Made by a program: the position numbers and the translations under genes. 64,000 bases of DNA from an uncultured Butyrivibrio sp. (lineage in GTDB: Bacteria; Bacillota; Clostridia; Lachnospirales; Lachnospiraceae): contig CAMVNV010000001.1 in assembly GCA_947168935.1 (NCBI GenBank), positions 1-64,000 of the forward strand, given 5' to 3'. The notes under the pieces are model-generated. The model saw nothing but the letters and a program-made list of their open reading frames with translations, did not search any database and was not told where the DNA came from. This document shows, piece by piece, positions 1 through 64,000 of the stretch (positions are counted from its first letter, which is position 1; every line of letters starts with the position of its first letter).

Positions 1-59
1 AAAACCTTTAATTTTTCTCTAAATCCTATTGACTACTAATAGTTTGTCACCTCTTCTTG

Positions 60-345
60 AACATCTTCTGGTGGAACACCTACTGATAATCCGACTCCAT
101 AATAATTCTTTTTGTACTCACCAGGGCTTTCGCCCTTAGCCCATATGGTCTCGTCGTAACAGCCATGAGTAAGCTTCTCATGTCCGAATTAGGAGCCTGG
201 GAGAATGAACGTAATAAAAATCAAGCAACTGTTAACTGGCAATTCAGAACCGGTGACGCAAGAATCAAACTAAGCTCATTGTACCCTGTCTTGTGACAGG
301 GGCGGAGTTTGATTAATCGTCAGCGAGACACTACACTAGTTTAAT
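60..345 (-). other. Structured, non-coding-looking remnant, possibly the end of a mobile element (group II intron fragment or IS200/IS605-type right end); identity unresolved
   Basis: No ORF over 60 aa. Nested stem AATCAAACT(263-271)/AGTTTGATT(306-314) encloses hairpin CCCTGTC-ttgt-GACAGGG (284-301). Minus strand also carries AGGGC-GAAA-GCCCT (123-136), a GNRA-capped hairpin. Confidence 0.3.
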
Positions 346-355
346 ATATTTACTT

Positions 356-1438
356 TCACAACAAAAATAATTTTCTCATATGCTTTGTTTTACTAAAAAT
401 ATAAACAACACCAAAAGACAAAATCAACACCAAAGCAAATAAACTACATAAAAGAATAAAGGGATTAACATTTACTTTAAGAAAAATCCTAGACAACACC
501 ATCAAAATGGGAACGTGTATTAGATAAACACCAAATGCATAATTTGATAACATACCTAGTATTTTTGAGGCAAACTTTGTATCAAAGTGATTTTTTATCA
601 ACACAAGAAAGAAACAACCTGCAATTATAGGAATCGATGGAAAGTTATACCACACACTATACGTGATCCCAATTGAGTATGATATCATCTGAAAAGCCAC
701 AGTAAATAATAGCATTATTATAGAAAAGCAAAATAGACTAACCGCATAACACCTCCGTTCTTTAAGAACTCGAGCTAAATATGCATAATTATTAAATAAT
801 AAATATCCTAATATAAGGTATAGACCATACACACCTCCTGAAAATCCTAGATCAAGCTGCATTTCCAACGGAAATGTTGCTTTTTTCTCCAAAAGAGTTA
901 TCAAACATTTCCCACAAAAAAAGTGCAAATACACAATTCCCATAATCAGAATGACAATTTTATTACTTGTATGTTTTAACATGTTTGATATATGCGGAAT
1001 AAAAATATATACACCTATTATCATTGGCATATACCACTCATGCATCATTCCAACTTCAGAAATAAACAATGCATTACAAATTATTTTAAAAAAATCAATG
1101 GATATATTATTAAACCACCAAAGGAACAAATTGTATAGAAGTATCCATACTTCCCAGACGATGACCAGTCTTAATAACTTGAATCTATAAAAAGAAATTG
1201 TGTTTTCAACATTGTAATCTCTAGAAAGAAGAAGAAATCCCGTTAAAAACAAAAAAATCGGAACACCTATTCGGCCAATAGTAAACAACAAAAAAACAAA
1301 GAATTTCAACTCCAATGACATACTAGCAATATTTCCAGCAGTAATAGGAAAAACTTTTTCTACAACATGATTCAATACAACAAAAATAATAGCAATCGTT
1401 CTGGCAAAGTCCAGTTCTGTTTTTCTTTCACTTAACAT
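356..1438 (-). CDS. Acyltransferase 3 family membrane protein (polysaccharide O-acetyltransferase-like)
   Basis: N-terminal ERKTELDFARTIAIIFVVLNHV and multiple TM segments typical of Acyl_transf_3. Confidence 0.8.
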   Translation of the reverse strand: MLSERKTELDFARTIAIIFVVLNHVVEKVFPITAGNIASMSLELKFFVFLLFTIGRIGVPIFLFLTGFLLLSRDYNVENTISFYRFKLLRLVIVWEVWILLYNLFLWWFNNISIDFFKIICNALFISEVGMMHEWYMPMIIGVYIFIPHISNMLKHTSNKIVILIMGIVYLHFFCGKCLITLLEKKATFPLEMQLDLGFSGGVYGLYLILGYLLFNNYAYLARVLKERRCYAVSLFCFSIIMLLFTVAFQMISYSIGITYSVWYNFPSIPIIAGCFFLVLIKNHFDTKFASKILGMLSNYAFGVYLIHVPILMVLSRIFLKVNVNPFILLCSLFALVLILSFGVVYIFSKTKHMRKLFLL

Positions 1439-1496
1439 ATGAATCCTTCCCAGGTGACTTGCGAAAAATATTATGCTACTTTTTCACCATCGTATA

Positions 1497-2150
1497 CTAT
1501 TTTGGATTTCTTTTTATCTTACAAATGAAAAACCTATGATATGCATTCAGTGGCACCAAAAATTCTTCTCTTATATCAAAATATTCACTTATAATCTTTT
1601 TGATTTTTATTAGATCATATTTTCTTGCACTATTTATTTCCCAATAATGCTCACCATTAAATTTGAATTCCCCTTTATAGTATTTACAAATCTTAAAATT
1701 ATATCTATGATCTCCTAATTTGGGGATATGTATATTTAAATCTGGACATATGCCACTATCAGGTAACGACAATACTAACAGCCCATCATCTTCCAAAACT
1801 TTTTTTATCTCTTTTAAAGCTGTTGGAAAATATTCAAATGGTATATGTTCTAACACTTGACAACATGCCACTCTTCCAAACTTACGATTTCTCATAAAAG
1901 AACTTAATTCTAAAACATCACCACAAATATTCGGATTCAGATCTTGGGCATAATCAAAAGTTGTCACTTTAATATGAGGATTATAATGTCTAATAAGAAT
2001 TTCTAATACTCCATCTCCTTTACCAATAATAAGGACCTCTTCTTTATCATCTCCTAAACAATATTTCAATTGATAAAAATATGACATCCAACGCTTGTAA
2101 TCTATATATTTTTCAAAAGAATAATGGTCTTTGCTTTTTTGACTCATCAA
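1497..2150 (-). CDS. Class I SAM-dependent methyltransferase
   Basis: VLIIGKGDGVLEILIRHY motif I-like, CCQVLEHIPFEYFPTALKEIKKVLEDDGLLVLSLPD. Confidence 0.75.
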   Translation of the reverse strand: MMSQKSKDHYSFEKYIDYKRWMSYFYQLKYCLGDDKEEVLIIGKGDGVLEILIRHYNPHIKVTTFDYAQDLNPNICGDVLELSSFMRNRKFGRVACCQVLEHIPFEYFPTALKEIKKVLEDDGLLVLSLPDSGICPDLNIHIPKLGDHRYNFKICKYYKGEFKFNGEHYWEINSARKYDLIKIKKIISEYFDIREEFLVPLNAYHRFFICKIKRNPK

Positions 2151-2159
2151 TAACCCCTC

Positions 2160-3587
2160 TTATGATAATAAATGATACTTTAGATTCTTCCTTATTATCT
2201 TTTCTAATAAAATCACTATAGAAATACTTCCCAAATACAATGTGCTATATAAAATCAACTTAGCAAAAATGCTTATTATACTATTGTTTAATAAAAATAT
2301 ATTTTGCTTTCTCAATAGTATAAACAGAATTACACCAACAATCACATATTTTAAAGACAGTTTCATATACCTATTTATTGGTAGTATATTTTTTACAAAT
2401 ACTGCCTGCATAACACATACAGTAACCTCTGCTATAAATGTACCTATAGCTGCTCCTCTAGCTCCAAATCCTGGAATCAACATATAATTAGTTATAACAT
2501 TAAAAATCGCACCTATTACTACAGATATAATAAAAGCTCGATCCCAACTATTTGGTATTAAGAATTGTGTTTTAATAACATTAGCGAAAGCAACAAATAT
2601 ACAACTTGGAATAATAATGTAATACAAAGCAACACATTCTCCAAATCCATCTCCATAAAAAACAGGCACAAATTCTCGTGCAACAGACATTATTCCAAAA
2701 CCTACAAATGATGTTACAAATATAGCAAAACATATAGATTTACTAATAACATCATTGGCATTTCTTTCTTCGGGACCATTATATAATTTTGCCATTTTGG
2801 GCATCATAACATTCCCCAATGAAACAACTAATGCAAGAGGTACAGCTATAATATTTTCACAACCATGATATATACCAACCTCATTACTCCCAACCATTGC
2901 CCCTAGCATTATTTTATCCATATATTTATATATACTCACTGCAACAGTAGGAATAAACAAAAAGAGATTGGGATATAAATGATTTTTTATTTCACCAATT
3001 GATGGTTTGATATATTTTACATACCTTCTTAGATTTATCCAAAGACTTATTTGACTTATTAAAAACCCTAAAGATCGAATCAAAGAATACTTCCAAGCGT
3101 CTTCTGCTCTTTTCACAACAACGAATACCAAAAGTAAAGTTATTGCTTTTACAATGGTATCTCTAACTGCTGTCTTTTTAAAATCTTCTATTCCGAAATA
3201 AAACCAACTAATATCAAAGCCAGCAGATACCACATAAAAGAGCATTATATAAGCATATGTTCTTTCTTCAGAAAACAAACAATATATGATATAAATAATT
3301 GCAACAATTATAGCGATTATCACCTGTAAACTATAAATGCTACTAAATTGCTTATCTCTTTCTTGTTTATTATCTCTACATAAAGCGATTGTTCTATTAC
3401 CATAGTTATTAAGGCCCAACTTTATAAAAATAAAAAACATATACGCAACAGAATAAGAATACGCATATTTACCTAGACCATCTGCACCTATAATTCTGGC
3501 AAGATATGGGGTAGTTATTAGCGGAACCACAATAGTCAATATTTGATATATACTATTGTAAATGTAATTAGTAATAATCTTTTTCAT
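2160..3587 (-). CDS. Oligosaccharide flippase, Wzx-like (PST/MATE-like)
   Basis: NYIYNSIYQILTIVVPLITTPYLARIIGADGLGKYAYSYSVAYMF N-terminus and polytopic profile. Confidence 0.85.
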   Translation of the reverse strand: MKKIITNYIYNSIYQILTIVVPLITTPYLARIIGADGLGKYAYSYSVAYMFFIFIKLGLNNYGNRTIALCRDNKQERDKQFSSIYSLQVIIAIIVAIIYIIYCLFSEERTYAYIMLFYVVSAGFDISWFYFGIEDFKKTAVRDTIVKAITLLLVFVVVKRAEDAWKYSLIRSLGFLISQISLWINLRRYVKYIKPSIGEIKNHLYPNLFLFIPTVAVSIYKYMDKIMLGAMVGSNEVGIYHGCENIIAVPLALVVSLGNVMMPKMAKLYNGPEERNANDVISKSICFAIFVTSFVGFGIMSVAREFVPVFYGDGFGECVALYYIIIPSCIFVAFANVIKTQFLIPNSWDRAFIISVVIGAIFNVITNYMLIPGFGARGAAIGTFIAEVTVCVMQAVFVKNILPINRYMKLSLKYVIVGVILFILLRKQNIFLLNNSIISIFAKLILYSTLYLGSISIVILLEKIIRKNLKYHLLS

Positions 3588-3684
3588 GACAATATGCCTT
3601 TATCAAAAACAACTAGTTTCCTGGCATATCAATCCAAAAATCCGAAATATAATATGCCAAGCATCAGACTATAAGTTTTTAATA

Positions 3685-4788
3685 TTAAGTAATCAACTTT
3701 CTTAACGAACAAAGAAATAAAAAAGATTTATACATCTCATTTTCTAATAGAAAATAAACAACTCTATCTTTATGATTTTTTCCTACAAACTTCCTTCTTT
3801 CTAATCTAAAATCACATATTTTCTTTTTGGCACTATCAATAAATGCTATTTTTTCTCTATACGTCATTGGGCACTCATCACTTAGACAGCTTCGTTTTAC
3901 GACTTCAGTCATTAGATGTAATTCTTCAATGATAATTACATCTTTCCAGTCCTTAGAATACTTTTTTTCAAATTTTTTTAGCTCTAAAACTATTTTTTCT
4001 GCTGTAGTCAAAAAAGAATCGTCATAAGCATGCGTTGAAGATTTTTTGTGTATTCTATAATAATAGATATGATCATCGATAAGCGCTATCTTATTTGCCA
4101 ACTGAAATACATATAAATTAAAAATCATATCTTGCATCCTTTTTAATCCAGATATAAACAAGATATTATTTTCAATAAGCATATTCCTTTTATATAACCG
4201 TCCCCATGGCACACCCACTGAAGTACTTAAATCTCTTATGCCCAATATTGCATCTATTTGCATTTGATCACGTGGGATATTACAAAAAGTATTATCATAA
4301 TAATATTCTGATATTAACTTCCCTTTATTATCACTAAAATAATTTCCTATAACTAAATCTGCTTCCTCTTCTTCAGCCTTATTAACTAAAAGCTCAATCA
4401 TATTAGTTTCTAAATAATCATCTCCATCCACAAAGCATACCCATTTACCAGTAGCAATTGCTATCCCTAGATTTCTAACTTCTGAAACTCCAAGATTAAT
4501 CTCATTATTAATAGTTTTTATTCCACAATTATCATTCTGTAGTCTTTCCAATATCTTTTTGGTACCATCTGTAGAACAATCATCTATACAGATTAATTCA
4601 TAATCTGTATAAGACTGTTCTAAAATACTTGTGACGCACCTATCTATATATTTTTCAACATTATAAGCTGCAACTATAACAGACACCTTACGATTATAGT
4701 TTGAACGATTCGGCAATCTCATATGGAAACACTCCCGCGCTGCCCGAAATATAATATATATATATCCAATAAAAAGACAATACCGCAA
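3685..4788 (-). CDS. Glycosyltransferase family 2 (likely internal start MRLPNRSNYN near 4722)
   Basis: KVSVIVAAYNVEKYIDRCVTSILEQSYTDYELICIDDCSTDGT...CFVDGDDYL. Confidence 0.85.
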   Translation of the reverse strand: MRYCLFIGYIYIIFRAARECFHMRLPNRSNYNRKVSVIVAAYNVEKYIDRCVTSILEQSYTDYELICIDDCSTDGTKKILERLQNDNCGIKTINNEINLGVSEVRNLGIAIATGKWVCFVDGDDYLETNMIELLVNKAEEEEADLVIGNYFSDNKGKLISEYYYDNTFCNIPRDQMQIDAILGIRDLSTSVGVPWGRLYKRNMLIENNILFISGLKRMQDMIFNLYVFQLANKIALIDDHIYYYRIHKKSSTHAYDDSFLTTAEKIVLELKKFEKKYSKDWKDVIIIEELHLMTEVVKRSCLSDECPMTYREKIAFIDSAKKKICDFRLERRKFVGKNHKDRVVYFLLENEMYKSFLFLCSLRKLIT

Positions 4789-5836
4789 ACATAAAGAAGA
4801 AAAATAGAATCCTGCCTATTACTCCTTTTCCTGCTATATTCACACCATATCCCAGCGAAAAAATGTTAAAAATCTTAAAATACCACAGAATTCTACTTCC
4901 AAATTCTACCATCATTGCAAAATAAGATGTCGCCAAAACAATATAGTTCATCAATAACAGCCAATTTATCATGCTATCATCTTTTAATCGCTTTCTCGAA
5001 TAGAACAAAAAAACAATTCCTAAAACGACTATAGCTATATCCATATCCGGAAAATTAGGATTTTCTATACTTAAATATCTTTTCCCTTGATATCTAGGAG
5101 GCAGAAACTTTAATCTAGCTAAAAGAAAACGAATAATTGGTTCATAATAAAAAGAAAGCAAAAGAATCAAACAAATAATAGCAACTATCAGTAATCTCCT
5201 ATTCCTTTTATTTTTTATTTCAACAACTCTCATCGAAAGAGGAAACAATGGAAAAATAAAAGCCGATTGATGTATACCAACTGCTATGATGCTGAAAAGA
5301 AAATACTTAAACATATTTTTTTGATTGGCATAAAAATATAATCCCAACACAAAAAAGGATATAGCCATATGCTGTCTTATAACATTATATGTTTCGATAT
5401 AAAACAATCCTTCATATGCCATTAGTGAATAAACCGGGTTGATCTTATCTTTGCAATGCCATATTACATAGTAAATAGGTGTAAGAACCAAAACTTCTTC
5501 AAAGAAAAAAAGTGCATGTATGCTTTTAAAAATCTTTGCGCATAAATATACTAATACAAGATATATCTTGTCTGATGCTATCCACTTTGCTCTATTATAA
5601 AATGCGATAAAATTATCTAGTGTTAATGCTCTATTTAATATAGGATATTGATAGACCATAACATCTGTCCCTACACTAATATCCCTAATTGTAGCCGGAA
5701 TAATCAAAAACAAAATAGAAATAATAAGCCACACTAAATAATGCTTTTGTCTATAATAATTTGAATATGCAAAGAACATACACAAAATAGATAAAAAAGT
5801 AATCAGCACAAATATCACTAGTTTTTCCCCCAGCAT
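4694..5836 (-). CDS. EpsG/Wzy-like polysaccharide polymerase membrane protein
   Basis: Polytopic, RDISVGTDVMVYQ-type N-terminal motif, YNVIRQHMAISFFVLGLYF typical of EpsG. Confidence 0.75.
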   Translation of the reverse strand: MLGEKLVIFVLITFLSILCMFFAYSNYYRQKHYLVWLIISILFLIIPATIRDISVGTDVMVYQYPILNRALTLDNFIAFYNRAKWIASDKIYLVLVYLCAKIFKSIHALFFFEEVLVLTPIYYVIWHCKDKINPVYSLMAYEGLFYIETYNVIRQHMAISFFVLGLYFYANQKNMFKYFLFSIIAVGIHQSAFIFPLFPLSMRVVEIKNKRNRRLLIVAIICLILLLSFYYEPIIRFLLARLKFLPPRYQGKRYLSIENPNFPDMDIAIVVLGIVFLFYSRKRLKDDSMINWLLLMNYIVLATSYFAMMVEFGSRILWYFKIFNIFSLGYGVNIAGKGVIGRILFFFFMFAVLSFYWIYIYYISGSAGVFPYEIAESFKL

Positions 5837-6789
5837 TTACTGTAAAACAAGTAACACAAAGAATAACATCTATAACTAATCGCATATAAATAAAACTGAA
5901 ATTTTCTTAAACTGCCAAATTCCTTGCATCTGATAATTGCAAAAATGTTATTTCGAATCAGCTTTTTTGTTTTTAATACTACTTCTTTATCTTTTTTTCC
6001 TGCGATAATCATCTCATCAGAAAACACTATGTACCAAAATACTTTAGCCAAAATCATATTTTTATTATTTGGATATACCGCATGAACTTTATTATATATA
6101 TCATCAACTGAATTCAATATATCGTAACTTTTTTCAGAAAAGTTCCCTCTAGTAATAGAGTTTTGTCTTATCTGATATCTATATAAGCATTTCTCTCCTA
6201 CTGCGATTCTAGAAGACTTTAAAAAAGCCATGCTCACAAACCATCCATCATCATTCCTTGCATAATTAGGGAATTTTACTCCTTTTAACACATCTATCCT
6301 AAAAATCTTATTCCAAACCGCTGTAGTTATATAATCAGGAAGAAAAAATCTCTCTAACGCTTCTTCTTGATTATATATATTTATCTTTTCAAATCTTCTT
6401 GTATAAAAGGTGGCTCCTGTATTTAGATATGTCCTTTTTATTCCACAACAAGCTATATCCGCTTTATTTTTTTCAGCCAATCGTGCCAAATACATATACA
6501 TTCCTTTAGCGCAATAATCATCTGAATCCACGAATCCAATATAATCACCTGTGGCTATTTCTAATCCTTGATTTCGTGCTGCACAAACTCCCTCGTTCTT
6601 TTTGTGAACAACAACAAATCTACTATCGTTTCGAGCAAACTCATCACATATTCTACCTGAGCTGTCTGTACTTCCGTCATCTATTAAAATCACTTCTATA
6701 TTATTTAAGGTTTGATCTTTTAGGGAATTCAAGCATTTTTCAAGATATGCTTCACTATTATATACAGGAACGATTACACTAATCTTCAT
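5818..6789 (-). CDS. Glycosyltransferase family 2
   Basis: MKISVIVPVYNSEAYLEKCLNSLKDQTLNNIEVILIDDGSTDSSG. Confidence 0.88.
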   Translation of the reverse strand: MKISVIVPVYNSEAYLEKCLNSLKDQTLNNIEVILIDDGSTDSSGRICDEFARNDSRFVVVHKKNEGVCAARNQGLEIATGDYIGFVDSDDYCAKGMYMYLARLAEKNKADIACCGIKRTYLNTGATFYTRRFEKINIYNQEEALERFFLPDYITTAVWNKIFRIDVLKGVKFPNYARNDDGWFVSMAFLKSSRIAVGEKCLYRYQIRQNSITRGNFSEKSYDILNSVDDIYNKVHAVYPNNKNMILAKVFWYIVFSDEMIIAGKKDKEVVLKTKKLIRNNIFAIIRCKEFGSLRKFQFYLYAISYRCYSLCYLFYSKCWGKN

Positions 6790-7775
6790 TCTTCCCCCTT
6801 GGAAATAAGAAAAGAAACAGGTCTAAAATATGCATGAACTGTGCCTATCAGCCAAAGCCCCAAAAATCCATATCTGTGCTTACTTTTTTCATCCATTATC
6901 GGATTCCCAGTAATTTTTTTATAATTCAAATTCCATTCTTGGTGAAAAGGATTAGTTGTCTTTTTTTCCCATGGTCTATACGAGCGAAAACTACTTGAAA
7001 AGTGTACTATTACTGGATTATTTACTGCATCTACAATATCTTCTTTTTTAAAATAATTATCCGGTTTTCTATACAACATCATCTCTTCATATGTGAAATC
7101 ATAAAGATATGACATCACATCATATTTCAATGGTATTTCCTTTACATTCCCATGAAAAATAGTATTAACTACTCCTTGATCTCCTTGGAAAATTTTTTGT
7201 TTTTTTTCTAGCAATTGATATATATGCTTTTCAACTTCATTTTTCCTCCAATTAATAAGATCTATCACTAGCACTCCTGCATTAACCATCAATCCGCCTT
7301 TTTCAATTCCAAAAACCCTTTTGTTAAGTTCACTAAATGAATCTCTGATTCCTCCAATAATAAAAGGTTTAAGCTCATAATTATATAAACCTTCTAATGA
7401 GTCTCTAATAAGAGTATCCGAATCTAAATATATTATCTTTTTTACATCATCAGGAAGCACGGATCCTATAAATAACCTGGCATATGAAGCTATAGACCCC
7501 CTATCCAGATTAAGATCATAATCAAGTGCATCAAGTGTCTTTTTCGCATCTACGAAAAAAACTGCATTCTTTCCCGAACACAGTTCCAGTATCTTTTGCT
7601 TGTTTGCTTCCTCAATTCCGCAATCAAGTATATAAATATTTGCATCACAATTATGATCATTGAACGACATGATCGAAACGCACATAACATCTACAAAATT
7701 ATTGTCACAGGCATATGCTATATTCAACCCATCCCCCTGTCGAATATGAATAATAGGACCATTAATAGACGGCAT
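6786..7775 (-). CDS. Glycosyltransferase family 8 (LgtC-like)
   Basis: LNIAYACDNNFVDVMCVSIMSFND, KKIIYLDSDTLI, FQGDQGVVNTIF, VIVHFSS. Confidence 0.87.
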   Translation of the reverse strand: MPSINGPIIHIRQGDGLNIAYACDNNFVDVMCVSIMSFNDHNCDANIYILDCGIEEANKQKILELCSGKNAVFFVDAKKTLDALDYDLNLDRGSIASYARLFIGSVLPDDVKKIIYLDSDTLIRDSLEGLYNYELKPFIIGGIRDSFSELNKRVFGIEKGGLMVNAGVLVIDLINWRKNEVEKHIYQLLEKKQKIFQGDQGVVNTIFHGNVKEIPLKYDVMSYLYDFTYEEMMLYRKPDNYFKKEDIVDAVNNPVIVHFSSSFRSYRPWEKKTTNPFHQEWNLNYKKITGNPIMDEKSKHRYGFLGLWLIGTVHAYFRPVSFLISKGEE

Positions 7776-7893
7776 TTAGATAATTTTATTATACCATGAT
7801 TATTGTTATTGCGATAACACATTGTCGCACTTTTGTATCACCGGCGTATCTTATAACTATTTCTTTAAAATTATTTTTTGTCTAAATCGATAA

Positions 7894-7991
7894 TTTTTTA
7901 TACGTTTTAGACTAATTTGAGGGTTTATTTAGTCTAAAACGGTATTTTTTTATACCTTTTAGACTAATTTGGGGGTGTTTTTAGTCTAAAA
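7894..7991. repeat. Two imperfect 52-bp direct repeats, each containing an inverted repeat
   Basis: TTTTTTATAC at 7894 and 7946. IR1 GTTTTAGACTAA(7904-7915)/TTAGTCTAAAAC(7929-7940). IR2 TTTTAGACTAA(7957-7967)/TTAGTCTAAAA(7981-7991). Linking GGTAT/ATACC (7941-7956). Confidence 0.85.
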
Positions 7992-8027
7992 CCACCTTTT
8001 TCAAAAAATGCCCCAAAACCATTCCGC

Positions 8028-8056
8028 TTGACATGTACACGTTTTTCGTGTATATC
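8028..8056 (+). promoter_or_regulatory. higBA promoter with inverted-repeat operator
   Basis: TTGACA (8028-8033), 17-nt spacer, TATATC (8051-8056). IR TACACG(8036-8041)-ttttt-CGTGTA(8047-8052) overlaps spacer and -10. Confidence 0.7.
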
Positions 8057-8062
8057 TAAATT

Positions 8063-8343
8063 ATGATACAGAGTTTTTTGACAAGGAAACAGAAAGAGTC
8101 TATAACCAGCTTTTTTCAAAAAAACTGCCACAAGACATCCAACGTATAGCTTTAAGAAAATTGATTATGATTGATAATGCAAACAGCTTGGAGGAACTAA
8201 GAGTACCACCTGCAAATCATTTGGAAAAACTTTCCGGTAATAGGGATGGACAATACAGCATTAGAATTAATGATCAGTTTAGGATATGTTTTACTTTTGA
8301 TGGAACTGATTTTCATGATGTTGAAATCACCGACTATCATTAA
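8063..8343 (+). pseudogene. higB: HigB (RelE/HigB-like) toxin, apparently frameshifted after codon 4
   Basis: Frame reads DKETERVYNQLFSKKLPQDIQRIALRKLIMIDNANSLEELRVPPANHLEKLSGNRDGQYSIRINDQFRICF...DVEITDYH (HigB family), but the only ATG with the expected N-terminus (ATG ATA CAG AGT TTT TT) is one base out of frame at a T6 tract (8074-8079). Confidence 0.75.
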
Positions 8344-8372
8344 CTCTGTGGTTGTTAGAAAGGATAATTATT

Positions 8373-8681
8373 ATGGCCAAATATATAGAAACACCTACAA
8401 TTGGAGAGATTTTACAAGAAGAATTCATGGAACCTTTTGGATTATCAGCTTATAAACTGGCACAGGCAATACATGTTCCTGTATCTCGTATTCAGGATAT
8501 TCTTCATGGCAGAAGAAAAATCACCGCTGATACGTCCCTACGATTAGCAAAGTATTTTGGTGTATCTGATAGATATTTTTTGGATATGCAAAATGATATT
8601 GATTTAAGGAACTTAAAAATATCAATGGAAAAAGATATCCAACTAATTATCCCTATACAGATAAATTATGAAATAAAGTAA
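8373..8681 (+). CDS. higA: HigA-family antitoxin (XRE HTH)
   Basis: ATG at 8373 inside ORF 8352..8681; TIGEILQEEFMEPFGLSAYKLAQAIHVPVSRIQDILHGRRKITADTSLRLAKYFGVSDRYFLDMQ. Confidence 0.9.
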   Translation: MAKYIETPTIGEILQEEFMEPFGLSAYKLAQAIHVPVSRIQDILHGRRKITADTSLRLAKYFGVSDRYFLDMQNDIDLRNLKISMEKDIQLIIPIQINYEIK

Positions 8682-8735
8682 TAGTGTCACCCTTTCAATT
8701 TGCTCTAATACCATCCAAAAGATCATATCCATAAA

Positions 8736-8764
8736 AAACTGCCGCAGTTTGCGTGCGGCAGTTT
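8736..8764. terminator. Bidirectional intrinsic terminator-like hairpin between convergent higA and the EPS operon
   Basis: AAACTGCCGCA-gtttgcg-TGCGGCAGTTT, 11-bp perfect stem. Confidence 0.8.
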
Positions 8765-8803
8765 ATAATATCTCACTTATTCTTTCGACTCCAACTTATC
8801 TTC

Positions 8804-9583
8804 TCACGAATTATTCTCCAGCACTCCGCTTGAAATCGTAGACACGATAACTTTCATATCCGTAAGAAGGCTTCTTTCCGTGATATATCTAAGATCAAGC
8901 TCTATCCACTCATCAAATGGCATTGTATTCTTTCTTGGGCTGCTCTGCCAGTAACATACGAGTCCCGGCTTAACCATAAGGCGCTGGTTCTGATATTCAT
9001 CGCACTTATCCTGCTCATATACAGGAAGTGGTCTTGGACCTACTATGCTCATATCGCCTTTGATGATGTTTACAAGCTGTGGAAGTTCGTCTATGCCGTG
9101 CTTTCTAAGTATCTTACCAAGTCTTGTAACTCTTGGGTCGTTAGTCATTTTGAATGCCGGGCCGTCCATTTCGTTCTGGGACAGGAGCTGCTCGTGAAGC
9201 TGGGGAGCATTCTTGATCATTGTACGGAACTTATACATCTTGAATACTTCGCCATCTTTTCCGGTTCTTTCCTGTGTAAAGAAAGGCTTACCACCATCTT
9301 CAATACTTATGGCTATAGTAACAAGAAGCAGTATAGGAAAAAGAGCTATAAGTGCCATTGCAGAAAGTATTATATCCAGAGCTCTTTTGGCTATTCCATA
9401 TGCTCTTTTTTCTTCAAGCACAAGATTCGTATATCTTCTTGGATATATGATATCTGCACTACGCTGCTGGGGTACTTCAATAACTTCAAGGTGAGGATAT
9501 CTTCCAGGTTCCTTGACAGGAGCCAGTGATGACCATTCTGATGATAGAGTTAGTTCTGGGCCTCCGAGTATTAGTTCCTTCAT
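8804..9583 (-). CDS. Sugar-phosphate transferase (polyprenyl glycosylphosphotransferase, WcaJ/EpsL-like)
   Basis: KRALDIILSAMALIALFPI, KFRTM, LRKHGIDELPQLVNIIKGDMSIVGPRP. Confidence 0.92.
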   Translation of the reverse strand: MKELILGGPELTLSSEWSSLAPVKEPGRYPHLEVIEVPQQRSADIIYPRRYTNLVLEEKRAYGIAKRALDIILSAMALIALFPILLLVTIAISIEDGGKPFFTQERTGKDGEVFKMYKFRTMIKNAPQLHEQLLSQNEMDGPAFKMTNDPRVTRLGKILRKHGIDELPQLVNIIKGDMSIVGPRPLPVYEQDKCDEYQNQRLMVKPGLVCYWQSSPRKNTMPFDEWIELDLRYITERSLLTDMKVIVSTISSGVLENNS

Positions 9584-9619
9584 AGAGAATCATCCCTTTC
9601 AGTCATGGATACTATTAAG

Positions 9620-11599
9620 CTATGCATCCACTTCGGTGTAGAAGACATCTATGATCAGATCATAAAGTGCATCTTCGTCATAGATGAACTCTTCAAAACC
9701 AGATCTCCCTATGATACTCTCTCCCTTCATCTGGTATATATTTGCGGAATCGAAGCTATATTCTGCTGCCTCGTTTCCAAGGTACACTGCTTCATTTAGG
9801 CCTATATCCGTCACCATATATGGAGACAGGGCACTGTAAATTGAAGCAATTGATTTTGGGTCCTCTTTTACTTTTTCCTGAAGAGCCGGTACAAACTCTA
9901 TCAGATACTGCAGTTGTCTTTCAAGGCGTTCATTTGCACTCCAGTCAACATTTATATCCCTATGCTGGGTGTACCAATATGCATCATCTCCTGTAAGCGT
10001 CACCGTTTCTCCCTTACGTAGTGACCTGTACTGCCCTGCTGCAGGAAGACTATACATAACTTTAAGTGTTACTCCGCCGACTGTATCATTTACTGTCGGT
10101 ATAGCTCCCATGTTAATTGATATGTATCCGTTAATTGGAAGCTCATGGAACAGGTTTCTTACTGTTTTAACAGTACGCTCACAGCTTTGTTCTAGTCCAT
10201 CTCCAAAGCCATGCTGAAGGCATATCTGGGCTTCTCCCGTGCCTACGTATATACCTTCTTCATTGTAGACATCTATATCCGTCATAGCATTTCTGTTTAT
10301 AGCTACAATTTTAATTTCTTTATTGTCAGGATCAAGGATCAGGAAAAACATTGCATCAGATTGTCCACCGCTTATACCGTCTTCTCCTTCATGTACCTTG
10401 TCCATGCTGTCGATTCCAAGCACCAGGAATGTTAGGAGGTTAGTATTATAAGCATAGGTCCTACCATCGTATCTGATCCACCCAGGCTGCCAGGAAGATG
10501 CTGATGCTGTAAGAGGCATCTGATCATCTCCTATTGTTACTTCCTCGTACAAAGAAGCTTTAGACATATCAGGAGCCTGATCCTGAGTCCTGCCATATAG
10601 TGACAGACCTCCCGTATATTCCATGAGCCTGTATGCTCCATATCCTATACCTGCAAATCCCACGGTTACCGCAAGTAATATCAGGATTGTATTTCTGATT
10701 ATCCGTAGTACTCGTCTGGCTTTTGAATGATGATGATGCCTGTGTGTGTGATGATGTTCCTGAGTTTTAACAGATCCTCTGCTTTTGATCTGGCTTGGAT
10801 CAAAGCCATCCGGAGTGTTTATAAAATCATCTTCATCGCCATCTTCTTGTATCTGTCTATTTATCTCTCTAAATGTATCTTTATTTTTTTCTTTATAAGT
10901 ATCTCTGTCTCTGGTTTTCTCGCTCGTTTCCTCTTTTGACGATATTCTTGCAAAGAAAACATTCGTATCATCAGCCTTTGAACTCTTAACTCTTTTCTTA
11001 AGTTCCTCATAAGATGGTTCTAAATACTCTTCTCCATCCTCAAGATCGAATACTTTTCTAAGTTCCTCAGTTCTTCGCCTGTCTTCATCCTTCTGCTTCT
11101 TGATGCTGTACTCTCGCTGTCTTTCCTGGGCGAATTTCCTGATTTCTTCCCTGCGTTTCTTTTCAGAAAACTGATATCTGACTTCTTCAGCTCTACTTAC
11201 GAAAGGCTTAGGCGGAGGCGCTTCAGTTCTTATCTCCGCAAGCTGCTCAAGAGCTGTCTTTCTTGGCATGTCAACACGCTTTTCTTCTCTTTCAGGCTTT
11301 TTATAATCTAAGTTCAAGTTATTGATTGAACTTTCATATAGTTGCCTATTGTTTACAAAAGAGTTGGTCCTTGACGGCCTTATAGCATTTTTGTTAGACG
11401 ATATCCATTCATCAACTTCGCTATTGTCATTTGATCTATGCCTTTGACTATTTATATCCTCAAAGTCGAAGTCCGGAGCAGAGGCCTTGCCAGATCTTCT
11501 GTCCATCATAATATCGCCCATATCATAGTCCATTACAAGGCTGTCATCTTCTTTAAGGGGAGAGGTATCTTTATTAAATTTTCTCATCTTCCTATGCAC
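9620..11599 (-). CDS. LytR-CpsA-Psr (LCP) family protein with long charged cytoplasmic N-terminus
   Basis: TM segment followed by FLVLGIDSMDK...GQSDAMFFLILDPDNKEIKIVAINRN...HGFGDG; N-terminal ~300 aa low-complexity/charged with HHHTHRHHHH before the TM. Confidence 0.85.
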   Translation of the reverse strand: MHRKMRKFNKDTSPLKEDDSLVMDYDMGDIMMDRRSGKASAPDFDFEDINSQRHRSNDNSEVDEWISSNKNAIRPSRTNSFVNNRQLYESSINNLNLDYKKPEREEKRVDMPRKTALEQLAEIRTEAPPPKPFVSRAEEVRYQFSEKKRREEIRKFAQERQREYSIKKQKDEDRRRTEELRKVFDLEDGEEYLEPSYEELKKRVKSSKADDTNVFFARISSKEETSEKTRDRDTYKEKNKDTFREINRQIQEDGDEDDFINTPDGFDPSQIKSRGSVKTQEHHHTHRHHHHSKARRVLRIIRNTILILLAVTVGFAGIGYGAYRLMEYTGGLSLYGRTQDQAPDMSKASLYEEVTIGDDQMPLTASASSWQPGWIRYDGRTYAYNTNLLTFLVLGIDSMDKVHEGEDGISGGQSDAMFFLILDPDNKEIKIVAINRNAMTDIDVYNEEGIYVGTGEAQICLQHGFGDGLEQSCERTVKTVRNLFHELPINGYISINMGAIPTVNDTVGGVTLKVMYSLPAAGQYRSLRKGETVTLTGDDAYWYTQHRDINVDWSANERLERQLQYLIEFVPALQEKVKEDPKSIASIYSALSPYMVTDIGLNEAVYLGNEAAEYSFDSANIYQMKGESIIGRSGFEEFIYDEDALYDLIIDVFYTEVDA

Positions 11600-11635
11600 T
11601 GATACATCGCCCCCTTGCCCTTATAAGCCAGGTTA

Positions 11636-12280
11636 TCAGTTCACAACTATTGCAAAGCTTCCCATATCGTCCATTGTTACGGACACCTTACCGCCTACAA
11701 CAACTGATGATGCAGCTGTAACAGATCCGTCCTTATGGATCTGATAGATAGTAACGTTTCTACCTTCATATCCATTGCCAACACCGTAAGTTGATGTGAA
11801 GGTGCCAAATCCAGACCATACAGATACTCCGGCTACATACATACGAAGCTTAAATGGTCCTATTACGGTCTTCCCACCGGATACACTGTTAACATATGAC
11901 ATAAGTGTATCTGACAGGCTGTCTGTTCCGGGCTTTGGAGATATAGCAGTTGATACTGCTCTTCCATCTGTAACACCGCTATAAGTTGATGTGATACGTA
12001 CAGGAGATCCACTTCTGGGGATTACATATGCAGCACCCATACTGTTACAAGGAACAGAGGAACTTCCACCTCCACCGCCTGATGATCTTCCGCCGCCACC
12101 TCCGCCGCCAGAATTTCCTCCGCCGCCGGAGCCGCCACCATTAACATATATGTTGGTGATGATGGTTACATTTGCAGTCGTAGGGCTTGTTGCAGCACTT
12201 GTACTAAATGCACATGTGTAGCAAAGAAGGAGAACTGCTGCCCAGACTGACATGATTTTCTTTTTCATAACATACCTCAT
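11636..12280 (-). CDS. Secreted protein with Gly/Ser-rich linker and C-terminal beta-rich domain; function unknown
   Basis: Signal peptide MKKKIMSVWAAVLLLCYTCAFSTSAA; GGGSGGGGNSGGGGGGGRSSGGGGGSSS tract; Ig-like C-terminus. Confidence 0.75.
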   Translation of the reverse strand: MRYVMKKKIMSVWAAVLLLCYTCAFSTSAATSPTTANVTIITNIYVNGGGSGGGGNSGGGGGGGRSSGGGGGSSSVPCNSMGAAYVIPRSGSPVRITSTYSGVTDGRAVSTAISPKPGTDSLSDTLMSYVNSVSGGKTVIGPFKLRMYVAGVSVWSGFGTFTSTYGVGNGYEGRNVTIYQIHKDGSVTAASSVVVGGKVSVTMDDMGSFAIVVN

Positions 12281-12283
12281 TTC

Positions 12284-13123
12284 TCACTGGATCTGTGAAC
12301 CTGAATACGTACTGTAAACAAAATATCTGTTAGCTGAATCTGTTGTGGAGCCTGCTGATATCGTAAGCATTCTCCATCCGTTAACTACTGCTTCCTTGAG
12401 ATAATCTGCCTTCTGCAAGTCCATACTTCTTGATGCATATATCTGATCTATATATCTACTAAAAACATCATAATCGTAACAATTAGTATTAGTTAGTATG
12501 TTTGTATCTCCACCGCTCGTTGCTGCGAATACTCTAAACTCAAGTACATATCCCGGGATATACAAGTAAATAAAGGGATTAGCTTCAAAGTACTCTGGAT
12601 TACCATATATCCCAAGGTACTCAAGTGGTCCACCACTCTCATTACATCCATAGATTATGGTATTAGGATCTGTATAATCCGCGTTATTGCCTATATCTAG
12701 GTGAAGTGCTCCGCCTTCCTGGATATTCCCCTTGGCATTATGAGTATCATAATAGGTCTGGTCTCCTGACTTCTGCATTACAGGAACTGTTATTCCAGCT
12801 TCAGGTATTACCAGATAGGCGACTGTATCAGGGTTTTCAGATAGTATAGTATCCCAATCAGGCTTTAGATCAGGTACTGTGCCTTGGCATACGAAGGCAT
12901 CACTTTCGCCGCCAACAAGTACTTCACCTTCTTCAAGGTCCCCTAAATAGCTTTCTGCAAGGCCTTCTTCCAATACTTCTACAGTTGACTGATAGGTTGC
13001 TCCATCAGATAATGGGGCACTTTCATCATCTATTGAAAAAGGTCCAATCTTTCCGCATCCGCTTACAAAAGATACTGTTACAAGACAACAGATAGTGCAT
13101 ATCAAGTCGAAGCCTCTACGCAT
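12284..13123 (-). CDS. Lipoprotein homologous to class B sortase, predicted catalytically inactive
   Basis: Lipobox-like VSFVSGC; VAYLVIPEAGITVPVMQKSGDQTYYDTHNAKGNIQEGGALHLD...TIIYGCNESGGPLEYL...MLTISAGSTTDSANRYFVYS aligns by eye with SrtB; His (YGHN) to Cys, Cys (TLSTC) to Gly. Confidence 0.75.
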   Translation of the reverse strand: MRRGFDLICTICCLVTVSFVSGCGKIGPFSIDDESAPLSDGATYQSTVEVLEEGLAESYLGDLEEGEVLVGGESDAFVCQGTVPDLKPDWDTILSENPDTVAYLVIPEAGITVPVMQKSGDQTYYDTHNAKGNIQEGGALHLDIGNNADYTDPNTIIYGCNESGGPLEYLGIYGNPEYFEANPFIYLYIPGYVLEFRVFAATSGGDTNILTNTNCYDYDVFSRYIDQIYASRSMDLQKADYLKEAVVNGWRMLTISAGSTTDSANRYFVYSTYSGSQIQ

Positions 13124-13162
13124 CTTCTCCCTCCGAGCCCTTATGTATTGAGTTCTTACGCC

Positions 13163-13927
13163 TTACTGATAATCTCCGTAGTTGCCATAGTATTTGCCAT
13201 AATACTTACCATAGTATTTGCCATAATACTTACCATAAAATTTATTTCCATCCATGGAAACCATGTTCATGACTGCACCCAGTACGTGGCATCCTGCCTT
13301 ACGCAACTGGCTTTGAACATTTTGAACGAATCTATAGCTTATCCTGCCGCTTGCTATAACGAGAACTGTACCGTCGCACTGTTTGCCGACGATAGCGGCA
13401 TCAATTACTGATCCAAGAGGCGGTGTATCGATAATGATGATATCGAATACGTCGTGAGCCTCTTTTAACAGCTGACCGAATACTTCACCCCCAAGTAGCT
13501 CAGAAGGCATCGGTGTGTTCGGTCCTGAGAATATCATGTAGAACCCAGGTTCATCTGTCTGACAGAGACAATCATCTATCTTGCAGTGACCTACGAGGAA
13601 ATTGGTAAGGCCATACCTGATCTTGCCATTCTTGAAATGCTCTCTCATAACAGATTTTCTGAGATCTGCATCAATCAAAAGTACCTTCTTATCTGCCTGA
13701 GCAAAGGTTCTTGCAAGCTCAAAGGCAACCTCTGATTTGCCCTCATTAGGTGTACTTGATGTAATTGCAATCGTACGTATGTCCCTGCCACTGAACTCGA
13801 TATTGCTTCTAAGGGTCTTGTATGCTTCCCTTGTCCTAAACTCAAGTTCATTATCCCTTATCATTACTCTCTGCATGTATTCTCCCCTTAAGGATCTTTG
13901 AAAATAGATAATCAAAGTCCTACGCAC
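13163..13927 (-). CDS. CpsD/CapB-family bacterial tyrosine kinase (likely start MQRVMIRDNE near 13876)
   Basis: SSTPNEGKSEVAFELARTF (Walker A), VLLIDADLRKS (A'), IIIIDTPPLGSVIDA (B), Tyr-rich C-terminal tail. Confidence 0.92.
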   Translation of the reverse strand: MRRTLIIYFQRSLRGEYMQRVMIRDNELEFRTREAYKTLRSNIEFSGRDIRTIAITSSTPNEGKSEVAFELARTFAQADKKVLLIDADLRKSVMREHFKNGKIRYGLTNFLVGHCKIDDCLCQTDEPGFYMIFSGPNTPMPSELLGGEVFGQLLKEAHDVFDIIIIDTPPLGSVIDAAIVGKQCDGTVLVIASGRISYRFVQNVQSQLRKAGCHVLGAVMNMVSMDGNKFYGKYYGKYYGKYYGKYYGNYGDYQ

Positions 13928-13996
13928 TAAAGATATCGGCTACAATTAACTTATTATTTACATTTTTTGCGAAAAATTTCTTTATCCAAACGCACT

Positions 13997-14860
13997 TTAT
14001 GACCCAGTGTTAGTTTGAGAATCATCCATATCACCTGTTCCTATATGGCTTATCTCTCCGGATCTATCATGTTTTTTGGATTTCTTATTACTTTTACTAT
14101 TCTGGGAACCTATATCCTGAGTAACATTTTCATCAAATGGAATGATACCAAGGGCGCTGATGCCCAGATATCTCTCGACATCTTCAGAAGTCTTGACTGT
14201 ATCATCCACAAGAAAATGTATGATAAGAAGCACTGCAACAAGAACTGTTCCAAGTGCGAAGCCTCCCAGTGTCCATAAGATGCAGCTGGGGGCTGACTTT
14301 TCAGTTGGAAGATTAGCTACTTCAACTACGTTTACAGCATCTATATCCATAACGTTTTCGATATGCTCAGCACTGACTTCCCTTATATAGTTAGCCATTG
14401 TCTGAGCCGTGTATGGATCTGTATCTGTAACCGTGATAGCCACAATACGAGTATCTGCAGGAGTATTCACAGATACTTTTTCCAAAAAATCATCATAATC
14501 ATATCTGTCACCTATACCTAAAGTATCAATGACAGATTCAAGTACATAGCGGCTCTTGATAAGTTCAGCATAATCCTTAGTCAGCTGAGAACCAACCTGA
14601 AGGTCTGTATAGATATTGCTGGAATCAGCATTGTCCTTATCAAGAACATATATTTTAGTAGTCGAACGGAATTCTTCAGGAAGCACGAATTTACTGAAAG
14701 CAAATCCTGCAACAGCACATCCTACCGCGATAATCGCAATAAGCCACAAGTGGTGAACAAGTACACCTATGATCTCACCAATGTCAATCTCTATTACAGC
14801 ACTGCTGTTCTGAGCATTCTGGCTTACATTTACATCAGTCTGTTCCATACGTACCTCCAA
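13997..14860 (-). CDS. Wzz/CapA-type chain-length determinant (polysaccharide co-polymerase)
   Basis: IDIGEIIGVLVHHLWLIAIIAVGCAVAGF, EFRSTTKIYVLDK, C-terminal TM. Confidence 0.88.
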   Translation of the reverse strand: MEVRMEQTDVNVSQNAQNSSAVIEIDIGEIIGVLVHHLWLIAIIAVGCAVAGFAFSKFVLPEEFRSTTKIYVLDKDNADSSNIYTDLQVGSQLTKDYAELIKSRYVLESVIDTLGIGDRYDYDDFLEKVSVNTPADTRIVAITVTDTDPYTAQTMANYIREVSAEHIENVMDIDAVNVVEVANLPTEKSAPSCILWTLGGFALGTVLVAVLLIIHFLVDDTVKTSEDVERYLGISALGIIPFDENVTQDIGSQNSKSNKKSKKHDRSGEISHIGTGDMDDSQTNTGS

Positions 14861-14866
14861 ACTCTT

Positions 14867-15598
14867 TTAACGTAAAAGGTTCATAGCGTTCTCATATAGA
14901 ATTTCTCTGGCGTAATCTTCTCCGTATTTTTTTCGTATATACTGGGCACAATCAAGCATATCAGGAATACGACTGCCCGTATCTCTGTGCGCATCCGTGC
15001 CTACAAAACTGATTTTTTGCTGGGATAGAAGTTTTCTTACAAATCTGCCCACGGGGTTAAACATTCCCATCATTACGCTGTCGGAATTGATCTGAAGTCT
15101 CACTCCTCCATCTATTATTTCGTCAATTCTTGATTTATCTTTATAGAAACATTCATATCTTTCGCAATGTGCCAGGATCGGATTCCATCCCTCGTAACAC
15201 AATCGCCTTAATCCCTCCGAAATGTAGCTGTACTCATCCGATGGATTAAATTCAACTAGTATATCCTGTGATTCTCCCATTGGAAGAGCATTACCTTCTT
15301 CAAGCCTTTCTGGAAGTGTTTCGTCGTAGTATAGTTCGTTGCCTGGATATATCTTGATTTCAATGCCTGCTTTGTCTGCTTCTTCCTGAAGCTGCATGAC
15401 CCTTTTGTGGATGCCTTTGGGCGATACGGACTTAACATAAATTTTGTTATGGGGAGTTGCGATAATTGTCCGTATATTATTTTCATAGGCAATCCTTAGC
15501 ATGTTAAGTGACATCTCCATACTTTTGGAGCCGTCATCAACACCCGGGATCACATGACTATGCATATCCACAAAACCATACTTAAAATTTTTGCTCAT
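14867..15598 (-). CDS. CpsB/CapC-family PHP-type tyrosine phosphatase
   Basis: DMHSHVIPGVDDGSKSMEMSLNMLRIAYENNIRTIIATPH, AHCERY, GTDAHRD. Confidence 0.92.
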   Translation of the reverse strand: MSKNFKYGFVDMHSHVIPGVDDGSKSMEMSLNMLRIAYENNIRTIIATPHNKIYVKSVSPKGIHKRVMQLQEEADKAGIEIKIYPGNELYYDETLPERLEEGNALPMGESQDILVEFNPSDEYSYISEGLRRLCYEGWNPILAHCERYECFYKDKSRIDEIIDGGVRLQINSDSVMMGMFNPVGRFVRKLLSQQKISFVGTDAHRDTGSRIPDMLDCAQYIRKKYGEDYAREILYENAMNLLR

Positions 15599-17115
15599 GT
15601 TGTTCTCTCTTCTTGCTTCTTTTCTTTCGGGACACCTATGTTCTGGTACAGTCTTGTCATGAAAGCAACTTCCTGTTCGATGTTAAGACCTGCATTTTTG
15701 AATATCCTCTCTACCATCTGAGGGGATGCGCTTCTGTTAAGAAGATAGCTCCTTTGGTCAAACTGCATATGAGTTTCCTGCTCATCCTTACCTGCCAGAA
15801 GACGATGAAGATTCATAAGTGTATCGTAGTCATAATATTCGTCGCCATCTGATCTTGCCGGAGCTGTGATACCCATTTTGTTCATCTCATCAAGGATATG
15901 ATAAGCCCAGGCTTCAGGCGGATTATTAAGGGAAAAATAGTTTATAAGTCCTGTCAGATTTATATCTTTTGAAATAGTATCAGATGCCATGCATGGAAGT
16001 CCAGACGCCTGCGCTTCCATGAGGGCTGCAGGTGCACCATTAACATTAGCAGGATATATGAAATAGTCCATAATTTGATAGAAATCGTATACATTGCCCC
16101 AGGTACCAAGGAAAAGAATATTGCTTATAATTCCAAGCTGCGCCGCTATCTGAGCACAATCCATAAGCTCTTCTCCATCGCCTATAAGAAGGAGCTTCAT
16201 GGGAAGACCTTTCAGGTTATCGAACTCTCCTGTTGGGTCTTCTTTTAATATCTTCTGCATCCAGGCAAATACGTGGAACAGAAATTCATGGTTCTGGTTT
16301 TTATGGAACTGAGCCACGCATCCAAAAACATATGTTTTATCAAGGCCAAGTTTATCCCGGAAAGCATCACGTATTTTTCCATTGTAAAGGAAGTTCTGGA
16401 TATTGATACCATCCTGTATTACATGTATCCTTCCGGAATCTACTGCAATATCTCCAAAGATAGCTCTTGCTGCTCCAACGCTTGATGCAAAGCATATGTC
16501 TGCGCAGTCTTCTTTTAGTATAGGTGATGTAAAATTAGCCTTTCTTATTTTCTGCACAAGTCCAGCGTCTATTACGCTTCCCACATGCATGATAGTGATT
16601 GCTCCGTGTCTTTTTGCAAGAGGAAGATATATTGATGCAGCTGAATACATATGCCCTTCAACGATCTTCCATTCACCTTCGTGCTGGGCAAAAAAGCTGT
16701 TTACCAGCTCTGTATATCCAAAAAGATTATTGCTGTTATACGTCGGTATGGCATAAACATGGCCACCAAGCCTTGTTATCTCAGCATCAAAAAATCCTGC
16801 TCTTCTATGGCGCAGTAGTTCATCAGATGATGGAAATTCTTTACCTGTCGGGGTTGGATCTCTTGTAATCAGAAAATCGAACTGAATCTGGCTTCTGTCA
16901 AAATTTCTGTACAGGTTCATGATGTGTGCCTGCATTCCGCTTAGATCTATGGAATTAAGTACATGAAGTATTCTGATCTTGGCTTTGGGAACATTTTCAG
17001 ACACACGAATAGTAGACGGTATACGCTTTTTAGCCTGCGTTACCTGGGGGTTGTTTTTCTCGCGTTCTCTTCTTCTAACGTCAGATGCGCTTTCAATGGT
17101 CTCGAAAAAAGACAT
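15595..17115 (-). CDS. Glycosyltransferase family 4
   Basis: RILHVLNSIDLSGMQAHIMNLYRNFD, GVPA(A)LMEAQASGLPC-type GT4 motif. Confidence 0.87.
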   Translation of the reverse strand: MSFFETIESASDVRRREREKNNPQVTQAKKRIPSTIRVSENVPKAKIRILHVLNSIDLSGMQAHIMNLYRNFDRSQIQFDFLITRDPTPTGKEFPSSDELLRHRRAGFFDAEITRLGGHVYAIPTYNSNNLFGYTELVNSFFAQHEGEWKIVEGHMYSAASIYLPLAKRHGAITIMHVGSVIDAGLVQKIRKANFTSPILKEDCADICFASSVGAARAIFGDIAVDSGRIHVIQDGINIQNFLYNGKIRDAFRDKLGLDKTYVFGCVAQFHKNQNHEFLFHVFAWMQKILKEDPTGEFDNLKGLPMKLLLIGDGEELMDCAQIAAQLGIISNILFLGTWGNVYDFYQIMDYFIYPANVNGAPAALMEAQASGLPCMASDTISKDINLTGLINYFSLNNPPEAWAYHILDEMNKMGITAPARSDGDEYYDYDTLMNLHRLLAGKDEQETHMQFDQRSYLLNRSASPQMVERIFKNAGLNIEQEVAFMTRLYQNIGVPKEKKQEERTT

Positions 17116-17220
17116 AGATGCCGGTCCTCCCTGCTAAAACCCTACACTATCCCACGTTTACATTATAACGCTATGTCGACTATCTTTCTATATAAATATC
17201 TATACAATTTTAAACGCAAA

Positions 17221-17278
17221 TGCCCTGTTTAAAGGAACAAATCGAATTCTTAGTCCGACTTTTCCAATAAACAGGGCA
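17221..17278. repeat. Long-loop inverted repeat between fcl and the EPS operon
   Basis: TGCCCTGTTTA(17221-17231)/TAAACAGGGCA(17268-17278), 11-bp perfect. Confidence 0.8.
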
Positions 17279-17315
17279 CCTTAACCATATATCATCCTTA
17301 ATATGCTGAAAACCA

Positions 17316-18257
17316 TCAGCGTTCTGCACGCATAGGATTATTTAAGAAATCCTCATATGTAAGCTTGATTCCCTCGTCAAGCTCAGTCTTGTATGTCCAT
17401 CCAAGATTTGCTGCCTTAGATACATCAAGAAGCTTTCTTGGTGTTCCGTTTGGCTTAGTAGAATCCCAACGGATCTCGCCTTCATAGCCGATGATCTTAG
17501 CAACTTTTTCTGTAAGCTCCTTGATAGTAAGCTCTTTACCAGTACCTGCGTTAACTGTCTCATCGCCTGAGTAGTTGTTCATAAGGAATACGCAGAGGTT
17601 AGCAAGGTCGTCAACGTAAAGGAACTCACGAAGTGGTGATCCATCACCCCAGCATGTTACGAATGGAAGGTTCTGCTCCTTAGCTTCATGGAAGCGGCGG
17701 ATAAGAGCAGGAAGAACATGTGAGTGCTCTGGGTGATAGTTATCATTAGGTCCGTAAAGGTTAGTAGGCATTACAGAGATATAATCTGTGCCGTACTGAC
17801 CATTTAAGTATTCACAGTATTTAAGACCGCTGATCTTAGCAAGTGCATAAGCTTCGTTAGTCTTCTCAAGTTCTGATGTAAGAAGAACCTTCTCTGTCAT
17901 AGGCTGTGGGGCCATACGTGGATAGATGCAGGATGATCCGAGGAATTCAAGCTTCTTACAGCCATTCTGCCATGCAGAGTGAATTACGTTCATCTCAAGG
18001 ATCATGTTGTCGTACATGAAATCAGCCTTAGCTGTAGCATTGCCCATGATTCCGCCAACTTTTGCAGCTGCAAGGAATACATATTCAGGCTTTTCCTTGG
18101 CAAAAAACTCTTCAACCTGATCCTGACGTGTAAGATCAAGCTCTTTGTGTGTACGAGTAATGATATTTGTATATCCCTGACGCTCAAGTTCTCTTACGAT
18201 CGCAGAGCCAACCATTCCGCGGTGGCCTGCAACATATATCTTTGAATTCTTTTCCAT
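17316..18257 (-). CDS. fcl: GDP-L-fucose synthase
   Basis: KIYVAGHRGMVGSAIVRELE, CIYPRMAPQPMTE, LYGPNDNYHPEHSHVLPALIRRFHEAK. Confidence 0.95.
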   Translation of the reverse strand: MEKNSKIYVAGHRGMVGSAIVRELERQGYTNIITRTHKELDLTRQDQVEEFFAKEKPEYVFLAAAKVGGIMGNATAKADFMYDNMILEMNVIHSAWQNGCKKLEFLGSSCIYPRMAPQPMTEKVLLTSELEKTNEAYALAKISGLKYCEYLNGQYGTDYISVMPTNLYGPNDNYHPEHSHVLPALIRRFHEAKEQNLPFVTCWGDGSPLREFLYVDDLANLCVFLMNNYSGDETVNAGTGKELTIKELTEKVAKIIGYEGEIRWDSTKPNGTPRKLLDVSKAANLGWTYKTELDEGIKLTYEDFLNNPMRAER

Positions 18258-18310
18258 TCCTATTGCCTCATTCTAGTTCATAAAGTATGACTTCTTAAAT
18301 GTAAATTACA

Positions 18311-18428
18311 GAAACGCGCATTTACTGCGTGTTTCGTGATTCGATGAATCGGTTGGCAATAGAGCCTTCGACGAAGTCGAACTCAATTGGCTCTATTGCT
18401 GCATTTTTGAATCTATGATTCAAAAATG
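18311..18428. repeat. Array of intergenic hairpins between gmd and fcl
   Basis: GAAACGCGC/GCGTGTTTC (18311-18335), GATTC-gat-GAATC (18338-18350), GCAATAGAGCC/GGCTCTATTGC (18356-18399) with inner TTCGAC/GTCGAA, CATTTTTGAATC-tat-GATTCAAAAATG (18402-18428). Confidence 0.85.
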
Positions 18429-18542
18429 TATACATTATATGCATATTTCTGTTTTCATATAATAAATCTTATCCCCAATCACTCTGTATAATTCCATATT
18501 CGGGACTTAAGATTTATCCTTTTTAATCATTACATCAAATTA

Positions 18543-19634
18543 TTACTTAACAAGGCCCTTTTCGAGGTACTCCTCAAGGTTGAACTTGATGTTCTCTTCA
18601 GATCTTTCTACAGCAACTTTTCTCATATCGGACTCAACCATGATATGTACAAGTTCTTCGAAAGATGTCTTTGTAGGATTCCAGTTAAGCTCTGTCTTAG
18701 CCTTTGTAGGATCACCCCAAAGGTTAACAACGTCTGTAGGTCTGTAGAAATCAGGGCTAACTTCTACAAGTACTTTACCTGTAGCCTTATCGATACCCTT
18801 TTCATCCATTCCTTCGCCCTTGAACTCAAGTTCGATTCCTGCATAGTGGAATGCGAGCTGACAGAACTCACGTACGCTGTGCTGAACACCGGTAGCGATT
18901 ACGAAGTCATCTGGCTTCTCATTCTGAAGGATGAGCCACATACACTCAACATAATCTCTTGCATAACCCCAGTCACGAAGTGAAGAAAGGTTACCAAGAA
19001 GGAGCTTGTCCTGCTTGCCCTGTGCGATTCTTGCAGCTGCAAGTGTGATCTTACGTGTAACGAAAGTCTCTCCTCTTCTCTCTGACTCGTGGTTAAAGAG
19101 GATACCGTTACATGCGAACATATTGTAGGCATCACGATACTCTTTTACGATCCAGAAACCATACTGCTTTGCAACAGCATATGGGCTGTAAGGATGGAAA
19201 GGAGTCTTCTCGTTCTGAGGGACTTCCTCAACCTTACCGTAAAGCTCTGATGTTGATGCCTGATAAATACGGCAAGTCTCAGCAAGACCGCAGATTCTTA
19301 CTGCTTCAAGTACACGAAGTACGCCTGTAGCTACAACGTCTGCTGTATATTCCGGAACATCAAAGCTGACCTGAACATGTGACTGTGCAGCGAGGTTATA
19401 AATTTCATCAGGACGAACAGATCCGATGATCTTGATAAGGCTCATTGAATCTCCGAGATCGCCATAATGAAGGTGGAAGTTTCTCTCTCCTTCAAGATGT
19501 GAGATACGCTCTCTAAAGTCAACTGATGAACGACGGATCATTCCATGAACTTCATATCCCTTTGAAAGAAGAAGCTCTGCAAGGTATGAACCATCCTGAC
19601 CTGTAATTCCGGTAATAAGTGCTTTTTTTGCCAT
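18543..19634 (-). CDS. gmd: GDP-mannose 4,6-dehydratase
   Basis: [35 protein letters not shown]...[19 protein letters not shown]. Confidence 0.96.
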
Positions 19635-19892
19635 ATATTATTCCTTTCTTTTTGAATCTTTGATCCAATATTGAAGTGACTCACAGTTCTGATTTAACTA
19701 TGTTTTGACGTGAAAAGAATAAACAATTTCTTCTCACTGTAGGCATTATATAACTAATATTAGTGTTTGCGTAGTCACTAAGTTGACCAAAAATAGCATT
19801 ATATTGACCTTGCTTTTTAGCGCCTTTATAATATTTTTAAGACAATCAAAAGCTGTTATGTATCAAAACTATCCTCTGAAAAGGGAAGGAAT

Positions 19893-20765
19893 ATGGAAAA
19901 CTATTTATTCCACGGCAATCTTGTTGCTTCAAACAGAATACTTTATACTCCGTCCCAATTTGCAAAGTCATCCCTGATCCACCTTCAGGAAGTTGGCTCT
20001 CTTCAGGCCACAAGACAGCACACCAGTAGCCGTCAGGGACTTGGTTCATACCTCTTTTTCCTGATCGAATCAGGTCAGGGAACTCTCAACTATGATGGTA
20101 CATCATATGAGCTTAGCGAAGGGGACTGTGTATTCATTGACTGTAGAAAGCCTTACTCCCATACGACTTCCAAAAAACTCTGGAAGCTTGACTGGGTGCA
20201 CTTCCACGGCACCAATATGGAGAACATATATCTCAAGTATTTAGAGCGTGGAGGGCAGCCGGTTTTCCGTGCAGACAGTCCTAAGCACTATCTTGACATT
20301 ATTGATGGTATATATGGCATAGCTTCTTCCGATGATTACTTAAGGGACATGAAGATTTATGAACAGCTAACAAGACTCCTCACACTCCTGATGGAGGAAA
20401 GCTGGCACCCTGAGAATATTCCGGAAAATACTGCAGGCAAAAAGAAAAGCCTCCAGGAAATAAAAGCTTACCTGGAGACTACTTATACTGAAAAAATCAC
20501 ACTTGATGACCTCGCATCAAGGTTTTATATAAACAAATATTACTTAACAAGAATCTTCAAAGAACAATACGGCTCAACCATTACAAACTATATACTTGAG
20601 CTAAGAATTACAAGAGCCAAGCAGCTCTTGCGCTTCTCTGAAATGCCAATCGAGGAGGTCGGCAATGCTGTCGGCATAAACGACGCAAATTACTTCGCCC
20701 GCATATTTAGAAAGATTGAAGGTACAACACCTCATAACTATAGAAAGCTATGGTCTCAGCTATAA
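19893..20765 (+). CDS. AraC-family transcriptional regulator
   Basis: N-terminal cupin-like domain; ITLDDLASRFYINKYYLTRIFKEQYGSTITNYILELRITRAKQLL...ANYFARIFRKIEGTTPHNYRK. Confidence 0.92.
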   Translation: MENYLFHGNLVASNRILYTPSQFAKSSLIHLQEVGSLQATRQHTSSRQGLGSYLFFLIESGQGTLNYDGTSYELSEGDCVFIDCRKPYSHTTSKKLWKLDWVHFHGTNMENIYLKYLERGGQPVFRADSPKHYLDIIDGIYGIASSDDYLRDMKIYEQLTRLLTLLMEESWHPENIPENTAGKKKSLQEIKAYLETTYTEKITLDDLASRFYINKYYLTRIFKEQYGSTITNYILELRITRAKQLLRFSEMPIEEVGNAVGINDANYFARIFRKIEGTTPHNYRKLWSQL

Positions 20766-20832
20766 TCCGACAGTCTGGCCAATGATAAAGACATCTATCA
20801 TTAACAAACTTGTGCGCTTGTCTTCGGCTCGC

Positions 20833-22680
20833 TCACTCCGAGCGAAGGAATCCATCATCTATTTCCTCGCCCATAAGTGTAACCTTTGCCTTCGTAGGCG
20901 CTGATGGAAACGGCTCATACCCCGTCTGATCGCCGTTTACCGGGTAGTAAAACGTCTTTCCATCTATCTCGTAAGACTCAAGCTCATAGGATGAATAGTC
21001 CTGCTGAACCAGAAGGTATTTTGCCTGAAATCTTGGCACTTCATACATTACAAGTCTTAGTGATTTATAGCCTATGAACAGGACTACAAACGCCATAATA
21101 ACCGGTATAAGCCTTTTTTCCGCTCCTCTTCTATAGAACAAAAGTGTCACCAGTTTGCCAACCATAAGGACTGCAGGAAGCCATATATAAAGCGCTCCGT
21201 ACCTTACAAGTGGGGATGATGTGATAAAAAAGGCAAGGGCTACATAGCAGATTAGGTCGATAAATGCAAAGTCTTTGAAGGACACCGTTCTGTGTCTTGC
21301 CATCATGACGACCTTGCCAGCACCTTTCATTGATGATGAATCATTTCTTCGCTGCAGGACGAAATATACTAAAGCGAATAATAACAGCCCAATTAGAAAT
21401 ACTACGTCGGCTATAAGCATAGCCTTATTGAATGCTGAGAGGCTCCTGAACCAGTCAGGGAACCATTTGGTAATGCTTATGTTATAAAGCGCAGCATCAG
21501 TATATCCTCTGCCATATACGGCTATCTCATGTGCGTCATACTGGGCTGTCCCTTTAGGAATCTTCCATGCAAATGAGAACAGGTCAATAAATGTAACAGG
21601 ATATACGAGCCATCCTGATATCATCATATTTCTGATAAAAAACGGTATCGCTACAAACAATCCCAGTCCTATAAAATACCAGATCGCCTTGGGCCTGCTT
21701 ATAAGTCTGGCATGCATTATCTTCCAGACAGGCTTTATAGCAAGCAGTAAAAGGGGGGCTGCAGACAGCTTTAATGTAACTGCATATACCACAAGTATAC
21801 AGAGCATTGCATAGGGATAGAATCTCTTTTCCCTGTCTCTGTCAAGATCCAGCCAGGATATAAGAATATAAAGGACCATGCACATGACAAAATAATCTGA
21901 TGCAGGCGATACGATCTCATCGAGTATGGTAAAGATATAATATATTGCAATAAGTCTTACAGCATCCGGAACGGTAAAGTATCCGCGTCTTCCTATCTGA
22001 ATAATATCAACACACTTCCAGGAAAGAAGAAGGACAAAATATCCGGCCATTGAGTGAAGCGATTGCCCACCTGCCCACGAGAAGCTGTAAAGCGCACAAA
22101 GCGGATATACTGCGCTGTTATATGCAAGCCTCTGATTGAAATTGCCAAGGCCTTTAACTGCACCGTATAGCTCATTCCAGTGTATCGCCTGAGCGTGGTA
22201 TAAGCCTGTGTCATAATGCTCTAATCCATGGGATGTGAAGTAGGCTATGATAAAAAATATCACTACATAGGTTATGACAAGCTTAGTACTGATATGCCTT
22301 CCAATGCCATATGACAATATCTTGTAGAACATGTCACGAAGGGCATATGCACATACCCCAAGGGTTGCAACAAATAAGATGATATTGGCAACAAGTCCTA
22401 TTCCACCCCATATGCTCACAAACTGAGCATAGACAGATACAAGGACAAGACCCGTTATTAGATAGTTCTCACGAAATTGCACTTCATAGGGTGCTGTACG
22501 CAAAGCGGCATTCCTTCTCTGCGGCACAGAATGCTGCAGAAAAGAAATGCCGGTCATTAAATAGTGAAAACCATATCCTGCAAAATAAGTTGTAAAAATC
22601 ACATATAGCCAATTAATAGCAGTGATCAACATCTGTTTTTCACTCTCCCGTTTTAACCTACAATTCCCTGGAATATGCAT
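20833..22680 (-). CDS. Uncharacterised polytopic membrane protein (GT-C/polymerase-like by topology only)
   Basis: Many TM segments; located in the EPS region. Confidence 0.6.
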   Translation of the reverse strand: MHIPGNCRLKRESEKQMLITAINWLYVIFTTYFAGYGFHYLMTGISFLQHSVPQRRNAALRTAPYEVQFRENYLITGLVLVSVYAQFVSIWGGIGLVANIILFVATLGVCAYALRDMFYKILSYGIGRHISTKLVITYVVIFFIIAYFTSHGLEHYDTGLYHAQAIHWNELYGAVKGLGNFNQRLAYNSAVYPLCALYSFSWAGGQSLHSMAGYFVLLLSWKCVDIIQIGRRGYFTVPDAVRLIAIYYIFTILDEIVSPASDYFVMCMVLYILISWLDLDRDREKRFYPYAMLCILVVYAVTLKLSAAPLLLLAIKPVWKIMHARLISRPKAIWYFIGLGLFVAIPFFIRNMMISGWLVYPVTFIDLFSFAWKIPKGTAQYDAHEIAVYGRGYTDAALYNISITKWFPDWFRSLSAFNKAMLIADVVFLIGLLLFALVYFVLQRRNDSSSMKGAGKVVMMARHRTVSFKDFAFIDLICYVALAFFITSSPLVRYGALYIWLPAVLMVGKLVTLLFYRRGAEKRLIPVIMAFVVLFIGYKSLRLVMYEVPRFQAKYLLVQQDYSSYELESYEIDGKTFYYPVNGDQTGYEPFPSAPTKAKVTLMGEEIDDGFLRSE

Positions 22681-23117
22681 CCAACGATGACACCAAGTAT
22701 AGCTCCCATGATTACCTGAAGCGGTGTATGTCCTACAAAGACTTTGAGCTTCTCGTCATCCGGAATATCCTTGCCCATCTCTTCAAAAAGCTCTGCAAGG
22801 TTCTTGATAACAACTGCCTGTTTACCAGTCTCACGTCTTACGCCCATAGCATCATGCATTGTAATAAGGGCCAGGATTCCGGCAAGAGCAAATTCAAAAC
22901 CGGATACACCGTATGTAAAACCTACGATGGTAACAAGGCTCATTACAGTAGCTGAATGTGAGCTTGGCATTCCGCCATCTCCAAGGAGTCTTTCCTTGTT
23001 AAACTCTTTATATGTGGCCATATAGATAAGAGTTTTTAAAATCTGTGCAGTAAACCAGGCGGTTACAGGGCACATTATTATAACATTATTGAAAAGGTCA
23101 TTAAAAAAATCCAACAT
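22653..23117 (-). CDS. Divergent PAP2 family (DUF212/YuiD-like) membrane protein
   Basis: GDGGMPSSHSATVMSLVTIVG, GVRRETGKQA, LGHTPLQV-like VGHTPLQVIMGAILG. Confidence 0.88.
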   Translation of the reverse strand: MLDFFNDLFNNVIIMCPVTAWFTAQILKTLIYMATYKEFNKERLLGDGGMPSSHSATVMSLVTIVGFTYGVSGFEFALAGILALITMHDAMGVRRETGKQAVVIKNLAELFEEMGKDIPDDEKLKVFVGHTPLQVIMGAILGVIVGCIFQGIVG

Positions 23118-23162
23118 AATAATCTTTCTATTTTCAAATCTGGTATTGGTACATCAGTATCA

Positions 23163-24029
23163 TCAGATAGACTTAATGTACTCAGCGATCGCATCATGCC
23201 AGTCAGCAAACATGAAATCGCTTGTGAGCTTGAACATATAATTTTCAAGTATTGAATAAGCTGGTCTTGGAGCGCTTGCAGGGTTCATCTCCATGTACTT
23301 CTTAGTAGATACGTGGTTAACCTTAGTTGTCTTACCCGCAAGACGGAATATCTCGTCAGTAAAATCAGCCCAGCTGCATGACCCTTCACAGGTTCCATGG
23401 AAAAGTCCATAGTTATCTGTAGGAAGAAGGTAATGAATAGCTTTAGCAAGCTCTACAGTACTTGTAGGGCTTCCAACCTGGTCATCAACTACTGATACTT
23501 CATCATGATTTTCTGAGAGCCTGAGCATTGTCTTAACAAAGTTCTTGCCATCGCCGTAAAGCCATGCTGTTCTTATTGTGAAGAAATGTTCTGCAAACTG
23601 CTCTACAAATTTCTCACCTGCAAGTTTTGTTGTTCCATATGCACTAACAGGGCCTACCTGATCAAACTCTGTATAAGGCTTTGTTCCATTTCCTGCAAAG
23701 ACATAGTCTGTAGAAATATGAACCAACTTTGCTCCTGTCTCTGTTGCAGCTATAGCAAGGTTTCTGGGTCCTATAGCATTGATCTTATAAGACAGATCCC
23801 AATCCTTCTCCTGTGCATCTACAGCTGTATATGCTGCGCAGTTAATGATAGCATAAGGCTTAACCTCTCTTGCAAGAGCAAGTACACTATCTACATTAGT
23901 GATATCAAGACTGCGGATTCCTTCGCCATCACAAACATCTGTATTGATAAGTTCAAACTCATTACCAATCTCTTTATTGACCTGTCTTCCAAGCTGTCCA
24001 TTACATCCTGTAACAATTATCTTTTTCAT
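23163..24029 (-). CDS. rfbD: dTDP-4-dehydrorhamnose reductase
   Basis: KKIIVTGCNGQLGRQV, INCAAYTAVDAQEKD, HISTDYVFAG, YGTTKLAGE. Confidence 0.92.
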   Translation of the reverse strand: MKKIIVTGCNGQLGRQVNKEIGNEFELINTDVCDGEGIRSLDITNVDSVLALAREVKPYAIINCAAYTAVDAQEKDWDLSYKINAIGPRNLAIAATETGAKLVHISTDYVFAGNGTKPYTEFDQVGPVSAYGTTKLAGEKFVEQFAEHFFTIRTAWLYGDGKNFVKTMLRLSENHDEVSVVDDQVGSPTSTVELAKAIHYLLPTDNYGLFHGTCEGSCSWADFTDEIFRLAGKTTKVNHVSTKKYMEMNPASAPRPAYSILENYMFKLTSDFMFADWHDAIAEYIKSI

Positions 24030-24050
24030 TGAAAAAAACCTTCCTGCTTA

Positions 24051-24326
24051 TTATATTTCTCCAAGTCCGTCTTCTACTGCCTGAACCATGCCCGCAAGTG
24101 CTTCTTCTTCGTCAATTCCCTGACATGTAAATTCAAGTTCATCTCCGCACTTAACACCTGCACCAAGAACGCTTAATACGCTTTTCGCATTAGCTGTATT
24201 CTCTCTTACCTGAAAAGTGATCAGCGATTTATATCTCATAGCCACTTTGCAAAGAATACCCGCTGGACGCAAGTGAAGTCCGGTAGGATTCTTAATGACT
24301 ACCTTCTGACTTACCATAAAACCCAA
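24051..24326 (-). CDS. HPr-family phosphocarrier protein
   Basis: NPTGLHLRPAGILCKVA (His site) and NAKSVLSVLGAGVKCGDE (Ser46 region). Confidence 0.88.
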   Translation of the reverse strand: MGFMVSQKVVIKNPTGLHLRPAGILCKVAMRYKSLITFQVRENTANAKSVLSVLGAGVKCGDELEFTCQGIDEEEALAGMVQAVEDGLGEI

Positions 24327-24338
24327 AAACCTCCATTA

Positions 24339-25652
24339 CTACTCATCATCTTCTGTTTTTTCTTCTTCAGGAGCAGTTGCTGTGATCGATACTCGAACTG
24401 TTCCTTCTATCTCAACACCTTCAGGAGGTGTGAAGCTTACTGTAACTGTATACGTACCTGACTCAAGACTCTCACCTTCTTCAAGCTGAGATGTAAGCTG
24501 ACTCAAGTCGATTGTCGCATTAAGATCTGCAGCAGATACCTCTTTAATAGTATCGTTAAGACCTGCTATATCAACTGTAAAGCTGGAATCATCTGATCCG
24601 TTACCAAGAACTATCTTGTAATTCTCCGGAACATTATCGTAGGTCACACTACCTGCATCGATAGTTATGGTCCTGTTAGCCTGCGGTATGATGTCAACTA
24701 CTACAGTACAGATTCCATTAAAATCAGCATCTCCAAGTGATATTCCACTAGGCAGATAATCTGCAATATTAACTGTTGTCTGAAGATCTGATGTAAGTCC
24801 TGTTACATCAAGAGGATCTGATACATTAATGCTTGTAACATCTGCAAGAACCGAAGACTTACCTGCTATAACAACCGTATCCGGTGTGCTGGCTATATCA
24901 CCTGATAGCATAAATCCATCAGCCGGTTCTCCTGTCGTATGATAATTGATAGGTACAGTCTTGACAGCAAGAATAGTTACATTAACCCTTACAGCTGTAA
25001 TGTTCATGGAGATAGAAGAATCTGTTACAACACTGCCATTCTCATCATACAGCTTGATAGAAACATCTGTTCCGATGTTGGAAGTAAAGCCTGTAACATC
25101 TACATCAACTGATGCTCTGTCTATCCTGTCTATTACTGACTGAGGTCCGCTTATTCTAACCTGGTTCTGATCGGTAGAAACGGAACTAACTATATATCCA
25201 TCACTTACGGTTCCTGAAGTTGTAGCTCCAAGTGCAAGCGTGCTTGTAGCAAGGTTTTCAATTGAAAGTGCAACTTCCGTACTGCTGGGAATAACTGAAT
25301 CTATCTTTCCGGAATCCTTGGTAATAGTGATCTCGATCGGGACAGTACTACCGTCTGTCATTTTCTCGAAATCTGCTATTGCAACTATATTATCCTTGGA
25401 AAAGCTTTCTATTACAGATCTGGGTGCTCTTACGGTAACGGAACTGATAATGTCGGTATTATCAAGTACCTCATACACTTCCCCCGCATCAGAGATAATG
25501 CTTGTGTTTCTGAATGTTACCGGAATATTCGTAAATCTCTCTGTCGAAACCGGATCGTTAATATTGGTAACAAGGAACCACATAACTGCTGCAAAGAGAA
25601 CTGATGCTATCTTAAGTCCCCAGTTAGAGTAAAGTCCTCGTAAGAATTTCAT
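24339..25652 (-). CDS. ybbR: YbbR-domain protein (CdaA regulator CdaR-like)
   Basis: NWGLKIASVLFAAVMWFLVTNINDP, repeated YbbR domains, adjacent to cdaA. Confidence 0.9.
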   Translation of the reverse strand: MKFLRGLYSNWGLKIASVLFAAVMWFLVTNINDPVSTERFTNIPVTFRNTSIISDAGEVYEVLDNTDIISSVTVRAPRSVIESFSKDNIVAIADFEKMTDGSTVPIEITITKDSGKIDSVIPSSTEVALSIENLATSTLALGATTSGTVSDGYIVSSVSTDQNQVRISGPQSVIDRIDRASVDVDVTGFTSNIGTDVSIKLYDENGSVVTDSSISMNITAVRVNVTILAVKTVPINYHTTGEPADGFMLSGDIASTPDTVVIAGKSSVLADVTSINVSDPLDVTGLTSDLQTTVNIADYLPSGISLGDADFNGICTVVVDIIPQANRTITIDAGSVTYDNVPENYKIVLGNGSDDSSFTVDIAGLNDTIKEVSAADLNATIDLSQLTSQLEEGESLESGTYTVTVSFTPPEGVEIEGTVRVSITATAPEEEKTEDDE

Positions 25653-26527
25653 TCTGCCTTGACCCTCCCTCTGAAAACAGGTCTGTGTTTATGTTCCTCT
25701 TCAGTCTTATTCTGAATCTGTCTAAGTCTTTCTTTAAGGCTCTCAGAATCAAGGGATCTGTCGAGAACTCCGCCATATGCTACTGATATCTTACCTGTTT
25801 CCTCAGAAACGATAATGGTGAGTGAATCAGTAACTTCAGATACACCAACACCGGCTCTGTGTCTGGTTCCAAGCTCTTTACCAATGTTCATGTTGTCTGA
25901 AAGTGGAAGATAACATGTAGCAGCAGTAATACGATTGCCTCTGACGATAACTGCTCCATCATGAAGCGGTGTATTATGCTCAAAAATATTGATAAGAAGC
26001 TGACTTGTAACTATAGCGTCAACTTCAATTCCTGTCTGTTCATATTCTGCCAGTGAATGTTCCTGCTCTATAACGATGAGCGCACCTGTTCTTACTTTAG
26101 CCATTTCAACACAGGCTCTTGCTATCTCATCTATTGTGCGGTCAGAAAATCTTCCTTCGCCACTGCTTATATCAAACGGGAAAATACCAGAAAGAAAGTT
26201 TTTACGTCCCAGCTGTTCAAGTGCTCTTCTTAGCTCTGGCTGAAGAACTACTACAACCGCTATTACAGCTATACTAAGAACATTCTGTACTATCCACAGA
26301 ATCGTGTTCATGTTGAACAGGGCCGCAATAATGATGAAAACGACAATGACAACAATACCTTTCATCAAAGACCATATTCTGGTATTACGCATCCATACCA
26401 ACATATGGTAAACGAGAAAGGCAATGATCAGGATTTCAACAATATCCGTCCCTTTTATATCGGGCATATGAAAGTTGGTAAAATTAGTGTCAAGTAATGA
26501 CTGAAGCGTCTCCATTCTTAACCTCAA
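25649..26527 (-). CDS. cdaA: Diadenylate cyclase CdaA
   Basis: Three TM then ALIVIEQEHSLAEYEQTGIEVDA..NTPLHDGAVIVRGNRITAATCYLPLSDN...GTRHRAGVGVSEVTDSLTIIVSEETG. Confidence 0.95.
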   Translation of the reverse strand: MRLRMETLQSLLDTNFTNFHMPDIKGTDIVEILIIAFLVYHMLVWMRNTRIWSLMKGIVVIVVFIIIAALFNMNTILWIVQNVLSIAVIAVVVVLQPELRRALEQLGRKNFLSGIFPFDISSGEGRFSDRTIDEIARACVEMAKVRTGALIVIEQEHSLAEYEQTGIEVDAIVTSQLLINIFEHNTPLHDGAVIVRGNRITAATCYLPLSDNMNIGKELGTRHRAGVGVSEVTDSLTIIVSEETGKISVAYGGVLDRSLDSESLKERLRQIQNKTEEEHKHRPVFRGRVKAE

Positions 26528-26530
26528 GAA

Positions 26531-27718
26531 TTATTCGGATCTGTTACTCCTCTGATTACCAGTTCCTGTACTATTTCGTGTCTGACGGCCTGCTGTCACA
26601 TTATTATTAACTGCTCTGCTTCTGGACTGCTGTGAACGTGCATAAGCACTACCTGCGCTGCGAGTACGCTGCATATGAGATGCTGCGTTTCCTGCTGCTG
26701 AACTTCTTGGAGACTGACCACTTGGTCTTGAAGGAGTCTGAGAAGCTCGCTCGGTTCTTTCTTCACTGCGAGGCGCTGTAGCTCTGTTGATCTGCTTAAC
26801 CTTACGATCCGGTGTTGCTACAGATACCTTAGGAATAGCCTTTACATAATAGTAATAATCGTCATCTTCAAACTGAACATTTTCGATTCGCTTGTAATCA
26901 AGATTAAATGCAAAGAATTCAAGCACCTTCATGAGAAGTCCTGCAAATACAGAACCAAGGATCACACCTATAACAGAAAAACCTGCGTTACTAACAACAT
27001 TGGCTACAAGAATGCCTATCATAAGTGTTATTGTGCCGGCAACAATGGCAACATCCCATGAATGCTTGATAGAAAGTCGTCTGAGTATATATACGATGAT
27101 CGTTGTTATAGCAAATACTGCGATAACAGAGATCATCACTTTGCTTGCAAATACACCGTCAACTATAGACTGAACTCTGGAGATCACTGCTGCAGAAGTA
27201 TCACTATCAGCTGAACCGGAAATAAAAATGCTTGTATTATCAGCAATATAGTTTAGGTAATAATAAACAACAACACCAAACGCAACAGACACTACAGTGT
27301 GGGCCGATCCAAGAAGGCCGACTGCAAGTGGCATCACATATGGTATACGAAGATAGAAACAAAGTGCTGTGAGAATAAGCACTGTAGAATCATTTGGTGA
27401 AAAACGATAATACAAAAGGTACATTATAAGGAAAACAGCAAGTGCAATAACAGCTGTCTCCATTGACAAAGCCCACAAGTGAGCCATAATAAACAATCCT
27501 GAAAGTATTACAATGAAAGTCTGTGGCAGAATAGCACACAGAAGTGAACACATGAGTACAATAAGCGGACTTGTAAGGGCTTCCTGACATCCGATCTTTG
27601 AATTGATAACATTAAGAGTGATCAGTGTGAGGAAAAACTTCCATACAAGCGTTATATAAAATTCAAATTTGACATAGTAAGACTTAAGTATCTGTTTAAG
27701 TTCCAGTAAGGTAGCCAT
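26531..27718 (-). CDS. Conserved membrane protein of unknown function with Ser/Arg-rich cytoplasmic tail
   Basis: Polytopic N-terminal ~270 aa, low-complexity C-terminus. Confidence 0.7.
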   Translation of the reverse strand: MATLLELKQILKSYYVKFEFYITLVWKFFLTLITLNVINSKIGCQEALTSPLIVLMCSLLCAILPQTFIVILSGLFIMAHLWALSMETAVIALAVFLIMYLLYYRFSPNDSTVLILTALCFYLRIPYVMPLAVGLLGSAHTVVSVAFGVVVYYYLNYIADNTSIFISGSADSDTSAAVISRVQSIVDGVFASKVMISVIAVFAITTIIVYILRRLSIKHSWDVAIVAGTITLMIGILVANVVSNAGFSVIGVILGSVFAGLLMKVLEFFAFNLDYKRIENVQFEDDDYYYYVKAIPKVSVATPDRKVKQINRATAPRSEERTERASQTPSRPSGQSPRSSAAGNAASHMQRTRSAGSAYARSQQSRSRAVNNNVTAGRQTRNSTGTGNQRSNRSE

Positions 27719-27726
27719 AATATCTT

Positions 27727-28116
27727 TTATTCCTTTTCATACATTTTTCTCAGTCTTCTGAGATTATTGTAGTGTTTCTTCATTCTTTTGCGCATTTTAG
27801 AATAACGTCTGGAAAAAAAGATGTATGATACCATACAATATCCAATCAGCCAGATCAGATAATAAGTTAAAACTTTCTGTCCAAACGCCACCAGATCAAT
27901 ACTGTACATATCTTCGAGAATTGACTCAAAAGCGGACACAGCGTATACCGCGAACAGTATCACAAACGAAACTGTGGCACTGATCGCGGATTTAACTATT
28001 TCAAGGCCAATGTAATCACTTCTGAAGTAACCGTTTATTCTGTTGTCGTTTGAACCTTCACGCGCCGTAAAAGCAGCCATCCTAGTCATTAGAATGACTT
28101 TTTCTTCCTGAACCAT
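27727..28116 (-). CDS. Small membrane protein, unknown function
   Basis: Two predicted TM segments, basic tail; tight spacing to neighbours. Confidence 0.65.
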   Translation of the reverse strand: MVQEEKVILMTRMAAFTAREGSNDNRINGYFRSDYIGLEIVKSAISATVSFVILFAVYAVSAFESILEDMYSIDLVAFGQKVLTYYLIWLIGYCMVSYIFFSRRYSKMRKRMKKHYNNLRRLRKMYEKE

Positions 28117-28155
28117 ATAAATATAACCCTCGGCCTATTCAGGCCCTCCTACGCA

Positions 28156-28563
28156 TCATGGACGCAGGAAGCGCATACCTCCCTTATCATCCTTCTTCGC
28201 AGGCATCTGAATCTTTGGTGCTTCCTTATGGAATGCATCAGTCAGGTTATTAGCCATCTTGTTCTTACAATTCTGACACAGACGACCTGTCTGAACCGGA
28301 GCACCACAATTTTCGCATTGCAACTGAATAGGTGAATCCTTAGAGAACATGAGTCTTTCTTCACGGATCCACTCTTTAATCTGATTAAGTTTTACATCAT
28401 TTTCTTCTGCAATCTGTTTTAAAGATGCAGTCGGATTATCCTGAACGTATTTTTTTACCTTCTGGAAATCATCCTCCAGGGCCTTTTTGCAAACATCACA
28501 AATTGGTGGTCCTGCCACATAATTGAACATCTTACCACATCTTGAACAGTTACGTAAATTCAT
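28156..28563 (-). CDS. Flagellar operon protein YvyF-like (zinc-ribbon)
   Basis: NCSRCGKMFNYVAGPPICDVCKKALEDDFQKVKKYVQDNP... Confidence 0.8.
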   Translation of the reverse strand: MNLRNCSRCGKMFNYVAGPPICDVCKKALEDDFQKVKKYVQDNPTASLKQIAEENDVKLNQIKEWIREERLMFSKDSPIQLQCENCGAPVQTGRLCQNCKNKMANNLTDAFHKEAPKIQMPAKKDDKGGMRFLRP

Positions 28564-28620
28564 AAGCAGCCTCCTTGTTGAATGCTTAACCTACGGTTGG
28601 TGTTCACTGTCGCTGTCCGA

Positions 28621-29355
28621 TTATGCCGTCTGTCCTATTGCAAGAGACAGTACATAAATAGACGATGCCGGGCCTTTTTTAAGTTGCCAGGTCATATGGT
28701 CAACTGTTGATCCCGTCGTATAGATATCGTCAATTATTATGAGATTCTTTAATTTTACATCATTTTGTTTTATATTAAAAGCTTTTTTCAAATTGACGTG
28801 GCGCTCACTTGCTGATAATTGCTTCATTGGCGTTGTATCAAGCACTCTTTCTATGATATCGCATCTGACAGGTATATCCATTCTTCTTCCGATGGCTCTG
28901 GCAAGAACTTCGGCCTGATTATAGCCTCTTTTATTCTTTTTGCCCTTGTACATCGGAACAGGAATCAGTGCGTCAGGCTTTAAAGCTCTTATCTTAGCTC
29001 CAAGATGTTTTTCAATTTCCATAGCATAAAAGTCAGCATACTCCTGCCTTCCTTCATACTTGAACCTGTAAATTGATCCGGATACAGTCCTGTAATTATA
29101 TAGTGACATTCCATAGTCAAATACGTGGCCACCCTTAAGACAGTCTCTGCAATACTCAGCATGACCATATAATAAAGGCTTCCCGCATTTTAGGCAGGTT
29201 TCATAGCTATCAGCATATTCTGCTCTCAGGCTACACTTTTCATGCACCATACTTCCATAAGGCACCACCCCATCACAGAATGGACAATGTCTTGGGAAAA
29301 GAATTGTCACAGCTTTGTCATATAATTCATATGCTCTTTTTTTACTTATCATCAT
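28621..29355 (-). CDS. comF: ComF-family phosphoribosyltransferase-like protein
   Basis: CPFCDGVVPYGSMVHEKC, RGYNQAEVLARAIGRRM, LIIIDDIYTTGSTV. Confidence 0.92.
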   Translation of the reverse strand: MMISKKRAYELYDKAVTILFPRHCPFCDGVVPYGSMVHEKCSLRAEYADSYETCLKCGKPLLYGHAEYCRDCLKGGHVFDYGMSLYNYRTVSGSIYRFKYEGRQEYADFYAMEIEKHLGAKIRALKPDALIPVPMYKGKKNKRGYNQAEVLARAIGRRMDIPVRCDIIERVLDTTPMKQLSASERHVNLKKAFNIKQNDVKLKNLIIIDDIYTTGSTVDHMTWQLKKGPASSIYVLSLAIGQTA

Positions 29356-31585
29356 ATGACATGATCTCCTCTATCTGATCTTTGAGACCAGTATAGCGGG
29401 ATAGCTGATCTTCGTTTTCTACCATCTCTCTGATGGCATCCTTGCTGCCAAGGATCATTACACACTTACGTGCTCTTGTGACGGCAGTATATAAAAGGTT
29501 TCTGTTAGTAAGCATCCTCGGGCCTCCAAGAAGAGGCATAACGATAGCAGGATACTCTGATCCTTGTGATTTATGAATAGTTACGGCATAGGCAAGTTCC
29601 AGCTCATCAAGATTACTGAAGGAATAGGTGACTCTTCTTTTTTCATCAAACTCTACCACCAGTGTTGATGTTGCAGTCGTGATGCTGACGATGCGTCCCA
29701 TGTCTCCATTAAATATTCCTGTTCCGCCATCAATCGGGATGTTGTATTTACCTATGATCTCCCACTCAGCCTGGTAGTTGTTATGGATCTGCATGACCTT
29801 ATCGCCAACTCTGAGAAGTCTGTCGCCATGCATGTATTCTGCTTTGGACGGGTCAGCCGGATTAAGATACTGCTGCAATATTTTATTTAACGTCTCGCAT
29901 CCAAGTGCGCCTTTTTTCATAGGGGTAAGTACCTGTATGTCGAAGGGATCTGCATCAACATAGCCAGGGAGCTTATCTCTTATGAGCATAATCATGTGCT
30001 TATATATTATGTTGTAATCATTTCTTTCAAGGAAAAAGAAATCTTTGCTCTTATTGGAAAGTCCCGGCATCTGTCCCTGATTGATGTAGTGGGCGTTCAT
30101 GACAATGTCACTTTCCTTGGCCTGTCTGAAGATATGATTAAGAACTACTGTTGCAAACTTTCCACAGAAAATAAGATCATGAAGGATCTGTCCAGGACCT
30201 ACGCTTGGAAGCTGGCTTGCATCACCTACAAATATAAGGTGCATTCCAGGTATTACAGCTTTAAGAAGCGCATGGAAAAGATGTATATCTACCATGGACA
30301 TCTCATCTATGATTATTACATCTGCTTCCAGTGGATTATCCTGATCGCGGTTAAAGCGGGCTGTCTGCTTAACTGCATTATCATCAGATACTCCTCCTGC
30401 TATCTCAAGAAGTCTGTGGATGGTCCTTGCTTCATATCCCGTTGCTTCAGTCATACGCTTTGCCGCTCTTCCAGTAGGAGCTGCAAGCTGGATATCAAGT
30501 CCCTCTTCTTCAAAATAACTGATTATTGTATTTATAGTTGTAGTCTTACCTGTACCAGGACCTCCTGTCAGGATCAGGATTCCATTAGAAGCACTCTTTA
30601 AAATTGCTTCTCTTTGGAGATCGTCAAGCTCGATATTCTTTTTCTTCTCAATATAATGAATTCTTTCAAGCTGAGCTTTTCTGGTTCCGGAATTTTCATC
30701 TACATCAAGATGGATATTAAGGTCATAGAGTCTTTGAGCGCAGGCTCTTTCTTCTCCAAATAGCTGTGAACTGTATACTCTGTCCTCATCTCTGATGACT
30801 ATCCTTCTGTCTATAGCAAGATAATCTATCTGATTTAGGATAAGGTCTTCATCGACTCTTAATAGCGATGCAGTTCTTTTTAGAAGGATGTTCTTAGGAA
30901 GATAAGTATTACCTTCCTGGGCTCCTTCCTGAAGCATATAGAGTATTCCACTTCTAATACGGAAATCAGAATCAACGCTGAATCCTATTCTTCCTGCAAT
31001 CTCGTCTGCAGTCTTAAATCCTATACCGCCTATATCTTCTGCAAGCTTATAGGGATTTTGCTGCATGACTGTATATACACTGCCGCCGTAAGTGTTATAA
31101 ATCTTTACAGCCATAGTGTCTGATATTCCATACCTTTGAAGGAATATCATTATATCTCTTGCTTCACGCTTTTCGCTCATCTGAGTTGCTATCTCAATGG
31201 CTTTTCTTTCGCTTATGCCCTTGATCTCAGCAAGACGCTCAGGTTCCATTTCTATTATACGAAACGTGTCTTCTCCGAATTTTTTGATGATGCGTGCAGC
31301 GAGTGCTGCTCCGACTCCCTTTATAGCGCCACTTGCAAGGTATCGCTCCATTGCCTGAGCGTCCTCGGGTTCAACGATGGTATATTTAGATACTCTGATC
31401 TGGTCACCGTACATGGGATGCTGAACAAGCTCTCCCTCGATCTCAAGAGTATCTCCAACATCAGCATCACGAAATGTACCGACACAGGTAATCTCGTCCC
31501 CATCAGATATTACGGTTGCTACGCCATATCCATTCTCTTCATTTTTATAGACAAAATGCTCTATATAACCCTTAATCTTTTCCAT
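29342..31585 (-). CDS. recD2: ATP-dependent RecD2-type helicase
   Basis: ILTGGPGTGKTTTINTI, DEMSMVD, GDASQLPSVGPG, YAVTIHKSQGSEYPAIVMPL. Confidence 0.95.
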   Translation of the reverse strand: MEKIKGYIEHFVYKNEENGYGVATVISDGDEITCVGTFRDADVGDTLEIEGELVQHPMYGDQIRVSKYTIVEPEDAQAMERYLASGAIKGVGAALAARIIKKFGEDTFRIIEMEPERLAEIKGISERKAIEIATQMSEKREARDIMIFLQRYGISDTMAVKIYNTYGGSVYTVMQQNPYKLAEDIGGIGFKTADEIAGRIGFSVDSDFRIRSGILYMLQEGAQEGNTYLPKNILLKRTASLLRVDEDLILNQIDYLAIDRRIVIRDEDRVYSSQLFGEERACAQRLYDLNIHLDVDENSGTRKAQLERIHYIEKKKNIELDDLQREAILKSASNGILILTGGPGTGKTTTINTIISYFEEEGLDIQLAAPTGRAAKRMTEATGYEARTIHRLLEIAGGVSDDNAVKQTARFNRDQDNPLEADVIIIDEMSMVDIHLFHALLKAVIPGMHLIFVGDASQLPSVGPGQILHDLIFCGKFATVVLNHIFRQAKESDIVMNAHYINQGQMPGLSNKSKDFFFLERNDYNIIYKHMIMLIRDKLPGYVDADPFDIQVLTPMKKGALGCETLNKILQQYLNPADPSKAEYMHGDRLLRVGDKVMQIHNNYQAEWEIIGKYNIPIDGGTGIFNGDMGRIVSITTATSTLVVEFDEKRRVTYSFSNLDELELAYAVTIHKSQGSEYPAIVMPLLGGPRMLTNRNLLYTAVTRARKCVMILGSKDAIREMVENEDQLSRYTGLKDQIEEIMSYDDK

Positions 31586-31604
31586 ACGTCATATTATGCC
31601 CCGA

Positions 31605-31632
31605 AAAATACCCTGCCGCAAGCGGCAGGGTA
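31605..31632 (-). terminator. Intrinsic terminator upstream of recD2 (end of flagellar gene cluster)
   Basis: Minus strand TACCCTGCCGCttGCGGCAGGGTATTTTT. Confidence 0.85.
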
Positions 31633-31722
31633 TGGATTCGATTCTATAATATCCTCCCCTTAAAATTTCTAATTCATTTCTTGGATATCTCCAAGAATTC
31701 TCCCCAATACAGTATCTGTATG

Positions 31723-32271
31723 TCAGACTTCTCCAACATTTGGAATGTCAGATTCTTTATCTCCATCAGCTGTTTCAGCTTTGTTTTCCGAAGCCTCTTT
31801 TTCCAAAGCTGCCTGCTGAAGTGATGACATAGTTGATAGAACCTGCGCCTGTGATGCATCAGCCGGAATGTCATGAGAAGCTTCGTCGCCTATTCCATAA
31901 GTTCTCTTCATATTCTCATAGAGCATCTGAGCAAGGCCGTTACTCTGGTTATCTGCTGCCGTTGATGCTATATCCTGAATTGTCAGATCCTTAAAATAAT
32001 CAACAAGACTGTTAGATGATGTCATGGAAAGTGCATCACTCATCTGACTGTCATCTGTTTTGAAAGCATCAACAGTCTTGCTCATCTCCTTAAACACCTG
32101 CTCAAGGAAATATGCTTCGAACTGTTTGCAGGCATCCATAAGCTCTTTTTCCGTTTCGGAAGTCGGAGCCTTCTCTACAGCTTTTTGAACTTCATTGGAA
32201 TACTGCGTTTTAGCTGCGTAGTCTGTATATGCTGCTGAACTAATTCCACTTAAATTACTAAAATCCGGCAT
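31723..32271 (-). CDS. Rod-binding/FlgJ-N-terminal-like flagellar protein
   Basis: ELMDACKQFEAYFLEQVFKEMSKTV ... adjacent to flagellar rod/hook genes. Confidence 0.8.
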   Translation of the reverse strand: MPDFSNLSGISSAAYTDYAAKTQYSNEVQKAVEKAPTSETEKELMDACKQFEAYFLEQVFKEMSKTVDAFKTDDSQMSDALSMTSSNSLVDYFKDLTIQDIASTAADNQSNGLAQMLYENMKRTYGIGDEASHDIPADASQAQVLSTMSSLQQAALEKEASENKAETADGDKESDIPNVGEV

Positions 32272-32306
32272 ATCATCATCCTCTTTTTTTATTCAAACTC
32301 CTAAGG

Positions 32307-33152
32307 TCAGCGTTTCAGCTGGTTAGCTGTCTGCATCATCTGGTCTGTTGTTGTGATGGCTGTAGAATTCATTTCATATGCGCGCTGAGCTACGATAAGG
32401 TTAACCATCTCGGTAGCAACGTTAACATTAGAACCTTCCAGGTAACCCTGTCTGATGATACTTCTCTCAACTCCATCAGTTTCAACTTCATTCATAGCTG
32501 GTCCACTTGCTGCAGTAACTTTCCAGGTTGTACTTCCAACTCTTTCAAGACCGCCCGGGTTCTGGAACTGCCACAAGCCAATAGTAAATCCAACTTCTCT
32601 TGGAACTCCTTCGTCATCAGGATAATAAATAGTACCATCAGATCCTACAGAGATCCTGTTGGAGATATATCCTCCATCAAGTCTTATCTCTTCGCCTTCT
32701 GTACTTAAGATCGGGTTACCGTCTGATGTTGTAAGCACAAGCTCTGTTCCTTCATCATTACCAATAGCCCAGATGAAATCACCGTTTCTTGTATATACTG
32801 GATTGCCATCTGCATCATGATATGAGAAGAATCCATCGCCGCTAATAGCGAAGGCTGATGAGCTCGGATTATCAAGGAGTGATCCTTGTGAAAAGAGCTG
32901 CGTGAGCGCCGCTGTTCTTACACCAAGACCCACCTGTGAAGTTGTAGGCTTGGGGCTTCCGTTGGCCGTTGTTGTAACAGAATTAAGATCCTGATAAAGA
33001 AGGGACTTAAACTCCGCCTGCTGAGCTTTAAATCCTGTTGTATTAACGTTCGCAAGGTTATTTGCGATCGTATCTACATTTGTCTGCTGAGCATTCATAC
33101 CTGTTGCGGCTGACCATAAGCTGCGTACCATAATTACCTCTTTTCTGTACAT
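32307..33152 (-). CDS. flgG: Flagellar hook-basal body protein (FlgG-like; likely start MVRSLWSAATGM)
   Basis: SLWSAATGMNAQQTNVDTIANNLANVNTTGFK...SNVNVATEMVNLIVAQRAYEMNSTAITTTDQMMQTANQLKR. Confidence 0.9.
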   Translation of the reverse strand: MYRKEVIMVRSLWSAATGMNAQQTNVDTIANNLANVNTTGFKAQQAEFKSLLYQDLNSVTTTANGSPKPTTSQVGLGVRTAALTQLFSQGSLLDNPSSSAFAISGDGFFSYHDADGNPVYTRNGDFIWAIGNDEGTELVLTTSDGNPILSTEGEEIRLDGGYISNRISVGSDGTIYYPDDEGVPREVGFTIGLWQFQNPGGLERVGSTTWKVTAASGPAMNEVETDGVERSIIRQGYLEGSNVNVATEMVNLIVAQRAYEMNSTAITTTDQMMQTANQLKR

Positions 33153-33286
33153 TGAAGTACATACATGTACTTCTAAACATGTACTAATTACTTCCTGTAA
33201 TTCCGAAAAAGTTTATCGGAATATTCCCTTTGTGCCCTCTAACTACTACTTATCCTTAAGACCTATAAGCAGGTCCGCCGTCCACG

Positions 33287-34165
33287 TTACAATCTGCCAA
33301 GTTCAGAAGTTGCTGTCTTAAGTGTTTCATTTGCTGTCTGTATCATTGTCGATGCTGCTTCATAATGTCTTTGTATATTTATTATCGACACCATCTCGTC
33401 AACAACTGAGACATTAGACTGTTCCAAAAATCCTGCATTTATGGTTCCGGTTCCATTTATAACAACTGCCTCATCTGTTGGTTCATAAAGATTCTCACCA
33501 TATTTGGCAAGTGCGTCATAATCCTCAAAATCAAAAAGTCCTATAGTAGCAACTACTTCGCTTGTTTCTTCTTCACCCTCTCCGGTGAATTCAAGAACTT
33601 GCCCCTTGACATTAACAGCATGTTTTTTAGTTGTATCTACAACTATATGCTGTCCTTCTGCATCAAGAACAAAATCTCCATCATGTGTAACAAGCTCTCC
33701 ATTAGCTGTAAGGGTAAAATTACCGTCACGTGTGTACATGACAGTCTGTTGCCCTGCCAGATGCCCTGCTACATTATTGTGTGCACTGGTGTAATCAATG
33801 GCGAAAAAGCCTTTTCCAGAAATTGCAAGATCCCATGTATTGCCTGTGGACTTCATAGGTCCTTCAGACCAATCTGTATAATCCTCTCCGGTTTTGACGC
33901 CGGGGACGATACGACCAAGTCTTCTGGGATAAAGACCTGGTTCGGATGTATCTTTTATCTTGAGGGCCAGCTGTGATCTGAATGTTTGCTGGGAAGAACC
34001 CTCTTTCTTGTATCCGTTAGTATTGGCGTTAGCCAGGTTGTTGGTTGCTACGTCCATGCGATGTTGTTCATTGATCATCGCGGACCATGCTGTGTATAGT
34101 CCTTTAACCATAAAAAACCACTCGCCTCCTTGCGTTTGTACCTGTGTACATAAAACGCATGACAC
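33287..34165 (-). CDS. Flagellar hook-basal body protein (FlgF/FlhO-like; likely start MVKGLYTAWSAM)
   Basis: YTAWSAMINEQHRMDVATNNLANANTNGYK...EMVSIINIQRHYEAASTMIQTANETL. Confidence 0.87.
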   Translation of the reverse strand: MSCVLCTQVQTQGGEWFFMVKGLYTAWSAMINEQHRMDVATNNLANANTNGYKKEGSSQQTFRSQLALKIKDTSEPGLYPRRLGRIVPGVKTGEDYTDWSEGPMKSTGNTWDLAISGKGFFAIDYTSAHNNVAGHLAGQQTVMYTRDGNFTLTANGELVTHDGDFVLDAEGQHIVVDTTKKHAVNVKGQVLEFTGEGEEETSEVVATIGLFDFEDYDALAKYGENLYEPTDEAVVINGTGTINAGFLEQSNVSVVDEMVSIINIQRHYEAASTMIQTANETLKTATSELGRL

Positions 34166-34228
34166 ATCCAGAAGGAGGCCGTGGTTTTAGCTTGAGCTGA
34201 TCTAAAGATCAGTAATCCTTAGATCAGA

Positions 34229-35218
34229 TTAGTTTCCTGAACCGCTGAGGAACTCAACATATTTACCGGTTCCGATAGCAACAGCTGTCATCGGATCCTC
34301 GGCTGTCATGGTGTTGATGCCTGTCTTAGCTGCGATGAGATCTTCAAGACCTCTAAGAAGTGATCCACCACCTGTAAGAACGATACCACGATCTGCGATA
34401 TCGGCTGCAAGTTCCGGAGGAGTCTTCTCAAGTACACCATGGATAGCTTCTACTATCTGTGTTGTAGGCTCTCTCAATGCCTCTTCTGTTTCTTCTGAAC
34501 TGATCTTGACTGTCTTAGGAAGACCTGTAACAAGATTTCGTCCACGCACATCCATATAATCTGCTTCAGGACGTGGGTATGCACTTCCTACGCGGATTTT
34601 GATATCTTCTGCAGTTCTTTCACCGATCAGAAGATTGTGCTTCTTTCTCATATAGCGGACGATAGCTTCATCAAAGTCATCGCCTGCGATCTTAACTGAT
34701 GTTGATACAACTGTTCCACCAAGTGAAATAACAGCGATATCTGTTGTACCACCACCTATATCTACGATCATGTTGCCGCAAGGCTTAATGATATCGATAC
34801 CAGCACCAATAGCTGCTGCGATAGGCTCCTCGATGATACGAACGTCTCTGGCACCTGCCATACGTGTTGCATCTTCTACGGCCTTACGCTCAACTTCAGT
34901 AACACCTGAAGGAACGCATACAGCGATAAGAGGTTTACGATAAATTCTGCGTCCGAGAGCCTTTGTGATGAAATGCTTCATCATCTGCTCTGTGATCTGG
35001 TAATCACTGATAACGCCCTGACGAAGAGGACGAACAGCTACGATGTTACCAGGTGTACGTCCAAGCATCTGACGTGCATCCTCACCAAAAGTAAGGATCT
35101 GGTCTGTGTCTCTGTCGTATGCTACAACTGAGGGCTCCTTAAGTACGACGCCCTTTCCTCTTATATAAACAAGAATACTTGCTGTTCCTAAATCAATTCC
35201 GATATCTGTATACTGCAT
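34229..35218 (-). CDS. mreB: MreB/Mbl rod-shape actin homolog
   Basis: DIGIDLGTASILVYIRGKGVVLKEPSVVA, GGGTTDIAVISLGG, LTGGGSLLRGLE. Confidence 0.95.
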   Translation of the reverse strand: MQYTDIGIDLGTASILVYIRGKGVVLKEPSVVAYDRDTDQILTFGEDARQMLGRTPGNIVAVRPLRQGVISDYQITEQMMKHFITKALGRRIYRKPLIAVCVPSGVTEVERKAVEDATRMAGARDVRIIEEPIAAAIGAGIDIIKPCGNMIVDIGGGTTDIAVISLGGTVVSTSVKIAGDDFDEAIVRYMRKKHNLLIGERTAEDIKIRVGSAYPRPEADYMDVRGRNLVTGLPKTVKISSEETEEALREPTTQIVEAIHGVLEKTPPELAADIADRGIVLTGGGSLLRGLEDLIAAKTGINTMTAEDPMTAVAIGTGKYVEFLSGSGN

Positions 35219-35552
35219 GGATAAGTCCTTTCAATTTGTTGTAAGTCTGTTATTGTTATCGCCTGAGCGAGTGGTCTTCTTTGTATACTATAAAGCGTAT
35301 AATTCACAAAGTATTATAAACTAACAGACTTAATTTGAAAACAGGCTAATTGAAAAAAATTATAGCGGCAGCACAGAGAAACTTATTACAAATCCTTCTA
35401 AGTTCCGTTTTATCTGTACTCCCGCATCCATGCGCACTTTCCGATATACAGTTTCTATTCGTCTTATATATCGGAATATGTGCGCCATTTATTTACCCTG
35501 GTGTATTTTTGTACCAGATCGCTCTTTTCCCAGATCTATTTTGAAAAAAAAA

Positions 35553-38477
35553 TTATTTGAGCATTCTTTCTATGTAGTGGCCTGTATAAGATTCCTTGAC
35601 CTTGGCAACCTGTTCAGGTGTACCCTTGGCTACTACTGTTCCGCCCTTGGCGCCGCCCTCAGGTCCAAGATCTATTATGTAGTCGGCTGTCTTAATAACA
35701 TCAAGGTTGTGCTCAATTACTACTACGGAATTGCCCTGGGCTACAAGCTTTTGAAGTATATCCACAAGCTTAGCTACATCTGCAAAGTGAAGACCTGTTG
35801 TAGGCTCATCAAGGATGTAGATTGTTTTACCTGTACTTGTTCTTGAAAGTTCTGTAGCAAGCTTGATACGCTGCGCTTCACCGCCTGAAAGCTCTGTTGA
35901 AGGCTGTCCAAGCTTCACATATCCAAGACCTACATCATAAAGAGTCTGGATCTTTTTGTGGATCTTAGGAACATTCTTAAAGAACTCAAGTGCTTCTTCC
36001 ACAGTCATATCAAGAACGTCATATATATTTTTGCCCTTATATTTTACTTCCAGAGTCTCTCTGTTATAGCGCTTACCGCCGCAGACTTCGCAAGGTACAT
36101 ATACATCAGGCAAAAAGTGCATTTCAATCTTAACGATACCATCACCTGAGCATGCTTCGCATCGACCGCCCTTTACATTAAAGGAAAATCTGCCCTTGGC
36201 ATAACCCTTGGCTTTGGCATCAGGTGTTCCTGCAAAAAGATCTCTGATAAGATCAAACACTCCTGTGTAGGTTGCAGGATTGGAACGTGGTGTACGTCCA
36301 ATAGGTGACTGATCTATGTCTATTACCTTATCAAGCTGCTCTATGCCTTCAATTTCCCTGTGATCTCCAGGTATGCATCTTGCTCTGTTAAGGCTCTTTG
36401 CAAGGTGCTTGTACATTATCTCATTTACAAGAGAACTCTTTCCTGAGCCTGAAACACCTGTAACTACTGCTAGTACCCCAAGAGGGAATCTTACATCTAT
36501 ATCTTTGAGGTTATGCTCTCTTGCCCCCTTAACAGTCAGCCAGCCTGTAGGCTTTCTGCGCTGTGAAGGAACCGGAATAGTCTTTTTCCCGGATAGATAC
36601 TGACCTGTGATAGAGTCAGGATTAGCCATTATATCTTCTGCTGTACCAGTTGCAACGATAGTACCACCATGAGCACCAGCTCCGGGACCTACGTCTACTA
36701 TATAGTCAGCTACTCTCATAGTATCTTCATCGTGCTCTACAACAATAAGAGTATTGCCCAGATCACGAAGATTCTTGAGAGTGTTAAGAAGCTTATCATT
36801 GTCTCTTTGGTGAAGTCCTATACTAGGCTCATCAAGGATATAGCAAACTCCGCAAAGGCCTGATCCAATCTGCGTTGCAAGTCTTATACGCTGAGCTTCA
36901 CCACCAGAAAGTGTTCCTGTTGCTCTTGAAAGTGAAAGGTATTCAAGACCTACGTCCACAAGGAATCCTACCCTTGCCCTTATCTCTTTTAACAGCTGAG
37001 CTCCTATAAGTTCCTGCTGCTTGGAAAGTGTAAGGTTCTGCAGATACTTGTGAAGTTCCTCAATTGAGATTGATGTGATCTCATAAATATTCCTGCCATC
37101 AACAGTAACTGCAAGGGATTCGGGACGGAGCCTCTGGCCATTGCAGGCTGTACATGGAGTAAAAGTCATGTACTCTTCATATTCTGCTTTAGCAGTCTCT
37201 GATGCTGTCTCCCTGTAGCGCTGCTCGACATTCTTGATAAGGCCGTCGAACATGATAGGATATGTACCCTCACCGCGCTGACCCTTGTAATGCACATTTA
37301 CAGTCTTATCTGCACCGTAAATCAGAACATCATGGATCTTCTTAGGATACTTTTCAAAAGGAGTATCAAGATCAAATCCATATGCCTTGGCAAGGGCCCT
37401 GAGTGTAGCGTTAGCAAAGCTTCCTTCCTTATTGCAGGACTGCCATCCCATAACCTGGATCGCTCCTTCGTTGATGGAAAGAGTCTTATCAGGAATCATC
37501 AGATCCTCGTCAAACTCCATCTTGTAGCCAAGGCCTGAACACTGAGGACATGCTCCGTAAGGATTGTTGAATGAAAAGCTTCTTGGCTCGATCTCAGGAA
37601 TAGATATACCGCAATCAGGACATGCAAAATTCTGGGAGAAATTGATCTCTTTATCCCCGATAACATCTACAACAAGCAGACCTTCTGCAAGAGAAAGAGC
37701 TGTTTCAATAGAATCTGTTAGTCTTCCCCTGATGCTCTGCGGGTCCTCTTTAACAACAAGTCTGTCAACGATTATCTCTATGTTGTGCTTGATATTCTTA
37801 TCAAGACTGATATCTTCTGAAAGGTCATACTGATTGCCATCGATCCTGATACGGACATAACCGCCCTTCTTGGCCCTTTCAATGACCTTCTCATGCATAC
37901 CCTTTCTGCCTCTTACAACAGGAGAAAGAATCTGGATCTTGCTGCCAACAGGGAGTGCTAAGATCTGATCCGCCATCTCATCAACGCTCTGGCGTCTTAT
38001 CTCTCTTCCGCAGCCAGGACAATGAGGAATACCAATCCTTGCATACAGGAGTCTGAAATAATCATAGATCTCAGTAACAGTACCTACTGTAGAACGAGGG
38101 TTTCTGTTAGTAGACTTCTGATCGATCGAAATTGTTGGTGAAAGACCCTCAATCTTCTCAACATCAGGCTTATCCATCTGTCCCAGGAACATACGTGCGT
38201 ATGAAGAAAGAGACTCCATATACCTGCGCTGTCCCTCTGCAAAAATAGTATCAAAAGCAAGGGATGACTTACCGGATCCTGAAAGACCGGTAAATACAGT
38301 AAGAGTTCCCCTTGGGATATTTACATCCACACCTTTTAGGTTATGTTCGTTAGCATGACGGACTCTTATATAGTCATGAATATCAACAGGAAGCGGACGT
38401 CTGCCAGTTGTATTAACCTTAGTCATGTGCGCATTACTCTCAGGCGCAGTCTTTTCATTTATCTTTTTTGTTGCCAT
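35553..38477 (-). CDS. uvrA: Excinuclease ABC subunit A
   Basis: [58 protein letters not shown]; two ABC cassettes. Confidence 0.98.
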
Positions 38478-38729
38478 ATCATTTTCCTTTATAATTTAAG
38501 TACAAGCTTCTTGCTTGTTTTGAATCTATTTAATATTTTTCGCAATCTAATTGTCTTTTGCGGGAATAGAACCATTTTATCATAGCATTTTAAATTCTAA
38601 AATACCTTTATCAAAATTTCAGAATTTATTCATGAAGTTCTCTTGTCAGCTCCTTGTATCCCGCTTAAAATCTAGCTTTTCTAGTATCACATACATCCAA
38701 AATCCAAGAAGATCTATAGTAACTTCACT

Positions 38730-38758
38730 TTGCCACAAGCTCACTGCTCTGCTAAAAT
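38730..38758 (+). promoter_or_regulatory. Putative sigma-A promoter of uvrB
   Basis: TTGCCA-17 nt-TAAAAT. Confidence 0.5.
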
Positions 38759-38815
38759 AAATATGCTAACTCCACTATAAAATAAAACATAAATATAAAC
38801 AATCGGTATAAATAT

Positions 38816-40810
38816 ATGGATAAATTTAAACTTGTAAGTACGTTTAAACCCACGGGCGACCAGCCTCAGGCAATTGAAAAACTCGTTAAAGGTTTCAAGG
38901 AAGGTAACCAGTTCGAGACTCTCCTTGGCGTAACAGGCTCTGGTAAGACCTTCACCATGGCCAACATTATCGCTGCTCTTAATAAGCCAACCCTCATCAT
39001 CTCCCACAACAAGACCCTTGCAGGCCAGTTATATGGTGAGATGAAGGAGTTCTTCCCGGAGAACGCGGTTGAATATTTCGTATCTTACTATGACTATTAC
39101 CAGCCTGAAGCCTATGTCCCTCAGACTGATACCTACATAGCCAAGGATTCGTCAATAAACGACGAGATCGATAAGCTTCGTCTTTCTGCAACGGCTTCAC
39201 TTGCCGAGAGAAACGATGTAATCGTTGTAGCTTCAGTTTCATGCATATACGGTCTTGGTAGCCCTGATGAATTCAAAGGAATGTCCATATCCCTTCGCCC
39301 AGGCATGTCCAAGGACAGGGACGATGTTATCAAAGACCTTGTATCTATCCAGTATCAGCGTAACGACATGGATCTATCCCGTTGCAACTTCCGTGTACAC
39401 GGCGACGTTGTTGAGGTATTCCCAGCTAATGCTGATGACTATCTTATAAGAATTGAATTCTTCGGAGATGAGATAGACAGAATATGTGAAGTTGAGCCAC
39501 TTTCAGGCAAGGTCATTCATGAACTTGAACATGTTATGATCTTCCCTGCTTCTCACTATGTCGTTCCTCAGGAGAAGATTAACAAAGCCTGTGAAAATAT
39601 AGAAAAAGAGCTTGAAGAACAGGTTCGTTTTTTCAAAGGTGAAGATAAGCTTATTGAAGCTCAGCGTATCGCCGAAAGAACCAACTTTGATGTTGAGATG
39701 ATGCGTGAAACAGGCTTTTGCTCTGGAATTGAGAACTACTCAAGACACCTTAATTTCATGGCTGCCGGAGAGCCTCCTCTTACACTTATGGAATTCTTCC
39801 CTAGAGATTTCCTTATTATCGTAGACGAGTCTCACATGTCCATCCCTCAGATAGGTGCCATGTACCATGGTGACAGGAGCAGAAAAGAAACTCTTGTAAA
39901 CTACGGTTTCAGACTTCCTTCTGCCCTTGATAACAGGCCTCTTAACTTTGAGGAATTTGAAACTCACATTGACCAGATGCTCTTTTGCTCTGCTACCCCA
40001 GGTAAATATGAGCAGGAGCATGAGCTTCTACGTGCAGAACAGGTAATAAGACCTACAGGTCTTCTTGATCCTGAGGTTGATGTACGACCTACAGAAGGTC
40101 AGATAGATGACCTTCTTGCAGAGATCAGAAAAGAGACTGCCAAAAAGAACAAAGTACTTGTCACCACTCTTACAAAGCGTATGGCAGAAGATCTTACTGA
40201 ATACCTTGCAGAAAACGGTGTAAGAGTCAAGTATCTTCACTCTGATATAGACACCTTGGAAAGAGCTGAGATCATCAGAGACATGCGTCTTGATGTATTT
40301 GATGTACTAGTTGGAATCAACCTCCTTAGAGAAGGTCTTGATATACCTGAGATAACTCTTGTTGCAATCCTTGATGCTGACAAGGAAGGTTTCCTAAGAT
40401 CAGAAACATCTCTTGTTCAGACCATAGGACGTGCTGCAAGAAACTCAGAAGGTCATGTTATCATGTACGCCGACAATATGACTGAATCAATGCAAAATGC
40501 CATTGACGAGACCAACAGACGCCGTGAGATACAGATGAAATATAATGAAGAACACGGAATCACACCTCAGACTATCAAGAAGGCAGTCCGCGATCTTATC
40601 GCCATCACTAAGGAGATTACCAAGGAAGAAGTCAAGTTTGAAAAGGATCCTGAATCCATGAGCAGAGACGAGCTTGAAAAGCTAATCGGCAAGGTTCAGA
40701 AAAAGATGAAAAAAGCTGCTGCAGAACTTGATTTCGAGACCGCAGCAACTCTTCGTGATCAGATGATCTCTCTCAAGACTCACCTCAACGAGATCACAGG
40801 CGGTAATTAA
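38816..40810 (+). CDS. uvrB: Excinuclease ABC subunit B
   Basis: [40 protein letters not shown]-terminal UVR domain. Confidence 0.98.
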
Positions 40811-40872
40811 AATATAGTGTGATCAGGCATAATATTAATTAATTAAACACTATATGTATAAATTCAAATAAA

Positions 40873-40913
40873 AAAGCGCCATATCAGGGCATGTACCCTT
40901 GATATGACGCTTT
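40873..40913. terminator. Terminator-like hairpin between convergent uvrB and ctpA
   Basis: AAAGCGcCATATCAGGG-loop-CCCtTGATATGaCGCTTT. Confidence 0.8.
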
Positions 40914-40929
40914 ATGTTTATAAATATTA

Positions 40930-42273
40930 TCAGCCTATCTGTTCTATAACAAGCTCAAGAGCTTTATCAAGCTGATTATCTACGCCTTTTTCTGCAGCAT
41001 CAACATCGTATTCTATCTCAACATCCGGATCGATACCAGTTCCATGAATATTGATACCATTAGGTGTGTAATACTTACTTACAGTAAGCTTAACTGCAGT
41101 TCCATCGCTAAAAGGAATGATCCTCTGAACGATTCCTTTTCCGTAGGTTGTAGTACCAACAAGGGTTCCTATTCCATAATCCTTGATCGCTCCTGCAAGG
41201 ATCTCTGAAGCGCTGGCAGAATAGCCATTAACAAGTACTACCATAGGCAGATCGAATTCATTTTCACCATCGCAGTCATAATCAACTCTGTTGCCATTTT
41301 TATCAACTGTATAAACAATTGTTCCCTTTGGAAGAAGCTGATTAGCTATCTCACAAACTGTATCAAGGTTTCCTCCAGGATTGGATCTAAGGTCTATCAC
41401 AAGGCCCTTCATTCCCTGCTCTTTAAGAGTCACAAGTGCATCTGTAAACTGGTCACTAGTTACTGTATCAAACTCTGTGATCTGGATGTATCCGATGTAG
41501 CCTTCCTTCATTTCATACTTAACAGTTGGTGTCTGAATCTGGCGTCTTTCAACTTCGATCTCAAGATAGTCAGATTCACCTTCTCTTACTACTGTCAAAA
41601 GAACTTTAGTGTGTTCCTCACCTTTAACATTACGTATGAACTCTTCAAGAGTCATTGATTCAGTGAGCTTGCCATCAACCTTATAGCAGATATCGCCATC
41701 CTTAAGTCCTGCTTCCTGGGCTGGTGATCCGTCCATAACTCCGGCAATAACAGGAAGTCCTGTTGTATCATCAGTACTTATATAAGCACCTATTCCATAG
41801 TATGTACCGGTAGTATCTTCCATGAGCGCAGTAAGCTCTTCCTCTGTGTAGTAAACAGAGTATACATCTCCGAGACTGTCGAGCATTCCCTCATACATAC
41901 CATCTGCGAGAGTCTGAGTTGATATATTTTCAGAATCGATATAGTACTCATCAATAGTTTCTTCAAGAAGCTGAAGTTTAGCCATTGTTTCATCATTGAC
42001 TACTGAATCATACTTATCAACACTAGATCCTTTATTATCTGAATCTTCTTTTCCACTCTTACTGTTATTATCGCTGGCCTGAGAAAACGAAATCTCATGT
42101 GTATACGAATCCTTATTAACAAGCGCTATACTTACGGAAAATACAACCGTGCTCAGGAAAACTCCTGCTAAAGCTCCAAGGAAAAAAGTACCCCAATGAA
42201 ACTTTTTTCCTTGCTGCGGTGGATTTTCACCACCCAATCCATAGATCATCTCATTTTCATTATCCATTTCCAA
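40930..42273 (-). CDS. ctpA: S41-family C-terminal processing peptidase with PDZ domain
   Basis: YYGIGAYISTDDTTGLPVIAGVMDGSPAQEAGLKDGD; LRSNPGGNLDTVCEIAN; NGYSASASEILAGAIKDY; TYGKGIVQ. Confidence 0.93.
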   Translation of the reverse strand: MEMDNENEMIYGLGGENPPQQGKKFHWGTFFLGALAGVFLSTVVFSVSIALVNKDSYTHEISFSQASDNNSKSGKEDSDNKGSSVDKYDSVVNDETMAKLQLLEETIDEYYIDSENISTQTLADGMYEGMLDSLGDVYSVYYTEEELTALMEDTTGTYYGIGAYISTDDTTGLPVIAGVMDGSPAQEAGLKDGDICYKVDGKLTESMTLEEFIRNVKGEEHTKVLLTVVREGESDYLEIEVERRQIQTPTVKYEMKEGYIGYIQITEFDTVTSDQFTDALVTLKEQGMKGLVIDLRSNPGGNLDTVCEIANQLLPKGTIVYTVDKNGNRVDYDCDGENEFDLPMVVLVNGYSASASEILAGAIKDYGIGTLVGTTTYGKGIVQRIIPFSDGTAVKLTVSKYYTPNGINIHGTGIDPDVEIEYDVDAAEKGVDNQLDKALELVIEQIG

Positions 42274-42330
42274 TAAAACCTTTCTATACTTTTGCTTATT
42301 TTATTTATATGCTAAAAGCAGGGAAATCAC

Positions 42331-43575
42331 TTATTTAAGGTAATTCCACGGGCTAACATACGACCCATTTAGACGTACACCAAAATGAAGGTGAGGTCCT
42401 GTCGATCTTCCTGTAGATCCAACTGCTGCTATATTCTGTCCCGCTGTTACTTCCTGACCGGTAGAAACATAAAGAGCTGACGCATGCATGTAGATGGTAT
42501 AAAGCCCATCACCATGGTCTATCATAATATAGTTGCCCATTGTGCTTGAATATGCAGCTGCTACAACTATCCCTGCATAAGCAGCCAGTATACTAGAACC
42601 TGTTGGTGCTGCAAGGTCTATACCATTATGCATCTTCTCAATTCCAAGAGTCGGATGCATTCTCATACCAAAGTCATCTGAGATTCTTGTATAAGCAGGA
42701 CATGGCCAGGTAAACATACCGCCATCATACGTCCTTTTATTCTGTTGTGCAAGTTTTGCTTTATCTGCTTCAACTGCTTTTTCCAAAGCAGCAATTGTTT
42801 CATTTTCTTCTGCTATCTGAGCCTCATACTCTTTTATGGCAGCTTCCTTATCGGATATATCGGCATTTACTGCAGAAAGCTGTGTCTGTTTTTCTGCAAG
42901 AAGTGCTTCCATACTTGCCTGCTCCGCCTCAACATCAGCTTTGGCTTCTTCAAGTGTTGCCTGCTCTTCTTCAAGAGCTTCCTGTGTAAGAGCTATGAGC
43001 TGCGTTGTAAGTATGTATTCCTGAAGCTTTCTGTTATCATATGCGGAAAGCTCTGTAATATATTCAGCCTTATTAAGCATATCTCCGTAGCTGTCTGACT
43101 GGATCAGTAGTTCCAGAAGGTAAGTGTCACCTCGTTCATACATGAACCTGATCCTTTCCTTCATGGACTCATACTGCTGTTGCTGCTGCTCCTTAGCTGC
43201 TTCCAGTTCAGCTTTTGTTTCTTCGATCTCTGCCTCTTTATCTGTTATCTGCTCTTCAAGCTCGTCAATATTGGCCTGCATAGAAGATAAAGAAGCATCC
43301 AGCTCAGAAATATAAGCATTCAGATCACTTTTATCTTTTTCAAGTTCCTTCTTAACCTCTTCAATGTCCGTCAGAGATGACTTCATTGCATCACGCTCTT
43401 TTTTAGCATCATTGATCTGGTTTTCTTTTTCTTTAATACTTTCTTCCGTGACATCTGCATAGCTTTTGATGGTAAATCTATCTGATGCAAATGTGATACA
43501 AAATGTCACCATCAATATGAGTGCAACTAACCCTCGAAAGATTCTTTTATTACAAATATGTCTTTTCTTAATCAA
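42331..43575 (-). CDS. envC: Murein hydrolase activator (EnvC-like coiled coil + M23 peptidase)
   Basis: Signal peptide, long coiled coil, MHNGIDLAAPTGSSILAAYAG, MIDHGDGLYTIYMHAS, GPHLHFGVR. Confidence 0.9.
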   Translation of the reverse strand: MIKKRHICNKRIFRGLVALILMVTFCITFASDRFTIKSYADVTEESIKEKENQINDAKKERDAMKSSLTDIEEVKKELEKDKSDLNAYISELDASLSSMQANIDELEEQITDKEAEIEETKAELEAAKEQQQQQYESMKERIRFMYERGDTYLLELLIQSDSYGDMLNKAEYITELSAYDNRKLQEYILTTQLIALTQEALEEEQATLEEAKADVEAEQASMEALLAEKQTQLSAVNADISDKEAAIKEYEAQIAEENETIAALEKAVEADKAKLAQQNKRTYDGGMFTWPCPAYTRISDDFGMRMHPTLGIEKMHNGIDLAAPTGSSILAAYAGIVVAAAYSSTMGNYIMIDHGDGLYTIYMHASALYVSTGQEVTAGQNIAAVGSTGRSTGPHLHFGVRLNGSYVSPWNYLK

Positions 43576-43598
43576 GTAAAGTTTCCCCCAAAAGCAAA

Positions 43599-43701
43599 AA
43601 TAATCCGTTTAAGGACGCTAATAAGTCTTTGTGCCAATATGCTGTTTGAATCACCACATGATCACAAAGACCTTAACCACTCACACCCCTAACGGATTAT
43701 T
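43599..43701 (-). ncRNA. Candidate structured RNA element between ftsX and envC
   Basis: Outer stem AATAATCCGTT(43599-43609)/AACGGATTATT(43691-43701), inner stem GTCTTTGTG(43625-43633)/CACAAAGAC(43663-43671); minus-strand transcript runs into a U run. Confidence 0.45.
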
Positions 43702-43761
43702 ACAGATTAATGATTTTAGTATGTTCTCAAAATGCTCTTTTGGAACATATTTAATTTATGC

Positions 43762-44667
43762 TTATACCCCAAGATGTCTACGAACTGTAAATGCACTTCC
43801 AAAGAAGCCTATTCCAACTCCGATCAGCACTGAAATCGGAACTAGTGATTCATAAATATGCTGCACCGGTAAGAATGTCAGCAGATTACTGAGTATGGAA
43901 TAATGTGTAGTTATATAAGTTACTACTTTACTGTACAGAAAATAAATAACTATAAGCGGAATAATAGATCCGATGATACCAATAAGTATACCCTCGATTA
44001 CGAATGGCGCTCTGACAAAATAGTCTGTAGCTCCTATATATTTGGCAATTGTTATCTCGGACTTTCTTACTGATATTCCTATTGTAACCGTATTGCTTAT
44101 AAGGAATACAGATACACACAGAAGTATCAATATGATTCCAACAGAAATAAGCGCTATAAGCTTATTCATACCACTAAGAGTTGATGCTGTGATCTCTGAT
44201 CTTCTTACTTCTCTTACAAGAGTCTGATGACTTTCAAGATAAGTTACAAGAGACGGCTGAAGTGAAACATCAGTCATGTATATCTGAAGGTTAGCAGAAT
44301 CCTGAAGCGGGTTCTCCGTAAATCCATCAGCATATTCTCCAAGATAATCAGTCTTGAAGCTCTCCCATGCAGCCTCAGCTGAAACATATTCAACCTTGCT
44401 TACTTCTGTTCTGTTCTGAATCTCTGCCTGGAAAGCAAGTATCTGCTCTTCTGTAGTTCCCTCCTTAAAAAATACAGTTACAGAAACTCCCTCTTCAGCA
44501 GTCTTAACAATATTTGAAAAGTTAACAATTATCGAATAGAACGTACCGAGAAGGAAAAGACATGCAGCTATAGTTGCGATGGATGCAAGTGTGTACCAAC
44601 GGTTTCTTGTTAGATTTCGAAATCCCTGGCCTATTGTATAGAAAAAAGTACTAATAATCCTCATCAT
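43762..44667 (-). CDS. ftsX: Cell division protein FtsX
   Basis: TIGQGFRNLTRNRWYTLASIATIAACLFLLGTF; ECD; four TM; adjacent ftsE. Confidence 0.95.
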   Translation of the reverse strand: MMRIISTFFYTIGQGFRNLTRNRWYTLASIATIAACLFLLGTFYSIIVNFSNIVKTAEEGVSVTVFFKEGTTEEQILAFQAEIQNRTEVSKVEYVSAEAAWESFKTDYLGEYADGFTENPLQDSANLQIYMTDVSLQPSLVTYLESHQTLVREVRRSEITASTLSGMNKLIALISVGIILILLCVSVFLISNTVTIGISVRKSEITIAKYIGATDYFVRAPFVIEGILIGIIGSIIPLIVIYFLYSKVVTYITTHYSILSNLLTFLPVQHIYESLVPISVLIGVGIGFFGSAFTVRRHLGV

Positions 44668-45388
44668 CGATATATACGCCCTTCTCAGCGTCGTCTACTA
44701 TGACGCCTTTTTTCATTGTAATAACGCGTTTCTGCATTGCATTGACAATCTCACGGTTATGAGTAACCATGACTATGGTCGTACCATTCTCGTTTATCTT
44801 CTCCAAAAGCTTCATGATCTCCCATGAAGTATTAGGATCAAGGTTACCTGTCGGCTCATCTGCCAAAAGAATAGATGGCTTATTAACAAGTGCTCTCGCA
44901 AGAGCGACACGCTGCTGCTCACCTCCGGAGAGCTGAGTTATCTTATTCTTATACTTGCCGGCAAGACCAACTGTAGCTAAGATCTTTGGTACATTTCTGC
45001 GAATTTCACTTCCCGGTTTCTGAATGATGTGCTGAGCAAACGCAACATTCTCATAAACATTACGATCAGGAAGTAGTCTGAAATCTTGGAATACTATGCC
45101 GAGATTTCGGCGGAATTTAGGTATCTTACGATGCCTGATATGATTCAGGTTGTACCCCATTACCGTGATCTCACCTTCTGTAGCAGTGAGCTCACGAAGA
45201 AGGAGTTTTATAAGTGTTGACTTACCTGAACCGGAATCTCCAACGATAAATACAAATTCACCCTTTTTAATGTGAAGCGACACACCATCCAGAGCAGGAG
45301 ATCCCGTTGTGTAAGATTTAGTAACATTCTCAAGTGTTATTATTTCATCGCTGGGGATCCTTCTCCTCTTTCTTCGCGCTTTTTCCAT
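44651..45388 (-). CDS. ftsE: Cell division ATP-binding protein FtsE
   Basis: FVFIVGDSGSGKSTLIKLLLRE, LSGGEQQRVALARALVNKPSILLADEPTGNLDP. Confidence 0.97.
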   Translation of the reverse strand: MEKARRKRRRIPSDEIITLENVTKSYTTGSPALDGVSLHIKKGEFVFIVGDSGSGKSTLIKLLLRELTATEGEITVMGYNLNHIRHRKIPKFRRNLGIVFQDFRLLPDRNVYENVAFAQHIIQKPGSEIRRNVPKILATVGLAGKYKNKITQLSGGEQQRVALARALVNKPSILLADEPTGNLDPNTSWEIMKLLEKINENGTTIVMVTHNREIVNAMQKRVITMKKGVIVDDAEKGVYIDDEDY

Positions 45389-45448
45389 CCATTGTCCTCT
45401 CCATAAGTCCCGCAGCTTCTCCCTTATATATGCAACCGGACTTATTTT

Positions 45449-46537
45449 TTAATATTCGAATTTTTCCATGTATTTCATGTACTTAACAACCATAAGCGCG
45501 ATCTTGAAAGTAATAGCGTCCTCAAATACGCGCAGATCAAGACCTGTACTCTTCTGAAGCTTGTCCAGACGATATACAAGAGTATTACGGTGTATAAAGA
45601 GCTGTCTTGATGTCTCTGATACATTAAGGTTGTTCTCGAAGAATTTATCGATAGTAACAAGAGTCTCCTCATCGAAATCATCAGGGTTCTTGCCACCAAA
45701 TATCTCTTTAATGAACATCTTGCAAAGCGGGATAGGAAGCTGATAAATAAGTCTTCCGATTCCAAGTTCGCCATAGCTGATGACCTTACGGCCTTCAAAG
45801 AAGATCTTACCTACATCGAGAGCCATCTTAGCTTCCTTGTATGAACGGCTGACTTCCTTGATCTCTTTAACAGTTGTACCAACAGCAATGCGCACTCCCT
45901 TAAGACCTTCCTTCTCAAGTTCAGAAGCAAGACCTGCTGCAAACTTACTGATCTCCTGAGGAGTATCAAGTGAAGATACGTCTTTAACTATGATAACATT
46001 ATCCTCATCAACCTCAGTTACAAAATCATCACCTGTTGATCCGATGTGAGTTCTTGTAAGTTCAAGTGCACCTGCATCCCTTCCATTATCTGACTCCATG
46101 ATCATAGTAACTCTAGGAGAATCAGACTGAATATGGAGCTTCTTGGCACGTGAATAAATATCAACAAGAAGGAGGTTATCAAGAAGAAGGTTCTTGATAA
46201 AGTTATCCTTGTCAAAACGCTCTTTATATGCAACAAGCAGGCTCTGAAGCTGGAATGCTATCATCTTGCCAAGCATATAGATATTCTCGCCACTTCCTCT
46301 GGCAATAAGAATATACTCAAGCTGCTGCTCGTCATATATTTTGAAATACTGCTGTCCCTGAATTTCCTGGGAATCTGCAGGAGATGCTACAAACTCTCTT
46401 GCGGAAACAGAAACATCTGCAGCTTCAGCCAGTGTAGATGCAACCTCTTTGCCGTCGACATCAAGTACACAAAGCTCAACGTGCGCGATGTTCTTAAGGC
46501 CATCAATCGTATTCTGTAATATCTGATTTGAAATCAT
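45449..46537 (-). CDS. CdaR/PucR-type HTH transcriptional regulator
   Basis: C-terminal TIDKFFENNLNVSETSRQLFIHRNTLVYRLDKLQKSTGLDLRVFEDAITFKIALMV. Confidence 0.85.
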   Translation of the reverse strand: MISNQILQNTIDGLKNIAHVELCVLDVDGKEVASTLAEAADVSVSAREFVASPADSQEIQGQQYFKIYDEQQLEYILIARGSGENIYMLGKMIAFQLQSLLVAYKERFDKDNFIKNLLLDNLLLVDIYSRAKKLHIQSDSPRVTMIMESDNGRDAGALELTRTHIGSTGDDFVTEVDEDNVIIVKDVSSLDTPQEISKFAAGLASELEKEGLKGVRIAVGTTVKEIKEVSRSYKEAKMALDVGKIFFEGRKVISYGELGIGRLIYQLPIPLCKMFIKEIFGGKNPDDFDEETLVTIDKFFENNLNVSETSRQLFIHRNTLVYRLDKLQKSTGLDLRVFEDAITFKIALMVVKYMKYMEKFEY

Positions 46538-46750
46538 TTATGAAGTGCCCCTTTCATTTCACAAGATTAGATATTTCCCCCTTGCTATATTGTAAAGCAC
46601 TTTAGTGAAAAAATCTATAATTACACAGTGTTTTTTTGTGAATTATTAATAGCTAAAGTGGTTTTTGGTCATTTTCGGGGTGTAAAAATAATTTTTGTCG
46701 TAAAAAATTGCACAAAAAACAAATTATATATCATTTACAAGGCGTAAACA

Positions 46751-46758
46751 GCCGATAT
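46751..46758 (+). promoter_or_regulatory. Possible sigma-28 (SigD) -10 element upstream of the yjfB-like gene
   Basis: GCCGATAT matches the SigD -10 core; no good TAAA -35 at standard spacing. Confidence 0.4.
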
Positions 46759-46780
46759 GAATAATAAGATATGATTGAGT

Positions 46781-46809
46781 ATACACTTTTTCTTTTTCAA
46801 AAAGTGTAT
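46781..46809 (+). promoter_or_regulatory. 5'UTR hairpin upstream of the yjfB-like gene
   Basis: ATACACTTTTT-ctttttc-AAAAAGTGTAT, 11-bp perfect stem between the -10-like box and the RBS. Confidence 0.6.
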
Positions 46810-46835
46810 TCAGTCATCCCGCACAAGGAGGTGAG

Positions 46836-47039
46836 GTGAATATGGATATAGCTAGTCTTTCTACCGCATTATCCATGAGCAAACTTCAAAACGACTTTGG
46901 CGTTGCGATGTTTGCTAAACAGCTCGATACTTACCAGGACATGGGGGATGCCATGACGCAGACCCTCGATGCGATAGGCAAGCAGATGGAGCTGTCAGTT
47001 AATCCAAGTGTTGGCAGCAGTTTTGACGCTTCGGTATAA
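46836..47039 (+). CDS. YjfB-family putative motility protein
   Basis: Strong RBS AAGGAGGTGAGG; MDIASLSTALSMSKLQNDFGVAMFAKQLDTYQDMGDAMTQTLD. Confidence 0.8.
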   Translation: MNMDIASLSTALSMSKLQNDFGVAMFAKQLDTYQDMGDAMTQTLDAIGKQMELSVNPSVGSSFDASV

Positions 47040-47079
47040 CGATTCAGATCTGAATCTTAAGAAAGTCAGTGCAGCCAGG

Positions 47080-47110
47080 GCACGGCAACTTTATGTTGCC
47101 GTGCTTTTTT
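47080..47110 (+). terminator. Intrinsic terminator after the yjfB-like gene
   Basis: GCACGGCAAC-tttat-GTTGCCGTGC followed by TTTTTT. Confidence 0.93.
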
Positions 47111-47124
47111 GTCAGCACAAAACT

Positions 47125-48006
47125 TTATTCATCGGCCTTATCTGTCTTTCGGATTCCTCTTTCAAATATCTCGATCTTGCCTTCTTTCAAGAGTCTTCCT
47201 ACAGCACGCTTAAATTCATTTTTACTCATTGAGATCTTATCCCTGATAATATCAGGACTTGCCTTGTCCGTAAAAGGAAGAACGCCGTTGTAAGCATCTA
47301 TCTCTTCAAGTATCCTCTTGGCATCTATATCCATCTGCTCAAGAGTCTTTTCTCTGATACTAAGAGTAAGCTTGCCATCCTCACGAACAGAAATGACCCT
47401 GGCATTAACTGTATCTCCTATCTGGATATCACCATAAAGTTCTTTCTTAGGGATCAGTGCTGAATACTTATCATCAACAGCAACAAATGCGCCAAAGTTA
47501 TCGCTCATCTCATATACGACACCAGTAACACGAGACTCCTTTTCATAAGGACTGTCTGTATCTAGATATTCATATACATTCATCGTTACACACAGACGGC
47601 TTGATTTGTCTATATAAAGGGCGCAGAGAACTTCCTCACCCTTTCTTACTCTTCTGGTCTGCTCATGGAATGGAAGAAGGACATCTTTTTCAAGTCCCCA
47701 ATCCATGAATGCACCTATTTTGCCAACATCAGTTACAGTGAGTCTTCCCACCTGATGCAGCATGAGCTTTGGCTCAGACAAAGTTGAGATAAGTCTGTCG
47801 TCAGAATCCTTATAAAGGAATACTTCCAGCTTATCTCCGATCTTACAATCCTTTGGAACCTGTTTTTTGGGAAGGAGGACTCTTTCACTTCCATCAGTCC
47901 CCTCTTCGGCAAGATATATACCAAAATCAACTTTTTTGGTAACCACCAGGGTCTGCTTTTCGCCTAAATTAAACATTTCGTTCCTCCTTTCCGGAACTTG
48001 ATCCAT
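47125..48006 (-). CDS. CvfB/YitL-like S1-domain RNA-binding protein (likely start MFNLGEKQ near 47976)
   Basis: GVYLAEEG-like and S1 repeats: VGKIGAFMDWGLEKDVLLPFHEQ, GDTVNARVISVREDGKLTLSIREK. Confidence 0.87.
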   Translation of the reverse strand: MDQVPERRNEMFNLGEKQTLVVTKKVDFGIYLAEEGTDGSERVLLPKKQVPKDCKIGDKLEVFLYKDSDDRLISTLSEPKLMLHQVGRLTVTDVGKIGAFMDWGLEKDVLLPFHEQTRRVRKGEEVLCALYIDKSSRLCVTMNVYEYLDTDSPYEKESRVTGVVYEMSDNFGAFVAVDDKYSALIPKKELYGDIQIGDTVNARVISVREDGKLTLSIREKTLEQMDIDAKRILEEIDAYNGVLPFTDKASPDIIRDKISMSKNEFKRAVGRLLKEGKIEIFERGIRKTDKADE

Positions 48007-48751
48007 GCTCTTGCATAATTTCTACTACGCAATAAGCTTTACCGTTTTCATCATTAAGAGAAACAGTATCTACTTTACTGTCTCCATCTATATTAGTACA
48101 GCATACCGGATACAAAACATCTCCAAGATGGGCCTGCATCCTATATTCTGCACGGAGCCTTTTTATTACAGGCATTTTCTCGCTGTCATTTTCAAACGAT
48201 CTGACAACGTCTATGCCAATGCCGATATATTGATTGTTGTTTACATGCTGATTAGTATCAAGATGATAAGGCTGTATCAATATTTCTTCTGCCGCTCTTA
48301 TATCTCCTTCTTTGGGAAAAGAGATTTTACGAGACAGATAATCCATTGGAAGCTTTTCTCCTATTGGGTATCCCGCTACCATTTCAGGAGTTACCTTTGC
48401 AGGTCTTCCTGTTTTCATATTAAGAAGCGCCCATACAGAGTTGGCAACTGCGAGTCTTTCACCATCTTCTGTATCCATGAAGAAATTTCTGCATCCTATA
48501 AAGCCTTTGATCTCATATGGAATTGTACCGATTATAATTTTTTCGCCAAGTTTGGGATATCTTGAAACATCAACCTGCCATGAGTTTACAACCCATGCCA
48601 GGTCCTGAGGTTCAAGATATTCAAGCCCAATCCCGCTATCTTCCGACTGGAATGTAGAGCAATCCTGAAAATAATTCATAAGGGCCTCCATAGACAGGAA
48701 GCCCTGAGAGTTTATCTCGCTATATCTGATTCTAGAATTAAAATAATACAT
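47969..48751 (-). CDS. Acyl-ACP thioesterase
   Basis: RIRYSEINSQGFLSMEALMNYFQDCSTFQSEDSGIGLEYL; HLDTNQHVNNNQYI. Confidence 0.9.
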   Translation of the reverse strand: MYYFNSRIRYSEINSQGFLSMEALMNYFQDCSTFQSEDSGIGLEYLEPQDLAWVVNSWQVDVSRYPKLGEKIIIGTIPYEIKGFIGCRNFFMDTEDGERLAVANSVWALLNMKTGRPAKVTPEMVAGYPIGEKLPMDYLSRKISFPKEGDIRAAEEILIQPYHLDTNQHVNNNQYIGIGIDVVRSFENDSEKMPVIKRLRAEYRMQAHLGDVLYPVCCTNIDGDSKVDTVSLNDENGKAYCVVEIMQEHGSSSGKEERNV

Positions 48752-48787
48752 AAAGTTTTTCCGTCAAATTATGAAACATTCAAATTG

Positions 48788-50398
48788 TTATCTTTTCACT
48801 ATTATCGAGTTAAGATCTGAAACGCCGATAGTAGCAGCTGCAGCATTTATATACTGCTGTGCATTGGCACCGTCAAGATTCTGATAATATGTGTATGCCT
48901 GCTTATGGGCACCGCCCTGTGTCACAAGTCCAAGTGCAAGACCCTGAGCAAGCTCTGCAGATGCATCCATTTCCTTGTTATAGATAAATGCATCAATATG
49001 CTGGTTGTTCATTGCAACTTCATACGCATAAGTGATGGCAGCTGCCTGAACAGCTTCACCGGCGTGTGAGCTGTATCCAACCTCACTACAGATGATGGAT
49101 CTTACTTCTCCATTTGGAGCTCTGAACGGCTGTGTGCACATATAATCTGTTACTACTTCGATATTCTGCATTGCAACATATGGTGAAGAAATATCATGTG
49201 TTACATACTTAGTTGAATTAGCCCATGCATAGCTGTTTGTAAGAGGTACATCATATGGATGAACTGCAAGTGACCAATTGATGTTACCCTCAGATGAAAT
49301 GTAGGAATTGAAAAGATCAAGGTACTCTTTTCCTGCATAATATTTGTTAGGCTCGTTGGTTGTAGCCCACATCTGATCAATACATGTATATACATTAGCG
49401 TTAGCATTCTGTGACTTTATAGCATTATAGAATACACGGAATGCATTAGCATTCTGAACTGCAAAAGTTGTAGCATCAACGTTGGACATGTAGTTCCAAA
49501 GGTATCTAGCGTTGATCTCATTACCGATTACGAAGTTATCGATCTGTCCAAGGCCCTGGTTACTGTATCTTGAAGCAAGGAATGAACCTATAGCTGCAAG
49601 AAGTTCAACACCTGCCTGATCTGCTGCATTATATGCATAGTATGAATGTCCTGCTGATCTTGAGAGAGGGTTGATAGATGTAAGGTCGGCATGCCAGTCA
49701 TTTAAAAGAACCATAGTACAGGAAATGCCGTTCTGCTTGAACATGGATATAAGCCAGTCGTAAGCCTGAACAGTTCCTGCATTAAAGGAATATGTCTTGC
49801 CATTATAATTATAGGTTATCTGAGCTCCGCTCTTATTAAGAAGCTGAGACATAAGAAGGTTATATGAACACTGGTCGATTCCAAGAGTTACGATATCACC
49901 TGAATGGATCATTGTAGACTCAGGAATAATACCCTTCTTTCCTGCCTGTACCCTTGCTACAGTATGTGTAGCTATAGCCTCAGGATTAGTAATATAAGCT
50001 GCATTACTTACCTGAGTCATAACACCGCCCTGTGATGTTGCTACTACAAATTTCTTGTAGAGCATTGAGTTTGCGGTATTGTTATTAAGCGGCACTGTAA
50101 AGGTTGCTGATGTTCCTACAGCTGCAGTTGCAACCTGTGTACCTTTGACACCTGTATCATAAACGTTCTGTGCATACAGATGATAAAGCCCATCTGCACT
50201 TGACGGAACACTTGAAGTAGTAGCCTTGATCACAACATTAGAACCGCTTATGCTGGCACTAAGTGATACAAAACCATCCGCATGTGCTGTAATACCAGCC
50301 TTATCTGTGTACATCATTGACACAAGTACTAGTGCTGTACAAAGAATAGCACATACGCCCCTTTTAACCCCTGCAACAAATCTGTTGTTCCCTCTCAT
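48788..50398 (-). CDS. Secreted DUF5722-family protein (glycoside-hydrolase-like TIM barrel)
   Basis: Signal peptide; TVARVQAGKKGIIPE; IDNFVIGNEINARYLWNYM; SLAVHPYDVPLT; IICSEVGYSS. Confidence 0.7.
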   Translation of the reverse strand: MRGNNRFVAGVKRGVCAILCTALVLVSMMYTDKAGITAHADGFVSLSASISGSNVVIKATTSSVPSSADGLYHLYAQNVYDTGVKGTQVATAAVGTSATFTVPLNNNTANSMLYKKFVVATSQGGVMTQVSNAAYITNPEAIATHTVARVQAGKKGIIPESTMIHSGDIVTLGIDQCSYNLLMSQLLNKSGAQITYNYNGKTYSFNAGTVQAYDWLISMFKQNGISCTMVLLNDWHADLTSINPLSRSAGHSYYAYNAADQAGVELLAAIGSFLASRYSNQGLGQIDNFVIGNEINARYLWNYMSNVDATTFAVQNANAFRVFYNAIKSQNANANVYTCIDQMWATTNEPNKYYAGKEYLDLFNSYISSEGNINWSLAVHPYDVPLTNSYAWANSTKYVTHDISSPYVAMQNIEVVTDYMCTQPFRAPNGEVRSIICSEVGYSSHAGEAVQAAAITYAYEVAMNNQHIDAFIYNKEMDASAELAQGLALGLVTQGGAHKQAYTYYQNLDGANAQQYINAAAATIGVSDLNSIIVKR

Positions 50399-50484
50399 TA
50401 AATATCTCTCCTTGTTTTTTAATTACAATGCGCCCACTTAGACGCAACATCTATTCCATTATACAGGAAAACCATAAAAAAAGA

Positions 50485-50516
50485 AAAGCTCTACAGCTAA
50501 ATAACTGTAGAGCTTT
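50485..50516 (-). terminator. Terminator downstream of tRNA-Gln
   Basis: AAAGCTCTACAG-ctaaataa-CTGTAGAGCTTT with flanking A/T runs. Confidence 0.85.
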
Positions 50517-50526
50517 TTGAATCAAG

Positions 50527-50599
50527 CTGGGCTAGCAGGATTCGAACCTGCGAAGTGACGGAGTCAGAGTCCGTTGCCTTACCGCTTGGCGATAGCCCA
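50527..50599 (-). tRNA. tRNA-Gln (anticodon CUG)
   Basis: Minus strand TGGGCTATCGCCAAGCGGTAAGGCAACGGACTCTGACTCCGTCACTTCGCAGGTTCGAATCCTGCTAGCCCAG; 7-bp acceptor, GGTTCGAATCC T-arm, anticodon loop CTCTGAC. Confidence 0.95.
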
Positions 50600-50686
50600 T
50601 CGACAAGATAAAAGTATACGCACTTCTATCATCCATGTCAACAGTTTTTTTAACGATTTTTTATTTTCGAAAATCCGCGCTTTGTA

Positions 50687-51940
50687 TTAGCGCAGATTTC
50701 CGTTCTGAGGCGCATGAATTCTGAGAATATCACCTGCTTCAGGGACTGTGTCCAGTTCGATATCAATAAGCTGCTGCGGATGAGGTGCAGACTCCTGAGA
50801 TGTTCCATCTTCTGCATAGATTGCCTTAACAACCGTTTCAATATCTCTTCCATCAGGCTTCATGATCTCGATAGTCTCACCTACAGAGAATTTATTTCTC
50901 TGCTCTAAGCGGGCAAGTCCTTTATCATTTATGCCGTCTACAATTCCAAGATATGTATATTCATTAACATAAGTATTGCTGTCATAGATCTGTGATTCAT
51001 CAGAGGGCTTGCCAAAATAGAAGCCAGTTGTGAACTGACGATATGTACATCTTGCAATCTCGTCCTGATACCATGGCATATTAGCACGGTACTTCTCTTC
51101 TGATTCAAAGAAGTCGTCAATTGCCTTTCTATATGTACGGGCAACTGTAGCTACGTAAAGGGCTGTCTTCATACGTCCTTCGATCTTGAAGGAATTGATT
51201 CCTGCATCGATAAGTTCCGGAATGTGCTCGATCATGCACAGATCTTTTGAATTAAAGATAAATGTGCCTCTCTCATTCTCATATACAGGAAGATATTCTC
51301 CGGGTCTTGACTCTTCAACAACTGCATATTTCCATCTGCATGGATGTGTGCATGCCCCGTGATTGGCATCACGTCCTGTGAAGTAGTTGGACAGAAGGCA
51401 TCTTCCTGAATAGGAGATACACATAGCTCCGTGGATAAAAGATTCTATCTCAAGATCATCAGGGATATTAGCCCTGATCTCTTTGATCTCTGCAAGAGAA
51501 AGCTCTCTGGCTGCAACTACGCGCTTTGCGCCAAGGTTATGCCAGAATTTATATGTCTCATAGTTAGTATTATTAGCCTGAGTTGATACATGAATCTCTA
51601 TTTCAGGGCAGATTCTTCTTGCCATCATGAAAAGACCAGGATCAGCAATGATCATAGCATCAGGGCCAAGTTCCTTAAGTTCATGAAAATACTCTTCTGC
51701 GCCCTTAAGATCGTAATTATGAGCCAGGATATTAGCTGTTACATGCACATGTGCGCCATGGTCATGTGCATACTTAATTCCTGCTGCCATATCTTCTTTG
51801 GAGAAATTCTTGGCTTTAGCACGAAGGCTGAAAGCTTCTCCGCCGATGTATACAGCATCAGCTCCATAATTAACAGCAGTCTTTAAAACTTCAAGGCTGC
51901 TGGCAGGTATCAATAATTCAGGTTTCTTTACTTCTTTCAT
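50687..51940 (-). CDS. Peptidase U32 family protein
   Basis: KPELLIPASSLEVLKTAVNYGADAVYIGGEAFSLRAKAKNFS; SCRRPYSGRCLLSNYFTGRDANHGACTHPCRW-type motif. Confidence 0.93.
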   Translation of the reverse strand: MKEVKKPELLIPASSLEVLKTAVNYGADAVYIGGEAFSLRAKAKNFSKEDMAAGIKYAHDHGAHVHVTANILAHNYDLKGAEEYFHELKELGPDAMIIADPGLFMMARRICPEIEIHVSTQANNTNYETYKFWHNLGAKRVVAARELSLAEIKEIRANIPDDLEIESFIHGAMCISYSGRCLLSNYFTGRDANHGACTHPCRWKYAVVEESRPGEYLPVYENERGTFIFNSKDLCMIEHIPELIDAGINSFKIEGRMKTALYVATVARTYRKAIDDFFESEEKYRANMPWYQDEIARCTYRQFTTGFYFGKPSDESQIYDSNTYVNEYTYLGIVDGINDKGLARLEQRNKFSVGETIEIMKPDGRDIETVVKAIYAEDGTSQESAPHPQQLIDIELDTVPEAGDILRIHAPQNGNLR

Positions 51941-51985
51941 TCAATTAACTCTTTCTAAATAAAACAAAACTACAAATGATACAGG

Positions 51986-52663
51986 TTACCTGGTCTTAAC
52001 ACTAAGTGTCATGCCGTCTCCTGTATTCAGTATTACCGTCTGGAGATCATCTCTATGAGTTATATTGTAAATATAATCCCTCATACGGGCATGTATTGTT
52101 CTGTTACGTCTTGTAACAGCAAATCTGGACTGTACTATATCTCCGTCCTGAAGAACATTGTCTGTAACTAAAAGTCCGCCTTTTTTCAGAACTCTCATAA
52201 CTTCCGGAAGGAAGTTCTCGTACTGCCCTTTTGCAGCATCCATGAATACAAAATCGTATCCTTCTGACAGCTCTTTAAGTATGTCAGCTGCATCCCCTTC
52301 CAACAGGGTTATCTTTTTTCCCTTGTCAAAAGAACTAAAGTGCTCTTTAGCAACAGGAATCCTTTTTTCGTATTTCTCAATCGTTGTAATAGAACATCCA
52401 TCATCTGAATATTCCGCCATAAGCAAAGCTGAAAAACCTGTAGCTGTTCCAACTTCAAGAATATTCACAGGGTGCGTAAGTGCAAGCAAAAACTTAAGAA
52501 GGGACTGGGTATCTTTTCTTATAATGGGAACATCTCCATCTATAGCCTCTTTTTCAAGCTTATCAAGATAATCGGCATTCCCTTTGTCCATGGCGCAGAT
52601 AAAATCCCTCATCCTCTCAGGATCTATGGCCATAAGAGCTTCTTCATCAAAGCGATCCGTCAT
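51986..52663 (-). CDS. O-methyltransferase (class I SAM, TrmR/YrrM-like)
   Basis: ILEVGTATGFSALLMAEY; YDFVFMDAAKGQYENFLPEVMRVLKKGGLLVTDNVLQDG. Confidence 0.9.
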   Translation of the reverse strand: MTDRFDEEALMAIDPERMRDFICAMDKGNADYLDKLEKEAIDGDVPIIRKDTQSLLKFLLALTHPVNILEVGTATGFSALLMAEYSDDGCSITTIEKYEKRIPVAKEHFSSFDKGKKITLLEGDAADILKELSEGYDFVFMDAAKGQYENFLPEVMRVLKKGGLLVTDNVLQDGDIVQSRFAVTRRNRTIHARMRDYIYNITHRDDLQTVILNTGDGMTLSVKTR

Positions 52664-53199
52664 TGCTCTACATCTTCTCCTTCACTGCTTCCAGCATCTT
52701 CTGAAGACGTAGTATCTTCGCCTTCGCTGCCCATATCTTCACCTTCGGCTGCGCCTGTACCGGACGAGTTATCTTCTACAGTTGCATCGTTTGGAATGTT
52801 GCTTTCAACTTCACCGGATTCAGAATCACCCTTGTCTGCATTTGCACAGATTATGGCAAGCATCTCATCAGGAGTCATGGCAGTTGAAAGAGTATATACT
52901 CCAGGTTGCTCAAGTCCATGATATTCTGAAAAATATTCCTGGATTCTGAAAAGAAATGCATCTTTGATAAGTCCTGCACCCTCCAGCGCGTCTGCAAGTT
53001 CTGATACAGTCTCGCCTTCAAGTATTGTAACGTTAAAGTATTCTCCTTCTCCAGCAGACACAGGAGTCTGATTGAATATTCCGCGGCCGTAGCTATATGC
53101 GACCTTTGAATACTTTATCAGAAGGAATAAAAATATTATCAGTAGTACTACTCTGATTATTGCACTGGTGATGGAAATACCTACTTCTTTTCTGTTCAT
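52660..53199 (-). CDS. MltG/YceG-like N-terminal (LysM-like) membrane protein lacking the catalytic domain
   Basis: TM + FNVTILEGETVSELADALEGAGLIKDAFLFRIQEYF...PGVYTLSTAMTPDEML; acidic tail. Confidence 0.65.
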   Translation of the reverse strand: MNRKEVGISITSAIIRVVLLIIFLFLLIKYSKVAYSYGRGIFNQTPVSAGEGEYFNVTILEGETVSELADALEGAGLIKDAFLFRIQEYFSEYHGLEQPGVYTLSTAMTPDEMLAIICANADKGDSESGEVESNIPNDATVEDNSSGTGAAEGEDMGSEGEDTTSSEDAGSSEGEDVEQ

Positions 53200-53212
53200 A
53201 ATAGCTTCTTTC

Positions 53213-54889
53213 TTAGTTGTCCATGATGATCGGAAGGATCATCGGTCTTCTCTTAGTCTTTTTCCAGATAAACTCACTGAGAATATCCTTAACAAGATTC
53301 TTGAGCTTAGGCCAGTCTGTTATACCTCTGGACAGAGCTTCTGTAACCTCATCAAGAACAAGATCTGTAGCATCTTCAATAAGTTCATCAGACTCTTTTA
53401 CATATACAAAGCCTCTTGAAACGATAGTAGGCCCTGATACAAGCTGGGCGCTTCCCTTATCTATTCCAAGGACAGCTATAACGATACCATCCTGAGCAAG
53501 TCTCTGACGATCTCTAAGAACAACATTACCAACGTCACCAACTCCGATTCCGTCTACAAGCACTGCTCCTGTAGGAACCTTACCATGTATTCTTGCACTT
53601 GTCGAATCCATCTCAAGAATATCACCGGTTTTAAGAATAAATGTATTCTCCTTAGGGATACCAAGCTTAAGCGCAATCTGCCTCTGCGCTGTCAGATGAC
53701 GATATTCTCCATGTACAGGAACTGAATATTTTGGTTTAACAAGATTATATATCAGTTTTATATCTTCCTGGCAAGCGTGGCCTGATACGTGGACATCCTG
53801 GAAAATAACCTGAGCGCCCTTCATCATCAGTTCATTAACAACGTTAGTTACTGACTTCTCATTACCCGGGATAGGTGATGATGAGAAAATAACTGTATCA
53901 CCAGGTTTAATTGAAACCTTTTTGTGCTGTCCATTGGCCATACGGGAAAGTGCAGCCATGGATTCACCCTGTGAACCAGTTGTAATGATAACCTGCTTAT
54001 TGTCAGGATAGTTCTTGAGCTCATCAATATCTATAAGTGTATTATCCGGAACCTTGATACATTCAAGCTTCTGGGCAATATCAATGACAGTGACCATACT
54101 CCTGCCTTCAACGACAACCTTTCTGTCGTACTGATAGGCTGCATTTATGATCTGCTGAACACGGTCGACATTACTTGCAAAGGTCGCAACTATGATACGT
54201 GATTTCTTATGCTCACGGAAAAGACCATCAAGTGTAGCTCCAACAGTCTTTTCTGACGCTGTAAATCCTGGTCTTTCTGCGTTTGTAGAATCGCATAAAA
54301 GAGCAAGTACACCTTTTTTACCAATCTCACCAAATCTCTGAAGGTCGATAGGATCTCCGTATACAGGAGTATAGTCAACCTTAAAGTCGCCTGTATGAAC
54401 AACAATACCTGCAGGTGAATAAATGGCAAGTGCAGCTGCATCAACTATAGAGTGGTTAGTCTTAATGAACTCAACCCTGAAATCTCCAAGGTTAATGAAC
54501 TGGCCGAATTTAACGACCTTACGGCGTGTGTTACGCATAAGTCCGTGCTCTTCAAGCTTATGTTCAATAAGACCCATTGTAAGTCTTGTAGCGTATACAG
54601 GGGCATTAACCTCCTTGAGAATATAAGGAAGTGCTCCAATATGGTCTTCATGACCGTGTGTTATTACGAATCCCTTGACCTTATCAATATTATCAAGAAG
54701 ATAAGTAACATCCGGGATTACAAGGTCTATTCCCAGCATGTCATCGTCAGGGAATGACAGACCGCAATCCACAACAATAATACTGTCTTCATAACGGAAG
54801 GCAGTTATGTTCATACCAATTTGCTCCAGACCTCCCAAAGGTATGATCTGCAGCTTCGAGGCATTATCTGTATTTTTTTGTTTCTTCAA
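53213..54889 (-). CDS. rnj: Ribonuclease J
   Basis: LQIIPLGGLEQIGMNITAFRYEDSIIVVDCGLSFP; THGHEDHIGALPYIL; VHVSGHACQEDIKLI. Confidence 0.95.
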   Translation of the reverse strand: MKKQKNTDNASKLQIIPLGGLEQIGMNITAFRYEDSIIVVDCGLSFPDDDMLGIDLVIPDVTYLLDNIDKVKGFVITHGHEDHIGALPYILKEVNAPVYATRLTMGLIEHKLEEHGLMRNTRRKVVKFGQFINLGDFRVEFIKTNHSIVDAAALAIYSPAGIVVHTGDFKVDYTPVYGDPIDLQRFGEIGKKGVLALLCDSTNAERPGFTASEKTVGATLDGLFREHKKSRIIVATFASNVDRVQQIINAAYQYDRKVVVEGRSMVTVIDIAQKLECIKVPDNTLIDIDELKNYPDNKQVIITTGSQGESMAALSRMANGQHKKVSIKPGDTVIFSSSPIPGNEKSVTNVVNELMMKGAQVIFQDVHVSGHACQEDIKLIYNLVKPKYSVPVHGEYRHLTAQRQIALKLGIPKENTFILKTGDILEMDSTSARIHGKVPTGAVLVDGIGVGDVGNVVLRDRQRLAQDGIVIAVLGIDKGSAQLVSGPTIVSRGFVYVKESDELIEDATDLVLDEVTEALSRGITDWPKLKNLVKDILSEFIWKKTKRRPMILPIIMDN

Positions 54890-55356
54890 TCAGTGTTTCC
54901 TCCACATTCTTTACAGTAACCGTAGAGTTTAACCTCATGATCGATAACCTGAAATCCGGTATCATTAGCAATGGAGGCTTCCAGCCCTTCCATCATATCA
55001 TCCTCAAATTCAAGGACTTTGCCGCATTTTACACAGATCAGGTGATGATGGTGATGATGGTGTCCTCCGGACTCTTCTGGATCCGAGATCTCATACCGTT
55101 CACTTCCATCATCGAAATTGATCCGATCGATAAGATGTAACTCCCTGAGTACCTGTATTGTTCTGTAAACAGTTGCCAATCCAATCTCCGGATGGTCTGT
55201 TTTCACCTTGTTATAAATTTCTTCAGCAGTAAGATGCTGCTTTTTGGACGCCTGCAGAGCTTCAAGCACAAAAATACGCTGATTGGTGACCTTGAGTCCC
55301 TTCTCGCGTAGCATGCCCTTGAATGATTCCTGGTTCACATTTTCATGATCTCCCAT
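54886..55356 (-). CDS. Fur-family metalloregulator (PerR/Zur-like)
   Basis: KGLKVTNQRIFVLEALQ...PEIGLATVYRTIQVLRELHLIDRI; HHHHHHHLICVKCGKVLEF; YCKECGG. Confidence 0.92.
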   Translation of the reverse strand: MGDHENVNQESFKGMLREKGLKVTNQRIFVLEALQASKKQHLTAEEIYNKVKTDHPEIGLATVYRTIQVLRELHLIDRINFDDGSERYEISDPEESGGHHHHHHHLICVKCGKVLEFEDDMMEGLEASIANDTGFQVIDHEVKLYGYCKECGGNTD

Positions 55357-55404
55357 TGTCAGTCGTCCTCTCTTAAATGTATATGAATAAAAGTAAGCAC
55401 AAGA

Positions 55405-55668
55405 TCATAAATCGAGTTCTATACCATCTTCATCGAGTAATTTAACAAAAATCTGTCCTACAGCATTAAGCTCCTGATCGCTGTCTACAATTGTGTAAAG
55501 AGCATCAGAATCTTCACTGGCAGAATCATCACGAAGAATAAGGGCTTCTCCGTCACCCTCTTCAGAATCAGTTACAAGAAGGTAGGTCTTACCTGCTACA
55601 ACTGTCTGCTCAAGTGCGTAAAAGTCATGTGTTCCTTCGCCTTCAATGTTAAGTGTTATTTTTTCCAT
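55405..55668 (-). CDS. DUF1292 protein
   Basis: TLNIEGEGTHDFYALEQTVVAGKTYLLVTDSEEGDGEALILRDD. Confidence 0.88.
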   Translation of the reverse strand: MEKITLNIEGEGTHDFYALEQTVVAGKTYLLVTDSEEGDGEALILRDDSASEDSDALYTIVDSDQELNAVGQIFVKLLDEDGIELDL

Positions 55669-55707
55669 AATTTTTTGCCCGTTTATTTATTATTAAAGCA
55701 ATAGGGC

Positions 55708-56151
55708 TCAGGACTTATTATCCTGAGTCTTATTAACCACATTATCCAAATAGTCCTGAAGTATAAGCTCAGCAGCTATCATATCAACATGATCCTTGCG
55801 GTCACGCCCTCTGATACCCAGTTCATCCATGATCTCATCTGCTTCTACTGTTGTAAGTCTTTCATCCAGCATGTGAACAGGAAGTCCTGTACGTCTTTCA
55901 AGCTTCTCTTTGAACAAAAGAGCCATCTGAGCGCGTTCACCTACTGTTGTATCCATGTTGACAGGAAGTCCCAGTACGATTTCTGTGACGTCATATTCTA
56001 CTATGAGTTCCTCAATACGCGCAAGAGTCTTCCTGAGTTTGTTCTCTTCCTTTCGACGTATTATCTCCTTGGGCTGTGCAGTACACAGCAGCATATCGCT
56101 GATAGCTACACCAACGGTACGCGACCCATAGTCAAGTCCCATATATCTCAT
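55708..56151 (-). CDS. ruvX: RuvX/YqgF Holliday junction resolvase-like
   Basis: RYMGLDYGSRTVGVAISD; IVLGLPVNMDTTVGERAQ; LDERLTTVEADE. Confidence 0.95.
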   Translation of the reverse strand: MRYMGLDYGSRTVGVAISDMLLCTAQPKEIIRRKEENKLRKTLARIEELIVEYDVTEIVLGLPVNMDTTVGERAQMALLFKEKLERRTGLPVHMLDERLTTVEADEIMDELGIRGRDRKDHVDMIAAELILQDYLDNVVNKTQDNKS

Positions 56152-56177
56152 ACTGCTTTATAGTTCCTTCCTGATAA

Positions 56178-56459
56178 TTACTTCTTCTGATCCCAGTTAT
56201 TGTTGTGAATATACTGAGTCAGCATCTCTTCAACAAGCTCATCACGCTCTACTTTACTGATCAAACTTCTAGCGCCATTGTGGCTGGTTATATATGTAGG
56301 ATCACCAGACATGATATATCCAACTATCTGGTTGACCGGATTATATCCCTTTTCGACCATAGCTTCATATACAACTTCCAGTATCTTTCCAACTGCAGTT
56401 TCCTGAGGTGTCTCAACTTTAAAAAATTGTGTATGTCCAAGATCCTGTGCCATAAGCAT
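56178..56459 (-). CDS. ireB: IreB-family regulatory phosphoprotein (DUF965)
   Basis: [55 protein letters not shown]. Confidence 0.94.
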
Positions 56460-56559
56460 CCTTTCTGCACTAGTTGTGTGCGCAAAAACCGTATAGATAA
56501 TTTTATTTTAACCTAATGCGAGTTTTCGTGCAACTTTGGACGCCACAGGCACTTGGGGC

Positions 56560-57945
56560 TTACTTCATAAGCATAATATCTTCTGTCAAAAATCCTGAGC
56601 AGGTTCCTTCTGCAAAAGTTCCTGATAATTCTTTTTCTTTATCCTTATCAGGTATTTCAATTGCCATTCTTACGTATCTTTCTGTATGACCTGTCATGTA
56701 CAATCTGCCATCGATCTCCTGGGCATCTTCCCAAAGCACCTTAACAGTTTCTCCAATAAAGCTTTCTCTGTACTTTCTTGACTGATCAGCAGTCATCTCA
56801 AGAAGAACATCGCTCCTTTCTGATTTCTGACGATCAGTTAACTGATCAGGCATTTTCTCTGCAACAGTACCTTTACGAATTGAATACTTGAACACATGCA
56901 TCTCATAGAAGTTAACCTTCTCGCAAAATGCCCTGCACTCTTCGAACTCTTCTTCCGTCTCACCCGGGAAGCCAACTATAACGTCAGTTGTGATCGCAGG
57001 TCTGTCATAAACTTCTCTAAGAAGCTGCACTCCTTCATAGTATTCCTGAGCACTATAGTGTCTGTTCATTCTCTTAAGTGTATTTTCACAGCCTGACTGG
57101 AGCGATAAGTGGAAATGAGGACACAGCTTAGGCATTGCTGCCATTGCCTTAGCCATCTCAGGTGTTATGATCCTTGGCTCAAGTGAGCTAAGTCTTATTC
57201 TCTCTATACCTTTAATAGCATGAATCTTTTTCAAAAGATCAAGAAGTTCTGATCCTTCTCTGTCAAGACCATATGAACTGATGTGGATACCGGTTATTAC
57301 TACTTCCTTAACTCCAAGAGAAGCAAGTCCCAGTATCTCTGTTACTACATCCTTCTGCTGTCTTGATCTTATCCTTCCTCTGGCAAAAGGGATAAGACAG
57401 TATGAACAGAACTGGTTACAGCCATCCTGAATCTTGATATATGCTCTTGTATGTTCAGGAGCATGATCAAGTCTCATCTCTTCATATTCAGTCTTTTCTT
57501 TACTATCAACCTTAATTGACGGATCCATTTCCATGGATACATCTTTATGCCTGTCAGAAACAACTACAACACTATCTTTTTGGTATAGTGATGTGTCATT
57601 ATCTTCAAGATATTTTTTTAGTATACTTACAACCTGACTCTTTTTGTTGTTACCAATCGCGATATCGATGCATTCATCCATCTTGACCTTATCTTCATTG
57701 GTCTCAACATAGCATCCTACTGCAACAACCAAAGCGCCCGGATTCTCTTTCTTGGCGCGGTGTATCATCTGTCTGCTCTTTCTGTCAGCAATATTAGTAA
57801 CAGTGCAAGTATTAATAATATAGATATCAGCAGGCTGGTCAAATGGCCTTATCTCAAAGCCTGCTTCCCTGAGGTCTTGTTCTATTACATCCAGCTCATA
57901 GCTATTTACCTTGCATCCAAGGTTGTGAAGTGCAACACTTTTCAC
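56560..57945 (-). CDS. mtaB: tRNA (N6-threonylcarbamoyladenosine-C2)-methylthiotransferase MtaB
   Basis: HNLGCKVNSYELDVIEQDL; KIQDGCNQFCSYCLIPFARGRIRSR; C-terminal TRAM. Confidence 0.94.
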   Translation of the reverse strand: MKSVALHNLGCKVNSYELDVIEQDLREAGFEIRPFDQPADIYIINTCTVTNIADRKSRQMIHRAKKENPGALVVAVGCYVETNEDKVKMDECIDIAIGNNKKSQVVSILKKYLEDNDTSLYQKDSVVVVSDRHKDVSMEMDPSIKVDSKEKTEYEEMRLDHAPEHTRAYIKIQDGCNQFCSYCLIPFARGRIRSRQQKDVVTEILGLASLGVKEVVITGIHISSYGLDREGSELLDLLKKIHAIKGIERIRLSSLEPRIITPEMAKAMAAMPKLCPHFHLSLQSGCENTLKRMNRHYSAQEYYEGVQLLREVYDRPAITTDVIVGFPGETEEEFEECRAFCEKVNFYEMHVFKYSIRKGTVAEKMPDQLTDRQKSERSDVLLEMTADQSRKYRESFIGETVKVLWEDAQEIDGRLYMTGHTERYVRMAIEIPDKDKEKELSGTFAEGTCSGFLTEDIMLMK

Positions 57946-57977
57946 TAACTAACTCCTTTTTTTTCGGTGTTTTGACG

Positions 57978-58006
57978 TTGACTAATCCCATCCTCTCGTT
58001 TATCAT
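57978..58006 (+). promoter_or_regulatory. Putative sigma-A promoter of the HPr-like gene
   Basis: TTGACT-17 nt-TATCAT, followed by AGAAGGAGG RBS. Confidence 0.6.
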
Positions 58007-58032
58007 TAAGAAAAGAAGGAGGTATTTGCGCA

Positions 58033-58263
58033 ATGAAGACAGTTAAAATTTCACTTAATTCTATCGATAAGGTAAAATCTTTCGTTAACGAGATCACAAA
58101 ATATGATTATGATTTCGATCTTGTTTCTGGCAGATATGTTATCGATGCAAAGTCAATCATGGGCATCTTCTCACTCGATCTTTCTAAACCGATCGATCTG
58201 AATATCCATGCAGAAGACGGCGTTGAAGAAGTTCTCAACGTTTTAAAGCCTTACATGATCTGA
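58033..58263 (+). CDS. HPr-fold protein lacking the phosphorylatable His
   Basis: VSGRYVIDAKSIMGIFSLDLSKPIDLNIHAEDGVEEVLNVLKPYM matches the HPr Ser46 half; N-terminal half lacks G(L/I)HARPA. Confidence 0.7.
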   Translation: MKTVKISLNSIDKVKSFVNEITKYDYDFDLVSGRYVIDAKSIMGIFSLDLSKPIDLNIHAEDGVEEVLNVLKPYMI

Positions 58264-58295
58264 GTATCAATGCGCAGATATTGTGTGGGTGAAAG

Positions 58296-58435
58296 GTAAA
58301 ACCTAATAATTTTAGGTTTTACAATTTTTAAATGGTTAGTTCAAGGGCTCTGGATCATTCCAGAGCCTTTTTCCTGCGTAAAATGAATCAAAGATTCATT
58401 TTACACTAGACATTCGGAACAGAGTTCCAAATGTC
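58296..58435. repeat. Cluster of four consecutive hairpins, including an intrinsic terminator (58346-58372)
   Basis: GTAAAACCTAA/TTAGGTTTTAC (58296-58322); GGCTCTGGA-tcat-TCCAGAGCC-TTTTT (58346-58372); GTAAAATGAATC-aaa-GATTCATTTTAC (58378-58404); GACATTcGGAAC-aga-GTTCCaAATGTC (58409-58435). Confidence 0.88.
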
Positions 58436-58450
58436 CGGGGCTATGCGATA

Positions 58451-59692
58451 TTATGCTGTGATCTCTATAATCTCATCTGTATCAATAGCTTTTTTCACCA
58501 TGTCATCGATCTTATCGCGGAGATTACCTTCGTGGTCTTCGATAATATCAAGTCTTGGCTTTGTAACAGGGTGCTTTGCTACAAATATTGTGCAGCAGTC
58601 TTCATAAGGCTGGATTGAAGTCTCATAAGCATCGATCTTAAGAGAGATGTCTACTATATCCTGCTTATCAAATGCAATAACCGGTCTGTAAACTGGCATT
58701 GACTCTACAACTGCATTTGTACAAAGAAGTGACTGCATTGTCTGTGAAGCAACCTGGCCTATGGACTCTCCTGTTATAAGGCCCATACAATCTGACTTCT
58801 TGGCAAGTATCTCTGCAATACGCATCATATATCTTCTCATGATGATAGTAAGCTCATCGTGAGGACATTTATCATAAATATACATCTGGATCTCAGTAAA
58901 GTTGATAACATGAAGCTTAACCTTGCCTGTGTACTTAGCGATAACTCTTGCAAGGTCTTCAACCTTCTGCTTAGCTCTTTCTGATGTATATGGCGGAGCA
59001 TTGAAATATACAGCTTCAATCTCAACACCGCGTTTTGCGATCATGTATCCAGCAACAGGGCTGTCGATTCCGCCTGAAAGAAGCAGCATAGCTCTTCCTG
59101 CTGTACCAAGTGGCATTCCACCAGGTCCGGGGATAACTTCTGAATACATGTTGATCTTTTCTCTAAGCTCTACATGAAGAAGGATATCAGGGTTATGAAC
59201 ATCAACAGTAAAATCAGGATGAGCTTCAAGTATAGCTGCACCAAGGTCTCTTGCAAGTTCCATAGAATCAAGAGGATATGACTTATCTACTCTTCTGACC
59301 TGAACCTTGAAGGACTTATGCTTATCCGGGTATACGTCTCCCATAAAGCCTGATACCATCTCTCCAAGCTTTTCCGGTGTAGGAAGCTTACCATCTTCAT
59401 CTCTTGCTACAGTAACTGCAGGGCAGATTCCTGTAAGGCCAAATACTGTCTGAAGCGCTTTAACTGTCTCGTCAAAGTCATAATTATCAGCCTCAACGTA
59501 GATACGACCTGCTGTTCTTGTAACTTCAAACTCACCCGAGCACTTATCAAGTACGCGTTTAATCTGGCGCATAAGAGCGTCTTCAAACACGTAACGGTTT
59601 TTACCTTTTAAGCCAATCTCGGCATACTTTAAAATAAATGCGTGATACTGCATCATAACCTCTTTCTGATCTTCATATGATTGATTTATCAA
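58451..59692 (-). CDS. thiI: tRNA 4-thiouridine synthetase ThiI
   Basis: LKYAEIGLKGKNRYVFEDAL; AMLLLSGGIDSPVAGYMIAKRGV. Confidence 0.95.
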   Translation of the reverse strand: MINQSYEDQKEVMMQYHAFILKYAEIGLKGKNRYVFEDALMRQIKRVLDKCSGEFEVTRTAGRIYVEADNYDFDETVKALQTVFGLTGICPAVTVARDEDGKLPTPEKLGEMVSGFMGDVYPDKHKSFKVQVRRVDKSYPLDSMELARDLGAAILEAHPDFTVDVHNPDILLHVELREKINMYSEVIPGPGGMPLGTAGRAMLLLSGGIDSPVAGYMIAKRGVEIEAVYFNAPPYTSERAKQKVEDLARVIAKYTGKVKLHVINFTEIQMYIYDKCPHDELTIIMRRYMMRIAEILAKKSDCMGLITGESIGQVASQTMQSLLCTNAVVESMPVYRPVIAFDKQDIVDISLKIDAYETSIQPYEDCCTIFVAKHPVTKPRLDIIEDHEGNLRDKIDDMVKKAIDTDEIIEITA

Positions 59693-59718
59693 TAAACTAC
59701 CAATTATTGCATCGCCCT

Positions 59719-60879
59719 TTACTGGCGTGAGTACCTTCTAAGCATAGGAACTACTGCTTCAAGTGCTTCGATCGCCTGATCTATCTCTTCCTTAGTTGTG
59801 AAAACAGACATACTAAAGCGAAGAGTAGAATCAAGAAGCTCTGTATCAAGTCCAATAGACTTAAGTGTGTCACTCACATGAGGACGATTGGTTGAGCAAG
59901 CACTTCCTGCTGAAACATAAATATCCTTATCTTCAAGAGCATGAAGTAAAACCTCTGCTCTAACTCCCTTAATACTAAGACTGATGATATGTGGAGCGCA
60001 GTCATCGTCTGTCTTACCGTTTACGCTAATATCAGGAAGCTTATCACAAACAGTCTTTATGAAATAGCTCTTGAGTTCTCTCATAGTAGCTACATGGCTG
60101 TCAAGATTTTCATATATTTCCTCAGCTGCTCTTCCAAGTCCTGCAATACCCGGAACATTCTCAGTACCGGAACGCATACCCTGCTGCTGGCCTCCGCCAT
60201 AATTTATCGGAACGATCCTTACGCCGTTTTTGACATATAAAAAGCCTGTGCCCTTCGGTCCATGTATCTTGTGACCGCTCACAGACATAAGATCAATTCC
60301 CATTTTTGAAGGATTTATGTGGAACTTACCGTAGCCCTGGACTGCATCAACATGAAAATATGTTTTTGGATTAACCTGCTTTATTACTTTTCCGCATTCC
60401 TCGATCGGCATAAGTGCACCGATTTCGTTATTAACAAGCATTATACTTACAAGGATCGTATCTGGTCTTATAGCATTCTTAAGATCATCTACACTTACCT
60501 GACCATTCTTATCAACAGGAAGATATGTAACTTCAAAGCCCTGCTTCTCAAGATATTTCATGGTTTCAAGGATTGCAGGATGCTCAACAGAAGATGTGAT
60601 AAGATGCTTACCAACCTCTTTTTCTCTGGATCTTGCAGCTCCTATAAGGGCCATATTATCAGATTCTGTTCCACCTGATGTGAAAAAAATCTCTTTCTCA
60701 TTGCAATGCAGTGTTGCTGCGATCTGCTTCTTAGCTTTCTTAACTATATCCTCAGCAACCTTGCCATAGTGATGCATACTTGACGGATTACCGTACGTTT
60801 TTGTCATTGTATCTGCAACAAGCTGTGCTACATCGTCAAATGCACGTGTTGTTGCGGAGTTATCAAGATAACACTCCAT
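59719..60879 (-). CDS. iscS: Cysteine desulfurase (NifS/IscS family)
   Basis: CYLDNSATTRAFDDVA; FTSGGTESDNMALIGAA; SVSGHKIHGPKGTGFLYV; SAGSACST. Confidence 0.95.
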   Translation of the reverse strand: MECYLDNSATTRAFDDVAQLVADTMTKTYGNPSSMHHYGKVAEDIVKKAKKQIAATLHCNEKEIFFTSGGTESDNMALIGAARSREKEVGKHLITSSVEHPAILETMKYLEKQGFEVTYLPVDKNGQVSVDDLKNAIRPDTILVSIMLVNNEIGALMPIEECGKVIKQVNPKTYFHVDAVQGYGKFHINPSKMGIDLMSVSGHKIHGPKGTGFLYVKNGVRIVPINYGGGQQQGMRSGTENVPGIAGLGRAAEEIYENLDSHVATMRELKSYFIKTVCDKLPDISVNGKTDDDCAPHIISLSIKGVRAEVLLHALEDKDIYVSAGSACSTNRPHVSDTLKSIGLDTELLDSTLRFSMSVFTTKEEIDQAIEALEAVVPMLRRYSRQ

Positions 60880-60997
60880 TTTATTTAATGCTCCAGTTCC
60901 AATAATTATCGCAATATTCTAAATTAATTACCTTCGAGAGTATAACCAATATATCTCAAAAAGTAAAGTCTGCCTTTTTACTCGTTTTTAACCTAAT

Positions 60998-61080
60998 GTC
61001 ACGAACAAAGTGAGTGACTAATGGTTGGAATTGGCAGCGCCCGCGATGCCAATTCTCGGAATTGATCTCCGATCAACTCC
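60998..61080. repeat. Intergenic hairpin cluster at the 3' end of rsmE
   Basis: GTCAC/GTGAC (60998-61018); GAATTGGCA/TGCCAATTC (61028-61055); GGAATTGATC-tcc-GATCAACTCC (61058-61080, one mismatch). Confidence 0.75.
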
Positions 61081-61864
61081 TGCCCTCCAACATATACCCA
61101 AGCCATGCAAGAATAGTAAATCCGGCTGTCTCTGTGCGAAGTATCCTGCGTCCCATAGTTATAGGCTTCATATCTGCCGCAAGAGCCTTATCAATCTCAG
61201 CATCATCAAAACCGCCCTCAGGCCCTATAAAAATAGCTACGCTCTGACCAGGCTTTATAGAAGAAATAAGATTTCTAGTTTCATCCATGCCCTTGGCAAG
61301 TTCATAAGGAACGAGTTTTACATCCATGCCTTGTGCCATCTGGATAGCTTCGCCATATGTCATGGGTGCATGTACATTAGGGATAATGCTTCTCTTACTT
61401 TGCTTTGCAGCAGCTTCTGCAATTCCCTGCCAGCGGGCAACTTTAGATTTTGCCTTCTTTTCATCAAGCTTAACGATACATCTTTTCATAGAAACAGGAA
61501 TGATCTCATATACGCCAAGCTCAACTGCCTTCTGAACGATAAGCTCCATCTTGTCAGCCTTGGGAAGTCCCTGGAAAAGATATATCTTGGACGGAAGCTC
61601 TATATCATCCTCTTTGATAAAGCGAAGCTTGCAGATGACTACGCTATCTTCTATCTCTTCTATACCATAGCGGTATTCCTTGCCATCATATACCCTGGTA
61701 CTTACGGATATCTCTTCGCCTGTTTTCATTCTAAGGACATTGACTATATGATTGTAGTCATCGCCTTCTATCATAAGAGTCTTATTGACTTCGTCTATCT
61801 GTTCCTTGTCTACAAAAAAATGATACATAGTTTGTCTTTCCTTAATTTTTTCCCTGAAAATCAT
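61073..61864 (-). CDS. rsmE: 16S rRNA (uracil1498-N3)-methyltransferase
   Basis: YHFFVDKEQI; IFIGPEGGFDDAEID; LGRRILRTETA-like MGRRILRTETAGFTIL. Confidence 0.95.
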   Translation of the reverse strand: MIFREKIKERQTMYHFFVDKEQIDEVNKTLMIEGDDYNHIVNVLRMKTGEEISVSTRVYDGKEYRYGIEEIEDSVVICKLRFIKEDDIELPSKIYLFQGLPKADKMELIVQKAVELGVYEIIPVSMKRCIVKLDEKKAKSKVARWQGIAEAAAKQSKRSIIPNVHAPMTYGEAIQMAQGMDVKLVPYELAKGMDETRNLISSIKPGQSVAIFIGPEGGFDDAEIDKALAADMKPITMGRRILRTETAGFTILAWLGYMLEGRS

Positions 61865-62021
61865 GAATAATTACAGTTCTATAATACATCATTATAGCAA
61901 TAACGAATCACCTAATGCCATTTTCAACCTTCTATTCAAAGGCTCATTTTCATCTCATGATATATCTTAACACTAAAAAGGCCATACCTTAAATGAAGTA
62001 TGGCCATGTAAAAACTGTCAT

Positions 62022-63095
62022 TTATGCTTTTCTGGATGTAACAGATACCCAGTCTCCCTGGTGTATCATCTCAATATCTGTAAAGCCTGCTGCTCTGTGG
62101 GCAGCTGCAACCTCTTCTCCTTTTTCATTCATGATACCGGATGTGATAAATACTGCCCCCTTCTTCATGAACTGACCTATTACAGGAGCAAGCGGTACCA
62201 GAACTACAGGAAGGATATTAGCAAGAACAACATCATACTTTTCGTATCCGACCTCATCCTGTACCTTCTTATCATCAATGATATTGCCAATGATAAGCTT
62301 AAGGTCCTTATCTGTATATCCGTTAGCTTCAAGGTTTTCTGCTATAGCAGGAATTGCACCCTTATCAAGGTCTGTTCCTACGCAGTGGCCGGCGCCATAC
62401 ATAAGAGCCAGAATTGAAAGTACTCCGCTTCCTGTTCCTACATCAAGAACCTCGCAGCCTGGTGTAATATATTTTGAAAGCTGATGGATGCAAAGCTGTG
62501 TGGATTCGTGAAGACCTGTACCAAATGCTGTTCCTGGATCTATATGGAATATCTTGTCTGTCTTTTCAAGATCCTCTTTGGATGGTTCTTCCCAGGAAGG
62601 AATAATAAGAACATCATCTACGATGAACTTATGGAAATACTGCTTCCAGTTATTCATCCAGTCTATATCTTCAGTAACATCAACAGAGATAGTGCCATCT
62701 CCTATATCCATGTACTGACTGATTCCATCAAGTATCTGCCTTATCTCTTTTTGAAGCTGCTCAGGAGTCTTCTTAACCTGCTTACCACCTGCAGCTTCCA
62801 TCTGATAAGATACATCACCTGTTCCATCAGATGCAGATGTATCCTCGGCATCCTCGTCCGGTATTGTAACTGTCAGAGTATTATCATCAGCAAGCTCTGC
62901 AAAGAAATTAAGATAAGCGATTCCATCATCCTCCTGCTCCGGAACAACATCTACGAACATCTGTTCCTTCTCTGCAGCTGTAAGCGGCACCTTATCTTCT
63001 ATCTGCGCACCTGTAAGGCCTATATCAACCATCTCGCTGATAATGACATCTTCAGCCTCTTCATTTGTGCGGATTCTAAACCTCATCCATTTCAT
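62022..63095 (-). CDS. prmA: Ribosomal protein L11 methyltransferase
   Basis: MKWMRFRIRTNEEAEDVI; IDPGTAFGTGLHESTQLCI; VLDVGTGSGVLSILA. Confidence 0.95.
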   Translation of the reverse strand: MKWMRFRIRTNEEAEDVIISEMVDIGLTGAQIEDKVPLTAAEKEQMFVDVVPEQEDDGIAYLNFFAELADDNTLTVTIPDEDAEDTSASDGTGDVSYQMEAAGGKQVKKTPEQLQKEIRQILDGISQYMDIGDGTISVDVTEDIDWMNNWKQYFHKFIVDDVLIIPSWEEPSKEDLEKTDKIFHIDPGTAFGTGLHESTQLCIHQLSKYITPGCEVLDVGTGSGVLSILALMYGAGHCVGTDLDKGAIPAIAENLEANGYTDKDLKLIIGNIIDDKKVQDEVGYEKYDVVLANILPVVLVPLAPVIGQFMKKGAVFITSGIMNEKGEEVAAAHRAAGFTDIEMIHQGDWVSVTSRKA

Positions 63096-63262
63096 ACGTT
63101 AAAACCTCATCTAAAACCTGTTACGTGTCATTAAGACTAATTCTGACAAAAAAGCCTTCTTCTCAGCCCATTTTAACGCACAACAAACGATAATGCAAAG
63201 TTTGAAGATGTTTGTATATATCAACCTGCTATATTACCGGAATATGGATCATTCATACCGAG

Positions 63263-64000
63263 TCAACCTGCCATGTTGCCAGGATATGGATTATTCATAC
63301 CGGCATTACTGATCTCGTTTCCGGCACGCTTGCAAAGTTCCCTGAACTTACCTGAAAGTCTGCTGAGCTTGCCATATAAGTCAAATGATATCACAGTTGT
63401 AGGTGCAACCTGCATGTATGAGCTCATCATTCTTACAAGGATATAGCTGTCTATAAATGCATATCTTACAACGCAGCCAACTATGACACCCACAACAAAT
63501 CCTATAAAAGTAAACCAGCCAAGAGCCTTGAACAATAATACAAATAAATAAACAGGTAATATACTTGCTACAACTGTTCCGATTATCACAATAAGAGATA
63601 CCTTGGCTGCATCCTTGAGGATTGTCTTCCAGTTCTGAAAATAGATAACTACGCCATCTGCTGCGCTTTTGAATGCACTCTGCTGATTGTTATAGAACGT
63701 GTAGCCAAGGCAGCATTCATCTACATATCCAAGTCCGATTCTGATAAGGCTCTTAGCAAATCCCGCTATTATGCTCATTCCGGGAACAAAATCAAGGAAG
63801 CTCTCCACCTTGCCTACTGCACTTTGAAGCTGGTTAACAGCCCCGCTTACAAGTCTGTCAAGAACAAAATAAATGTTGCTTGTAGCAAATCTTGACTTAA
63901 CCATTCTGATTCCATAGTTTACTTCATCTGCAGGTACCTGACCGGTTCTGAAGGTTTCAGCGATTACTGCAACATGCCCTGCTTTAACAAGATATCCAAA
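63263..64000 (-). CDS. Membrane protein of unknown function; frame stays open to the window edge (partial)
   Basis: Frame continues upstream of the listed Met: FGYLVKAGHVAVIAETFRTGQVPADEVNYGIRMVKSRFATSN...; TM segments. Confidence 0.75.
   Translation of the reverse strand, partial: FGYLVKAGHVAVIAETFRTGQVPADEVNYGIRMVKSRFATSNIYFVLDRLVSGAVNQLQSAVGKVESFLDFVPGMSIIAGFAKSLIRIGLGYVDECCLGYTFYNNQQSAFKSAADGVVIYFQNWKTILKDAAKVSLIVIIGTVVASILPVYLFVLLFKALGWFTFIGFVVGVIVGCVVRYAFIDSYILVRMMSSYMQVAPTTVISFDLYGKLSRLSGKFRELCKRAGNEISNAGMNNPYPGNMAG

Follow-up and report, generated by a model that had tools for sequence, protein, structure and literature searches.

A genus-wide family of predicted pseudosortases, with an apparent substrate degenerated alongside, in exopolysaccharide clusters of Butyrivibrio

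An open reading frame at positions 12284-13123 (minus strand) of the window, the 64,000-nucleotide stretch of DNA from an uncultured Butyrivibrio sp. analysed here, raises the question of what a sortase-like lipoprotein lacking the catalytic residues of its family does within an exopolysaccharide (EPS) assembly operon. The frame is open throughout, has a ribosome-binding-site-like GGAGGGAGAAG 5' of its ATG and encodes a product of 279 aa, here called the pseudosortase (pSRT). The sequence-only reading had placed the gene inside such an operon, between a BY-kinase and a Gly-rich secreted protein, and both the neighbours and the location are supported, the cluster being conserved across the genus. 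On the minus strand, a tight run leads from a glycosyltransferase (15595-17115) into the assembly genes, namely a CpsB/CapC tyrosine phosphatase (14867-15598), a Wzz/CapA-type chain-length/activator membrane protein (13997-14860), a BY-kinase with a polysaccharide tyrosine autokinase domain and a Tyr-rich tail (13163-13927), pSRT, the Gly-rich secreted protein GlyR with its signal peptide and C-terminal beta-domain (11636-12280), an LCP (LytR-CpsA-Psr) glycopolymer transferase that keeps its catalytic arginines (9620-11599) and an initiating sugar-phosphate transferase (Bac_transf, 8804-9583). Just downstream of these genes, on the opposite strand, lies a small ORF (8352-8681, plus strand) that by eye resembles a HigA-like helix-turn-helix protein.

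The first point to be settled was whether the protein is a sortase at all. It matched the class B sortase model TIGR03064 with an E-value of 5.8e-14 and 52 bits, below the curated cut-off of 153.75, and the Pfam Sortase family PF04203 with 13.2 bits, below the cut-off of 26.6; as judged on these curated models, the sortase homology is real but weak. The sequence also matched class B sortase chains in the PDB, down to an E-value of 1e-8. An AlphaFold2 model, built with the window protein and its relatives as input, had pLDDT values mostly above 90 from residue 90 onward, and its top Foldseek matches were all SrtB, with 5yfk first (E 5.5e-13) and 5b23 superimposed with a TM-score of 0.86 over the target and an rmsd of 2.4 A. 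The predicted structure contains the SrtB beta-barrel fold with N-terminal helices, in agreement with the earlier claim that the class B pattern runs through the whole fold; a prediction unlike a sortase, which would have spoken against that claim, was not obtained. At the N-terminus, the proposed lipobox VSGC (13055-13066, minus strand) was confirmed, with lipidation predicted at Cys23, so that the protein carries the signal peptide with lipobox Cys by which bacterial lipoproteins are recognised.

Departures from active class B sortases are found chiefly at the catalytic residues, since the positions conserved in both the active and the dead sets in a column comparison (such as P, Q, Y, G, N, D, F, L and T) belong to the fold core. 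His, Cys and Arg are each invariant in the active SrtBs tabulated (82/82/82; n=82). In the window protein, the His of the YGHN motif is Cys (YGCN; codon 160, 12644-12646, minus strand), the Cys of TLSTC is Gly (TISAG; codon 258, 12350-12352, minus strand), at a position that is hypervariable in the clade, and the Arg is retained (codon 266, 12326-12328, minus strand), all as originally read from the letters.

The same two residues are missing from the orthologs of the protein in the genus. Among 79 species-level Butyrivibrio genomes, the closest orthologs of the window protein had identities of 90, 79 and 52%, followed by a set near 32%, and all were without the His and Cys. While a search for related loci with the single window protein as query found none, 48 loci, in Butyrivibrio, were recovered with an alignment of group II as query, group II being a further and more numerous set of degenerate lipoproteins found among the neighbours of other sortase matches; the window protein and its nearest relatives form group I. 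Across 173 non-redundant sortase homologues, His and Cys were both kept in 98, both lost in 75 and lost singly in none. All 75 dead homologues were from the genus Butyrivibrio, and every relative examined outside it kept both residues. Pseudosortases were carried by 68 of the 79 genomes, 63 by the group II profile and five further ones with group I alone (the window genome, G250, G251, G268 and G269); across 397 genomes of the family, the best match outside the genus scored 174 bits, against at least 218 for group II inside. A lipobox-like pattern was present at 66/75 dead loci versus 21/98 active ones. The window genome encodes two other sortases (L001 and L002, on its contig C18); among them, in a pilus-type locus, is an intact class C-like enzyme whose neighbouring proteins carry LPxTG-like signals.

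Within the dead set, the two groups are not alike. The catalytic Arg is present in the window protein and in eight of the nine other group I members, and is Gln in 62/66 of group II. In the latter, the position of the catalytic Cys is occupied by V, D, Q, R, T, E, K, L, N, I, P or S, and that of the His mostly by S, K, V or A. Two Cys residues (C126 and C197 in the first-row numbering of a 12-row alignment) do not vary among the group II rows, are conserved neither in active SrtBs nor in group I, and could possibly form a new disulfide in this extracellular protein. Only group II pseudosortases have a conserved C-terminal tail of approximately 20 residues (GCLVGDVAGxIDRxVDYSDPE), which may be a new binding element. 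Taken together, the change of Arg to Gln, the residues conserved in group II alone and the tail suggest that the two groups might differ in function.

An enzymatic activity persisting through other residues, such as Cys160 of the window protein, would fit the presence of Cys at the His position in both this protein and that of G269, as well as the two extra invariant Cys of group II. However, Cys160 was rejected as a substitute nucleophile, since the orthologs at 90% and 79% identity have Ser at this position and others have Lys, Asn, Arg or Glu; the group I alignment contains no invariant His or Ser, its lone invariant Cys is that of the lipobox, and the extra Cys of group II are missing from group I. 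The sequence-only reading had named an alternative His or Cys at the active site, or orthologs with an intact triad, as findings that would overturn it. No conserved substitute was found and no ortholog retains the triad, and residual activity is accordingly regarded as very improbable.

Loss of catalytic residues could also reflect a decaying pseudogene, a sequencing error or an alignment artefact, and decay does appear to occur in the genus: in Butyrivibrio sp. FCS014, a second pseudosortase copy (L246:6001-6824) is split in two frames, apparently a decaying duplicate. Set against this single frameshifted gene are 75 non-redundant loci from which both residues are gone, the conserved operon, the confidently predicted SrtB fold and a low dN/dS, and we give such an explanation almost no credence. 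Among the window gene and the two orthologs nearest to it, dN/dS was 0.084-0.169, similar to the 0.098-0.121 of the LCP gene, and the pseudosortase gene is thus under purifying selection. The lost residues, combined with a low dN/dS and retained fold positions, point to a maintained pseudoenzyme rather than a pseudogene, pSRT having the features by which pseudoenzymes are recognised (fold-defining residues kept, catalytic ones lost, and selection). The case resembles the CspC pseudoprotease of C. difficile (PMC6636752), in which catalytic residues were lost and the fold kept, with binding or regulation presumed, although pSRT has a different fold.

How often the dead state arose is less certain. 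Groups I and II each make up one side of a branch (support 99), and a quick tree required two changes for the dead state. A tree uniting all dead rows was better by 30 log units and was not rejected (p-AU 0.918), although long branches may contribute to this result, and one or two losses are therefore both possible. The association between a dead enzyme and a missing sorting signal, described below, thus spans approximately 75 loci but reflects just one or two evolutionary events.

The genomic context of the dead sortases was highly consistent, as they were nearly always found within a CpsB-Wzz-BY-kinase-LCP cluster. In most of the genus, the group II order is CpsB-Wzz-BYK-(small ORF)-LCP-pSRT-partner, and the window-type order is CpsB-Wzz-BYK-pSRT-GlyR-LCP-PGT; an intermediate arrangement is seen in G268 (L071), where a group I protein occupies a nearly group II order. 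The small ORF of group II clusters, of approximately 140-190 aa between BY-kinase and LCP (L079:10991-11464 and equivalents), is missing from the window cluster; the one example examined was membrane-anchored and weakly resembled a bacterial Ig-like domain (E 0.005). The second group I clusters (L066-L069) have a divergent 92-aa helix-turn-helix-like gene between LCP and pSRT, and in L066 and L068 a protein of approximately 170 aa downstream of GlyR is, by eye, like a NusG/LoaP-type antiterminator, with ORFs of the same size in L067 and L069. Active SrtBs occur in comparable clusters elsewhere in Lachnospiraceae (L072, L161, L175 and L249) and in a second cluster within Butyrivibrio, ordered Wzz-SrtB-LCP-partner-BYK (L132, L138, L144, L151 and L152). 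In G250 and G251, the nearest kin of the window genome, both active and dead clusters are present: the active cluster, with an SPRTG protein as partner (L151 and L152), lies on another contig (C2 in each genome), so that the two versions share one cell.

The neighbourhood survey proposed in the sequence-only reading also showed that GlyR is homologous to the secreted proteins beside active SrtBs. Active SrtBs adjoin a secreted protein that ends in SPKTG or SPRTG followed by a hydrophobic segment and a basic tail. Profile comparison of the partners from dead and active clusters gave E-values of 7e-12 for group I (the window Gly-rich type) and 2.4e-11 for group II, whereas the dead-cluster partners end right after the shared beta-domain, without PxTG, transmembrane segment or basic tail. 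With partner profiles, 74 of the 75 dead loci had a partner without PxTG, none had one with it and at one locus no partner was found; among active loci, 50 had a PxTG partner and 11 did not. Eight of those 11 carry near-variants (SPKTAD, SAKTGE, SAQTGE, SQKTNE and similar) with transmembrane segment and basic tail, and the remainder are cut, masked or spurious. All five well-covered active EPS-SrtB clusters in Butyrivibrio itself have an SPRTG partner. No sorting-signal substrate is encoded nearby at dead loci, those of the window type included; an apparent PxTG at six of them belonged to an unrelated multi-membrane protein that lies at a distance of approximately 2-3.5 kb and lacks a sorting-signal tail, and was discarded. 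A Pfam search of the partners returned no curated domain.

These pairings, of active SrtB with a signal-bearing partner and of dead sortase with a homologous signal-less one, suggest that the pair degenerated together. Active EPS-cluster SrtBs would process the neighbouring secreted protein, and GlyR, as a homologue of that protein minus its signal, is a better candidate ligand for pSRT than the EPS itself. The scaffold role suggested in the sequence-only reading remains reasonable and now has a named candidate partner. The predicted structure of the partner was poor (mean pLDDT 53.5), and no pSRT-partner interface is proposed on that account.

Published systems provide the nearest comparisons. 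In Mediterraneibacter gnavus, capsule display depends on SrtB4, an active SrtB of a capsule cluster, and likewise on the LCP and phosphatase of the same cluster; the active SrtB version is needed for gut colonisation as well (PMC13121745). The role of SrtB4 was established from mutants; candidate sorting-signal targets were noted near sortase genes, and its substrate is not named there (PMC13121745). pSRT shares fold, ancestry and an LCP and BY-kinase/phosphatase context with such capsule/EPS-cluster SrtBs, which adjoin a secreted GlyR-family protein, but differs in the absent His and Cys, the lipoprotein rather than transmembrane anchor, the neighbour without a sorting signal and a score far below the curated TIGR03064 cut-off. 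In Actinomyces oris, the LCP protein LcpA glycosylates GspA, which is then anchored by SrtA (PMC6381275). The Butyrivibrio clusters likewise combine an LCP with conserved arginines, a secreted protein and a sortase-family protein in a surface-glycopolymer context; however, A. oris has a catalytically active sortase and a sorting signal on GspA, and protein glycosylation would be hypothetical for Butyrivibrio. The arrangement had been suspected to be undescribed, and in keeping with this a literature search for pseudosortases, which left most subscription papers outside its reach, found no such case.

The explanation that we consider probable is that the pseudosortase derives from an EPS-cluster SrtB, that enzyme and neighbour lost covalent anchoring together, and that the partner is today kept at the membrane through non-covalent binding to the lipoprotein. 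The ancestor would have been an active SrtB within a capsule/EPS cluster, its likely substrate the secreted sorting-signal protein of the adjacent gene, and the active Lachnospiraceae pair would still anchor a polysaccharide-associated protein to the wall. Within Butyrivibrio, the sorting signal of the neighbouring protein would have disappeared while the enzyme gave up His and Cys and acquired a lipobox, which removed both halves of the covalent-anchoring step together. The pseudosortase, held by its lipid on the outer membrane leaflet, would carry out no transpeptidation and would still bind the C-terminal domain of its partner without cleaving it, a reversible hold beside the Wzz/LCP machinery in which a membrane tether replaces the covalent wall bond. 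The pair may thereby control how EPS is retained on the surface or let go from it. The presence of a partner nearby in 74/75 loci and the 3 bp between the pseudosortase stop and the GlyR ATG in the window fit joint production. We infer both the binding itself and the control of EPS retention; non-covalent holding at the membrane is the most likely form that the binding would take.

Two other readings give the fold a different task. pSRT may be a structural or regulatory subunit of an LCP/Wzz complex, for example one that positions or activates LCP, the relation to the secreted neighbour being secondary. In group II clusters LCP is the immediate neighbour of pSRT, in the window it lies no more than two genes away, and the two stay together even in rearranged clusters (e.g. 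L066-L069 and L105). Dead-cluster LCPs also keep all catalytic arginines: the counterparts of R149 and R266 of A. oris (PMC6381275) are present in 71/71, and the idea that LCP is a second lost enzyme, raised by an Asp to Asn change beside the catalytic Arg, was rejected, as every one of them retains the Arg and the Asn also occurs in 12/63 active-cluster LCPs. From gene content, the sortase step appears to be the sole step gone from dead clusters, with LCP and the CpsB/Wzz/BY-kinase machinery intact. However, the partner gene is an equally faithful neighbour of pSRT (74/75 loci), and where the sortase died it is the partner whose sorting signal has gone; the subunit reading is accordingly held as a minority possibility. 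Alternatively, a wall-bound capsule may have switched to a released slime, with pSRT serving as chaperone or release factor to a partner that leaves with the EPS. Ropy EPS is known from Butyrivibrio proteoclasticus, and the EPS of Butyrivibrio is copious (PMC2914790), dead-sortase partners carry a signal peptide and no anchor, and in M. gnavus active SrtB4 is needed for keeping the capsule on cells (PMC13121745), but the lipid anchor of pSRT suggests retention, and we think a release function unlikely. As for the preferred reading of a tethered partner, its boldest form, that a sortase-substrate pair was converted once in Butyrivibrio ancestry into a lipoprotein receptor and a soluble ligand deciding whether EPS is kept or released, is offered tentatively; if true, covalent anchoring would have been rebuilt as a reversible system, with the sortase fold as a pure binding module.

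What had been a single-gene observation is, on the comparative sequence evidence, a pseudosortase family that spans the genus and alongside which its apparent substrate has degenerated. Pipelines that annotate these genes as class B sortase would, on the residues present, be wrong as to activity. Sortases have been studied as enzymes and as tools, and no report was found of a conserved family abandoning catalysis. For active relatives, the survey names a probable protein partner for the capsule-display sortase step, for which the M. gnavus study named none (PMC13121745). The co-occurrence of active and dead versions in the same genomes, such as G250 and G251, provides a natural experiment on the sortase step in capsule/EPS attachment in Lachnospiraceae.
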